Source: Anaerolineales bacterium (GTDB lineage Bacteria > Chloroflexota > Anaerolineae > Anaerolineales > Villigracilaceae). From it: 44,868 nt of DNA. The stretch lies in the NCBI GenBank assembly GCA_014860745.1, contig JACZJC010000034.1, positions 1-44,868 of the forward strand, given 5' to 3'. Positions 1-44,868 of the stretch are shown in pieces. The translations under genes and the position numbers were made by a program. The notes beneath the pieces are model-generated. The model had not been told where the DNA came from, made no database searches, and saw only the letters and a list, made by a program, of their open reading frames with translations. Numbering within the stretch: the first letter of the stretch is position 1; each line of letters begins with the position of its first letter.

Positions 1-1452
1 GATCTCCAGCAATTCTTCGAGCGTGGTGTAACGGTCAACCGAGAGGATGGCATACAACGCTTCCAACGCACGCGGGTAACCGCGTGTCTTTTCGCGGGCT
101 TTGTTCAGTAACGCATCAGGCGCGGACTTGAGTCCCACGCGCCCGTCCGCGTCCATTTCACGCAGGACGTTTTCCGCGTAAGGCGATTCGAGTCCTTCAT
201 CCAAACTCAGGTGATGTTGCCTGCCTGGCTCGCAAATCGCCAGGTCACGCGGCGCGATGCGCGTGGTGATGACCGCTTTCACGGCATGGTGCTGTCCGCC
301 GAGCAGGGCGTTCAGCGCGTCGCTCAATTCGCTGTCACGCAGGCTCAGGCTTTCGGGGTCGATCAGGGTTTCAAAGTTATCCAACAGCAGGATCATACGC
401 CCGCTGGGGAAGGCATCCAACAGCGCGCGCATTTTATCACCTGTGGACGTCTGCGGGTTTTTATAGATTCCCTCCAGCCGCTCGGCGGTCTCCTCCGAAG
501 GAGGCAGGAGTTTGCTCAAATCCGCGAAGACGTTCGCAAAGTTGACCCTATGACTGCCCATCTCGCTCAAATAGACGATCCCGTCGGTTTTCATCTCGCC
601 GAGGTCATCGGGAAGCTCGCCTCTTTCCAACGCCTTGAGCAGGCGGCAGACCATTGCAGTTTTTCCCACCCCCGCGCGTCCCACGATGGTCATCAAACGC
701 TGCGAGTCGTTATTGAGGAAGTCCGTGATTTGTTTTGTTTCGATCAACCGATCCTGAAAATAATTCGGCGCGATCCCTGGCGGCGGATTGATAAAGCGCG
801 TGGATGTTTTCCCCGCGACAGGTTTCTCAGGCTGACGCTCGCGCTCGAGTCCTGCTTCAATATTCTTTTGAGTTTGTTCTTGGGCGGCTTGGGGGTTATC
901 AACAATTTTTTGTTGAATTTGGATTTGTGATTTCAGTTCTTCAATTTCAGCCTTGATGCGATTCTCTTCATCACCTTTAGCTCGGCGCAAGGCTCGTTCC
1001 GCATCGGCCAGTCGGTCTTTGTATGATTGTAGAATGCCTTCGGGTGAATCCATCTCACGCAGGAATTTGCGAAGTTTTGCCAGACCATGTTCAAATTCCC
1101 CTGTGAAATCAATCCATTGGCGATTACCGAGTCCAAACGGTTGTTCCGCATCCTTGTGTAATCGAATGGGAATAACAACTTTTTTGTACTTTAACGCCCA
1201 AGTCCACTCGTTCTTGCACATCGAGCCTTGTGCAGTGCTGTCTTTTGTCATCACAAAAGCCATACACTTACAGGAACGAATCCCATCTACGATTTGATCG
1301 TCCCAATCACGGGCAGGATCAATATCTCGTTTGTCAAACCAAACGCCTGTGAACTTGTCCTCACCGCCTTCCAATTCGTCGGCAAGCTTGCGCGCAAATT
1401 CCAGCGCATCTGCGGTGGAATAACTGATGAAACAATGTTGTCCGTCGGTCAT
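1..1452 (-). CDS. TIR-STAND (NB-ARC-like) protein, 3' end cut by window edge
   Basis: The frame is open from an ATG at 1452 to base 1 (484 codons, no stop), so the protein continues beyond the window. An N-terminal TIR domain (about residues 5-130) starts with HCFISYS and has a Cys-Lys-Asn-Glu stretch at 79-82; Glu82 sits where TIR NADases keep their catalytic Glu. A charged, probably coiled-coil linker spans about 140-205. A STAND NTPase follows: Walker A GRAGVGKT at 258-265, Walker B MILLLDN at 353-359, the VITTR motif at 394-398 and a GYPRALEAL segment near 459. The C-terminal sensor (often TPR or WD repeats) is not visible. The RBS GAGGGATTT lies directly before the ATG. Prokaryotic NLR-like proteins of this build are linked to anti-phage abortive defence; here that role is inferred. 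NAD hydrolysis by the TIR is likely but not shown. Confidence 0.9.
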
Positions 1453-1499
1453 AAATCCCTCGCTTAAGGTTGGGTGACTAGGTATTGTAAATTTCCCTG

Positions 1500-1530
1500 A
1501 TTATACCCACGATGTAAGAACAATTATCAA
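1500..1530 (-). promoter_or_regulatory. Probable sigma-70 promoter of the TIR-STAND gene
   Basis: Read on the minus strand, TTGATA (1530-1525) is followed after 19 bp by a perfect TATAAT (1505-1500), about 48 bp before the start codon. The spacer is longer than the usual 17 bp, so strength is uncertain. Confidence 0.45.
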
Positions 1531-1542
1531 ATCTTCTTCAAG

Positions 1543-1633
1543 AATCGTCAATCGTCAATCGTCAATCGTCAATCGTCAATCGTCAATCGTCAATCGTCAA
1601 TCGTCAATCGTCAATCGTCAATCGTCAATCGTC
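1543..1633. repeat. Perfect 7-bp tandem repeat, 13 copies of AATCGTC
   Basis: Thirteen uninterrupted units of AATCGTC fill 91 bp. On the minus strand the unit supplies the last two codons (GAC GAT) and the TGA stop of the nitroreductase gene; all other copies lie downstream of that stop. Copy-number change would therefore not alter the protein but would alter its 3' UTR and the spacing to the TIR-STAND promoter. Perfect identity suggests recent slippage expansion. Confidence 0.97.
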
Positions 1634-2146
1634 CTGCCACCTCTCCCAATGCACCACTTCATTCAAAGAAATCCGTCCGCCTTTCTTCGGCGGGGCGGAT
1701 AACTTCTCCTCGTCCAACGCATACCCAAACGAGAGCGCGATGCGCAAATGCCATTCGGGAGGGAATGCCAAAATCTGGCGCGTCCGCTCAAAGTCGTAAA
1801 GAGAAGCGGGGCACGAGCCCACTCCCAGCTCCCATGCGGCCAGCTGCATAAACGCCGCGGCCTGGCCTGCATCGAACATGATCTGAAATTTCTCGGTCGG
1901 GTCGGGAGTTAGAATCGCAACGCACAAGGCCGCGCCCGCGATATGCGAGGCCCATTGGCCGCAGGTCGAAAGTTCCTTTAGAATGGACTTGTCGCGAATC
2001 GCAATGAACCTCCACGCCTGATTGTTCTTCGAAGACTGCGACCTGCGCCCCGCATTGAGGATGGTCTTCGCAACATCATCAGAGATGGGGGTTTCCAAAA
2101 ACTTTCTCACCGCGCGCTTGGTACGGATTGCATCTGAAACTTTCAT
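1625..2146 (-). CDS. Nitroreductase family FMN-dependent oxidoreductase
   Basis: A 173-residue protein of the nitroreductase fold. The N-terminal part has the family's FMN-phosphate-binding pattern (RTKRAVRKF near residues 8-16, then GRRSQSSKNNQAWRF at about 33-47), a central helix region MFDAGQAAAFMQLAAWELG, and a C-terminal GYALDEE segment. Such enzymes use NAD(P)H to reduce nitro groups, quinones or flavins as homodimers in the cytoplasm; the physiological substrate cannot be told from sequence. The length is typical of the short subgroup. It is transcribed away from the membrane-protein gene at 2204. The final Asp-Asp and the stop codon are contributed by the downstream tandem repeat. Confidence 0.88.
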   Translation of the reverse strand: MKVSDAIRTKRAVRKFLETPISDDVAKTILNAGRRSQSSKNNQAWRFIAIRDKSILKELSTCGQWASHIAGAALCVAILTPDPTEKFQIMFDAGQAAAFMQLAAWELGVGSCPASLYDFERTRQILAFPPEWHLRIALSFGYALDEEKLSAPPKKGGRISLNEVVHWERWQDD

Positions 2147-2190
2147 GGCTTCACTTCTTTCTTCTTTCTTCTTTCATTCTTTCATCCGAG

Positions 2191-2203
2191 TATAATTCAC
2201 ACA
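2191..2203 (+). promoter_or_regulatory. -10 box placed for a leaderless or near-leaderless transcript
   Basis: A perfect TATAAT at 2191-2196 ends 7 bp before the ATG at 2204, so transcription should begin at or within a base or two of the start codon. No Shine-Dalgarno sequence precedes this ATG, and no clear -35 box is seen. Confidence 0.45.
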
Positions 2204-2620
2204 ATGGACTCGCATCAAATCCCTTTCAAAACCTACCTGCCCTCTGTCATCACCCTCATCCTGGTCGGCTGGGGCGGCTTGTTCGGCACGCTTTATTTTC
2301 TATTGCCATACGTCTGGTCGCGCTGGGCATTCTTTGTCTTCGGCACCATGGGTCTTACCGGCCTTGCCTTGCCCATCGTCTATTATCTTCATAAACGTTT
2401 TCCCGCTGAGGCGCCCGCCGAGCCCAACGTGATCATCCGTCAGGCGCTTTGGATGGGGGTGTATGGCGCAACCCTTGCCTGGCTTCAGCTTGGAAGGCTC
2501 GTCACGTTGTACGTCATCCTCGGCCTTGCAGGCGGATTGATCGCCGCCGAATACTTCATCCGCATTCGTGAAAAAGCCAACCGCCACATCCCCGCCTATA
2601 CCGATGACGACTCTTCGTAA
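2204..2620 (+). CDS. Small multi-pass membrane protein, unknown function
   Basis: A 138-residue protein that I do not recognise. Four hydrophobic stretches (about residues 13-34, 40-62, 79-98 and 102-120) predict an integral membrane protein, followed by a short hydrophilic tail ending in TDDDSS. It overlaps selA by 17 bp if selA starts at 2604, so the two are probably co-transcribed and translationally coupled. The start is chosen because TATAAT lies immediately upstream. Nothing in the sequence ties it mechanistically to selenium metabolism. Confidence 0.75.
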   Translation: MDSHQIPFKTYLPSVITLILVGWGGLFGTLYFLLPYVWSRWAFFVFGTMGLTGLALPIVYYLHKRFPAEAPAEPNVIIRQALWMGVYGATLAWLQLGRLVTLYVILGLAGGLIAAEYFIRIREKANRHIPAYTDDDSS

Positions 2621-3962
2621 CCTCCCCTCTGTGGAACAAATCTTACAGACTGAAGCCGCCGCGTATCTCATTGCGCAATTCGGCAGGCCTCTGACTCTGG
2701 ATGCCATCCGTTTTGTTTTGGATGACACAAGGGCGCGCTTCAAATCCGAGCGGACGACTGCCCTGCCCGATTTGGATTTAATCCTCACCCAGACAGAATC
2801 CACGTTAACCGCGTGGACGAAGCCGACTCTGCTGCCGGTTATCAACGCTTCGGGCGTGATCCTGCATACGAATCTGGGCCGCGCCCCATTGAGCGAGGCC
2901 GCCATCCGCGCCATGGATGTGGTCACACGCGGCTATTCCTCCCTTGAATTCGACCTCGAAAGCGGCAAGCGCGGCTCGCGTTTAATCCACGCCGAGTCCC
3001 TTTTGCAAAAACTGACCGGCGCGGAAGCCGCGTTGGTGGTAAATAATTGTGCATCCGCCGTTTTGCTTGTGCTGTCTGCATTGGCAAAGAAAAAGCGGGT
3101 GGTCATCGCCCGCTCACAACTGGTGGAGATCGGCGGCGGCTTCCGCATCCCCGATGTGATGATTCAATCGGGCGCGAAACTGGTGGAGGTGGGCACCACC
3201 AACAAAGTCCGCCTGTCCGATTACAAATCCGCGGCCAAAGAACCGACGGCGCTCATCATGCGCGTGCATCGCTCCAATTTCAAGATCATCGGCTTCACCG
3301 AAGAACCTGAATTAAAGGATATTGTCGGTGCGGCTCATCTGGCAGGCATTCCTGTCATGGATGATCTCGGTTCCGGTGCCTTGTATGACACTGCCCGCTA
3401 TGGTCTGGCTCATGAACCCACCGTGCAAGAGTCCATGCAGGCAGGCGCGGATATCGTCTGCTTTTCGGGTGATAAACTGCTTGGTGGTCCGCAGGCTGGC
3501 ATCATCATTGGGAAGGCCGATTTGATCGCGAAGATCAAAAAGCATCCGCTTGCAAGAGCCGTCCGCGCGGATAAAGCTTGCCTTGCCGGGTTATCCGCTA
3601 CGCTGCTGCATTACCTCAAAGACGAGGCGGAGCGGGAAATACCCATCGTCAGGATGATGTTCCTTACCGTGAAACAGGTTCGAGGCCGGGCGGAAGCGTG
3701 GGTAGAGGAGTTAGGGCAGGGCAGTGTGGTGGAAGGCGAATCCACCGTGGGCGGCGGGTCCCTGCCCGGTGAATCCATGCCGACCTTTCTTTTGTCGCTC
3801 AAGGTAAAGTCGGCGGAAAAATTTATGCATGCCTTGCGTCGGAATAATCCACCAATCATTGCCCGCACGGAAAACGACAAGGTGCTGTTTGATCCACGCA
3901 CGGTTCTCCCCGAACAGGAAGGCGCATTGCTGGTTGGGCTGAAGAATATCTTAAAGTCGTAA
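2604..3962 (+). CDS. selA: L-seryl-tRNA(Sec) selenium transferase SelA
   Basis: SelA is the PLP enzyme that converts seryl-tRNA(Sec) to selenocysteyl-tRNA(Sec) using selenophosphate, forming a large homodecamer in the cytoplasm. The protein has the SelA N-terminal domain (LPSVEQIL near residues 7-14), the INASGVILHTNLGRAPL signature (80-96), and the PLP lysine in SGDKLLGGPQAG (Lys291). With the ATG at 2604 it is 452 residues, close to the family norm; an in-frame upstream start at 2568 would add 12 poorly conserved residues. It overlaps the preceding membrane-protein gene. No selB, selD or selC is visible in the window, so the rest of the Sec machinery must lie elsewhere if the pathway works. 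Confidence 0.95.
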   Translation: MTTLRNLPSVEQILQTEAAAYLIAQFGRPLTLDAIRFVLDDTRARFKSERTTALPDLDLILTQTESTLTAWTKPTLLPVINASGVILHTNLGRAPLSEAAIRAMDVVTRGYSSLEFDLESGKRGSRLIHAESLLQKLTGAEAALVVNNCASAVLLVLSALAKKKRVVIARSQLVEIGGGFRIPDVMIQSGAKLVEVGTTNKVRLSDYKSAAKEPTALIMRVHRSNFKIIGFTEEPELKDIVGAAHLAGIPVMDDLGSGALYDTARYGLAHEPTVQESMQAGADIVCFSGDKLLGGPQAGIIIGKADLIAKIKKHPLARAVRADKACLAGLSATLLHYLKDEAEREIPIVRMMFLTVKQVRGRAEAWVEELGQGSVVEGESTVGGGSLPGESMPTFLLSLKVKSAEKFMHALRRNNPPIIARTENDKVLFDPRTVLPEQEGALLVGLKNILKS

Positions 3963-3970
3963 TGCGAGTT

Positions 3971-4025
3971 GCGCGGTACCGCAAGATTTATCTTGCGCGG
4001 TAGGGCAACATAAATGTTGCGGTAC
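3971..4025. repeat. Tandem pair of small palindromes (intergenic repeat)
   Basis: Two hairpins lie side by side: GCAAGA-ttta-TCTTGC (3981-3996) and GCAACA-taaa-TGTTGC (4005-4020). Both are embedded in GCGGTA-type flanks that can pair with each other. Same architecture with different stem bases points to a repeat family rather than chance. It could also end selA transcription, but no T-run follows. Confidence 0.6.
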
Positions 4026-4114
4026 GAGAAAACTTCGTAAGGTGAGTGAATAATTTCTGCGCAGGCCGTTTGCAGGTCGCACGGGTTGTAAATACAAAAC
4101 AAAAGGAAAGCAAA

Positions 4115-5368
4115 ATGAAATCAGACCTCGATGCCCTCATGAAAGCCCGAAATTTGGACGCGATCATTGTTTTTGGGAACGCTGAACATAACCCGCCGAT
4201 GTATTATCTAACAGGAGGCGGGCACGTCAGCCATGCCACGATCATCAAGAAGGCCGGCGGGGAAGCGGTCTATTTTCATAACGATATGGAACGGGATGAA
4301 GCTGCCAAAAGCGGCTTGAAGTTAATCCCCTACAGCAAATATGATTATGAGGCGCTTTTGAAAAAAGCAAATGGAGATCTTTTGCTGGCAGGCGCGTTCC
4401 GCAGCCATCTGATGTTTGAGGATGCCGGCCTGTTGAGAGGCCGCGTGGGCATATACGGCACCTATGACCTGAGCGCCATCTTTGGCATGCTCTCCCACCT
4501 GCAAAAGCTGCTGCCTGAAATTGTGTTCGTCGGGGAGCCGCGTGAAGATTCTCTTTTTATGCGGGCGATGGAGACCAAGGATGTGGATGAAGTAGCCCGC
4601 ATCCGCAGGATGGGAAAAGTGACCACGACGGTGGTTGGCAAGGTGCGGGATTACCTTACTTCCTGTGATGTGCGCGACGATGAAGTATTGCTGAAAGAAG
4701 ACAGCACGCCGTTGACCGTGGGCGACGTTCATTCCAGGGTCCGTTTGTGGGTCTCGGAACAGGGCGCGGAACTGCCTTCCGGTTTTATCTTCGCCATCGG
4801 GCGGGATGCCGGTGTGCCGCATTCCGCAGGCAACCCCACGGATTTGATGAAGCTCGGTCAGACCATTGTCTTCGATATTTACCCTGCCGAGGCGGGGGGT
4901 GGTTATTACTACGATTTCACCCGCACCTGGAGTCTGGGATATGCCACAGCGGAAGCCCAGGAACTCTTCGATCAGGTCAAGGATATTTATGACAGGTTGA
5001 TCGATAATTTTGATTTAAATACCCCTTTCAAACATTACCATCAAATGGCCTGCGAATATTTTGAATCCAAAGGGCATCTGTCGCCGCTCAATACCAAAGC
5101 CCCCGTGGAAGGATATGTCCATAGTTTAGGGCATGGGGTCGGGTTGAATATTCATGAAAGGCCGTTCAGCAGTTTGACTTCGAGCGATGACCAGCGCCTC
5201 GCGCCCGGGGTCGTTATTACCTCGGAGCCCGGCCTGTATTACCCTGAAAAAGGAATGGGTTTCCGCATCGAAGATACGCTTTGGGTTAACCCCAATGGAA
5301 CCATCGAAAAACTGTCTGAATACCCCTACGATTTTGTCCTGCCAATGAAGAATTGGAAGAAGAAATAA
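4115..5368 (+). CDS. M24 family metallopeptidase (Xaa-Pro peptidase-like)
   Basis: A 417-residue protein with the pita-bread metallopeptidase fold. The N-terminal creatinase-like domain begins around NPPMYYLTGGG, and the catalytic domain carries the expected metal ligands: Asp in VFDIYPAEAGG and DFTRTW, His in HSLGHGVGLNIHE, Glu in ITSEPGLYYP and Glu in FRIEDT. These enzymes cleave N-terminal residues before proline, or related bonds, with two Mn/Co ions in the cytoplasm. The start at 4115 has a good RBS (AAAGGAAAG, 4103-4110); an upstream in-frame start at 4046 lacks one. It sits 27 bp before tsaD and may be co-transcribed. The exact substrate (proline dipeptidase or aminopeptidase P) is not resolved. 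Confidence 0.9.
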   Translation: MKSDLDALMKARNLDAIIVFGNAEHNPPMYYLTGGGHVSHATIIKKAGGEAVYFHNDMERDEAAKSGLKLIPYSKYDYEALLKKANGDLLLAGAFRSHLMFEDAGLLRGRVGIYGTYDLSAIFGMLSHLQKLLPEIVFVGEPREDSLFMRAMETKDVDEVARIRRMGKVTTTVVGKVRDYLTSCDVRDDEVLLKEDSTPLTVGDVHSRVRLWVSEQGAELPSGFIFAIGRDAGVPHSAGNPTDLMKLGQTIVFDIYPAEAGGGYYYDFTRTWSLGYATAEAQELFDQVKDIYDRLIDNFDLNTPFKHYHQMACEYFESKGHLSPLNTKAPVEGYVHSLGHGVGLNIHERPFSSLTSSDDQRLAPGVVITSEPGLYYPEKGMGFRIEDTLWVNPNGTIEKLSEYPYDFVLPMKNWKKK

Positions 5369-5395
5369 CCACTGCCAACGGATCACTGGAAACAA

Positions 5396-6424
5396 ATGAC
5401 TGACTTAAAACCCGCTCGTATTCTTGCCATCGAAACATCCTGCGATGAGACCGCCTGTGCCATCATCGAAAACGGACGCGCGCTGCTTTCGTCTGTGGTG
5501 GCTTCGCAAATGGAGATTCATGCCCGTTATGGCGGGGTCTTTCCGGAAGTGGCGTCACGTCAGCATGTCCTGAGCATTACGCCTGTCGTTGAGCAAGCGC
5601 TTGCGAAGGCGCACCTCACGCTCAACGATATTGATGCAATTGCGGTCACGCAGGGGCCGGGCCTTGCGGGTTCGCTGGTGGTTGGCATGAACATGGCCAA
5701 GGGCATTGCGCTTGGTATGGGCAAGCCGCTCATTGGCGTCAATCATTTGGAGGGACATCTTTACTCAGCCTGGGTGTATGATGCGGGCGAGCTCGTCCCA
5801 CCGGAACCCCAATTCCCATTGATGGCGCTGCTCGTTTCGGGTGGACATACGGAATTGAATCTCATGACCGATCATTTGACCTATCAACCGCTCGGCTCCA
5901 CCCTCGACGATGCTGCTGGGGAGGCGTTCGACAAAGTAGCCCGCCTGCTTGAATTACCCTACCCTGGCGGACCTTCCATCCAAAAGACAGCGGAAGAAGG
6001 CGACCCGCGCCGCTTCAATTTCGCCCGGGCCTGGCTCGATGGAACCTGGAACTTTTCCTTCAGCGGGTTGAAGACCTCCGTCCTGTACGAAGTGCGTGAT
6101 TTGAAGAAGAAGAGCAAATCCCTTCCGATTCCCGACCTTGCCGCTTCCTTTCAGCAAGCCGTGATCGATGTGTTGTTCAAGAAAACGATGAGCGCTGCAC
6201 GGGAATTTGGAGCGAAGGAAATCCTCGTGGCGGGCGGAGTTTCGGCGAACCGCCCATTGCGCCAGGTGTTCAAAGAACAGACGGAATTTCCGGTCCATAT
6301 TCCCCCGATTTCACTTTGTACCGATAACGCGGCGATGATCGCAGCGGCGGGATACTTCCGATATCAACTCGGACAGCCTTCCGGGCTGGAGATCGATGTT
6401 ATGCCGACCTGGCCCCTCTTGTAG
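5396..6424 (+). CDS. tsaD: tRNA N6-adenosine threonylcarbamoyltransferase TsaD
   Basis: TsaD (Kae1/Qri7 family) transfers the threonylcarbamoyl group onto A37 of ANN-decoding tRNAs, working with TsaB and TsaE. The 342-residue protein shows ILAIETSCDETACAI at the N-terminus, the metal-binding HLEGH motif (NHLEGHLYS), the GGHTEL segment, and the C-terminal VAGGVSANRPLR and CTDNAAMIAAAGY signatures. The length is normal for the family. The enzyme for the previous step, TsaC, is encoded convergently at 6766-7374, so both halves of t6A synthesis lie within 2 kb. tsaB and tsaE are not in the window. Confidence 0.97.
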   Translation: MTDLKPARILAIETSCDETACAIIENGRALLSSVVASQMEIHARYGGVFPEVASRQHVLSITPVVEQALAKAHLTLNDIDAIAVTQGPGLAGSLVVGMNMAKGIALGMGKPLIGVNHLEGHLYSAWVYDAGELVPPEPQFPLMALLVSGGHTELNLMTDHLTYQPLGSTLDDAAGEAFDKVARLLELPYPGGPSIQKTAEEGDPRRFNFARAWLDGTWNFSFSGLKTSVLYEVRDLKKKSKSLPIPDLAASFQQAVIDVLFKKTMSAAREFGAKEILVAGGVSANRPLRQVFKEQTEFPVHIPPISLCTDNAAMIAAAGYFRYQLGQPSGLEIDVMPTWPLL

Positions 6425-6427
6425 TTT

Positions 6428-6506
6428 GGATTAAAACCAAACGGCCGCCTGACTTTGCCCAAAGTCGGCGGCCGTTTGATAAAGGGAGAATGTAATTCCT
6501 ATTATA
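6428..6506 (-). ncRNA. Candidate small RNA or transcribed hairpin, copy 1
   Basis: On the minus strand a TATAAT (6506-6501) is followed after about 23 bp by a very strong hairpin (6477-6439: 17 paired bases with one bulged base and a four-base loop) and then TTTGGTTTTAAT, a rho-independent-terminator layout. The predicted transcript would be about 60 nt. A second unit of the same order lies at 6640-6715; the stem bases differ but pair, and the loop is unchanged. The hairpin could instead simply end tsaD transcription. No protein is encoded. Confidence 0.35.
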
Positions 6507-6639
6507 GGCAGGCACATAAATCGAAGCTGAACTTACACTAAGAGTTGGATGAGAGGTATTCGCGGGGGTGCCTATCAATATTGTCCGGGCATTTTGCTTT
6601 TTCAAGGCAATTCACCCCTGCCGCGATGTAAAGTGAAAT

Positions 6640-6715
6640 TAAAACTCAAACTCCACTTGAACTTGCCCAAGTTCGGAGTGGAGCTTGTAGTGGGGAGAAT
6701 GTAGTTATGATTATA
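6640..6715 (-). ncRNA. Candidate small RNA or transcribed hairpin, copy 2
   Basis: Minus-strand TATAAT (6715-6710), then a conserved TACATTCTCCC stretch, then a hairpin (6683-6651: 7-bp outer stem, small internal loop, 6-bp inner stem, same four-base loop as copy 1) and a TTTGAGTTTTAATTT tail. The homology with copy 1 extends upstream to a shared TCTCATCCA box that ends only 2 bp from the tsaC stop codon. It could be a terminator duplicated with its flank rather than a functional RNA. Confidence 0.35.
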
Positions 6716-6765
6716 TGCTCCGACTTAAGGTCAGCCTGAATTTCAAATAAAAACTGGATGAGAAT

Positions 6766-7374
6766 TTAATCGAGAGCGGATAATAGCTCTCCCAATGAGA
6801 TGGGTCCTTCGCGCAAAATAATGGGCTCATTTCCAATGCAATCCACCAACGTGGAAGGGATTCCTCCGGGCGTTTTGCCGCCATCCAGAATCATGGGAAT
6901 GTGTCCATTGAGTTGTGCATAGACTTCTTCCGCGGTGGATGGGCTGGGTTGCCCGGAGATATTGGCGGAAGTCACAGCCATGGGACCGGCGGCGCGCAAT
7001 AAGGCAAGCGCATCGGCATGGTTGGGAATGCGGACGGCTACGGTGGAGGTGGCAGAAACTGCCGGGGGGAGAGTCTGCTTTTTGGGGACGATGCAGGTCA
7101 ACGGTCCGGGCCAGAAGCGGGAAGCAAAACGGAGAGCCATGGCAGGGATGTTTTCTGCAACTTTATCGAGGTCGCTAAGATCCCCGATCAAAATGGGAAT
7201 GGCTTTTTCGATGGGACGGTCTTTTGCTGTGTAGATACTTTCGATGGCGGGGTTGTCGAAGGCCAGCGCGCCGAGGCCGTAGACGGTGTCGGTGGGGAAG
7301 GCGAGGATGCCGCCGTTTTGTAGAACGGTGAGCGCCTGTTGGAGTTGTAAGGCGGGGACGATTTCAGTCTTCAT
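6766..7374 (-). CDS. tsaC: L-threonylcarbamoyladenylate synthase (TsaC/Sua5/YrdC)
   Basis: The YrdC-fold enzyme makes threonylcarbamoyl-AMP from threonine, bicarbonate and ATP, the first step of t6A synthesis. The 202-residue protein has GGILAFPTDTVYGLGALA near the N-terminus, the KDRPIEKAIPILIG nucleotide-binding segment, RFWPGPLTCIVPKK, VAVRIPNH and SANISGQPSP, all typical. It lacks the extra C-terminal Sua5 domain, so it is the short TsaC-like form. Its start overlaps the 3' end of prmC by 11 bp, indicating one transcript and coupling. It converges on tsaD, with the two hairpin units between them. Confidence 0.95.
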   Translation of the reverse strand: MKTEIVPALQLQQALTVLQNGGILAFPTDTVYGLGALAFDNPAIESIYTAKDRPIEKAIPILIGDLSDLDKVAENIPAMALRFASRFWPGPLTCIVPKKQTLPPAVSATSTVAVRIPNHADALALLRAAGPMAVTSANISGQPSPSTAEEVYAQLNGHIPMILDGGKTPGGIPSTLVDCIGNEPIILREGPISLGELLSALD

Positions 7375-8221
7375 GGAGGGTAATTTCTAAAATTCGGTCG
7401 TGGCCTGCGAGGTCTTGATGCAATTGGATGTTTACATCGTTGAATGAGTCGTAGGCAAGGCTGAGGGCTTTTACGCCCTGGGTTGCCTCAATTTCGAGAA
7501 GAATTTTCCCATTGGGCGCAAGCCAGTTCGGCGCGAGTTTTAGCAGGCGGCGGTAGATGTCAAGTCCGTCTGCGCCGCCGTCGAGGGCGAGGGTGGGTTC
7601 GTTGCCATAGATTGGGAGTTTGCGCAATGTTTCGGTGGGGATGTATGGCAGATTGGCGCAAATGAGGTCAAAGTGGCCTTCGGTGGAAAGTGGATCGATA
7701 TGCTGCGGGAGGATGTCACATTGCAAAAAGTCTATTTTGTGGTGGACGTGAAATTTCTCGGCGTTATGTTTTGCAACTTTGAGCGCGGCGTATGAAATGT
7801 CAGTGGCAAGGATGCGGGCGTCTGGGAGGTGCATGGCAAGCGTGACAGCGATTGCGCCTGAGCCTGTGCCGATATCCGCGACGGTTCTTCTTTCGGGGGA
7901 GGCTTGCAGCCATGCGATGGCTTTTTCCACCAATAGCTCGGTTTCAGGGCGAGGGATGAGAACATCTTTGGTAATGTCGAAATCAAGCCCGAAAAATTCC
8001 CAATGGCCGATGATGTAGGGGAGCGGTTCTCCTGCTTTGAGCCGGGCGAATGCCTGTTGGGCAGAGTCAACCTGCGGCGGAGTCAGGGGCGTTTCCAGAT
8101 GGGCGAGCAGCCACGAGCGGGGATGTCCCATCACATGCGCGAGAATGATCTGCGCGTCGAGTTCGGGCACTTCCGATTCAATTTTGGGTGTGATTTGTTC
8201 GAGAATTTCTTTGGCGTTCAT
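7364..8221 (-). CDS. prmC: Release factor glutamine N5-methyltransferase PrmC
   Basis: PrmC (HemK) methylates the Gln of the GGQ motif of release factors RF1 and RF2 using SAM. The 285-residue protein has the N-terminal helical release-factor-binding region, the SAM site VADIGTGSGAIAVTLA, and a catalytic motif that reads ANLPYIP rather than the usual NPPY; the second residue of NPPY is Leu here. Its substrate gene prfA lies directly upstream, separated by a terminator hairpin, a classical neighbourhood. It overlaps tsaC downstream. The NLPY form may be a lineage trait rather than a defect. Confidence 0.94.
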   Translation of the reverse strand: MNAKEILEQITPKIESEVPELDAQIILAHVMGHPRSWLLAHLETPLTPPQVDSAQQAFARLKAGEPLPYIIGHWEFFGLDFDITKDVLIPRPETELLVEKAIAWLQASPERRTVADIGTGSGAIAVTLAMHLPDARILATDISYAALKVAKHNAEKFHVHHKIDFLQCDILPQHIDPLSTEGHFDLICANLPYIPTETLRKLPIYGNEPTLALDGGADGLDIYRRLLKLAPNWLAPNGKILLEIEATQGVKALSLAYDSFNDVNIQLHQDLAGHDRILEITLHED

Positions 8222-8240
8222 TCGACTTTATTGTACATAT

Positions 8241-8277
8241 AAAAAATAAGGCGGCCAGTGAATGCCGCCTTATTTTT
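8241..8277 (-). terminator. Rho-independent terminator after prfA
   Basis: AAAAAATAAGGCGGC (8241-8255), an 8-base loop and GCCGCCTTATTTTTT form a near-perfect stem with A and T runs on both sides. It sits between the prfA stop codon and the prmC start, so prmC-tsaC are expressed either by read-through or from their own promoter. Confidence 0.9.
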
Positions 8278-9354
8278 TTATTCGTCGTCATCCATGCCGC
8301 TGGCGGCAAGTTTGTCGGCTTCGTCGCGGGTGGAGAGTTCATCGATGAACTGGTCGATGTCACCGTCCATGACGGCGGGCAGGTTGTAGCTGGAATACCC
8401 GATGCGATGATCGGTGACACGATTTTGGGGGTAGTTGTAGGTGCGGATTTTTTCGGAGCGGTCGCCCGAACCGACCTGGGAGCGGCGGTCTGCTTCAAGG
8501 TCGGCCTGGCGTTTCGCCTCTTCCAGTTCGTACAAGCGGGCGCGCAAGATGCTCAGGGCGCGCAATTTGTTTTGCAGCTGTGAACGTTCATCCTGACAGG
8601 TAATGACAATGCCCGTAGGTTTATGGGTTAACCGCACGGCGGTGGAATTCTTTTGTACGTTCTGCCCGCCAGCCCCGGAAGAACGATAGACTTCGATCTC
8701 GATATCGCTTTCTGGGATGTCTACTTCGACTTCGTCCACTTCGGCCAGCACGGTCACGGTAGCTGTGGAAGTGTGAATTCGTCCCTGGGATTCTGTCGCT
8801 GGCACGCGCTGAACGCGATGGACGCCTGATTCGTATTTCAATTTCGAATACGCGCCGTTCCCTTTTACTTCGAAGATGACTTCCTTGTAACCGCCTACGC
8901 CGATTGAGCTTTCAGACATGATGCTGGATTTCCATTTCTTGTCTTCGGCGTAGCGTGTATACATGCGGAACAGATCTGCGGCAAAGATGGCGGCTTCGTC
9001 GCCGCCTGCGCCTGCGCGAATTTCCACGATGATATTTCTGTCATCACGCGGATCTTTGGGGATGAGCAAACCTTTGATCTGCTTTTCGAGGATTTCGATC
9101 TTTGGGGTGAGATCATCCACATCCGCTTTGGCAAGGGCGATCAACTCCGTATCATTTTCGTTGATGATGATGGCTTTGGCTTCCTCCAGGCTTTTCATGG
9201 CCTGACGGTATTCCCGCGCCTTTTCGATGAGTGGTTCAAGGTCAACACGTTCTTTGTTGATCTCGCCGGCGCGTTGATAGTTACTGCCTACTTCGAGCAG
9301 TTCACTGCCAAGTTGTTCAAATCGTTCTTCGATTGCCTGTAATTTGTCGAGCAT
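8278..9354 (-). CDS. prfA: Peptide chain release factor 1 (RF1)
   Basis: RF1 recognises UAA and UAG in the ribosomal A site and triggers peptide release. The 358-residue protein has the universal GGQ motif (residues 229-231, in [10 protein letters not shown]) and the RF1-type stop-codon-reading tripeptide Pro-Ala-Thr at 185-187, which separates it from RF2 (SPF). The N-terminal helical domain and the GAGGDEA segment (115-121) are typical. The GGQ glutamine is the target of the adjacent prmC product. Length and start are normal for the family. Confidence 0.97.
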
Positions 9355-9367
9355 GTCATTACCTCAT

Positions 9368-9477
9368 GTCATTGCGAGGGTGTTCGTCCCGAAGCAATCT
9401 CATATATTGAATCGGAGATTGCCTACCCTTACGGGTACGATGTCGTCGGGAAGAGCAAGTGCCCTCCTCGCAATGAC
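9368..9477. repeat. Long palindromic intergenic element, copy 1 (GTCATTGCGAGG type)
   Basis: The element opens with GTCATTGCGAGG and closes with CCTCGCAATGAC; inside, GAAGCAATCTC faces GGAGATTGC. A second copy (22887-22981) shares the ends and the internal AAGCAATCTCATATATT. It encodes nothing and behaves like a non-autonomous MITE/REP-type repeat. Confidence 0.85.
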
Positions 9478-9549
9478 ATTTCTGCATTTTTGCGAAATAA
9501 AGCGCGGCTCCAAAGGGCCGCGCAAACAGGATTATACCATTTGGCCTTG

Positions 9550-9699
9550 CTAGTACGTTGCTATGGCGGAGAGCACCATCGAAAGAATTAAAAGGAAGGC
9601 AAAAATCGCGAACATGATCTTCGCTGCCCTGTTTTGATTGGTCGGTTTGGCCTCCGCAGCTTTGTTTTGTTTCTTGTTTTTTGAAGTTTTTACTGCCAT
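9550..9699 (-). CDS. 49-residue single-pass membrane peptide
   Basis: A short reading frame with a Lys/Asn-rich N-terminal half (MAVKTSKNKK, then AAEAKPTNQNRAAK) and one hydrophobic segment (about residues 28-47, ending SAIATY), predicting one membrane helix with a positively charged cytoplasmic tail. GAAAG precedes the ATG closely. Layout and size resemble small membrane proteins often found near translation or secretion genes, but I cannot assign it to SecE, SecG or another family. It lies just downstream of the receiver gene in the same direction. Real but unidentified is my best reading. Confidence 0.55.
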   Translation of the reverse strand: MAVKTSKNKKQNKAAEAKPTNQNRAAKIMFAIFAFLLILSMVLSAIATY

Positions 9700-9708
9700 C
9701 TTTCGATC

Positions 9709-10089
9709 TCAATTCTTTATATGATTGTAAAAGGCCTGCGACATCACCTTTTCGAGTTCTTCTATTGTAACTGGCTTCATCACATACCCGTCCGCGCCGA
9801 GCTGCATCGCTTTTTCCACCATCACATCCGCCGCTTCGGAGGAGAGCATGATGACGGGCAGGTCCTTCCATTCCTTACGCCGTCGCAGGAATTCGAGCAG
9901 ATCCAGCCCGCTCACTTCGGGCATGTTGATATCGAGGACCATCAACTCGGGGCTTCCACCCGCCAGCAGGGCTTGTGCGGCGGATCGGGAATTAAGAAAA
10001 TGCTTCGTATTGCACTCCAGAAGTTTGAGCATCAAGCCGATTGCACGGCCCATTTCTTCGTCGTCGTCAACGATCCAAATTTCTTTCAT
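9709..10089 (-). CDS. Stand-alone receiver (CheY-like) response regulator
   Basis: The 126 residues form one receiver domain: acidic pair in WIVDDDEE (residues 6-12), phospho-acceptor Asp53 in LMVLDINMP, the switch Ser in MLSSEA, and Lys in VMKPVTIEE. There is no output domain, so it acts through a protein partner that is not identifiable here. It overlaps the uvrC stop by 4 bp (ATGA type), so translation is coupled to uvrC; whether this means a DNA-damage-linked role is speculation. Confidence 0.88.
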   Translation of the reverse strand: MKEIWIVDDDEEMGRAIGLMLKLLECNTKHFLNSRSAAQALLAGGSPELMVLDINMPEVSGLDLLEFLRRRKEWKDLPVIMLSSEAADVMVEKAMQLGADGYVMKPVTIEELEKVMSQAFYNHIKN

Positions 10090-11957
10090 TCCAGGTGCGC
10101 CTTGATGCTTTCCGCCGCGGTCTCGTTCATGCCTTTTACCGCAGCCAATTGTTCGACTGTCGCTTCCTTAATCTTATCCATAGAACCGAAATGTTTCAAG
10201 AGGGCTTTTCGGCGGTTGGGACCAATGCCCGGGATGGAATCAAGCTGCGAGGCAAGTCCCAGCTTCGAGCGTTTTTTGCGATGCGCTGTGATTCCGAACC
10301 GATGCGCTTCGTCGCGAATCCGCTGCACGAGGTATAGTCCCTGCGAATGACGCGGCAATATCAGAGGCTGGCTTTTGTGCGGGAAGAAGATTTCCTCTTC
10401 CTGTTTCGCAAGCCCCACAACCGGCACTTTTTCGAATAAATCAAATTGCTCGAGGACGTTGACCACGCGCCCCAATTGACCTTTTCCGCCGTCGATGATG
10501 ATCAAATCCGGCAAGAAGGAAAAAGACGCATCCTTTTTGGACCCCGGGTTTGATTCGGTTTCCTGCGAGCCTTTCCAGCGCCGGAAGCGGCGCGTGAGCA
10601 TTTCTTCCATCGATGCAAAATCATCCGGGGCGCCAAGGCTCGTACTTTCGATGTTGAATTTTCGGTACAGGTTCTTGGACGGCACACCCTGCTCGAAGAC
10701 CACCATCGCGCCGATGGTCGCCACACCCTGCGTATGACTCACGTCATAACATTCGATGCGGTTCGGCGGCGCGGACAAATTCAACGCGGTCTGCAATTCG
10801 CTGAGAGCGGTTTCCTGTTTGTGTGCATCCGCCTGCCATTGGGCGCGCAGAGCTTGCAAAGTCTCGGTTGCGTTCTCTGCCGCCATCTTTACCAAATCGC
10901 GCGGCTGGCCATCCTTTGGTACGAGCAATTCCACTTTTTTGCCGCCGCGTTTGGAACGCAGCCATTGTGAAATGATGATGCGTTCTTCGATCTCCTCGGG
11001 CAGCATGACTTGTTCGGGGATATTCGCCGCCTCGGTATAAAACTGCTTGACAAACTCCGACATGACCTCGGTATCGCTCGTATCTTCCGTACCTTCGAGA
11101 ATAAAATATTCCCGCCCGATCAACTTGCCGCCGCGGATGAAGAAAATCTGCACGCAGGCTTCCCCGTCTGTGCGGGCCATGGCAAGCACATCCGAGTCGA
11201 GATAATCCGTGCCAAAGACAATCTTCTGGCGCTCGATGATGGTTTGAATGGCCTTCAATTGGTCACGCAGGGCGGCGGCCTTTTCAAAGAGCATCTCATC
11301 GGAAGCCTTTTGCATTTCGGTTTGCATGCGCGTGAGGATGCCTTCGCTATGACCGCTCAGGAAATCCATCAGGTCGGTGATCATTTGTCGATAACCCGCC
11401 TGCGAAACAGCCCCAATGCAGGGCGCGTTGCAAAGTTTTATGTCGTAATAAAGGCAGGCGCGTTTGTCCTGCCCCGTGATTTCCCGGTCGCAGGTCAAAT
11501 ATGGAAAAATTTTGCGCAGCACTTCCAGGGTTTGATAGACCGCCCATGCCGAGGTGTACGGACCGAAATACCGTGAACCATCCTCCGTCATTTGGCGGGT
11601 GACAGTAACTTTTGGAAACGGTTCATTCAAATGGATTTTTATGTACGGGTAGCGTTTATCATCCTTCAAGCGGATGTTGTATTTTGGGCGGTGCTTCTTG
11701 ATCAGGTTCATCTCGAGGATGAGGGCTTCAAGTTCCGAGCCCACCACGATCCACTCGATGTCAATGATGTCACGTACGAGGCGGCGGGTCTTCGCATCGT
11801 GGCTCAAGTCCGCGTGGAAATAGGACCGCACGCGGTTCTTCAAGCTGATGGCTTTGCCGACGTAAATGATCGTCCCCTCGGCGTTGCGGTATAAATAACA
11901 GCCCGGCTTGGCAGGCAGGGTGGCAAGAATGCCCTGAAGTTTTTCAGAGATTTCCAT
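10086..11957 (-). CDS. uvrC: UvrABC excinuclease subunit C
   Basis: UvrC makes both incisions in nucleotide excision repair. The 623-residue protein has the N-terminal GIY-YIG nuclease (KPGCYLYRNAEGTIIYVGKA), a Cys-containing region (CDREITGQDKRACLYYDIKLC), a central UVR motif (KASDEMLFEKAAALRDQL), the RNase-H-like nuclease (IECYDVSHTQG and LIIIDGGKGQL) and a C-terminal helix-hairpin-helix pair (LDSIPGIGPNRRKALLKHFG). The ATG at 11957 is preferred; an in-frame TTG three codons upstream is possible. It is followed by the receiver gene in a 4-bp overlap. Confidence 0.97.
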   Translation of the reverse strand: MEISEKLQGILATLPAKPGCYLYRNAEGTIIYVGKAISLKNRVRSYFHADLSHDAKTRRLVRDIIDIEWIVVGSELEALILEMNLIKKHRPKYNIRLKDDKRYPYIKIHLNEPFPKVTVTRQMTEDGSRYFGPYTSAWAVYQTLEVLRKIFPYLTCDREITGQDKRACLYYDIKLCNAPCIGAVSQAGYRQMITDLMDFLSGHSEGILTRMQTEMQKASDEMLFEKAAALRDQLKAIQTIIERQKIVFGTDYLDSDVLAMARTDGEACVQIFFIRGGKLIGREYFILEGTEDTSDTEVMSEFVKQFYTEAANIPEQVMLPEEIEERIIISQWLRSKRGGKKVELLVPKDGQPRDLVKMAAENATETLQALRAQWQADAHKQETALSELQTALNLSAPPNRIECYDVSHTQGVATIGAMVVFEQGVPSKNLYRKFNIESTSLGAPDDFASMEEMLTRRFRRWKGSQETESNPGSKKDASFSFLPDLIIIDGGKGQLGRVVNVLEQFDLFEKVPVVGLAKQEEEIFFPHKSQPLILPRHSQGLYLVQRIRDEAHRFGITAHRKKRSKLGLASQLDSIPGIGPNRRKALLKHFGSMDKIKEATVEQLAAVKGMNETAAESIKAHLE

Positions 11958-11983
11958 TGGCGGCAATTCTACCGTTAAAAAGG

Positions 11984-12097
11984 AGTGCGTCGCACCTTAC
12001 TCAATACTCAACGGGAAGAATCAACAGTGAAGATTTCTCTGCTTAACAGGAAAATCCGACCCGTTTGGTCCCGCAAGGGGATGATATGCGACGCACT
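11984..12097. repeat. Inverted-repeat element with AGTGCGTCGCACC-type ends
   Basis: The ends AGTGCGTCGCACCT (11984 on) and TGCGACGCACT (to 12097) are inverted copies; each end is itself partly palindromic. The same ends occur at 28109-28199 and 28303-28393, with recognisable but diverged interiors. The rest of the uvrC/kinase gap (12098-12266) holds nothing I can identify. Confidence 0.7.
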
Positions 12098-12266
12098 TAA
12101 ACTTATGCCCGCCTCTTTCCCCGCTGATAATTGATTCTGCTTCGATGGACATCACTCAGCGTTTATGTGGACTCACTTTAATTGTCACAATCCACGATAT
12201 AGTTTGCTTTAAAAAATATAATGCCCATCGCTGATGTGAGGCTTTTTTACATAGAACATAATAATT

Positions 12267-13331
12267 TCACTCTTTATTTGGCATTTCAATAACAAAACTC
12301 GTGCCTTTGCCAACTTCGCTTTCCACATTGATTTCGCCGCTATGAGCCTGGACAAGTTGTTTGGCAATGGCGAGGCCAAGTCCACTGTTGGTGCGGTCTG
12401 TGCGGGATTTGTCTCCGCGCCAGAAGCGGTCAAAGATGAAGGGCAGGTCATCGGCGGGGATGCCGGAGCCAGTGTCCTTTACTTCAATTCGAATTCTCTT
12501 TTCGATGGATGAGGTGTTGAGAAAAATAATGCCGCCTTTGGGAGTGTGGCGCAGGGCATTGGATATCAAGTTGGACAGCACCTGATTGAGCCTGTCGTAA
12601 TCGGCGGTGATTTGCAGATTTGGATCGGCGATGTTTGCTTTCAGGTCAATCCCCTGGAATACGGCCTGGGAGGAAAAGCTTGAGGTGAGATCCTGAATCA
12701 GGTCAGCGAGCAGGAAGCGGGTGGGGTGAAGCGGAAGTTGTCCCGTTTCTGCGAGGGAGAGTGTCTGCAAGTCGTTCACCAGACGCGCCAGCAGTTTTGT
12801 CTCATCCAGCGTATTGTTGATGTGTTGCGAAGTTGGTTGATACACACCATCCAGGATTCCTTCAAGGTTGCCCTGAATAATGTGCAGCGGTGTACGGAGT
12901 TCGTGGGCGATGTCGGCAGTGAGATTGCGGCGCTGTTGTTCGGCGCGTTCCAGTTCGCCGACCATTTTGTTGAAGCGTTTGAACAACTCACTGAACATAT
13001 CCGATTTGTTATCAGGAGCGCGTGCCGAGAGGTTGCCTTCTTCGACTGCGTTGATAGCGTTGAAGAGTTCTTCCAATGGCCTGCCGAAGCGGGTGTATAA
13101 GTTGAAGATGGTGATGATAACGAATACAACCAGAACGGCAGGAGCGCCGCAAAGCAGAAGCCAGATGTTCCTAACGCCGGAGTATTCCGAAAAGAGGAGA
13201 TAGAGAATTGCCGCGGCGCCTCCAACGAAAAGGAAGGCGGAGATGAGGAAGAAAATCGCGAACGGCACAAAACGGCGGGCGACGCGTCGTCTTTGATGCG
13301 GCGGGGATTGTTGAGGTGGGTGATGAGACAT
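12267..13331 (-). CDS. Membrane sensor histidine kinase (HAMP-HisKA-HATPase)
   Basis: Two hydrophobic helices (about residues 21-48 and 57-79 counting from the ATG at 13331) with almost no loop between them are followed by a HAMP-like region, the HisKA domain with phospho-acceptor His143 in DIAHELRTP, and an ATPase domain with N box (ISNALRHTP), G1 (DTGSGIP), F (FDRFWRG) and G2 (GLGLAIAKQ). The short extracellular loop suggests sensing within the membrane or via a partner. An in-frame TTG at 13367 would overlap the regulator gene; the ATG at 13331 is preferred. The OmpR-type regulator directly upstream is the obvious partner. Confidence 0.92.
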   Translation of the reverse strand: MSHHPPQQSPPHQRRRVARRFVPFAIFFLISAFLFVGGAAAILYLLFSEYSGVRNIWLLLCGAPAVLVVFVIITIFNLYTRFGRPLEELFNAINAVEEGNLSARAPDNKSDMFSELFKRFNKMVGELERAEQQRRNLTADIAHELRTPLHIIQGNLEGILDGVYQPTSQHINNTLDETKLLARLVNDLQTLSLAETGQLPLHPTRFLLADLIQDLTSSFSSQAVFQGIDLKANIADPNLQITADYDRLNQVLSNLISNALRHTPKGGIIFLNTSSIEKRIRIEVKDTGSGIPADDLPFIFDRFWRGDKSRTDRTNSGLGLAIAKQLVQAHSGEINVESEVGKGTSFVIEMPNKE

Positions 13332-13356
13332 GTTGGTTGAAGGTCGGTCTGATCGT

Positions 13357-14040
13357 TTAACTTTCAATGTTCAGGAAGCGGTATCCAATTCCATACACGG
13401 TTTCGATCATGGACTCGCCTGAAGCGCTCTCGAGTTTCTTGCGGAGATTCTTGATATGCGAGTCGACACTGCGGTCTATGCTGGATGCGGCTCCGTGTAG
13501 ATCATCAAGTAGTTGTTCGCGGGTGAGGGTTTGACCCGGGCGGCTGGCGAGTAAATAAAGTAATTTGAATTCATTGGGTGTGAGTTTGATGGGATTGCCG
13601 TTGAAGGTAATGGAATATTTTTCCGAGTCGACTACAAGCCCGGCGATGCGAATGATGCTTGGAGCTCTGACGCCGCCGCGTGTGCGGCGTAGAAGCGCCC
13701 GCACACGTGCCACCAATGCACGGACGGAGAATGGCTTGGAGATGTAATCGTCTGCGCCGATTTCAAGACCTGTCACCTGGTCGATCTCCTCTGATAAGGC
13801 TGTCAGCATGATGATCGGCACGTCGCTTTCGCGGCGCAGGATGCGGCAGACCTCGCGTCCATCCAGCTGGGGGAGCATGAGGTCGAGGATGATGAGGTCG
13901 GGTTTTTCGCGGCGGGCCATTGTCAGCGCAGATTGACCATCGCCCGCGGTTAATACGCGGAATCCGTTTTTCTCCAGATAATCTCTGGCAAGGCGGGCGA
14001 CCTTGGGTTCGTCATCTACAACAAGGATGAATTGAGACAT
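13357..14040 (-). CDS. OmpR/PhoB-family response regulator
   Basis: A 227-residue regulator: receiver domain (VVDDEPK at 8-14, phospho-acceptor Asp53 in ILDLMLPQ, Lys in ISKPFSV) followed by a winged-helix DNA-binding domain (LTPNEFKLLYLLASRPGQ, then SIDRSVDSHIKNLRKKLE and YGIGYRF). It forms a two-component system with the kinase gene just downstream (25 bp gap, or an 11 bp overlap if the TTG start is used). The regulon is unknown. Confidence 0.95.
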   Translation of the reverse strand: MSQFILVVDDEPKVARLARDYLEKNGFRVLTAGDGQSALTMARREKPDLIILDLMLPQLDGREVCRILRRESDVPIIMLTALSEEIDQVTGLEIGADDYISKPFSVRALVARVRALLRRTRGGVRAPSIIRIAGLVVDSEKYSITFNGNPIKLTPNEFKLLYLLASRPGQTLTREQLLDDLHGAASSIDRSVDSHIKNLRKKLESASGESMIETVYGIGYRFLNIES

Positions 14041-14064
14041 GCGCGAAGTATACGGGAAAATCGG

Positions 14065-14886
14065 CTATTTTTTCTGCCAGACTTCCCATTTTCCTGTTCC
14101 GATTGTTGGCAATCCTTCCCCTAACCATTCATACAAAGAACCATCGTATATTCCGACATTTTCGTGCCCGGTCAGCAAGTATGCCGCGGCATTGACCGCC
14201 GCTGCGATTCCGCCGCCGCAGTAAGTAATGATGCGTTTATATTGCGCCGCATCTTTAAAGTGAAGTGCGAGCACATCATTCGGCAGGAGGGTATCAAATC
14301 CTTCCTTCATATTTCCCTGCATCAAATCCATGCAAGGCAGGCAGACCGAGCCCGGAATGTGCGATGCTTCGTAACTTACGAGCGGCAATACATCAATAAT
14401 CGCAACATCGCCATCCTCGATGGATGCAAGAACTTCTTCTTTGCTTGCGAACATGTTCGACCTGAACTGACCTTTAAATATGGACGGTTCATACGTACGA
14501 GCCGCCTGATCGATTTTTCCCCCGGCCTTCTTCCAGGCGGAAAGCCCTCCGTTGAGGACGCGCACATCGTTATGACCCGCATAATGGAGAATCCACCAGG
14601 CGCGGATAGCATAGGGAAGCATCCCGCAGGCATATACGATGACTTCCGAATCGTTGGATATGCCGGCGTTCCCTATTTGTGCGGCTAATTCCGCTTCGGG
14701 TAATATCGTGTAATCGTATTTGCCGTTGGGGTCTGAAAACTTCTCGTGATCGAAAAATGCCGCCCCGGGGATATGTCCTTGTAGATATTGGTCGTCCGTG
14801 ATTGTGGCATCGTAGATACGGATGTTTTTATTTTCCAATTTCATCAATAGTTCATCGGCTTCAATCAAGAAGTTGTTGCGTTTCAT
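14065..14886 (-). CDS. Two-domain rhodanese / thiosulfate or mercaptopyruvate sulfurtransferase
   Basis: The 273 residues form two rhodanese domains. The first (about 10-125) is inactive-type; the second carries the catalytic loop TYCGGGIAAA near residue 220, where the Cys forms the persulfide. Such enzymes move sulfane sulfur from thiosulfate or 3-mercaptopyruvate to thiol acceptors; the CGGGIAA loop does not settle which donor is used. The RBS AAGGAG lies upstream of the ATG. It is monocistronic as far as can be seen, with a terminator hairpin upstream separating it from the next minus-strand gene. Confidence 0.9.
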   Translation of the reverse strand: MKRNNFLIEADELLMKLENKNIRIYDATITDDQYLQGHIPGAAFFDHEKFSDPNGKYDYTILPEAELAAQIGNAGISNDSEVIVYACGMLPYAIRAWWILHYAGHNDVRVLNGGLSAWKKAGGKIDQAARTYEPSIFKGQFRSNMFASKEEVLASIEDGDVAIIDVLPLVSYEASHIPGSVCLPCMDLMQGNMKEGFDTLLPNDVLALHFKDAAQYKRIITYCGGGIAAAVNAAAYLLTGHENVGIYDGSLYEWLGEGLPTIGTGKWEVWQKK

Positions 14887-14908
14887 GGTTTATTCTCCTT
14901 TTTAAAAC

Positions 14909-14961
14909 GTCCCGCAGGTTCTCTCAAAAGAGAGTTTCCTTGCAATCAAACCTGCGGGACG
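14909..14961 (-). terminator. Nested hairpin, terminator of the His-rich membrane protein gene
   Basis: GTCCCGCAGGTT (14909-14920) pairs with AACCTGCGGGAC (14949-14960), with a small inner hairpin CTCTC-AAAA-GAGAG. On the minus strand it is followed by GTTTTAAAAAGG. It lies between the stop codon at 14975 and the rhodanese start. Confidence 0.75.
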
Positions 14962-14974
14962 ATGTGTGCTATTG

Positions 14975-15403
14975 CTAGGCTTTCCCACCCGCATCATCGG
15001 CGGATTTTTCTCCATGTGCCCGCTTATGCCACTCATCGAACATGGACGGGGCTCCGCCTTCCCAATGCCTACCCCAGTGTCCATGATGATGCCGCCAGGG
15101 ACGGAAGAAAGCCATCTTCAGGAAGGCAAAGGCCAGAAACAGGAAGAAGATGGAGAGACAAATTCCACCGATGGGGAAAAATCCGAAATGGCGGGGGAAG
15201 CCATATCCATACGGGTGTCCATATCCGTACATCGGCGGGATGGGAGCAACCTGTCCGTTTTCGGCGGCTTTTTCAATCGCTGAGGCCAACGCGGGCGCCT
15301 GCGAAATTCCCTGCGCGACTCCGGCTTGATACGCCATGAATCCGCCCGAAACAAGCAGGCCAGCGATGACCAGAAGGGCAAATACCCGAAAGATTATTTT
15401 CAT
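14975..15403 (-). CDS. Small His/Gly-rich membrane protein
   Basis: A 142-residue protein of unknown function. An N-terminal hydrophobic helix (about 5-28) may be an anchor or signal; a Tyr/Gly/Pro-rich stretch (PPMYGYGHPYGYGFPRH) leads to a second helix (about 76-98), then a His/Trp-rich tail (RPWRHHHGHWGRHW) that could bind metal. RBS GAGAGG precedes the ATG. Similar low-complexity membrane proteins occur in related bacteria, but no function is established from the sequence. Confidence 0.7.
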   Translation of the reverse strand: MKIIFRVFALLVIAGLLVSGGFMAYQAGVAQGISQAPALASAIEKAAENGQVAPIPPMYGYGHPYGYGFPRHFGFFPIGGICLSIFFLFLAFAFLKMAFFRPWRHHHGHWGRHWEGGAPSMFDEWHKRAHGEKSADDAGGKA

Positions 15404-15654
15404 TTTTACCTCTCATATCGTGTTGATTTGGTTTGTTTGTACGTGCCAAATGTATCAGCCCATTGTGGAGGAATTATGGAAGGGTGGGTGAGAGATTGTG
15501 GAGGGTGTATTAGAGGAATGTCAGAAATCAACTTGTAACTTTTCATGCCTGTAAGCATCTGATACAATGCCTCTTGGTAATATCGAGGCTGAAAAGAGCG
15601 TCTCGATTGTGGTTCAAAAAAAAATCAGGCGAAATGCCTAAGGATAATCAAGCA

Positions 15655-16620
15655 ATGTCAACTGGTAATGAGAAGCACGTAAAAGTATTGATTTTGGGGT
15701 CGGGGCCGGCGGGGCTGTCAGCGGCGTTGTATGCTGCGCGCGCAGAATTGGAACCCGTCGTTTTAACCGGCATGCAATTGGGCGGCCAGGCCGCACTCAC
15801 GCATACCATCGAAAATTATCCGGGTTTTCCCGAAGGTGTCGGCGGGGCGCAGTTGGGTGAGTTGTTCCAAAAGCAGGCCGAGCATTTCGGTGCAAGGGTC
15901 GAGTTCAACATGGCCCATGAGGTGAATTTATCCCAGCGTCCCTTCAGTGTGAAGACCGATGACGGCGATTACAGAGCAGAAACCCTGATCGTGACAACAG
16001 GCGCGAACCCGAATCATCTCGAAATCCCCGGCGAGGTCGAGTTGACCGGGCGCGGCGTTTCCTATTGCGCCACCTGTGACGGCTGGTTCTTCAAGGATAA
16101 AAAAGTAGTGGTTGTGGGCGGCGGCGACAGCGCATTTGAAGAAGCGCTCTTCATCACTCGTTACGCTTCCTCTGTCACCCTCATTCATCGCCGTGAGGAA
16201 TTCCGTGCCGGCGCGATTTTACAGAACCGTGCAAAAGAACATCCTAAAATGAACTTCATCTTGAACACTGTCGTCACCGAAGTGCTGGGTACCGACAAGC
16301 TCGAAGCCTTGAAATTAAAGAACGTACAAACCGGCGAAGAGTCCACCTTTGAAACCGACGGGCTGTTCATCTTCATCGGTCACACACCAAATTCACAGAT
16401 GTTCAAAGGCCAGTTGGAGATGAGCGACCTCGGTTATGTGATTGTCAACGATAAGATGGAGACCAGTGTCGAAGGCGTTTACGCGGCGGGAGAGATCGCA
16501 GACCCGCACTTCCGCCAGGTCATCACATCTGCGGGGATGGGCGCGGCGGCGGCAATTCAGGCGACGCGATTCCTCGAAGAAAAGGACAATGTCCCCGCAG
16601 GGGGGGCAGTTCACAGTTAA
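15655..16620 (+). CDS. trxB: Thioredoxin-disulfide reductase
   Basis: FAD/NADPH enzyme that reduces thioredoxin. The protein (321 residues from the ATG at 15655) shows the FAD-binding LILGSGPAGLSAALYAAR, the redox-active CATC (in YCATCDGWF), the NADPH-binding VVVVGGGDSAFEEA and the C-terminal GVYAAGEIAD motif. The start at 15655 has AGGA ten bases upstream; an ATG at 15634 and a TTG at 15574 are in frame but less convincing. It is followed by a strong terminator, so it is probably monocistronic. The thioredoxin gene is not in the window. Confidence 0.93.
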   Translation: MSTGNEKHVKVLILGSGPAGLSAALYAARAELEPVVLTGMQLGGQAALTHTIENYPGFPEGVGGAQLGELFQKQAEHFGARVEFNMAHEVNLSQRPFSVKTDDGDYRAETLIVTTGANPNHLEIPGEVELTGRGVSYCATCDGWFFKDKKVVVVGGGDSAFEEALFITRYASSVTLIHRREEFRAGAILQNRAKEHPKMNFILNTVVTEVLGTDKLEALKLKNVQTGEESTFETDGLFIFIGHTPNSQMFKGQLEMSDLGYVIVNDKMETSVEGVYAAGEIADPHFRQVITSAGMGAAAAIQATRFLEEKDNVPAGGAVHS

Positions 16621-16703
16621 GAATGATGCGATACGAAATCCGCTTCGCGCTTCGGGAGGGCTGGTCCCGTTCAAAAAGCGGAATCCAATCGAATGGTTTT
16701 TTC

Positions 16704-16735
16704 AAAAAGGACTCGTAATAATCCGAGTCCTTTTT
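16704..16735 (+). terminator. Rho-independent terminator after trxB
   Basis: AAAAAGGACTCG, an 8-base loop, and CGAGTCCTTTTT give a 12-bp stem ending in a T-run, about 85 bp after the trxB stop. Confidence 0.92.
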
Positions 16736-16843
16736 GTGCGTAAAAAATATGACATTTTGTACTTATGACCTGAAATACTTTCGGATAAAATGAGTGAAAA
16801 TTGGCGGCGTTTAATAGCCGTTAAATCCATCCCTGGAGGAACA

Positions 16844-17779
16844 ATGAAGAAAATCTCAATTATCGGCGCCGGTATGACGGGCTCCACGGCCGCACACTGG
16901 ATCGCCGAGCGTGAACTTGCTGATGTGGTTTTATTGGATGTGTTGGAGGGAATGCCTCAGGGTAAAAGCCTCGATCTCGCGCAGGCCATGCCCATCATTG
17001 GTAAGGACGCGGAAATCGTAGGCACGAATGATTATTCCGCGACCAAAGGCTCGGATATTATCATCATCACCGCCGGGCTTCCCCGTAAACCCGGTATGAG
17101 CCGTGATGATTTGCTCAAGACCAATGCCGAGATCGTGGGCAAAGCCGCAACCGAAACCCTGAAATATTCCCCGGACGCTTTTTATATTGTATTGACGAAC
17201 CCGCTCGACACGATGGCGTACCTGACCATGAAGAAGACCGGCCTGCCGCGCGAGCGGGTGATCGGCCAGGCTGGCATTTTAGACTCCGCTCGCATGCGTG
17301 CATTCGTGGCCATGGAGACCGGTGTGAGTGTGGAAAATATCCAGTGCTATGTGCTGGGCGGGCATGGCGATGAGATGGTCCCGCTGACCCGCCATTCCAA
17401 CGTGGCCGGCATTCCGTTGAAGGAATATTTACCTGCCGACAAACTCGAAGCCATCGTCAACCGTACCCGCAAGGGCGGCGGCGAGATCGTCAATTTGCTG
17501 AAGACCGGTTCGGCGTATTATGCGCCTTCCATGGCTTGTGTGCAGATGGCGGATGCGATTATAAAAGACAAGAAGTTGATCGTGCCTTGCGCGGCATATA
17601 TGAATGGTGAATACGGCTTGAAGGATATGTACTTTGGCGTGCCCGTCATGCTTGGCGCAGGCGGCATGGAACGCATCATCGAATACCGCTTCGATGCCGA
17701 GGAAAAAGCCATGTTCGAAAAATCCGCCGCGTCTGTCAAAGAGACACACGAGGCGTTGAAGAGTTTGGTGACATTCTAA
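16844..17779 (+). CDS. mdh: Malate dehydrogenase (LDH-like type)
   Basis: NAD-dependent malate/oxaloacetate interconversion in the TCA cycle. The 311-residue protein has the Rossmann motif ISIIGAGMTGSTAAHW, NAD-ribose Asp in VLLDVLEG, substrate-binding Arg in AGLPRKPGMSRDDLL (two Arg in the mobile loop), TNPLDTMAYL, and catalytic His in LGGHGDEMVPL. Arg in the active-site loop, rather than Gln, favours malate over lactate. GGAGG lies just before the ATG at 16844; the longer frame from 16790 is not needed. Citrate synthase follows 80 bp downstream, so both may be expressed together. Confidence 0.95.
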   Translation: MKKISIIGAGMTGSTAAHWIAERELADVVLLDVLEGMPQGKSLDLAQAMPIIGKDAEIVGTNDYSATKGSDIIIITAGLPRKPGMSRDDLLKTNAEIVGKAATETLKYSPDAFYIVLTNPLDTMAYLTMKKTGLPRERVIGQAGILDSARMRAFVAMETGVSVENIQCYVLGGHGDEMVPLTRHSNVAGIPLKEYLPADKLEAIVNRTRKGGGEIVNLLKTGSAYYAPSMACVQMADAIIKDKKLIVPCAAYMNGEYGLKDMYFGVPVMLGAGGMERIIEYRFDAEEKAMFEKSAASVKETHEALKSLVTF

Positions 17780-17782
17780 GAA

Positions 17783-17835
17783 CGTTGCAGGGAGGGGAAT
17801 CTTCCCGATAGCACTCAAAGACTGCCCTCGCAACG
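17783..17835. repeat. Degenerate short copy of the GTCATTGCGAGG-type palindrome
   Basis: CGTTGCAGGGAG facing GCCCTCGCAACG, with CTTCCCGA inside, in the mdh/citrate synthase gap. It resembles the ends of the elements at 9368 and 22887 but is shortened and diverged. Confidence 0.45.
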
Positions 17836-17859
17836 ATAAAATTGTGATCCGGAGGAAAA

Positions 17860-19182
17860 ATGATCTTGCATGAAAAAATCTCAGCTCAACTGCCTGCATG
17901 GCGCGAGCGAATCAAATCCCTGGCGAAGGAACATGCCGATGTCAAAGTGGAGGATGTCACCATCGGCCAGATCGTCGGCGGGATGCGCGATATCAAATCA
18001 CTGCTCTCGGATGTCTCATTTGTTGACCCGGCCGAAGGTATTCGTTTCCGTGGATTGTCCATTCCTGAAATGTTGAAGGCTCTGCCGAAGGCGCGCGGCG
18101 GCAAGATGCCTATGGTGGGCGGTTTGTATTATCTTTTGATGGTCGGCGAAGTGCCCACAAAGGAACAAGCCCTGGAAGTGGAAGCCGAGTGGGCAAAGCG
18201 TGCTGATATTCCAGATTACGTGTACAAGATGTTGAAGACCATGCCGAAGGATACTCATCCGATGATTCTCCTGACTCTGGCGGTAATGTCGCTGGAACGG
18301 ACATCAGCCTTTGCGGCCAAATACAAGGAAGGCATGAAGAAGGATGAATATTGGGAGCCTGCCCTCGAAGACAGCCTCAACCTGACCGCGAAGATCCCTG
18401 TCATTGCGGCGTTCATCTATCGCTATAAATATTTCGACGAAAAGAAAAACCCCAAATACAACCCAAAATTGGATTACGGCGCAAATTTTGCACGTATGAT
18501 GAAAGTATCGGATAAAAAGGGATATGCCGAATTATCGCGTCTGTACTTTATCCTGCACTCCGACCATGAATCCGGGAACGTCAGCGCTCACGCCACGCAT
18601 TTGGTTGGTTCCTCGCTCTCCGATATTTACTTCGCCTATTCCGCCGGTTTGAGCGGGCTGGCCGGTCCCCTGCACGGATTGGCAAACCAGGAATGTTTGG
18701 GCTGGCTGCTGGAAGTGCATAAGCGGTTCTCCGGTGTGCCATCCCGTGACGACCTGTACAAATTCGCGTGGGATACCCTCAACAGCGGCAAGGTCATCCC
18801 CGGATATGGGCACGCGGTTCTGCGTGTCCCCGACCCACGCTTTACCGCGCAGATGGAGTTTGCGAAAAAGAATTTCCCCGATGATGAGCTCGTTCGTTTG
18901 GCCGATATGGTCTTCGACGTTGTTCCCGCCGTGTTGAAAGAGCAGGGCAAGGCCAAAAATCCTGCGCCGAATGTGGATGCCATCTCCGGCACGCTGCAGC
19001 ATTATTATGGCGTACGGGAATTCGATTTCTATACAGTCTTGTTCGGCGTAGGCCGCGCTCTCGGCGTGACCGCCAACTACGTTTGGGCTCGCGCTCTTGG
19101 TCAGCCCATCGAACGGCCTAAATCCTTGACGACGAAGATGCTCGAAGATATCGTGGCCAAAGCAAGCGCCCAACCTGCCTGA
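17860..19182 (+). CDS. Citrate synthase, eukaryote-type
   Basis: Condenses acetyl-CoA and oxaloacetate to citrate. At 440 residues, with an N-terminal extension and motifs such as FRGLSIPEML, SDHESGNVSAHATHLV (catalytic His region), LAGPLHGLANQECLGWL, GYGHAVLRVPDPRF and FGVGRALGV, it belongs to the long form found in mitochondria and some bacteria rather than the GltA type. The RBS CCGGAGG precedes the ATG by a normal distance. Located behind mdh and followed by a strong terminator, it forms a small TCA-cycle cluster. Confidence 0.94.
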   Translation: MILHEKISAQLPAWRERIKSLAKEHADVKVEDVTIGQIVGGMRDIKSLLSDVSFVDPAEGIRFRGLSIPEMLKALPKARGGKMPMVGGLYYLLMVGEVPTKEQALEVEAEWAKRADIPDYVYKMLKTMPKDTHPMILLTLAVMSLERTSAFAAKYKEGMKKDEYWEPALEDSLNLTAKIPVIAAFIYRYKYFDEKKNPKYNPKLDYGANFARMMKVSDKKGYAELSRLYFILHSDHESGNVSAHATHLVGSSLSDIYFAYSAGLSGLAGPLHGLANQECLGWLLEVHKRFSGVPSRDDLYKFAWDTLNSGKVIPGYGHAVLRVPDPRFTAQMEFAKKNFPDDELVRLADMVFDVVPAVLKEQGKAKNPAPNVDAISGTLQHYYGVREFDFYTVLFGVGRALGVTANYVWARALGQPIERPKSLTTKMLEDIVAKASAQPA

Positions 19183-19194
19183 CGAATGAAAAGC

Positions 19195-19228
19195 AAACTC
19201 CCGAAGTTGAAAACACTTCGGGAGTTTT
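19195..19228 (+). terminator. Rho-independent terminator after citrate synthase
   Basis: AAACTCCCGAAGT, a 7-base loop, then ACTTCGGGAGTTTTATTTAT: a 13-bp stem and a T-rich tail. The rest of the gap to 19477 shows no gene. Confidence 0.93.
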
Positions 19229-19477
19229 ATTTATCCTTCTGATTCAAGACCTTATCATTAGCGTGTTTAATCCCGCATTTTCCCCCAATCTTCCGCTGCG
19301 CATAAGATCTCCCCGCGAATACCATTTCTCAGAATTTTTGAAGAACTTGAATTTCGCTGTGGTGAATCGTATCGGGATTCTCAGAAAAAGCACCGTTTCT
19401 CATCCCATAACTTACTGGGATATTGTGGGTTTCATAAAATGTCTTTAATTTTTATTCAAACAAAAGGAGATTTAGAA

Positions 19478-20383
19478 ATGAAGGTAGTATTCAAATGGAT
19501 CGGCATCGTGCTTGGCTCGCTGGTTGGGTTGATAATTGTCGCCGGCCTGGTTCTTTTTCTCATCGGAAACGCCCGACTTAACAAAGTTTATTCTTTTGAA
19601 CCGTCCAATCTCACCATTCCCACGGATGAGGTCAGTATTGCAAACGGCAAACACCGCGTCGAGTCGTTGTGCGCGGGCTGTCATGGTCCGGACTTAAGCG
19701 GCGTGGAAGGCTGGTTTAATGCCCCTCCAATTGGAATGATCGACTCGGCCAATCTCACTTCGGGAGAAGGCGGCGCCGGCCAGAAATTCACTTCGGATGA
19801 AGATTGGGTTCGCGCAATCCGCCATGGCATAGACCCGCAGGGCAAGCCCCTTTTCATGCCTGCCGTCTCATCCACAGCATACTTGAGCGATGAAGACCTG
19901 GCTTCAATCATCGCCTACGTCAAATCCGTCCCGCCAGTGGATCATAAAGTCAAGGAGAGATATTTCACACCTATGGCAAGGATTTTGGTCGCGGCGGGCG
20001 TGCTCGGCAAGTTGCCGGCCGAGGGAGTGAGCCATGATATTCATGTCTCTGCCCCGGAGCGCGGCGTAAGTGCGGAGTATGGAGAATATCTCGTGAACAC
20101 CCACGATTGCCGCGTGTGTCACGGACCCGACCTCAACGGCGGTCCCTTCCCCGACCCAACCATTACTAAAATATCGCCGAACCTGACCCCGGGTGGTGAA
20201 CTCGATTTTTGGACGGAGGAAGATTTTATAAATACAATCCGAACCGGCAAAACACCCAGCGGGCACGAACTCGACCCGTATTTCATGCCCTGGAATTATA
20301 TCAACCTGTTTTATGACGATGAATTAAAAGCCGTGTTCATGTATCTGCAGTCCCTGCCGAAATTGGAACAATACACAGAGTAA
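19478..20383 (+). CDS. Membrane-anchored dihaem c-type cytochrome
   Basis: From the ATG at 19478 (RBS AAAGGAG) the protein is 301 residues: one N-terminal transmembrane helix (about 7-30) acting as uncleaved signal-anchor, then two cytochrome c domains outside the membrane, with CAGCH at 65-69 and CRVCH at 211-215. Distal Met candidates are in KPLFMPAV and DPYFMPWN, so each haem can be His/Met ligated. The two halves are repeats of each other (HGPDLSG and HGPDLNG). It resembles cytochromes that feed electrons to terminal oxidases or dehydrogenases; no oxidase gene is adjacent, so the partner is unknown. Confidence 0.92.
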   Translation: MKVVFKWIGIVLGSLVGLIIVAGLVLFLIGNARLNKVYSFEPSNLTIPTDEVSIANGKHRVESLCAGCHGPDLSGVEGWFNAPPIGMIDSANLTSGEGGAGQKFTSDEDWVRAIRHGIDPQGKPLFMPAVSSTAYLSDEDLASIIAYVKSVPPVDHKVKERYFTPMARILVAAGVLGKLPAEGVSHDIHVSAPERGVSAEYGEYLVNTHDCRVCHGPDLNGGPFPDPTITKISPNLTPGGELDFWTEEDFINTIRTGKTPSGHELDPYFMPWNYINLFYDDELKAVFMYLQSLPKLEQYTE

Positions 20384-20454
20384 TAAAAAGCAGTCTGAAC
20401 TCCTGGTTTGTTTGAACGCAGTCTGGATTCAGGAAAATGGAAGATCGTTAAAAA

Positions 20455-20492
20455 ATTACAGCCATCGAACCAAAGAGTTCGATGGCTGTAAT
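20455..20492. terminator. Perfect 16-bp hairpin, probable bidirectional terminator
   Basis: ATTACAGCCATCGAAC and its exact complement flank the six-base loop CAAAGA. It lies between the plus-strand cytochrome gene and the minus-strand gene ending at 20503, with A/T-rich flanks on both sides. Confidence 0.8.
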
Positions 20493-20502
20493 CACTAACC
20501 TG

Positions 20503-20766
20503 CTAACTGCCTGCCTGCTTATTATGCTCGTCGGTAGCCAGGTCAAATTTGACCAGCCGGACGATCCGAGCCTTATCTCTCAGGTACCACGGGACGATCT
20601 GCCTTGCTTCCTCCAGGCTTTCCGCTTCGACGATGGCCCAACCAGTATGGTCGTTGTCTTTGCAACCCCACTCGAAATGATGAAGATAGCCCGCGGCGAA
20701 CAAATCATTAATAGCCTGGTCGCATTTTTCGATGGGATGAGCCGATTCAATAATATACCGATTCAT
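20503..20766 (-). CDS. Small conserved protein, possible ferredoxin-like (YCII/Dabb-type) fold
   Basis: An 87-residue protein beginning MNRYIIESAHP and containing HFEWGCKDNDHTGWAIVEA and EEARQIVPWYLR. Its size and the alternation of strands and helices suggest a small dimeric alpha-beta barrel, and the EEARQIVP segment recalls short YCII-like domains, but I cannot assign it firmly. RBS AAGGAG precedes the ATG. Flanked by its own terminator; probably monocistronic. Confidence 0.7.
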   Translation of the reverse strand: MNRYIIESAHPIEKCDQAINDLFAAGYLHHFEWGCKDNDHTGWAIVEAESLEEARQIVPWYLRDKARIVRLVKFDLATDEHNKQAGS

Positions 20767-20829
20767 GGTTTCTCCTTACCAATAAATATGAAGTAATTAT
20801 AGGCATTTTGAGTTGATTTCCAACAGGTT

Positions 20830-21366
20830 TCATTTCTGGGAAAGGGCTGGAAGATATTTTTCCCGCAGGCTCGCCATGTGATGATCGACATGACCGACAA
20901 GCATGAAGATCAACGCACGGGCGCTCACTGCCGACCCGCTGGCTGTTCCAACCTGCGCGGCGGATTCTTCGCTGATATTTTTGATGGCAATCGCATTCGC
21001 GCGGCGGAGATATTCGAACTCGCTGAGAAGGTCGCCAACCGCCAGTTCATCCGCTCCCGATTCACGGACGAAATCCTCCTGCTCGAAGCCGGAAAGCGGA
21101 GTCTTGTCTTTGCGGGAGATGCGCAGCAGACGATAGGAGAAGACACGCTCGGCATCTATCAGGTGGGAGATTATTTCTTTGATGGACCATTCCCCAGGTC
21201 CGGTGCGGAAGCGGGCTTGTTTGTCGGATAAATTTCCAAGCGTTGATCTGAGTTCATCAATTTGGATGGTCAGTACCGCGGCCACATCGCCACGGGCTGC
21301 GGCGCGCTGGATGTAATCTGCATAAAAGGGGGCATACTCCTGGGGAGTGGGAGGGGAAATGGGCAT
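20830..21366 (-). CDS. DinB-superfamily protein
   Basis: A 178-residue four-helix-bundle protein of the DinB/YfiT-like group: WSIKEIISHLIDAERVFSYR (first metal-ligand His in ISHLIDAE), and a C-terminal HVDHHMASLREKYL that supplies the two remaining His ligands. Members bind a divalent metal; some are thiol-dependent transferases, but most are uncharacterised. The name reflects damage-inducible relatives in Bacillus; there is no LexA-type site seen here. Start chosen at the only well-placed ATG. Confidence 0.85.
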   Translation of the reverse strand: MPISPPTPQEYAPFYADYIQRAAARGDVAAVLTIQIDELRSTLGNLSDKQARFRTGPGEWSIKEIISHLIDAERVFSYRLLRISRKDKTPLSGFEQEDFVRESGADELAVGDLLSEFEYLRRANAIAIKNISEESAAQVGTASGSAVSARALIFMLVGHVDHHMASLREKYLPALSQK

Positions 21367-21500
21367 TTGGGAATTTTCTTTCTAATGCGCATCAAGATGA
21401 CGCCTGAATTCTGATTTTCTCTTCCGCGGCTGGACAATTCACATAGTATAACAAACCCTCAGAGTTTGCTCCGCAGGGTTTGTTGGATTTACATTGTGAG

Positions 21501-21785
21501 TCAGGCGGAAAGTTTTAACACCTCGTTGAGAAAAGTCACCTCGGGCGGACCTTTCACGCCTGCGCGTGCGGTCGCCTCGCGAAATTCCTGCGACTGGAAC
21601 ATCTGCATGGCCTTCTCTTTGTCGGCATATTCTCCCAGAATAGTGACCTCGTTGGGGCTATCTGCCTTGCTGAAGGCGCGCACTCCCATTGAGCCAAAAT
21701 TCTTGCGGAGTGCGGCGGCCTCCTCGAAAACAGACTTCCATTTTACGAGATCTTCAACAGTAAATCGGACGAGTACGTGTATCAT
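21501..21785 (-). CDS. Small antibiotic-biosynthesis-monooxygenase/DUF-like dimeric barrel protein
   Basis: A 94-residue protein (MIHVLVRFTVEDLVKWK, then VTILGEYADKEKAMQMFQS) matching the general pattern of small ferredoxin-like barrels such as ABM or similar families. Substrate unknown. The ATG at 21785 is chosen because AAGGAG lies 8 bp upstream; the in-frame ATG two codons earlier is too close to that RBS. Confidence 0.65.
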   Translation of the reverse strand: MIHVLVRFTVEDLVKWKSVFEEAAALRKNFGSMGVRAFSKADSPNEVTILGEYADKEKAMQMFQSQEFREATARAGVKGPPEVTFLNEVLKLSA

Positions 21786-21880
21786 GGTCATTCTCCTTTA
21801 CGATAAATTGGACTTTATACTACAACCCGATTGTTACGCAATGGGTTCTATTTAGCTCCCTCGCCGAATCCCATTCGCTG

Positions 21881-21913
21881 TATAATCATGTCAGACAATC
21901 ATTTGGAGTATCC
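21881..21913 (+). promoter_or_regulatory. -10 box and RBS of deoC
   Basis: TATAAT at 21881-21886 and TTGGAG at 21902-21907 precede the ATG at 21914 with normal spacing. No clear -35 box is visible. Confidence 0.45.
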
Positions 21914-22876
21914 ATGACTTCTAACCACACTCGAAATCCCGGCACGCCCCTCGACCTTGATTGGGTGATGGGCGCGCACGTCAACAAAAGCGCGGTGGAA
22001 CGGCGCGTTGAGTCCCTGCCTAAGCGGCGGACCATCAAAAAAGACTGGCAGGCGGCATGGCTATTACGCGCCATCACCAACATCGACTTAACCACCCTCG
22101 CGGGCGATGACACACCCGGGCGGGTACATCGTCTGTGCGCCAAAGCCAAACAACCCGTCCGCGCGGATATGCTGGAAAAACTTGGATTAAACGGCGAGCG
22201 GATCACCGTCGGTGCGGTGTGCGTGTACCCAAACCGTGTCGCGGATGCAGTTCATGCGCTTCAAGGCTCTACCATTCCAGTTGCCTCTGTTGCGACAGGG
22301 TTTCCTGCGGGACAGACTCCTCTGCCACAGCGTATTCAGGAAATCGAGCAAGCCGTGGAAGCAGGCGCAAAAGAAATTGACGTGGTCATCGCCCGCAATT
22401 ATGTGTTGACGGGTGACTGGGCTGCCATGTATGACGAACTGCAACAATTCCGCAAAGCCTGCGGTGACGCGACACACATGAAGACCATCCTCGCAACAGG
22501 TGACCTCGGTTCCCTCAAGCAGGTTTATCAAGCCAGCCTCGTCGCGATGATGGCAGGCTCGGACTTTATCAAGACATCCACAGGCAAGGAAACAGTCAAC
22601 GCCACACTGGAATTCAGCCTCGTGATGACGCGCGCCATCCGCGATTATTTAGATCGCTTCGGCTACAAAGTTGGCTTCAAACCCGCGGGCGGCATCAGCT
22701 CCGCGAAGCAGGCGTTGGCATGGCAGTCCCTTATGAAGGAAGAACTCGGCGATGAATGGCTGAAGAATGACTTGTTCCGCATTGGCGCGTCCAGCTTGTT
22801 GACCGATATCGAGCGGCAGTTGTATCACTACATTACTGGTCACTACGCGGCGAAACATCACATGCCGATGGGATAA
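21914..22876 (+). CDS. deoC: Deoxyribose-phosphate aldolase
   Basis: Splits 2-deoxyribose 5-phosphate to acetaldehyde and glyceraldehyde 3-phosphate. At 320 residues it is of the longer class. The Schiff-base lysine is Lys220 in DFIKTSTGK; the proton-relay Asp lies in EIDVVIAR (156) and the second Lys in GFKPAGGI. The following aldehyde dehydrogenase can oxidise the acetaldehyde product, so the pair forms a deoxynucleoside salvage/degradation unit, separated only by a palindromic repeat. Confidence 0.95.
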   Translation: MTSNHTRNPGTPLDLDWVMGAHVNKSAVERRVESLPKRRTIKKDWQAAWLLRAITNIDLTTLAGDDTPGRVHRLCAKAKQPVRADMLEKLGLNGERITVGAVCVYPNRVADAVHALQGSTIPVASVATGFPAGQTPLPQRIQEIEQAVEAGAKEIDVVIARNYVLTGDWAAMYDELQQFRKACGDATHMKTILATGDLGSLKQVYQASLVAMMAGSDFIKTSTGKETVNATLEFSLVMTRAIRDYLDRFGYKVGFKPAGGISSAKQALAWQSLMKEELGDEWLKNDLFRIGASSLLTDIERQLYHYITGHYAAKHHMPMG

Positions 22877-22886
22877 GAATGATTAC

Positions 22887-22981
22887 GTCATTGCGAGGAG
22901 GGTGCTCTTCCCGACGAAGCAATCTCATATATTATGTTGGAGATTGCTTCGGGCGAAGAACAAGAACGCCCTCGCAATGAC
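22887..22981. repeat. Long palindromic intergenic element, copy 2 (GTCATTGCGAGG type)
   Basis: GTCATTGCGAGGAGGG at one end, CCCTCGCAATGAC at the other, with GAAGCAATCTC facing GAGATTGCTTC inside. Same family as 9368-9477. It lies within the presumed deoC-ALDH transcript and could form a long hairpin in the RNA. Confidence 0.88.
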
Positions 22982-23000
22982 GGAATAAGTGGAGTTTTAT

Positions 23001-25433
23001 ATGAGCAAATTACTGGAAATCTTCAACACCATGGAATACGGACCTGCGCCCGAGGCGCCTGATGCTGTTAAAGCATGGCTGGATGAGCATGGACGCAAGT
23101 TTGGCTTGTTCATCAACAACGAGTGGGTGACACCGAAAGGGGCGAAGTTCTATCCTTCGTATAACCCTGCGAATGGGGAGTTGTTGGCGGAGACCACGCA
23201 GGCTGGGCAAAAGGAAGTGGATGCGGCGGTAGGCGCGGCGCGTGAGGCGTTCAAAACTTGGAGCAAGACTCCAGGTGTGACTCGTGCGCGGTATCTGTAT
23301 GCCATTGCGCGCAACCTTCAGAAACATTCGCGCTTGCTGGCTGTGCTTGAAAGCATGGACAACGGCAAGCCGATTCGTGAATCTCGCGATATTGATGTGC
23401 CGTTGCTGGCGCGTCACTTTTATTATTATGCAGGTTGGGCGCAGTTGATGGAAACTGAACTACGCGATTATCAATCTGTCGGTGTGGTCGGGCAGATCAT
23501 CCCGTGGAATTTCCCACTGTTGATGTTGGCGTGGAAGATCGCGCCTGCGATTGCAATGGGCAATACGGTGGTGTTGAAGCCTGCTTCGTACACAAGACTT
23601 ACTGCTTTATTGTTTGCTGAAATTGTCGCTGAGGCGGGGTTGCCTGCTGGCGTTGTAAATGTCATTACTGGAAGCAGCAGTGCGGGCGCGATGATTGTTG
23701 AACATCCCGATGTGGACAAGATCGCGTTCACGGGTTCGACCGATGTCGGGCGCACGCTCCGCAAGCAGACGGCTGGCTCTGGAAAAAAACTCTCGCTTGA
23801 GTTGGGTGGCAAGAGTCCATTCGTCGTGTTTGACGATGCCGATTTGGATGGAGCAGTTGAAGGCGTGGTCGATGCGATTTGGTTTAATCAGGGTCAGGTT
23901 TGCTGCGCAGGGTCAAGGCTCATTGTGCAGGAAAATGTCGCGGGGAAGTTCATCCAAAAATTAAAGGCTCGCATGGAACACATGCGCGTGGGCGACCCGC
24001 TGGATAAAGCGATCGACATGGGTGCGATCGTTGACCAAAGCCAATGGGATACGATCGATGGTTGGGTGAAGACGGGCATTGCCGAAGGCGGCGAATGTTT
24101 TCAGCCGAATATCGCGCTGCCCGAAAAGGGGCTGTTTTATAAACCCACGCTCATCACGGGGCTTGACCCCGCCGCTGCAACCGTGCAGGAAGAAATTTTC
24201 GGACCCGTGCTGGTCTCGCTTACTTTCCGCACGCCGAGCGAAGCCATCGAACTTGCGAATAACACGCGCTATGGTCTCGCCGCGAGTGTGTGGAGCGATA
24301 ACATCAACCTCGCGCTCGATGTCGCGAGCAAGATCAAGGCGGGCTCGGTGTGGGTCAATTGCACCAATCAATTCGACGGCGCTTCGGGCTTCGGCGGCTA
24401 TCGCGAGTCGGGCTACGGGCGCGAAGGCGGGCGTGAAGGTCTGTTTGAATATTTAAGACCGACATGGATGGATCGTCCACGCCCTGAGTTTGTACTGGAT
24501 GAAAAGAAGAAGTGGGGCGAACACGTGCCTACGCTTCCTTCTCAGCCGACAGTTGCTCGGGCAAATGGACATTCGCTTCCGCCGATAGATCGCACGCCGA
24601 AGATGTACATCGGCGGCAAGCAGGTACGACCCGATGGCGCGTACACTTCAAGCGTGTTGAGTGCGAAGGGAAAACTTATTGGTCAGGTCGGTGATGGCAA
24701 TCGCAAAGATATTCGTGATGCAGTTGAAGCCGCACACAAAGCGCGGACATCAGGCTGGGCGATGCGTCACGGATATAACCGTTCGCAAATTTTATATTTC
24801 ATCGCCGAGAACTTGGATGCTCGCAATGCAGAGTTCGTCAAACGCATTGTCGAAATGACGGGACGCACGCAGAAGTCCGCTCAAGCCGAAGTGGATGCGT
24901 CCGTCGAAAGATTGTTCACTTACGCCGCATGGGCAGATAAATACGGCGGCACCGTGCAAGAGACCACCCTGCGCGGAATCACCGTCGCGGTCAATGAACC
25001 TGTCGGTGTGATTGGTATTGCCTGCCCCGATGAAATGCCCTTGCTTGGTTTCGTCTCGCTCATGGCGCCTGCCATTGCACGCGGCAACAGTGTGGTGATG
25101 ATCCCCAGCCAGAAATATCCGCTCTCCGCCACAGACTTCTATCAGGTGCTCGATACCTCTGATGTGCCTGGCGGTGTGGTCAATATCGTTACAGGCGACC
25201 GTGACCATTTGGTCAAGACGCTTGTTCAACACGAAGATGTTGACTCGCTCTGGTACTTCGGCTCGGCGGAAGGCAGTTACCACGTCGAGAACGAGTCCGC
25301 ATCCAACATGAAGCGCACATGGACAGGCTACGATCTGCCCCGAAATTGGACGTCCCGCGAGCAGGGCGAAGGTCACGAGTTCCTGCACGAGGCGACTCAG
25401 GTCAAGAATATCTGGGTGCCGACAGGGGAGTGA
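23001..25433 (+). CDS. Double-domain aldehyde dehydrogenase (ALDH16-like)
   Basis: An 810-residue protein made of two ALDH-fold parts. The first (about 35-490) is complete: IIPWNFPLLM, FTGSTDVGR, catalytic Glu267 in LELGGKSP and Cys301/302 in GQVCCAG. The second (about 535-800) keeps the NAD-binding-domain features (AVNEPVGVIGI, IARGNSVVMIP) but lacks a catalytic Cys and most of the C-terminal catalytic domain. This complete-plus-degenerate layout is that of the ALDH16 family. It follows deoC and probably oxidises its acetaldehyde product. Start at 23001 (GGAG eight bases upstream). The final 29 bp of the gene are duplicated at 26242-26270, beyond the MNT-HEPN pair. Confidence 0.92.
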   Translation: MSKLLEIFNTMEYGPAPEAPDAVKAWLDEHGRKFGLFINNEWVTPKGAKFYPSYNPANGELLAETTQAGQKEVDAAVGAAREAFKTWSKTPGVTRARYLYAIARNLQKHSRLLAVLESMDNGKPIRESRDIDVPLLARHFYYYAGWAQLMETELRDYQSVGVVGQIIPWNFPLLMLAWKIAPAIAMGNTVVLKPASYTRLTALLFAEIVAEAGLPAGVVNVITGSSSAGAMIVEHPDVDKIAFTGSTDVGRTLRKQTAGSGKKLSLELGGKSPFVVFDDADLDGAVEGVVDAIWFNQGQVCCAGSRLIVQENVAGKFIQKLKARMEHMRVGDPLDKAIDMGAIVDQSQWDTIDGWVKTGIAEGGECFQPNIALPEKGLFYKPTLITGLDPAAATVQEEIFGPVLVSLTFRTPSEAIELANNTRYGLAASVWSDNINLALDVASKIKAGSVWVNCTNQFDGASGFGGYRESGYGREGGREGLFEYLRPTWMDRPRPEFVLDEKKKWGEHVPTLPSQPTVARANGHSLPPIDRTPKMYIGGKQVRPDGAYTSSVLSAKGKLIGQVGDGNRKDIRDAVEAAHKARTSGWAMRHGYNRSQILYFIAENLDARNAEFVKRIVEMTGRTQKSAQAEVDASVERLFTYAAWADKYGGTVQETTLRGITVAVNEPVGVIGIACPDEMPLLGFVSLMAPAIARGNSVVMIPSQKYPLSATDFYQVLDTSDVPGGVVNIVTGDRDHLVKTLVQHEDVDSLWYFGSAEGSYHVENESASNMKRTWTGYDLPRNWTSREQGEGHEFLHEATQVKNIWVPTGE
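25405..25433 (+). repeat. Direct repeat, left copy (last 29 bp of the ALDH gene)
   Basis: The segment starting AGAATATCTGGG and ending at the TGA stop matches 26242-26270 at 28 of 29 positions. The pair flanks the MNT-HEPN module with 837 bp between equivalent points. Confidence 0.93.
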
Positions 25434-25456
25434 CCCCCTCCGCCGCTATCGCGGCA

Positions 25457-25500
25457 CCTCCCCCAAATGCGACGGTGATTCTGTCGAATTTGGGGGAGGG
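25457..25500 (+). terminator. Strong hairpin after the ALDH gene
   Basis: CCTCCCCCAAAT pairs with AATTTGGGGGAGG, with an inner CGAC/GTCG stem. It lies 24 bp after the ALDH stop and before the MNT gene. No T-run follows on the plus strand, so it may be an intergenic repeat as well as a terminator. A second small hairpin (GCCGC-tatc-GCGGC) lies just before it. Confidence 0.6.
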
Positions 25501-25510
25501 AAGGCTGTTG

Positions 25511-25516
25511 TATAAT
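25511..25516 (+). promoter_or_regulatory. -10 box of the MNT-HEPN operon
   Basis: TATAAT at 25511-25516, only 10 bp before the ATG at 25527, which has no RBS. A leader of a few bases or none is predicted. Confidence 0.45.
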
Positions 25517-25526
25517 TATTGATAAT

Positions 25527-25844
25527 ATGGCTACCAAAAATCCCTCCCGCGTGAAGATCAAAGTCCCCAAGCAGGAACTGGCTGATTTCTGCCGTCGTTA
25601 CAACGTGCAGAAATTGGCTTTGTTTGGTTCTGTACTTGGGAAGAATTTCCGCGCGGATAGTGACGTGGATGTGCTGGTGTCCTTTCAACCTAATGCAAAA
25701 ATCGGGTTTATCACTTTCTCCCGAATGCAACGAGAGCTTGCCGAGCTATTCAATCGCCCTGTGGACTTGGTTCCCATGGACGGCTTGAAACCCGTCATTC
25801 GCGACTCTGTCCTCTCGAATATCGAGGAAGTGTATGCGTCCTGA
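25527..25844 (+). CDS. MNT-type nucleotidyltransferase, antitoxin of a HEPN/MNT pair
   Basis: A 105-residue minimal nucleotidyltransferase with the signature Gly34-Ser35, then Asp46-x-Asp48 (GSVLGKNF...DSDVDVLV), and LFNRPVDLV supplying the third acidic residue. In characterised HepT/MntA pairs the MNT protein neutralises the HEPN RNase by AMPylating a Tyr near its active site. The stop overlaps the start of the HEPN gene by 11 bp, giving coupled translation. The module lies between duplicated copies of the ALDH gene end. Confidence 0.9.
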   Translation: MATKNPSRVKIKVPKQELADFCRRYNVQKLALFGSVLGKNFRADSDVDVLVSFQPNAKIGFITFSRMQRELAELFNRPVDLVPMDGLKPVIRDSVLSNIEEVYAS

Positions 25845-26181
25845 AAAACTATATTTGACGGATATCGTCGAAGCTGCGGAAGCTATTTCAAGATTCGTGA
25901 TGGGTGAGAGTTATTACGAATTCGAGCAGAACGAAATGATGAATAGTGCGGTTCTTCAAAAGTTGACTGTTATTGGTGAAGCCGCTTCACGTCTTCCAAA
26001 AGAATTCACCAACCGCTTTCCAGAAATTCCCTGGGTGGACATCATTGGCTTTCGTAATATTGCCGTACATGAATATTTCGCGATTCGCTGGGACATCGCA
26101 TGGGTTGCCGCGACAGAGGAAGTTCCTGTGTTGAAAGAGCAGGTTAAGAAAATTTTGCGAGAAGAGTTTACAGAAAAATAA
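25834..26181 (+). CDS. HEPN-domain RNase toxin (HepT-like)
   Basis: A 115-residue helical protein of the DUF86/HepT group. The RNase motif R-x4-H-x-Y is intact: Arg74 and His79 in FRNIAVHEY, with Tyr81 the expected AMPylation target. Such toxins cleave RNA when the MNT partner is lost, causing growth arrest; several act against phage. It forms an operon with the preceding MNT gene. The 90-odd bases after the stop are G-rich and carry the second copy of the ALDH tail. Confidence 0.9.
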   Translation: MRPEKLYLTDIVEAAEAISRFVMGESYYEFEQNEMMNSAVLQKLTVIGEAASRLPKEFTNRFPEIPWVDIIGFRNIAVHEYFAIRWDIAWVAATEEVPVLKEQVKKILREEFTEK

Positions 26182-26241
26182 CCTAGCCTTTGATTTCGGA
26201 TTTGGGGACGCGTACCCGTTAGGGTAGGGACGGGGAGGGGC

Positions 26242-26270
26242 AGAATATCTGGGTGCCGACGGGGGAGTGA
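26242..26270 (+). repeat. Direct repeat, right copy of the ALDH gene end
   Basis: 28 of 29 bases equal the end of the ALDH gene, including its stop codon, but no other ALDH sequence is present here. It is therefore a transposed or duplicated fragment, not part of a gene. Confidence 0.93.
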
Positions 26271-26316
26271 GGGAAGAGCCTATCTTCCTTTATAATCCTC
26301 TAAAAGGAGATTATCT

Positions 26317-27975
26317 ATGACGAGACGTGTTGAAAAGACCGTTTTCATCAGTTATCGCCGTACAAACTTGCCATGGGCGTTGGCTATTTTTCAAAACTTG
26401 AAAAACGAGGGGTACGATGTTTTCTTCGATTATCTTAGTATCCCCAGCGGAGATTTTGAAACCACGATAATTGAGAATATCAAGGCACGTTCTCATTTCG
26501 TTGTAATATTGACTCCTTCTGCATTGGAAAGATGCAACGAGACTGGGGATTGGTTAAGGCGTGAAATAGAAACCGCAATAGATGAAAAGCGGAATATTGT
26601 TCCGCTTATGCTGGAGAGCTTTGACTTTGGTGCTCCATCAACTGCCAAAGCATTAACTGGAAAACTCGATAAGCTAAAGAAATACAATGGTTTACGTGTA
26701 CATGCAGAATATTTTTTCGAGGGCATGAACAGGCTTCGAGAAAATTTCCTGAATGTAACGCTGGACGCTGTTGTTCACCCACTTTCTGAAATTGTTAAGC
26801 CTACCACCGAAGAGCAAAATGTTGCTGCAAGCGGTGTTAGTCCTGTTGAAAAAGACCATCTTGCTGCTCAAGAATTGTACGAACGTGGCAATGTGTTTTT
26901 AGACTTGGATAAATACGAAGAAGCAATTCGTTACTATAAAAAAGCTATTGATCTCAATCCGATATTTGCTGAAGCTTATGTTCATTGGGGCATAGCATTG
27001 AACGACTTGGGGCAATACGATGAAGCAGAGGCTTGTCATCGTAAATCTATAAACCTCAATTCATCACTGGCACCAGCATATTCCAATCTGGGGACTACAC
27101 TAAGAGAAATGAAGCGATACGAAGAAGCGGAATCTAATTATCGCAAGGCTATTGAACTTGATCCTTCACATCCTTATCCGTATACAAATTTAGCACTCAT
27201 GCTTCATGACAACCTAAAACGTTACGATGAAGCCGAGGTGATGTACAAAAAAGTGCTTGCATTAAAGCCAACCGCCTCGGACTCTTTTTACAATTGGGCT
27301 AGGTATCTCTACGATATCGGAAAATACAAAGAGGCGGAAATCAATTATCGTAAAGCGTTGGATCTCAATCCATCAGACACAGATATTTATAACAATCTAG
27401 GGGCTTTATTAAATGATAAATTAGAACTCTACAATCAAGCTGAAACTCTTTTCCGTAAAGCTATTGAAATCAAGCCGTCAAAAGCCACTGCGCACCACAA
27501 TTTAGGCATTTCGCTGATAAAACAAAGACGCCATGCCGAGGCTGAAGAGAGTTTTCGAAAAGCCATTGAAATCGATTCTTCTTATATTTCTGCTTACTTC
27601 AGTTTAGGCGATTTACTTGATAACCAAAAACGTTACAAAGAGGCTGAAGTTGCATATCGACAAGCAATAAAATTATATCCATTTGATGCTCACCTTTATT
27701 ACCACTTAGGTGTTTCATTAAGTAATCAGGAACACTACTATGAAGCAGAGGCTAGTTATCGAAGGGGTATTGAACTCGATCCATTAGATGCAACAGCCCA
27801 CTGCCACTTGGGAGATGTCTTGAGATTTCTAAAACGCTTTGACGAGGCTGAAAATTATTATCGTAAAGCCATCACGCTAGACTCTTCGCATGCACACTTT
27901 TACAGCAGGGTCTTCATCACACTAAACAGAATAAGCCGACTCTTGCGCGAAAAACTAGTAGATGATGCAGATTAG
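26317..27975 (+). CDS. TIR-TPR protein (candidate defence or signalling NADase)
   Basis: A 552-residue protein. Residues 7-150 form a TIR domain: VFISYRRTN (9-17), DVFFDYLSIPSGDF (34-47), and Glu83 in DWLRREIETA, four residues after a Trp, the position of the NADase glutamate. From about 180 to 540 there are ten tetratricopeptide repeats with the recurring AEA-x2-YRKAI-x-L pattern. TIR-TPR proteins are known in prokaryotes and some act in immunity, the TPRs presumably sensing or binding a partner; that role is inferred here. A TATAAT (26291-26296) and AAAGGAG precede the ATG. The gene is visibly more AT-rich than the ALDH gene upstream, consistent with acquisition. It stands alone as a transcription unit. 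Confidence 0.92.
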   Translation: MTRRVEKTVFISYRRTNLPWALAIFQNLKNEGYDVFFDYLSIPSGDFETTIIENIKARSHFVVILTPSALERCNETGDWLRREIETAIDEKRNIVPLMLESFDFGAPSTAKALTGKLDKLKKYNGLRVHAEYFFEGMNRLRENFLNVTLDAVVHPLSEIVKPTTEEQNVAASGVSPVEKDHLAAQELYERGNVFLDLDKYEEAIRYYKKAIDLNPIFAEAYVHWGIALNDLGQYDEAEACHRKSINLNSSLAPAYSNLGTTLREMKRYEEAESNYRKAIELDPSHPYPYTNLALMLHDNLKRYDEAEVMYKKVLALKPTASDSFYNWARYLYDIGKYKEAEINYRKALDLNPSDTDIYNNLGALLNDKLELYNQAETLFRKAIEIKPSKATAHHNLGISLIKQRRHAEAEESFRKAIEIDSSYISAYFSLGDLLDNQKRYKEAEVAYRQAIKLYPFDAHLYYHLGVSLSNQEHYYEAEASYRRGIELDPLDATAHCHLGDVLRFLKRFDEAENYYRKAITLDSSHAHFYSRVFITLNRISRLLREKLVDDAD

Positions 27976-28108
27976 TGGTCAACAGACTTTTTCGCAGAAT
28001 CACTGACAGGAACGGATGATGATGTACGGGTGGAAGTCCGCTTCGGGATGGGGGCGCGACTGTCCCTGAGCGTATTCTGAATTTCGGCGACCGTGTCCGT
28101 GTGCGGAG

Positions 28109-28199
28109 GGTGCGTCGCACCTGGCTTAATGAGACGAGTCTCGTTGAGAGGATTTGTCCACTTAAGAAGATTCTCCTGTCTGTTTGGTGCGACGCACTC
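28109..28199. repeat. Inverted-repeat element (GTGCGTCGCACC ends), copy A
   Basis: GTGCGTCGCACC and GGTGCGACGCAC bound about 65 bp of unique sequence. About 80 percent identical by eye to copy B (28303-28393) and related to 11984-12097. Confidence 0.8.
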
Positions 28200-28302
28200 A
28201 AGAGCGGGCGTTACTTCGCCACAACCTCAACCCCGCTCAATTTAACATCCATCCCTGCTCGGAGTGTGTTCTGAATTTCCGCGACCGTGTCCGTGTGGGG
28301 AG

Positions 28303-28393
28303 AGTGCGTCGCACCTGACTTAATGAGATGAGTCTTGTCGAGAGGATTCGTCCACTTAAGAAGATTCTCCTGTCTCTTTGGTGCGACGCACTC
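28303..28393. repeat. Inverted-repeat element, copy B
   Basis: AGTGCGTCGCACC ... GGTGCGACGCACT; same length as copy A and in the same orientation, 194 bp apart. A remnant with the middle missing is present at about 36346-36366. Confidence 0.8.
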
Positions 28394-28543
28394 AAGGGTA
28401 GCGCGTTACTTCGCCACAATCTCAACCCTGCTCAATTTGACATCCGTCCCTGCTCTGAGCGTATTTTTAATTTCGGTGACTATATTCGTGTGTTCGTCAG
28501 GTAGTCGAGACTAGTCTTGGGTATTCTTAGGATAGAAAAATTA

Positions 28544-29308
28544 TTATAGTTTTTCAAAAACTATTACTGCCAGTTTGCTCCAATCATGTGCGTAAAGTAT
28601 TAATCGATCTCTGTCCTTTTTGGAAACTGGATTGTTATGTGCAAGTATGTTTCTTGTCTTTTCAATTTCTTCAATCCAGACAGCTAGATGGTCAAATTTT
28701 CCTCCTAGAATTTGCCGAAACTCATTGCTATTACTATTTATGATTTTCTTGAGGTCTTCAATGTCAGTAAAGAAAATTGGGGCAGCTCCTCTACTCGAGT
28801 GCCAAGGGGCTTCCTTTTCTGCTAATTTCCTTGTTGTTACATTTGAATGGATTTTTGTGTTTACTTTTTCGACTCTATCACCCCACCAGTTTTCTTTAAA
28901 ATACTTTTTCATTACGGCAACAACAAAATTTCTCACAGAATTTTCAAATAGGTAGATTACAGGATAAATTTCAGCATTGCTGTTTGCTGCAGTGAAAATT
29001 AAATTATCAATAAACGGATCATCTGATGTAGGAAGGGGCTTTAGAGATTTTTTTCTGATGTTTAGTTTAGGAGCTGGGTTTGTTGATTTAGGCGGTGCGA
29101 ATTCATCTTGAACTGCTCTTCTCGTTATCTCGTCAATGATAGAAGATACATTGATGTCAAGCTTGTTCTTCTTAATATAATAACAAGCAGCCTGATCAGT
29201 GCTTGTGAGATCAAGCCGCTTTTTTATTCTGGATAAAGTAACTTGAAGACTTTCCCTCTTTACATCAGTCTTCTTATTCAGGATTTGACTGATTAGATCC
29301 CTTGGCAT
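28544..29308 (-). CDS. Swt1-type HEPN-domain protein, putative RNase effector
   Basis: A 254-residue protein. The C-terminal half (about 110-254) has the layout of Swt1-type HEPN domains: VIYLFENSVRNFVVAVM, then WWGDRVEK, and near the end the HEPN catalytic motif Arg219-x4-His224 in KTRNILAHNNP. The N-terminal 70 residues resemble a short helical region (TSTDQAACYYIKKNKLDI) often fused to such domains. HEPN domains with an intact R-x4-H are commonly RNases in defence and toxin systems; that activity is predicted, not shown. It is the last gene of a three-gene operon, overlapping the small HTH gene by 35 bp. AAAGGA precedes the ATG. Codon use and base composition are AT-rich compared with flanking genes. 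Confidence 0.82.
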   Translation of the reverse strand: MPRDLISQILNKKTDVKRESLQVTLSRIKKRLDLTSTDQAACYYIKKNKLDINVSSIIDEITRRAVQDEFAPPKSTNPAPKLNIRKKSLKPLPTSDDPFIDNLIFTAANSNAEIYPVIYLFENSVRNFVVAVMKKYFKENWWGDRVEKVNTKIHSNVTTRKLAEKEAPWHSSRGAAPIFFTDIEDLKKIINSNSNEFRQILGGKFDHLAVWIEEIEKTRNILAHNNPVSKKDRDRLILYAHDWSKLAVIVFEKL

Positions 29309-29525
29309 CCTTTGTCCTTTTCTTGGGTTTTACGCCTAATCTTGCATTTCGAATTGAGCCTTCCGCTGCATTGCAGATCTTTGCGATATCAGGTCCTGAA
29401 AATCCAAAACGGTCTAAAACTTCAACCATTTCAGGTAAAGTTTCAAGGTCTTTAATACAGAGATATCCAAGCATGAGCTGTTCTTGGCTGGCGCCCGTTT
29501 TCTCAGTTTTTGTTTTCTTTGCCAT
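29274..29525 (-). CDS. Small sigma-region-4-like HTH protein
   Basis: An 83-residue protein with a Lys-rich start (MAKKTKTEKTG), a helix LMLGYLCIKDLETLPEMVEVL, an HTH-like segment FGFSGPDIAKICNAAEGSIRNAR similar in pattern to sigma-70 region 4, and a basic tail. The start at 29525 is chosen because GAGGAAG lies just upstream; a longer frame from 29555 has no RBS. It overlaps both neighbours (23 bp and 35 bp), so the trio is translationally coupled. It is likely a DNA-binding regulator or an antitoxin-like partner of the HEPN protein; this is inference. Confidence 0.75.
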   Translation of the reverse strand: MAKKTKTEKTGASQEQLMLGYLCIKDLETLPEMVEVLDRFGFSGPDIAKICNAAEGSIRNARLGVKPKKRTKDAKGSNQSNPE

Positions 29526-29901
29526 TTTCTTCCTCCTCTTGTATGGTTGTGTCAATCTCGTTGTTCAAACTCACCACTTTTGTTTTTGTAGGAGATTTTC
29601 TCTTTATAGGGAGTTTTAGTAGACCGACATAAAAGCCAGTTTCATCGTTTTTGTATACAATGCCCTCTTCTTCCCAAGTTTGAAAAACTTGGGACATTCC
29701 TTGTTTCGTGATGCCAACTATTTTTGCTAATTCTGTTCCGCTTTTGCTCCCATCTAAAGCGTTATATACCAAAACAAATTTGTCTTGATTTTCTTTTTTC
29801 TTCCCACTGCGAACAATTCTTTCAATCTCCTTAATTCCTAATGCACTTCTTGCAAGTAGTGAAATGATAATTTTATTTTGAGTTTCAAGGGTCTTACTCA
29901 T
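29503..29901 (-). CDS. Winged-helix transcriptional regulator, first gene of the HEPN operon
   Basis: A 132-residue protein. A MarR/ArsR-like winged helix spans about residues 40-90 (LDGSKSGTELAKIVGITKQG, then EEEGIVYKND for the wing), followed by a basic segment and an acidic Glu-rich tail (QEEEENGKENKN). RBS AAAGGAGGG is strong. As first gene of the operon it may autoregulate expression and sense the state of the HEPN protein. No operator palindrome is obvious in the 80 bp upstream. Confidence 0.78.
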   Translation of the reverse strand: MSKTLETQNKIIISLLARSALGIKEIERIVRSGKKKENQDKFVLVYNALDGSKSGTELAKIVGITKQGMSQVFQTWEEEGIVYKNDETGFYVGLLKLPIKRKSPTKTKVVSLNNEIDTTIQEEEENGKENKN

Positions 29902-29980
29902 CTAACCCTCCTTTAGGGCATCTAGGGAACGACAACAATGCGAAATTATAGGTTGATTCCGTCTGAAATGCAATAACTTC

Positions 29981-30394
29981 TTAAGTCACAATCTCAACCG
30001 CGCTCAATTTGACATCCGTCCCTGCTCTGAGGGTATTCTGAATTTCGGCGACCGTGTCCGTGTGCTGCATCAACTCGCGGATTTCCTCTTCTGTCCCTTT
30101 GGCATGGACTTTGGCAGAATAAGACACGTTCTTCGCGCCTTCGCCTTCTGCGCCAAAGTCGCCGCTCACTTCCACTTCCACTTTTTCCACTTGAATATTT
30201 CGTTTCGCGGCTTCGCGGTAGATGTCATTGCAGTAGCAGGTTGCCAGCGCAAGGAAGAGCAATTCCCCGCCGTTGACACTGGAGCCAAGTCCGCTTGATT
30301 TTGGAGGAATGATGATGGAATGAGAATTATCGTTTGTGGTCAGCGTGACGTTATGCTGTCCCTGGCTGTTTTGAATATTGGCTTTGATTTTCAT
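29981..30394 (-). CDS. OsmC/YhfA-family peroxiredoxin-like protein
   Basis: A 137-residue OsmC-fold protein. The resolving part GELLFLALATCYCNDIYREA carries the reactive Cys; the second, C-terminal Cys of classical OsmC/Ohr is absent, as in many YhfA-like members, so peroxidase activity is uncertain. The start at 30394 has GGAG seven bases upstream; an in-frame TTG two codons earlier is less likely. The last ~26 codons (from HTDTVAEIQNTL to the stop) are the source, or one member, of the repeat family scattered between 28.0 and 37.6 kb. Confidence 0.88.
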   Translation of the reverse strand: MKIKANIQNSQGQHNVTLTTNDNSHSIIIPPKSSGLGSSVNGGELLFLALATCYCNDIYREAAKRNIQVEKVEVEVSGDFGAEGEGAKNVSYSAKVHAKGTEEEIRELMQHTDTVAEIQNTLRAGTDVKLSAVEIVT

Positions 30395-30440
30395 ATTCAA
30401 CTCCTAACAAATAAAAGGTTATAGAACATACATCCTTATT

Positions 30441-31289
30441 TTATTCGGATTCTTTCGCTGCCCGCGCACTGCCCACCGCACTAAGAGTCACCCCGCCAAG
30501 CACGACCAGTCCACCGATCAACGCGAAGACTCCCATACTTTCACCGAAAAACAAAAATACCCAAATGGGATTCAAGACAGGTTCCAGCGTGCCAATAAGA
30601 TTTGCTTCCAAGGCAGGGATGTGTTTGATTCCTTGCGTGAAAAATATGAACGCCAGCCCGATCTGAAACACGCCGAGGAATGCGAGAATGGACCAGTTGG
30701 TGACTGTCCATGTTTCTTTCAACACGAATGGAAAGCCCAAAGTGGCGGTTAAAAGAAACGCAATGAGATTGCTCTCCGCAGGATTGCCATTCTTTTGGGC
30801 ACGGAAGGCGACCATCATCACCGCCGAAGTCACGCCGCTGAGAATGGCGAGCAGGTTTCCGTAGAGGCCGTCCGTGCTGAGTTTGTCAGCGAAGAAAAGT
30901 GTCAGCCCGATGAAGATGATAAGCATGGAAATCCAGTCCGTGCGGGCGGGCTTTTCGCGCAAGAGCCAGAACGCCAGCAGGACAACATAGATCGGTGCTG
31001 TGTATTGCAGGAAGATCGCATTCGCTGCCGTGGTCATCTTGGTGGAGGTGACGAACAGGAACTGTGTCAGGATGAACATCCCTGCTGCCAGTAATTGCCA
31101 GCGGTTGAAGCGGGTAGGGATGCGTCGCAGGTAGACCAGAAAAACGATACTCGCGAAGAGACTGCGTCCCGCCAAAATCGAGATCGGCTGCCAGTCCAGA
31201 ATTTTTACGAACAGTCCGCTCGTGCTCCATAAAATGGCGGCGAGTGCAAGATAAAGAATCGCCTTGCGGCGTTCGGAAAGAGAATCCAT
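30441..31289 (-). CDS. EamA/DMT-superfamily transporter
   Basis: A 282-residue inner-membrane protein with ten predicted helices in two EamA repeats (AILWSTSGLFVKIL near the N-terminus and AILSGVTSAVMMVAFRAQ in the second half; ANLIGTLEPVLNPIWVFLFFGE near the C-terminus is the most conserved stretch). Members export amino acids, nucleosides or metabolites; the substrate is unknown. The start at 31289 is preferred over an in-frame TTG at 31301 because GAGG lies just upstream. Confidence 0.9.
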   Translation of the reverse strand: MDSLSERRKAILYLALAAILWSTSGLFVKILDWQPISILAGRSLFASIVFLVYLRRIPTRFNRWQLLAAGMFILTQFLFVTSTKMTTAANAIFLQYTAPIYVVLLAFWLLREKPARTDWISMLIIFIGLTLFFADKLSTDGLYGNLLAILSGVTSAVMMVAFRAQKNGNPAESNLIAFLLTATLGFPFVLKETWTVTNWSILAFLGVFQIGLAFIFFTQGIKHIPALEANLIGTLEPVLNPIWVFLFFGESMGVFALIGGLVVLGGVTLSAVGSARAAKESE

Positions 31290-31338
31290 GGATGTCCTCA
31301 ATAGGGGATAGGGTTGATGCCCGATTATACAGGTATCG

Positions 31339-31400
31339 CTTCAACCTTGCTCAATTTGAAATCCATCCCCGCCTGGGCACATTCTGGATTTTCGCCATCC
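31339..31400. repeat. Degenerate osmC-tail copy E
   Basis: About 62 bp matching the osmC gene end (TCAATTTGAAATCCATCCCC, then a diverged part) with at least one indel, in the gap between the EamA gene and ftsH. Confidence 0.65.
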
Positions 31401-31421
31401 ATCTACGCACTCACGCAGTCT

Positions 31422-31461
31422 ACAAGAATGCCCCCGAATAAAATTTCGGAGGCATTCTTGT
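31422..31461 (-). terminator. Terminator hairpin after ftsH
   Basis: ACAAGAATGCCCCCGAA and TTCGGAGGCATTCTTGT form a long stem around TAAAA, 25 bp beyond the ftsH stop. Confidence 0.8.
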
Positions 31462-31485
31462 TATCAAATAAATATTCAGGTGAAA

Positions 31486-33276
31486 CTATGTCAGCGCGAC
31501 AAACTCTTCGCGTGACAGGGTCTCTTGCGCGAGCAGGGCTTGCGTCACCCGTTCCACCGCATCACGCTTTTCGGTGACGATACGTTTGGCTTCCTGATAA
31601 CACTCGTCTAGGATCTCGTTGATGGCTTTATCGAGTGCTTCAAATGTTTTTTGTCCAGCCTGTGACGTTCCAACTTCATGACGTTGGAACACCCGCAAAC
31701 CGCTGATGCTCATTCCGAGGCGCATGACCATATCCTCGGCTAGTTGCGTGGCAACCTGCAGGTCATTGGATGCGCCGCTGGTGATGTCGTGGCAGAAGAT
31801 TTCCTCTGCCACACGTCCGCCCATCAGGCCGATAATGCGCGCCATGATCTGGTTGCGGAACATGAGAATGCTGTCCTGTTCAGGGAGCGCCATCGTAAAG
31901 CCGCCCGACTGTCCGCGCGGGATGATCGTGATCTTGTACACAGGGTCAGAGTGCGGAGTGGCGTGCATCACAACCGCGTGCCCCGCTTCATGATAAGCAA
32001 TTGTCCGCCGTTCGCCTTCGCTGATGATGCGGCTCTTTTGTTGAACGCCGCCGATCAAAGACTTTTCAACTGCTTCCTGAAAATCGAGCACAGAGATGAC
32101 CTCATTGCCGCCGCGTACTGCGATGATCGCCGCTTCATTGACGATATTCGCCAGGTCGGCTCCGACCAAGCCGGGAGTTGATTTTGCAATATCCATCAGA
32201 TTCACATCCGCTGCCAGTTTTCGATCTTTGACATGCACCTCCAGAATGGATACGCGTCCCTTAACGTCGGGGCGGGAGATGGTCACATGGCGGTCAAAAC
32301 GACCCGCACGGATCAAGGCGGGGTCGAGCACGTCCACGCGGTTGGTGGCGGCCAGAACGACAACTCCATCCGTGGCGGCAAAACCGTCCATTTCAACGAG
32401 CAGCTGATTCAGAGTCTGATCCTGTTCCATTTCACCGCCGCCCCCGCCGCCGCCATGACGCTTGCGCCCGACTGCGTCAATTTCATCAATGAAAATAATA
32501 CACGGGGCTTTGGCTCGGGCTTTCTTAAATAGAGAGCGCACGCGGCTCGCACCCATACCAACGAACATTTCCACGAATTCAGAACCAGAGGTGCTGAAGA
32601 ACGGCACGCCTGCTTCACCGGCAATTGCCTTGGCCAGCAGCGTTTTGCCCGTTCCAGGGTCGCCTGCCAATAGCACGCCATGCGGCATGCGCGCGCCAAT
32701 GCGCTCGTACAACTGATTATTTTTCAAGAAGGCAACGATATCAACCAACTCCTCACGGTTTTCATCCATACCGGCAACATCCTTGAAGTTGATGTTCGGG
32801 ATCGCCCCTTCCACGAATTTTTTACGGCCAATGATCCCGCCGCCCATCCGCGTTACGGCAAAAGCCATCAAACCGAGCATGGCGATACTTACCACTGAGC
32901 TGATGACTTTATCACTGGTGGCTATATTCGACTCTACGACCTCATATTCCAACTTCGCCATCTGGCTTCTGGATACACCCAGGAATTGCATTTGCTCCAA
33001 AAATGAAGTGGATGGGTCTCGCCGGGTTGTGTCCTCTGTCCCATCTTTGTAGTGGACAACCAGTGTATTATTCCCCTGAAGTTCCTCGATTCCTTCTACC
33101 CGTCCAGCTGAGATGGCAGCCGCAACAGTGCTCAACGCTACCGGTTCTTCCTGCATCATGGAACGGATGAACATTGTGCCAACGGCCGCCAGCCCAATGA
33201 TCAAAAGGATCAGGCTTGCCTTGCCGTATTTGTGATTTTTAAAGAAGTTCAATAGTTGATTAACAGATTGTTTCAT
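31486..33276 (-). CDS. ftsH: ATP-dependent zinc metalloprotease FtsH
   Basis: Membrane-bound AAA protease for quality control of membrane and cytoplasmic proteins; works as a hexamer. The 596-residue protein has two membrane helices (about 18-38 and 123-142) around a short FtsH external domain, Walker A GDPGTGKT, Walker [12 protein letters not shown], the SRH region [22 protein letters not shown], and the zinc site HEAGH. A Gly-rich stretch ([12 protein letters not shown]) follows Walker B, longer than in E. coli FtsH. Chloroflexota often have more than one FtsH, so this may be a paralogue. RBS GAGGAG precedes the ATG. Confidence 0.96.
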
Positions 33277-33552
33277 GTCTCCTCTTATGCTGATAAAGAT
33301 TTGATACAGACCGCATCAAACCCAATGTATCGTATCGCATTAAGACGTGCTTGCAGTTAACAACTTCATTAGTACTGATAACAAAGTTGTAGGTATACGG
33401 GTAAGATTCCGCTTTTAAAAGAAATTTGGAGTTGGATTTTTATTAACTAACTCTAATAATGTTTTTCAATCCGCCAGTGCCAAACATTTTATTTCTCCCT
33501 GTCAGCACAATAAAAAATTATGGATTGAATAACAAGCTACAAAATATACGTA

Positions 33553-33711
33553 ATGGCTAAACTGATCAAACTTCCTGCTTTACCGTTTGAATCCAATAAG
33601 AAATTTACAGAGTGGCTTGCGAAGAATCATGACAAATCCGCTGGAGTGTGGATTGACACAATCTCAACCCCGCTCAATTTGACATCTGTCCCCGCCCTGC
33701 CTGTGCCATGA
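33553..33711 (+). pseudogene. Chimeric remnant ORF 1: YdeI-like N-terminus joined to inverted osmC tail
   Basis: A 52-codon frame. The first ~34 codons (FESNKKFTEWLAKNHDKSAG) match the N-terminal pattern of YdeI/OmpD-associated proteins (W-L-x-K-N-H-x-K-S-x-G-x-W); then the frame runs into the antisense strand of an osmC-tail copy (TISTPLNLTSVPA) and stops. The same fusion, at the same codon and with the same total length, is present at 37449-37607. It is probably a gene fragment rather than a functional protein. An intact YdeI-like gene is at 38051. Confidence 0.7.
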
Positions 33712-33751
33712 AATGGTAAGCGTATTCTGAATTTCGGCGAGCGTGACCGTT
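33657..33751. repeat. osmC-tail copy F
   Basis: Matches the osmC gene end with an insertion of about 18 bp near its middle. Same orientation as the other copies (osmC sense on the minus strand). Confidence 0.85.
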
Positions 33752-33758
33752 ACTCCTA

Positions 33759-33805
33759 AGACATCCGAAGTGCCAAAAAGCGGCGAGACTTCAGATGTCT
33801 TTTTC
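33759..33805 (+). terminator. Terminator-like hairpin
   Basis: AGACATCCGAAGT and ACTTCAGATGTCT pair with one mismatch, followed by TTTTCG. It would insulate the sigma operon from transcription across the repeats. Confidence 0.7.
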
Positions 33806-33913
33806 GTGTAGGCAGTTGAGCGCTATGGTTTCGAAGATAATTGGTCCCCGTGTTTTCGAATAAAACTGGGGACTTTTACGTTAATATAATAGCAAGAGAA
33901 AGGAAGCCAAACG

Positions 33914-34489
33914 GTGGTGACTGTTCAAACAGCCAATGAAGCACAACTTGTGACCCAGGCGCAAAACGGCGACCGAAACGCATTCAGCGAATTGGTCCGC
34001 CTGCATGCACAGGGCGTGTTGAACGTCATCCATCGCATGTGCGGAGATGTGCAGATGGCGGAAGACGCCGCACAGGAGACCTTCATCCGCGCCTGGCAGA
34101 ACCTTTCCTCCTATCGCCCGGGGACGCCGCTCCGTAACTGGCTGTACCGCATCGCCGTCAACGCCGGGACGGATATGCTCCGCAAGGAGAAGCGCATCCT
34201 GCCTGACGCCATTGAAGACCTGCATCTGACGGATGGACGACCCGGACTAGAGTCGCTTGTCTCGCAGCAGGAGAGGACAGCCTTGGTGCAAAAAGCGATC
34301 CTGTCCCTGCCGGATGCGAGCAGAGCAGTGTTGGTGCTGAGAGAATACGAGGGGCTTTCCTATCAGGAGATCTCTTCGACCCTGGATATACCTGTTGGAA
34401 CTGTAATGTCGCGTTTGAGTTATGCACGGAATTTATTGAAATCAAAACTGGAGCCGCACTTGTCTTTACTGGAGGTTGAACATGTCTAA
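33914..34489 (+). CDS. ECF-type RNA polymerase sigma factor
   Basis: A 191-residue sigma factor with region 2 (FSELVRLHAQGVLNVIHRM, then DAAQETFIRAWQNL and LRNWLYRIAVN) and region 4 (LVLREYEGLSYQEISSTLD, then VGTVMSRLSYARNLLK), lacking sigma-1 and sigma-3. It starts at a GTG with AAAGGAAG eight bases upstream (a second GTG follows directly). The 3' end overlaps the anti-sigma gene, giving coupled synthesis. It resembles RpoE/SigW-like factors responding to envelope stress; its target promoters are unknown. Confidence 0.94.
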   Translation: MVTVQTANEAQLVTQAQNGDRNAFSELVRLHAQGVLNVIHRMCGDVQMAEDAAQETFIRAWQNLSSYRPGTPLRNWLYRIAVNAGTDMLRKEKRILPDAIEDLHLTDGRPGLESLVSQQERTALVQKAILSLPDASRAVLVLREYEGLSYQEISSTLDIPVGTVMSRLSYARNLLKSKLEPHLSLLEVEHV

Positions 34490-35090
34490 CCACGTCAGTG
34501 AATGGTTGAACGCCTATCTCGATGGTGAGTTGAAGGGCGGAAGGCTCCATCAAGTGCAGGAACATCTCGCCGAGTGTGAAGCCTGCCTGGCAGAGTTGGA
34601 ATCATTGCAAAGCTTGTCGGCGCTGTTACAGGAAGTCCCTGCGGCGGAGTTAACTTCGAATGAACGCTTCGTCTCACAGGTGAACCTGCTTCTGCCTCAA
34701 AAGCAGACAGCCACCCCGAGGCGTCAACTGCTCGAAGTCGGCTGGTGGATGATCCCAGTCGGTCTGCTGATGGCATGGATATTTGTCGGTACGACCATTT
34801 TCGTCAGCGATATGGTCTCTGCGGCGAACACTTTTGGGCTGCTGGAAGACGCTGCGCCTTTATTGGTTTCCGACTCGTCCACTGGCGCGTATTGGACTTC
34901 AACATTGAGACAGTTCGGCTTATTGGAAGGTGAGGGCCTGCAATGGGCTGAGAGAACCGAGAGTTATACAAGGAACGTATTACCGCAATTTATCTGGCAG
35001 GTTTCGATCGCGATGTTGTACCTGACATGGATTGCGATCTGGTGGGCACGCCGAAGCCGCGCGGGGCAGGTACCGCTCCTCGAAGGCTGA
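34482..35090 (+). CDS. Zinc-binding anti-sigma factor, membrane-anchored
   Basis: A 202-residue protein with an N-terminal zinc-finger anti-sigma domain: His28-x3-Cys32-x2-Cys35 in EHLAECEACLAEL. Two hydrophobic segments (about 85-110 and 163-186) place the rest in or across the membrane. It starts at the ATG preceded by GGAGG and overlaps the sigma gene by 8 bp. It should hold the ECF sigma factor inactive until a signal releases it; the redox-type HxxxCxxC motif leaves open thiol or zinc sensing. Confidence 0.88.
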   Translation: MSNHVSEWLNAYLDGELKGGRLHQVQEHLAECEACLAELESLQSLSALLQEVPAAELTSNERFVSQVNLLLPQKQTATPRRQLLEVGWWMIPVGLLMAWIFVGTTIFVSDMVSAANTFGLLEDAAPLLVSDSSTGAYWTSTLRQFGLLEGEGLQWAERTESYTRNVLPQFIWQVSIAMLYLTWIAIWWARRSRAGQVPLLEG

Positions 35091-35148
35091 GGCAGGCTCA
35101 CGGTTGGAAAAGAAGCGAAAAAGAATGTTTGTAAACAAGGAGAATACA

Positions 35149-36252
35149 ATGGATCCCGTCAAAATCTTAAAACGTGCATGGCACATCCTATGGAGTTATC
35201 GTGCTCTCTGGGTATTTGGCCTGATATTGGCGCTTGCCACCGCCGGTTCAACCGGCGGGGGTTCGAATAGCGGAACGCGTTATTCAGTCGACAATGAAAA
35301 CCAGCAGATGCCGCTCCCGCAGGACCTTGAGCAGGGCATGCAGGAATTCACACAGGAAATGGAGCGTCTCTTCAATGAGGGGCCGCATGACGTGGACATC
35401 CCGCGCGAGGAACTGGTCGCCCTGATCTGGATTGCCGTTGCCTTCACACTGATCATGATCGTGTTGGGTATCATCGTGGCGATCGGGCGCTATGTGTCTG
35501 AGACCGCCGTCATCCGCATGGTGGATGAATATGAAAGTACGGATACCAAAATGACCGTGCGTCAGGGTTTCCGCATTGGCTGGTCGCGTGCCTCGTGGCG
35601 CTTGTTCCTGATCAATTTGATCATCAGCCTGCCCGCCATTTTGCTGATGCTGGTTCTGCTCTTCGCAGGCGTCGGTATATTCTTTGCAGTTGAAAATGGA
35701 AACCTGGAGTTCACGGCATTCAGTGTCATCGCGATGATCGGTGTGGTGTTTCTCCTGATCTTTGTTGTGGTCGTTTTGACCATCATCCTGCATCTGCTTC
35801 GTCATTTTTTCTGGCGCGTTTGTGTGCTCGAAGGTCTCAGCGTACGTGAGTCGCTCAACCGCGGCTGGGGATTGGTGCGTGAGAACTGGAAGAACGTCGG
35901 TTTGATGTGGCTTGTGATGATCGGCCTGGGAATTGTATGGGCGGTGGTCTCTGTCATCCTGGTGATCGTTACCATCCCTGTTGTGGCTGTCACTTTCATC
36001 ATCGCGGTCCTCATCGCGGCCGTCCCTGTGCTGTTGCTGGTCGGTTTCTTCAGTCTCTTCCTGAGTAATGTGCTGGCATGGGTGCTTGGCATCATCTTTG
36101 TCCTGCCGTTGTTCTTCACAATTGCGTTCTCTCCCTGGGTGCTGCTGGGCAGTTGGCAGGCGGTCTTCACTTCAACGGTGTGGACATTGACCTATCGTGA
36201 GATCAAAGCCTTGCCCGCCGTTGTGGCAATGGAAGAACCTGTCTCAAGTTGA
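35149..36252 (+). CDS. Multi-pass membrane protein of the sigma/anti-sigma operon
   Basis: A 367-residue protein from the ATG at 35149 (GGAG ten bases upstream; the longer frame from 35032 overlaps the anti-sigma gene and has no RBS). It begins KILKRAWHILWSYRALWVFG, then has about six long hydrophobic segments with a hydrophilic acidic loop (about 45-85). The N-terminal W-rich pattern resembles membrane proteins with a glycerophosphodiester-phosphodiesterase-type membrane domain, but identification is uncertain. As third gene it may be a target or a sensor partner of the sigma system. Confidence 0.8.
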   Translation: MDPVKILKRAWHILWSYRALWVFGLILALATAGSTGGGSNSGTRYSVDNENQQMPLPQDLEQGMQEFTQEMERLFNEGPHDVDIPREELVALIWIAVAFTLIMIVLGIIVAIGRYVSETAVIRMVDEYESTDTKMTVRQGFRIGWSRASWRLFLINLIISLPAILLMLVLLFAGVGIFFAVENGNLEFTAFSVIAMIGVVFLLIFVVVVLTIILHLLRHFFWRVCVLEGLSVRESLNRGWGLVRENWKNVGLMWLVMIGLGIVWAVVSVILVIVTIPVVAVTFIIAVLIAAVPVLLLVGFFSLFLSNVLAWVLGIIFVLPLFFTIAFSPWVLLGSWQAVFTSTVWTLTYREIKALPAVVAMEEPVSS

Positions 36253-36270
36253 ACTGGGCTAATAATTATG

Positions 36271-36308
36271 AAAAGGAGTTTCGAGAGCAGTCTCGAAGCT
36301 CCTTTTTG
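36271..36308 (+). terminator. Rho-independent terminator of the sigma operon
   Basis: AAAAGGAGTTTCGAGA-gcag-TCTCGAAGCTCCTTTTT: 15 paired bases with one mismatch and a T-run, 18 bp after the stop codon. Confidence 0.93.
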
Positions 36309-36400
36309 TTACATCTGAATTTCGGCGGCCGTGTCTGTGTGGGGAGGGCGCGTCGCACTCAAGGGCAGCGCGTTACTTCGCCACAATCTCAACCCCGCTC
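36309..36400. repeat. osmC-tail copy G, rearranged
   Basis: Two halves of the tail unit are present (36309-36345 and 36373-36400) around the remains of a palindromic element (GGGCGCGTCGCACTC), so this is a deleted tail-palindrome-tail unit like that at 28.1-28.5 kb. Confidence 0.75.
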
Positions 36401-36426
36401 AACGAACGTTTGGTTTCAGCATTCAT
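36373..36426 (-). pseudogene. 17-codon remnant: start of a gene fused to the osmC tail
   Basis: An RBS (AGGAGACAGG) and ATG lead into MNAETKRS and then straight into LSGVEIVAK and a TAA stop, the last residues of the osmC-tail family. This looks like an osmC paralogue that lost its middle by deletion while keeping its translation start and its end. Confidence 0.45.
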
Positions 36427-36461
36427 TTTATTTTTCCTGTCTCCTAACATAATTCCGCACT

Positions 36462-37307
36462 TTATGATGCGGGGTTCTTCGAAATGATCGCGTACCCGAC
36501 TGCCCCAGGACCCAAATGCGCTCCGATGACCGGGGTAATATCCATGGAATAAGTGACCTGTGCGGGGAGTAAAGGGGCAGCCTGTTTACGAAATGCCAGA
36601 GCTTGCTCGGGGGAGTTCGTGTGCAGCAGGGAGAAATGTTCGATGGGTTGATGTTCTTCCAGCATTTTCAAGAGTCTGGCTTCGGCTCTGTGCGTAGTTC
36701 GTACCCGTTCGGAACCGGGCAGTCCGTTTTGCATGGTGAGGATCGGTTTGAGCTGCAGCAAACTGCCGATGCCTGCAATGAATCTGTTCATGCGCCCGCT
36801 GCGTCGTAGGAATTCAAGCGTATCCAAACGCGCCGCAACAAAGGTCCGCGACCTGAGATCATCCAGCGCCGTTTCGATTTCTTGCATCGACCTGCCTTCT
36901 GCCGCCAGGTGGGCAGCGCGTTCCACTTGAAGACCCGTTCCCAGACTAAGCTGCCCCGAATCACGCACAGTGACGGGGATCTGTTTGAATTCCTGCGCGG
37001 CGTTTCTCGCCACGTTCACGGTCGCGCTTAGTTTTTCTGAGATGTGAATGGAGAGGATCTCGGTACATCCCTTATCTGCCAGGGTTTGGTATGCATCTTT
37101 GAATGTATCCCCGCCCGGCGTGCCGGTTGTGGGGTGAACGGTGTACCCCGGCAGGTTCGTGTAAAAATCCTTGCGGGTGATATCCACATCGTCCAGATAA
37201 CCCTTGTCGCCGATATTGATGAAAAGGGGAATGACCTTGATGCCCAATTCATGAATAACATGTTGAGGGAGATCACAGGTAGAGTCAGTAACGATTGCAA
37301 TGGACAT
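36462..37307 (-). CDS. DegV family protein (fatty-acid-binding)
   Basis: A 281-residue DegV-fold protein: AIVTDSTCDLP at the N-terminus, the PTTGTPGGDTF loop (the TSxP-like signature), VRDSGQLSLGTGLQ, and GRMNRFIAGIGSLLQLKPIL. DegV/FakB proteins bind a fatty acid in a deep pocket; in Firmicutes FakB presents it to the kinase FakA. No fakA-like gene is adjacent, so the pathway role here is uncertain. An overlapping hairpin CCGCA-TGCGG at the stop codon may end transcription. Confidence 0.92.
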   Translation of the reverse strand: MSIAIVTDSTCDLPQHVIHELGIKVIPLFINIGDKGYLDDVDITRKDFYTNLPGYTVHPTTGTPGGDTFKDAYQTLADKGCTEILSIHISEKLSATVNVARNAAQEFKQIPVTVRDSGQLSLGTGLQVERAAHLAAEGRSMQEIETALDDLRSRTFVAARLDTLEFLRRSGRMNRFIAGIGSLLQLKPILTMQNGLPGSERVRTTHRAEARLLKMLEEHQPIEHFSLLHTNSPEQALAFRKQAAPLLPAQVTYSMDITPVIGAHLGPGAVGYAIISKNPAS

Positions 37308-37448
37308 GGCTTGCCCTTCTGTTCTGTGCTTATTTGAACGATCCCGCTGTGCTGTCCATATTAATTATACATTGATCTGAATGTGGGAAGTGCTTTGCAA
37401 TGTATGCCTTGCTCCATGAGTCGCGATACCTTCAAGTAAAATCCAATT

Positions 37449-37607
37449 ATGACTCAACCTGTTGAACTGTCCACTTTACCCTTTGAATCCAAAAAGAAAT
37501 TTGCAGACTGGCTTGCGAAGGATTATGGCAAGTCCTCTGGCGCGTGTATTGACACAATCTCAACCCCGCTCAATTTGACATCCGTCCCTGCTTGGAGCGT
37601 ATTCTGA
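37449..37607 (+). pseudogene. Chimeric remnant ORF 2: YdeI-like N-terminus joined to inverted osmC tail
   Basis: Again 52 codons: FESKKKFADWLAKDYGKSSG, then at the same point as in copy 1 the frame enters the antisense osmC tail (DTISTPLNLTSVPAW) and stops. The YdeI parts of the two copies differ at several positions, but length, junction and stop position agree. The two copies bracket 33.8-37.4 kb as direct repeats. Confidence 0.7.
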
Positions 37608-37630
37608 ATTTCGACGACCATGTCTGTGTG
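37553..37630. repeat. osmC-tail copy H
   Basis: About 71 of 78 bases match the end of the intact osmC gene (29987-30064), same orientation. Confidence 0.9.
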
Positions 37631-37649
37631 CTGGCGGTAAGTGGGGTAA

Positions 37650-37865
37650 TTATTTCTTCGCCGTCGCCTTCTTCAAAATATCCAGAAACTCCTCCAAAGG
37701 GACGCGGTGAATCCGTGCCGCCCATTCGACGGTCAGTGCCATCGTCGCCAGCCTGCGGATGGAGAAGCGCGCCACGCGCTTGACGCCGAAAACCTCCATC
37801 ACGTCGGCGATATCGCCGTATTCATCTAAAATGTCTGATACGCGGGTGTCTTTTGTGATTTCCAT
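37650..37865 (-). CDS. DUF1858-type small protein
   Basis: A 71-residue protein from the ATG at 37865 (GGAAG upstream): MEITKDTRVSDILDEYGDIADVMEVFGVKR, then RLATMALTVEWAARIHRVPLEEFLDIL. This is the pattern of DUF1858/ScdA-N-type domains, which occur alone or fused to redox and iron-sulfur repair proteins, but the Cys pair seen in many members is missing. Function unknown. Confidence 0.78.
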   Translation of the reverse strand: MEITKDTRVSDILDEYGDIADVMEVFGVKRVARFSIRRLATMALTVEWAARIHRVPLEEFLDILKKATAKK

Positions 37866-38050
37866 GAGAACTTCCAATCTGTAGAAAGGTTGATTTATCC
37901 GTTTTGGATATGCCAAACTTTATCGTTTTCCCCCGCTTCCCGCCTCGACTTTTGTCGGGTTTCCCGCCCCAATCATTATTCTTCCGAATTCTTCCCCCTC
38001 TCCGCCCACTCTTTATGGTCGGGGCAATTACCCTAGAGCGAAAATGTGAC

Positions 38051-38611
38051 TCAATAATGCTTCTCAATTCCCCCAAACCCGATCTGCTTGTTCTTGGCGG
38101 TCATCTCAATGAAATACCGCAGCCGCTTTGTGAATTCTTCGGGGCGTTTGCGTGCGCCATCAATAAATGCAACTCGGATGCGAATGTAGGCGTCGGAGAA
38201 TCCCTGAAAATTATTCCAGGCAATCTTGTCCGCTTGGATGGCTTTCAATATGTCGGGTGGAATGACGAACTCGGCGTTCAAGATGTCCGTCAGCGTATCG
38301 GCTACTTCTTTGATGACTTTCTTTTGCGCAACCAAAGTCCGCAGGCGCTCGATATTGGCTTGCGAGTATTTTTCATTCGGCTTGCGCGGCGAAAATCTCT
38401 GGACGGTATTCTCGTCATCCAGTTTCTTATTGATGGAGTCGATCCAGCCGAAGCACAGGGCTTCCTCCACTGCATCGTTGTATTCGATGCGCGGCTTGCC
38501 GGTCGCTTTTTTGGGGTAGACCAGCCAGATTTCGCTTTTGGTCTTATAGTTTGCTTTTAGCCAGTTCCGCCAGTCATCGCGGTTTGTGATGTAGAGTTTT
38601 TGCGTGATTTC
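38051..38611 (-). CDS. YdeI/OmpD-associated (bacteriocin-protection) family protein
   Basis: A 186-residue protein. N-terminal DDWRNWLKANYKTKSEIWLVYPKK and central EALCFGWIDSINKKLDD, with RFSPRKPNEKYSQANIERL, are the family signatures. Reported roles include protection against antimicrobial peptides in enterobacteria; here only the family is certain. It begins 11 bp after the stop of the preceding reductase gene and is presumably co-transcribed. The two truncated YdeI-like fragments at 33553 and 37449 are related but distinct sequences. Confidence 0.88.
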   Translation of the reverse strand, partial: EITQKLYITNRDDWRNWLKANYKTKSEIWLVYPKKATGKPRIEYNDAVEEALCFGWIDSINKKLDDENTVQRFSPRKPNEKYSQANIERLRTLVAQKKVIKEVADTLTDILNAEFVIPPDILKAIQADKIAWNNFQGFSDAYIRIRVAFIDGARKRPEEFTKRLRYFIEMTAKNKQIGFGGIEKHY

Positions 38612-38621
38612 CATTTCGCGC

Positions 38622-39152
38622 CTATAAAATTTTATACTTGTTCTGTACAAACCCATTTTTAAAAGATTCGGATTTTATCAACTCGAGCTTTATGTCTTTT
38701 TCCAATGTGCCGAACAAGGGCAGACCTGCACCGATCAGAATCGGAATAGTAGTGATGGTCATTTCGTTTACCAGTCCTTCGCGCAGAAAACGCTGGATGG
38801 TCACGCCGCCATCGAGATAAATGCCTTTCGCGCCGCGAATGTCCATTTCGCGAGTCAGCTCGCGGGGAGACAGATGAAGCGCTTCCACTTTGTCGGCCAA
38901 TTCGGGTGAAAGGGTCAAATCCCTGCTTGTCAAAACGATCACTTTTTTGTCGTAATGCCAGCTGCCAAACGTGAGCACTTTTTCGAAGGTGTTTCTGCCC
39001 ATCACGATATGGTCGATGGTGGACATAAATTCAGCATAGCCGAAATCTTCGCCGCCTTCCCCGCCCGCGGGAAGCCAGTCGAGGCCGCCGTCTTTGCGGG
39101 CGATGAACCCGTCGAGGCTGGCGGCGATGTATACGGAAACTTTTATAGGCAT
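38622..39152 (-). CDS. RibD C-terminal/dihydrofolate-reductase-like protein
   Basis: A 176-residue protein of the YyaP/YwjB type: VYIAASLDGFIARKDGGLDWL at the N-terminus, VMGRNTFEKVL, VIVLTSRD, and YLDGGVTIQRFLREGLV. The fold binds NADPH; these stand-alone forms are not proven DHFRs or riboflavin reductases. RBS GGAGGAACC precedes the ATG. First gene of a two-gene unit with ydeI. Confidence 0.9.
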   Translation of the reverse strand: MPIKVSVYIAASLDGFIARKDGGLDWLPAGGEGGEDFGYAEFMSTIDHIVMGRNTFEKVLTFGSWHYDKKVIVLTSRDLTLSPELADKVEALHLSPRELTREMDIRGAKGIYLDGGVTIQRFLREGLVNEMTITTIPILIGAGLPLFGTLEKDIKLELIKSESFKNGFVQNKYKIL

Positions 39153-39167
39153 GGTTCCTCCTCAAAT

Positions 39168-39196
39168 AAAATTCCGAAGCGCTGCCTCGGAATTTT
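39168..39196 (-). terminator. Terminator of the universal stress protein gene
   Basis: AAAATTCCGA and TCGGAATTTT with an 8-9-base loop, T-rich on the minus side, lying 32 bp beyond the stop codon at 39228. Confidence 0.85.
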
Positions 39197-39227
39197 ATTT
39201 TATTCAATTGTTGAAAACTGTGCCAGC

Positions 39228-39662
39228 TTAATTTGGATGGATGAGCATCACCGGAATGTGCGAATAATGCACCACGCGGTCGGCCACACTGCCCATCAGC
39301 CAGCGCTGCACCCCCGTTCGTCCATGAGTGGACATGGCGATTACATCCGCGTGCACTTCCTCTGCAACCGTCAGGATCATTTCGGGGATCGGCCCCGCGC
39401 GCATGATGCTGGTGACTTTCATGCCTTTCTTTTTAAGTTTGGCGGCTTCCTTTTCAAGATAGGCCTTGGTTTCGTTCTCCGCATCTTCGATCACCTTGTT
39501 GGCAAGGCCCGGGCTGCGTGCGAGGAATTCCAAACTTGGGGTGACAGGCACACTCAAAAGAATGATCTCGGCCCCCTCCGATTTTGCCAGCGCCTGTGCA
39601 TGCGGCAGAACCGCTTCAGCGAGCGGCGAGCCGTCCAGCGGGACAAGAATCTTTTTATACAT
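39228..39662 (-). CDS. Universal stress protein UspA family
   Basis: A 144-residue protein: MYKKILVPLDGSPLAEAVLP at the N-terminus and the ATP-binding STHGRTGVQRWLMGSVADRV (G-x2-G-x9-G-S type) near the end, so the ATP-binding subclass. The frame is open further upstream to 40217, but the part before 39662 is antisense to the DUF72 gene; the ATG at 39662 has GGAG eight bases upstream. Function: stress-related, not specific. Confidence 0.93.
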   Translation of the reverse strand: MYKKILVPLDGSPLAEAVLPHAQALAKSEGAEIILLSVPVTPSLEFLARSPGLANKVIEDAENETKAYLEKEAAKLKKKGMKVTSIMRAGPIPEMILTVAEEVHADVIAMSTHGRTGVQRWLMGSVADRVVHYSHIPVMLIHPN

Positions 39663-39755
39663 ATTCCATCTCCTTTTTGAACCAGCCTTCCACATATTTA
39701 GGATAGCACGCACCTGTCCTCGCCACCAAGTGACAATATTCATATTCGATTGGCA

Positions 39756-39761
39756 TATAAT
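39756..39761 (+). promoter_or_regulatory. -10 box adjacent to the DUF72 start codon
   Basis: TATAAT at 39756-39761 ends 6 bp before the ATG at 39768, with no RBS; a leaderless mRNA is predicted. TGACA at 39731-39735 could be part of a -35 element, although its spacing is long. Confidence 0.4.
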
Positions 39762-39767
39762 TATTTC

Positions 39768-40646
39768 ATGGCGCTGTATCTCGGCTGCCCCATCTGGTCG
39801 TTCAAAGGCTGGGTGGGTAATTTCTACCCAAACGGCACAAAACCCACAGATTTTTTGCTTGAATATGCACGCCGCCTGACGGCCATCGAGGGCAACACCA
39901 CTTTCTATGCCATCCCCGCTCCAAAAACAGTTGAATCCTGGATCAGGCAAACTCCGCAGACTTTCCGCTTTTGCCCGAAGATTCCAAAAGCCATCAGCCA
40001 TAACGGGAAGTTGTCGGGGTATGAGGATCGCGCCCTGGGATTTATCGAAGTCATGCGCCCCCTCGCCTCCCGTCTTGGACCGATGTTCCTGCAGCTGCCT
40101 CCAAGCTATTCGCCCAAGCTGACGGATGATCTCGCAAAATTCATGGAAGCCTGGCCGCGTGAAATCCCATTGGGTGTCGAAGTCCGCCACCTGGATTGGT
40201 TCGACCCTCCGCACCACGAGAATTTGAACGAGTTACTGGCAGGCCATTCCATGGCACGGGTGACGATTGATACGCGCCCGATCCGTAGTTTGGCCGGCGA
40301 CAAGATTCTAGCGGGCTCCGCCTATGAGAGCCTGCTCGAAGCGCGCGAGAAGAAACCGGATGTCCCTGTGTTTATGGAGCGCACAGCGAATTTCATGTTC
40401 CTGCGCTTTATCGGCCATCCAAGGCTGGAGCACAATCTTGAATTTATCAACGAGTGGGTGGATTTCATCGCCCCGCAGATTAAACAGGGCGCGGATGCAT
40501 TTATCTTTTGCCATACACCCGATAATCTGATGGCCCCCGAAATATGCCGGGAATTCCATCGGCGCATCGCGGCCCAAACCGACATTTCGCCTTTGCCGTG
40601 GGATACGATCAAGCCGGATATCCCCCAACAACCGGGTTTGTTCTAG
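39768..40646 (+). CDS. DUF72 (YecE-like) protein
   Basis: A 292-residue TIM-barrel-like DUF72 protein: ALYLGCPIWSFKGWVGNFYP at the start, EGNTTFYAIPAPKTVESW, FRFCPKIPKAISH, LGPMFLQLPPSYSP, and GVEVRHLDWF. The family is widespread but its biochemical role is not established. The ATG at 39768 is used; the in-frame TTG at 39750 is within the -10 region. It overlaps antisense with the open upstream part of the universal stress frame only, not with its coding region. Confidence 0.9.
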   Translation: MALYLGCPIWSFKGWVGNFYPNGTKPTDFLLEYARRLTAIEGNTTFYAIPAPKTVESWIRQTPQTFRFCPKIPKAISHNGKLSGYEDRALGFIEVMRPLASRLGPMFLQLPPSYSPKLTDDLAKFMEAWPREIPLGVEVRHLDWFDPPHHENLNELLAGHSMARVTIDTRPIRSLAGDKILAGSAYESLLEAREKKPDVPVFMERTANFMFLRFIGHPRLEHNLEFINEWVDFIAPQIKQGADAFIFCHTPDNLMAPEICREFHRRIAAQTDISPLPWDTIKPDIPQQPGLF

Positions 40647-40658
40647 TTAAATTTCATC

Positions 40659-42665
40659 TCAAACTGTTAATTCTTTAAAGTCGTTGATTAAGCTGTCGAA
40701 GTGTTTCATAAATATTGCCACAATCTGCGGGTCAAAATGAGTCCCGCTATTCTCGGTGATGTAATTGAGGGTTTTCGAAACAGACCAGGCCGGGCGATAG
40801 GGGCGGTCACTGGTTAATGCATCCCAGACGTCGATCACGGCAAATATCCGCGCCGAGAGTGGAATCTGCTCCCCTTTCAACCTGTGGGGATATCCGGAAC
40901 CGTCCCATTTTTCATGGTGGTAGTAGGGGATCTCCAGCGCCTGATGCAGGTATGTGATCGGCGCGAGCAGATCGTAGGCGAATTGCGGATGCTGGCGCAT
41001 GATAAACCATTCATCTTCCGTTAACGGCCCGGGCTTGAGCAGGATGTTGTCCGGCACGCCCATTTTTCCAATGTCGTGCAGGAGGGCGCCGCGTTTCACA
41101 TCGATAAGCGTGCGCTCATCCATGCCGAGGATGCGCGCCAGTTTCAATGTCAGCTCTGTCACACGCAGACTGTGGCCTTCGGTCTCTTTATCGCGCAAAT
41201 CGAGCGCGCGCGACCAGCCTTCGATCGTGGCATTGTATGCCAATTCAAGGTCGAAGTTCGAGCGCTGCAGGTTTTCGAATAATTGAGCATTATCCACGGC
41301 AATGGCCGTCTGCCAGCTGAGGGAATCCAAAAAGCTCAGCCATTCCATGTCCATGCGCAGGGGGGAGCGATTGAAGATCTCCAATACGCCTTCCACCTTG
41401 CCTTTTGAGATCAGGGGCACCCCGTAATAGGAAACGAATCCTTCTTCTTTTACCAACGCCGCCCGAGTGAATGGGGGGTTCGATTTTGCCAGGTCTTTGA
41501 TGTAAACTATTTTTTTATCGGAGGCTACCTGACCGGCAATGCCTTCTTCGATCTTTAAGCGGGTGGCGTTGATGCGATTCGTTTGGAACCCTCTGCCAGC
41601 GGAGAATTCGAGGCGCTTCGGATCGGGTTTCATCAACAATACGGAAGCCGCATCCACTTTCAATTGGGTGGTGATTTCCTCCAGAACAACCTTCAGGGAG
41701 GTGCGCAGGTCGAGGGTGCTGTTGATGGCGAGGTCGATCGTCCGCAGGCTTCTCAAACGCTCCAGTTGTTTCAATGTATTCTCGAGCAGGTGCATGCGGT
41801 GTATGGCGTTCCCGCCGAGTTCCGCGAGCGCGCTCAATATTTTTACTTCACTTGCCGAAATTTCGCGCGGCAGACGGACGTGTATGAAAATAACACCCAC
41901 CACCTGCTCATCGGAGAAAAGCGGGATACAAGCGCCGCCGATGCCCTTTGGGATGCGGTGGCGGTTTTCCTTCAGAACATGCGGGTCGGTTTGATACTCC
42001 CGCGCGATGATCTTTTCGCCGGTCTTGATGACCAGGCCCGGGATATCCTCTCCGGGGCGGAAGGAGGTGCTGAGGTTTTTTAAATCCAACCCGCGTTGGA
42101 TCGAAAGATTGACCGTATCGGTGGCGGTGTCGTACAGCCAGATACTGCCGATGTCTGTGTTGATCAAGTCCAGGGTCTCGTCCAATAATTGAGAGAGCAT
42201 CGTCTCGAGCGTTGTGGTTTTTCGCAGGATCATGCTGATGGATGCGACTGCCTCCAGTTCCCGCTCGCGTTGACGTTGTTCCTGGCGGACGTTTGCATCG
42301 CGGATTCCCCGTTGAATGGCGGGCGCCAGCCGCGTCAGATTTCCTTTGATGATAAAGTCGTGTGCGCCTGCTTTCAGTGATTCAACCGCCGATTCCTCCC
42401 CAATGGTTCCCGAAAGAATAATGAATGGCAGATCGAATCCCTCTTTTTGAACGAGGGTCAGGGCTTGCGGAGCGCTGAATTTCGGCAGGGAGAAATCGCA
42501 GAGAATGACATCCCAGGCTTGGTTATCGAGCGCTGATTTCAATTCTTCGGCGGTTTCAACCCGAATGGAATCAACTTCATACCCATTCCGCTGGAGCTCA
42601 CGCAGGATCAGCCTAAAATCGTCTTCGTTGTCTTCCACCATTAATACGTGCAGCTGCATCTTCAT
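40659..42665 (-). CDS. Receiver-GAF-GAF-HD-GYP protein, probable cyclic-di-GMP phosphodiesterase
   Basis: A 668-residue protein: receiver domain (acidic cluster in MVEDNEDD, phospho-acceptor Asp57 in ILCDFSLP), a first GAF (about 140-300), a second GAF (about 320-450), and a C-terminal HD-GYP domain with HDIGKMGVPDNILLKPG and the YYHHEKWDGSGYPHRLKG block. HD-GYP proteins hydrolyse c-di-GMP; the metal and GYP residues are present. The start at 42665 follows the receiver-gene stop by 5 bp with AGGAT upstream. Last gene of the three-gene signalling operon. Confidence 0.93.
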   Translation of the reverse strand: MKMQLHVLMVEDNEDDFRLILRELQRNGYEVDSIRVETAEELKSALDNQAWDVILCDFSLPKFSAPQALTLVQKEGFDLPFIILSGTIGEESAVESLKAGAHDFIIKGNLTRLAPAIQRGIRDANVRQEQRQRERELEAVASISMILRKTTTLETMLSQLLDETLDLINTDIGSIWLYDTATDTVNLSIQRGLDLKNLSTSFRPGEDIPGLVIKTGEKIIAREYQTDPHVLKENRHRIPKGIGGACIPLFSDEQVVGVIFIHVRLPREISASEVKILSALAELGGNAIHRMHLLENTLKQLERLRSLRTIDLAINSTLDLRTSLKVVLEEITTQLKVDAASVLLMKPDPKRLEFSAGRGFQTNRINATRLKIEEGIAGQVASDKKIVYIKDLAKSNPPFTRAALVKEEGFVSYYGVPLISKGKVEGVLEIFNRSPLRMDMEWLSFLDSLSWQTAIAVDNAQLFENLQRSNFDLELAYNATIEGWSRALDLRDKETEGHSLRVTELTLKLARILGMDERTLIDVKRGALLHDIGKMGVPDNILLKPGPLTEDEWFIMRQHPQFAYDLLAPITYLHQALEIPYYHHEKWDGSGYPHRLKGEQIPLSARIFAVIDVWDALTSDRPYRPAWSVSKTLNYITENSGTHFDPQIVAIFMKHFDSLINDFKELTV

Positions 42666-42670
42666 CAATC

Positions 42671-43111
42671 CTATTGTCTGGGTGGCGTCTCGTTCAGGAT
42701 CAACCAATACAGGCCGAGCTGGCGGACGGCTTCCACAAATTGATTGAAGTCCACGGGTTTTCGGACGTAGGAATTTGCACCCAGGCTGTATCCCTTGATC
42801 AGGTCCTGTTCTTCATTCGATGAAGTAAGAATGACCACCGGCAGCAGTCGTGTGCTTTCGGTCTCGCGGATGCGGTGCAGCACGTCCAGACCGCCGACTT
42901 TGGGGAGGTTTAAGTCCAAAAGGATCATCTGAGGCAGATTGTTGACATCCCGATTAATGAATGCCCCGGTGCCAAAAAGGAAGTCCAAAGCTTCCGCGCC
43001 GTCATGGACCACCACCAGGTTGTTGCCGATGTTATTCTTCTTCAACGCGCGCACGGTCAGCGCTTCGTCGTCGGGATTGTCTTCCACCAGCAGAATAAGT
43101 TTGTCTTCCAT
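42671..43111 (-). CDS. Rcp1-like single-domain response regulator
   Basis: A 146-residue receiver: LLVEDNPDDEAL (6-17), phospho-acceptor Asp66 in ILLDLNLPKVGG, switch Thr/Ser in VVILTSSNEE, and Lys in YVRKPVDFNQF. The insertion between beta-3 and the preceding helix (FGTGAFINRDVN) is typical of Rcp1-type regulators that partner phytochrome-like or PAS kinases. It lies between the PAS kinase and the HD-GYP protein genes and probably receives phosphate from the former. Confidence 0.93.
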   Translation of the reverse strand: MEDKLILLVEDNPDDEALTVRALKKNNIGNNLVVVHDGAEALDFLFGTGAFINRDVNNLPQMILLDLNLPKVGGLDVLHRIRETESTRLLPVVILTSSNEEQDLIKGYSLGANSYVRKPVDFNQFVEAVRQLGLYWLILNETPPRQ

Positions 43112-43122
43112 TATTTTCTCCT

Positions 43123-44637
43123 CTATAGTGTGAAGTAAAAGGCGGCGCCTTTTCCCTCTTCGCCCTCGGCCCAGATACTGCCGCCATGCATTTTTATTAT
43201 GCGTTTAACGGTGGCGAGTCCCACACCGGTGCCGGGGAATTCGGCTGATGAATGAAGGCGTTGAAAGACTCCAAACAATTTATTCACATACGCCATGTCG
43301 AATCCTGAGCCGTTATCACGGATAAAGTACGTCCGCGTGCCTGATGCATCCCGATGGTTGAACTCGATGACCGCCTGTTCCTTTTTGGACGTGAACTTCC
43401 AGGCGTTGTTAAAAAGGTTTTCGAGCACGATGGCCAGCAGGTGCGGGTCGCCGGTCGCCATCAAATTCGGAGCGATGCTGATCGTGACATGCCGCCCGGG
43501 TTCCGCCTCTTTCAGGCTGCTGGTAATTGTTTCTGCCATGTTACTCAGGTTGATCAATTTGGGTTGCAGCGAAGCCCTCGTAACCCGCGCAAGATTTAGC
43601 AGATCGTCGATCAATCCCGCCATCCGTTGTGCTGCGGCGCGCACGCGTTCCAGGTAGTCGCGTCCCTCCGCGGGAATTTTGTCACCATAATCCTCGAGCA
43701 GGATCTGGCTGAATCCGTCAATTCCACGAAGAGGTGCGCGCAGATCGTGAGATACAGAATAACTAAAAGCTTCCAGTTCCTCGTTGGCGGCTTCCAATTG
43801 CGCGGCGCGCTGCTTTAAGTCCTGGTTCAATTTTTGGATGTCCGCTTCCACCCGTTTGCGCTCCGTGATGTCGCGGATGGCGGCAATGACCAACAGGTCC
43901 TCTTCAGAATCCAGCGGGCTGAGACTGATCTCAATGGGAAACTCCGTGCCGTTTTTCCGCAAACCGAACAAGGTCAAGCCAACGCCCATGGGACGCACAC
44001 TATGTTCAGCATAATAGCCTTCGCGGTAATGCGGATGTTTTTTTGTAAATCGCTTTGGGATCAGCAGCTCAACGGCCTGCCCGGTCATCTCGGCCCGCTG
44101 ATAGCCAAATAGCTTTTCAGTTTGCGAATTGACCAGTTGAATCACCCCTTCCCGGTCCACGACCACCATCGCATCTGGAGCAGATTCAAGCAGGCCGCGG
44201 AATTTTTTCTCTGCGTGTTGGCGTTCGGTTACATCCCTGATGGCAGCTACTGTTAATGCGGCGTCATCTGTCTGTAATGGGCTCAGGCTGATCTCCACCG
44301 GGAATTCCCGTCCATCCGCCCGCAGGCCGTGAAGTTCAAGCCCAATGCCCATGGGCCGCAATTGCGGCTCGTTTGAGAATTTTTCGCGGTGGTTGGGGTG
44401 AACATGTTGAAAACGCTTCGGAACCAATATCTCAACAGGTTTCCCTTTAAGTGTGTTGCGCAGGTATCCGAAAAGGTCTTCCGTTTGTGCATTGACCAGA
44501 AGCATGATGCCGTTCCCGTCCACGATTACCATTGCATCGGGAACGGATTCCAATAGTATCTGGAATTTTTCATCCAGCGTCTGGGCATTCAGATGGTCTG
44601 CCGCTTTTTTCTTTATTCTGATCTCCTTTTCTATCAT
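43123..44637 (-). CDS. PAS-PAS sensor histidine kinase
   Basis: A 504-residue cytoplasmic kinase without membrane helices. Two PAS domains (about 25-140 and 145-260) are close copies of each other ([13 protein letters not shown] and [23 protein letters not shown] and [10 protein letters not shown]; both end RDVTER/RDITER), so the gene has an internal duplication. A coiled coil (265-292) leads to HisKA with His297 in [11 protein letters not shown], and the ATPase domain has NNAWKFT, DNGSGFD, and [12 protein letters not shown]. The partner is the Rcp1-like receiver 11 bp downstream. Confidence 0.95.
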
Positions 44638-44868
44638 AAAGTCGGGATCAGCCTTGAAAACGTAAGTCTGTTAATATTCGGATAAAGTAGTCCAAATATA
44701 TGATATTTATACTGCCCCTCTCGCTGAATAGTCAATACCAAAATTAGTAGGACTCTGTAACATAGGCGGTGGGGGAAATTGAGGAACGGGCAAAGGACAA
44801 GCGTGTCCAGTTGAAGGGGAAAAGATCACTCGAACGGAGAAGCAGCTAACAAGAGCCCAGCTTCCATG
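44638..44868. other. No gene seen at the right edge
   Basis: The last 231 bp are AT-rich near the kinase start, presumably its promoter zone, and contain no reading frame or repeat that I can support. Confidence 0.5.

Follow-up and report, generated by a model that had tools for sequence, protein, structure and literature searches.

NLRs are quick to diversify in animals, plants and fungi, which raises the question of how their bacterial relatives change specificity. A case in point is a gene cut off at the edge of the analysed DNA, a stretch of 44,868 nucleotides from an Anaerolineales bacterium (the window). The genome has 4.32 Mb in 82 contigs, and the window corresponds to its contig C55, window base 1 being contig base 1. 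The sequence-only reading had described a TIR-STAND frame open to the edge, with Glu82 and a P-loop, and the frame (ATG at 1452, stop-free to base 1, 484 codons), a TIR_2 match and the Walker A motif are all confirmed (Table). The leftward extension that it called for is supplied by contig C33, whose last 141 bases (62250-62390) are 100% identical to window bases 1-141, the identity ending before base 142. On C33 the frame runs for 652 codons, of which 47 also lie in the window part, and carries the receptor onward to its stop with no frameshift. The joined receptor has 1,089 residues, comprises a TIR domain, a STAND ATPase and TPRs, and is single-copy in its genome. The C55-C33 join is supported because the overlap is exact, end-to-end and in the same orientation, because in some relatives a single contig carries the entire gene as an uninterrupted frame (L051, for example, matches over residues 1-1087 at 70% identity) and because relatives share the neighbouring genes. 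In 14 out of 20 relatives' loci a nitroreductase gene precedes the receptor or an acyl-CoA synthetase gene follows it; both are present in L051, L067, L068, L069 and also L150. Neither neighbour was found in the other six loci (L058, L059, L060, L061, L062 and L071), some of which have little flanking DNA. The window-side neighbours that could be identified are mostly housekeeping genes. Gene order shows the receptor locus to keep its chromosomal position in most relatives, as far as the flanking genes tell.

Table. Features of the receptor gene and its surroundings in window coordinates
Feature	Position	Strand	Basis or remark
Receptor gene, first 484 of 1,089 codons	1..1452	-	remainder on C33 (L003:12433-14391, minus strand)
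Overlap with the end of C33	1..141		100% identity
Shared core block, window part (from residue about 254; on to about 565 on C33)	1..693	-	DNA nearly the same across 11 genomes from 4 genera, one of them covering only residues from 436 on
STAND-type P-loop NTPase domain, residues about 226-400	253..777	-	sub-threshold Pfam; CED-4, Apaf-1, MalT, RPP1
Walker A GRAGVGKT, residues 258-265	658-681	-	translation
Helical linker, residues about 120-206	835..1095	-	model helices 120-135, 137-157, 161-185, 187-206
TIR domain, residues 8-127	1072..1431	-	Pfam TIR_2, E 2e-25; SPARTA TIR structural match
Glu82, residue in the catalytic position	1207-1209	-	translation; alignment rows
Promoter-like site TTGACG-17-GATAAT	1523..1551	-	first hexamer from the gene-proximal (last) VNTR unit
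VNTR, 13.0 perfect 7-base copies of AATCGTC (GACGATT on the gene's strand)	1543..1633		upstream of the gene
Nitroreductase-family gene, upstream neighbour	1625..2146	-	likewise in 9 of 20 relatives' loci

The TIR domain aligns by sequence profile with the TLR2, AbTIR, SPARTA and SARM1 chains, and the C-K-x-E of TLR2 falls at the Glu82 site of the receptor. Glu occupies position 82 in all 26 alignment rows that cover the site (the other four of 30 being too short), and Walker A (GxxxxGK[ST]) is present in all 25 that cover it (the other five being too short). In the structural model of the window part (484 residues, 15 sequences, mean pLDDT 76.8), the SPARTA TIR scores highest of all chains compared as a match to the TIR domain (Z 17.4, rmsd 1.9 over 127 residues), and the coiled linker that had been proposed appears as four helices. 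The ATPase part of the model matches MalT, CED-4, ORC and Apaf-1, while its Pfam scores lie slightly below the gathering thresholds (AAA_16, 32.0 versus 32.6; NACHT, 24.0 versus 26.7; NB-ARC, 20.9 versus 23.5). Matches to the NACHT clade are weak: PF05729 reaches 24.0 bits against the curated 26.7, and an Avs4 chain E 0.13. Plant RPP1 (7dfv) aligns over residues 1-484 (Z 13.6, 334 residues) with an rmsd of 15.1, so that the domains are alike and their arrangement is not. The P-loop NTPase core had been called complete; the P-loop domain does lie within the window, but the segment after it runs on to C33. For that segment (residues 401-545) position and conservation fit a winged helix, at low pLDDT and without a Pfam hit of its own. 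The C-terminal repeats, which the earlier reading had left to be identified beyond the edge, are a TPR array on C33 (TPR_12, E 1.5e-33) resembling the TPR structures of LGN/Pins. The L051 relative was modelled at full length (12 sequences, mean pLDDT 68.4), with high confidence in the TPRs and poor confidence after the ATPase. The full-length fold matches PH0952 (6mfv; Foldseek, 786 columns, E 1.5e-10), an archaeal protein which, like the receptor, is a STAND ATPase with a TPR sensor and has a solved structure, but is without a TIR. PADLOC has no model that spans the whole protein and gives partial hits only, to the TIR, the P-loop and the TPRs. The NLR-like domain order (TIR, STAND ATPase, TPR repeats) proposed from the fragment holds for the joined 1,089-residue protein, for which we infer the roles 'NADase' and 'immune'. 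With an intact frame and a TPR array at the C-terminus, the extension did not bring the outcome that the earlier reading had named, on the sequence side, as a refutation.

Upstream of the gene, a perfect VNTR had been reported. The array is real, with 13 perfect copies, and is the sole place in the genome where three exact copies of the unit stand in tandem, but it is not conserved (0 of 17 relatives): GACGATT was not found in the 500 bases upstream of the gene in any of the 17 relatives checked. Other arrays occur upstream in L067 (11 bases, 7.4 copies) and, as short ones, in L054 and L061. On this comparison the VNTR is probably without a general role. A phase-variable promoter as a general feature was rejected, given that GACGATT is missing in all 17 relatives and that every VNTR unit contains a -35-like hexamer, so that a change in copy number would leave the promoter spacing unchanged. 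The reportedly clear -10 box turned out to be weak; the GATAAT site is near chance level, since 1 kb has three promoter-like sites and its shuffled versions average 0.8 (sd 1.0), which is not clearly above chance.

Some match to the receptor exists in 36 of the 61 genomes around the source, mostly to TIR domains alone, and full or split receptor relatives are found in 11 of them including the source, all in one genus; the parts that match are 54-100% identical. When 84,980 species, with one genome each, were searched by pattern, 17 loci in 15 genomes were returned, by title all from Chloroflexi or Anaerolineae members save one bacterium. When the core DNA was searched against 152 genomes of the family, 28 matched, some over 26-50 bases only; core matches of at least 140 bases at 90% DNA identity or more are spread over four genera (g1, g28, g36 and g45). 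Among 400 genomes drawn from the phylum 12 match, and the four with long matches all come from the family of the source. Carriage of the receptor by viruses or plasmids was considered and rejected on scans that find close relatives only: they returned no receptor relative among viral contigs with P0001, a single short TIR-only match among them with the alignment, and none among plasmids at 1e-20.

The relatives do not resemble the window gene evenly along its length. Nine of them are 83-98% DNA-identical to it over residues 251-550 (50-residue windows), with the exception of one L048 bin at a contig end (73%), whereas in the same nine the TIR parts are 56-91% identical and the region past residue 550 is mostly 39-75%, with better-conserved patches. 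The class-A ten are the window gene, L048, L050, L051, L052, L053, L054/L063, L055, L057/L064 and L060; half-genes on two contigs were merged into one row (L054+L063, L057+L064 and, in some comparisons, L060+L157). An eleventh core-sharing genome, L156, covers only residues from 436 on. L061 was left out of class A, having residues 1-187 only and a TsaD match that is merely 50% identical, and L048 is not comparable past residue 480, near its contig end. There (L048 7437-7710), homology ends at residue 480 and a different sequence follows. Synonymous differences, given as uncorrected NG86 proportions (pS), sharpen the picture. Among the ten genomes, pS is 0.09-0.26 in all 45 pairs for the core (residues 262-545) and 0.08-0.26 in all 28 pairs for a second block (974-1017), compared with 0.57-0.81 in all 28 pairs for the TPRs (606-968), 0.57 being the lowest value of any pair among the rows that cover the TPR. 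The TIR (1-150) has a median pS of 0.71 over 36 pairs; values below 0.35 are seen in one trio only, L052, L053 and L057 (0.27-0.30). In the same ten genomes, the host gene tsaD has pS 0.43-0.75 in all 45 pairs, and the direct neighbours behave like it (nitroreductase, 0.52-0.75 in 15 of 15 pairs; acyl-CoA synthetase, 0.49-0.71 in 10 of 10). Low pS in the core against high pS in tsaD, neighbours and ends implies that the core is young and its surroundings are old. At the DNA level, these comparisons show the ATPase core and a short post-TPR block to be near-identical across species, while the TPR sensor and nearly all TIR ends have diverged as far as the hosts have.

A two-state segmentation places the edges mostly near residues 254/565 and 972/1020, the left edge varying by pair. 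Residues about 673-936 are the most divergent long stretch in class A, in class B and in L067/L150 alike, and are preceded by a better-conserved stretch at about 625-648. Linkage of cores at pS <0.35 yields three groups (eleven rows, i.e. the ten and L156; L056/L068/L069/L151; and L067/L150), all others being single. The second block groups differently: L067, L071, L150 and L154 join L056, L068 and L151, and L152 joins the first group. Since these groups are unlike those of the core, the blocks reassort. For L069 and L070 only the first frames were used, and second-block values from them (e.g. 0.74 for L068/L069) are not trusted; in both records the C-terminal end of the receptor lies in a second frame (L069 7809-8242; L070 8058-8546), owing to a frameshift or a sequencing error. 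TIR types also cross core types, the window's TIR type being found in L048, L049, L054, L061 and L067. Furthermore, the core tree puts the ten on one side of a branch (92/95, not starred), and holding the ten together is rejected for the TIR (lnL 131 lower in nine rows; AU p 4.2e-6) and, moderately and on a tree with long branches, for TsaD (lnL 47 lower in ten rows; AU p 0.012). Across the 152 family genomes, the best other DNA match to the TPR region is 78% over 554 bases, and 85% over 219 at its start; no donor being found, exchange of the TPR is read from the replacement and not from a sighting of donor and recipient.

Replacement is most direct in a pair of close relatives, L067, from the one-contig 4.13 Mb genome G021, and L150, on a 1.96 Mb contig of G182. 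Their flanks are 94.9% (upstream 2.3 kb) and 94.2% (downstream 3.2 kb) identical. Within the gene, the core (197-568, 96%), a 36-codon stretch (612-648, 96%) and a block at 949-1059 (94%) are conserved, and residues 1-197 (TIR and linker, 64%), 568-612 (43%) and 648-949 (52%) are divergent. The pS values agree: 0.09 for nitroreductase, 0.21 for acyl-CoA synthetase (285 codons), 0.14 for the core and 0.12 for the second block, against 0.77 for the TIR and 0.66 for the TPRs. As read from these alignments, L067 and L150, though closely related, differ by the in-place replacement of two modules within a single gene. A similar trend is displayed by L068 and L069, the latter with its frame split near the end: flanks are 91-96% identical, the core 95%, the linker 69%, the post-core region 56% and the TIR proper 91%.

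Taken together, we consider it likely, as a joint proposition, that the gene encodes a bacterial TIR-NLR-type receptor, a relative of plant and animal NLR immune receptors, and that in this one receptor locus the TIR and TPR ends have been replaced in place around a shared core. Its parts, in order, are the TIR effector, the helical linker, the STAND ATPase and the segment behind it, the TPR sensor and a conserved short tail at the C-terminus. By analogy with the families of its domains, most probably the TPR superhelix would bind an invader-derived or stress-derived ligand, the ATPase would exchange nucleotide and then assemble, and the clustered TIR domains would cleave NAD+ and stop the cell. 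Replacement would most probably proceed by homologous recombination, with the conserved blocks on either side of the TPR array and next to the TIR part as anchors; selection would favour rare sensors and effectors, and repeated exchange would homogenise the anchors too. In-frame inserts are tolerated at the two joints, one behind the core and one behind the second block; they are palindromes in several genomes and of REP type in one. Replacement of sensor and effector with the motor retained fits a conflict with a changing opponent, which is an argument and not a test. A more far-reaching version, that the locus is an exchange platform in which an interchangeable ATPase chassis common to a family and conserved DNA anchors serve repeated interspecies swaps of effectors and sensors, with REP-type palindromes at the joints participating, we put forward only tentatively and regard as rather doubtful; if true, it would give bacteria a combinatorial receptor diversity distinct from DGRs and from whole-system transfer.

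Among the alternatives, it is unlikely that the protein is a STAND signalling regulator, such as MalT or AfsR, and not a defence receptor. MalT is among the best structural matches of the NTPase part and AfsR among the weak hits of the TPRs, yet the Pfam hits of the receptor, over both contig parts, include no DNA-binding domain, the effector is a TIR with a conserved Glu, and the speed at which sensor and effector are replaced is more in keeping with conflict than with regulation, again by argument and not by test. We give very little credence to one recent horizontal sweep of the whole gene, after which the ends diverged by mutation (e.g. through a DGR) and the core was held by selection. 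The class-A cores are about equidistant (pS 0.09-0.26), as they would be after one spread, and DGRs are reported to diversify STAND sensors in other bacteria (PMC10907252). However, the TIRs of the window gene and L048 hardly differ as proteins (about 99% identity, pN 0.003) but have a pS of 0.54-0.58, against 0.19 in the core, so that they are old and not hypermutated; the TPR alleles differ by indels and by near-saturated synonymous sites; and the flanking genes did not sweep. Moreover, no RT was found beside the gene in any of the three genomes searched, the RVT_1 matches being on another contig (G000, the window's genome) or more than 0.8 Mb away (G021 and G182). Equally improbable is an artefact, namely that metagenome assembly or binning joined wrong ends at the shared stretch, or that the core is contamination. 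Contig ends do fall inside the core in 6 of 11 class-A genes (the window gene, L050, L054/L063, L057/L064, L060/L157 and L156), and the nine class-A relatives are all MAGs, five of them named NC_groundwater. Such breaks would be expected wherever one sample contains several genomes with almost the same stretch of DNA. Against an artefact, the isolate names of the remaining four class-A records are different, and their cores resemble one another without being identical. Intact class-A genes with expected neighbours on both flanks exist (L051, and L055 with SelA and acyl-CoA synthetase), and the L067/L150 replacement is seen on long contigs, one a genome in a single piece and the other 1.96 Mb. 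Least credible of all, constraint on the DNA or RNA itself (an overlapping gene or RNA element) could be what keeps synonymous change low in these two blocks, the core and the second one, as an opposite-strand frame of 239 codons (window 211-930, plus strand) overlaps part of the core and the second block is short and sharply bounded, but the conserved block extends past that frame, and ten non-class-A rows have pS 0.55-0.76 (NTPase part) and 0.56-0.77 (segment after) against the window, near-saturated values between groups at core sites that speak against a universal constraint.

Joint 1 (about 570-605, right after the core) and joint 2 (about 1020-1048, after the second block) carry in-frame inserts that differ between genomes; judged by eye, many of them are palindromes or simple repeats. 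The joint-2 insert of G021 contains both arms of a GTAG-ended palindrome family that is dispersed in many copies, as in GTAG-type REPs. The half-site pattern has 36 matches in G021, two of them inside the receptor gene, against none for the reversed control, seven in G036 and none in G000. GTAG-tagged REPs have been reported in Chloroflexi as GTAG-ended, genome-dispersed palindromes, sometimes inside genes (PMC3733652); here, by comparison, they stand in frame at a module joint of the receptor in one genome (G021), and other genomes have other inserts there. For joint-1 inserts of the ACCACGAAGGACACGAAGG sort the counts give no evidence of a high-copy family, the pattern occurring only seven times in four of six genomes (three of the seven in the receptor) and not at all in two. 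In 7 of 16 genes (L051, L053, L067, L049, L068, L071 and L063), the three 72-base windows with the most structure include a joint; in the other nine, including the window's own (ranks 37 and 52 of 533), the joints are not among the top three. We favour the view that the joint palindromes land where the protein tolerates them over the view that they promote exchange.

Displaced C-terminal ends are a feature of Rhs and CdiA, whose orphan 3' pieces follow the gene in the same orientation. Of 18 receptor loci, 6 have orphan tails of the receptor, and none was seen at the remaining 12. In nine chosen genomes, there are 21 tail matches, nine in the gene and 12 as orphans (seven genomes), and 11 of the 12 orphans lie on the contig and strand of the gene, at most 3 kb downstream, the remaining one being on another contig. 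They are placed as in Rhs/CdiA, but they match only the last about 50 codons of the receptor gene. The second block is found once per locus, inside the gene (in two pieces in L069), and the orphans of L051 and L052 recur at about 230-264 bases along with neighbouring DNA. The interpretation of the orphans as displaced sensors was rejected on these grounds. The orphan tails are better explained as tail duplications at joint 2, which suggests repeated local recombination there. Copies are located at L052 9042-9980, L063 2146-5000 and L071 2400-4800, with at most three per locus, those of L052 between palindromic repeats; a tail-like frame of 148 codons is found in G101 on a contig other than that of the receptor gene (L158 4612-5055, minus strand). 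Directly downstream of the receptor gene on C33, an IS200-type (Y1) transposase gene is present (L003 11799-12389, minus strand), and the repeat DNA between the two genes resembles, by eye, that between the L052 orphan tails. A search of the other 24 locus records, several of which are short or duplicates, gave no homologue of the Y1_Tnp gene at E 1e-8. As for REPtron features, Y1_Tnp adjoins the receptor in G000, where the GTAG pattern has no match. A RAYT as the cause of replacement was rejected, since the transposase is found beside the window's gene only and is not needed.

As a protein, the receptor is a further bacterial TIR-STAND-TPR receptor, of a kind already known. Avs and bNACHT antiphage STAND proteins unite effector, STAND ATPase and C-terminal sensor in one chain; the receptor's chain is alike, its NACHT and Avs4 matches being the weak ones given above. 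TIR domains fused to AP-ATPases have been described (PMC7159879). Such bacterial TIR-fused AP-ATPase/STAND proteins and the plant TNL RPP1 share with the receptor the order of TIR, NB-ARC/NACHT-like ATPase and repeats, whereas the receptor has TPRs instead of LRRs and both of its ends are replaced around a shared core. The TIR fold is likewise that of SPARTA, in which E77A served as the catalytic TIR mutant (PMC10474274), but no Argonaute or APAZ part was found in the receptor. PMC13142454 treats eukaryotic TIR proteins. Putative bacterial NLR-type STAND sensors of multicellular bacteria are reported to be diversified at a high rate, with domain shuffling too (PMC10907252); mutagenic retrohoming of lectin domains and intragenomic duplication are at work there, whereas here TIR and TPR modules are replaced and no RT was found at the locus. 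In the titles and abstract openings consulted, a partial coverage of the literature on bacterial NLR/STAND/TIR genes, defence-gene recombination and Anaerolineae, module replacement in a bacterial NLR is not described. The locus offers natural experiments in which near-identical motors carry different sensors and TIRs, in one case between flanks that are 94-95% identical. Assemblies tend to break in such shared cores, so that these genes look like contig-edge fragments, as here.

Past the 3' end of the receptor gene and convergent with it, a SLATT-domain protein is encoded (L003 10484-11014, plus strand; NCBIfam SLATT_1, E 3e-15), and a homologue also lies near the receptor gene in L063 (5396-5902). 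A 101-codon frame near the receptor in the window's genome (L003 11283-11588, plus strand) is 96% identical to one in G035 (L071 3320-3619, plus strand), where it also lies near the receptor gene; it has no NCBIfam hit. In the window itself, a second TIR protein is encoded at 26317-27975 (plus strand), with TIR_2 (E 5e-16) ahead of an extended TPR array and no ATPase hit between them, and near it 28544-29308 (minus strand) matches the PADLOC candidate defence family PDC-M34B (E 2.1e-34). Four distant TIR matches, 30-33% identical over the TIR part, are present elsewhere in G000, at C8:179522, C8:78814, C39:15433 and C39:104400.
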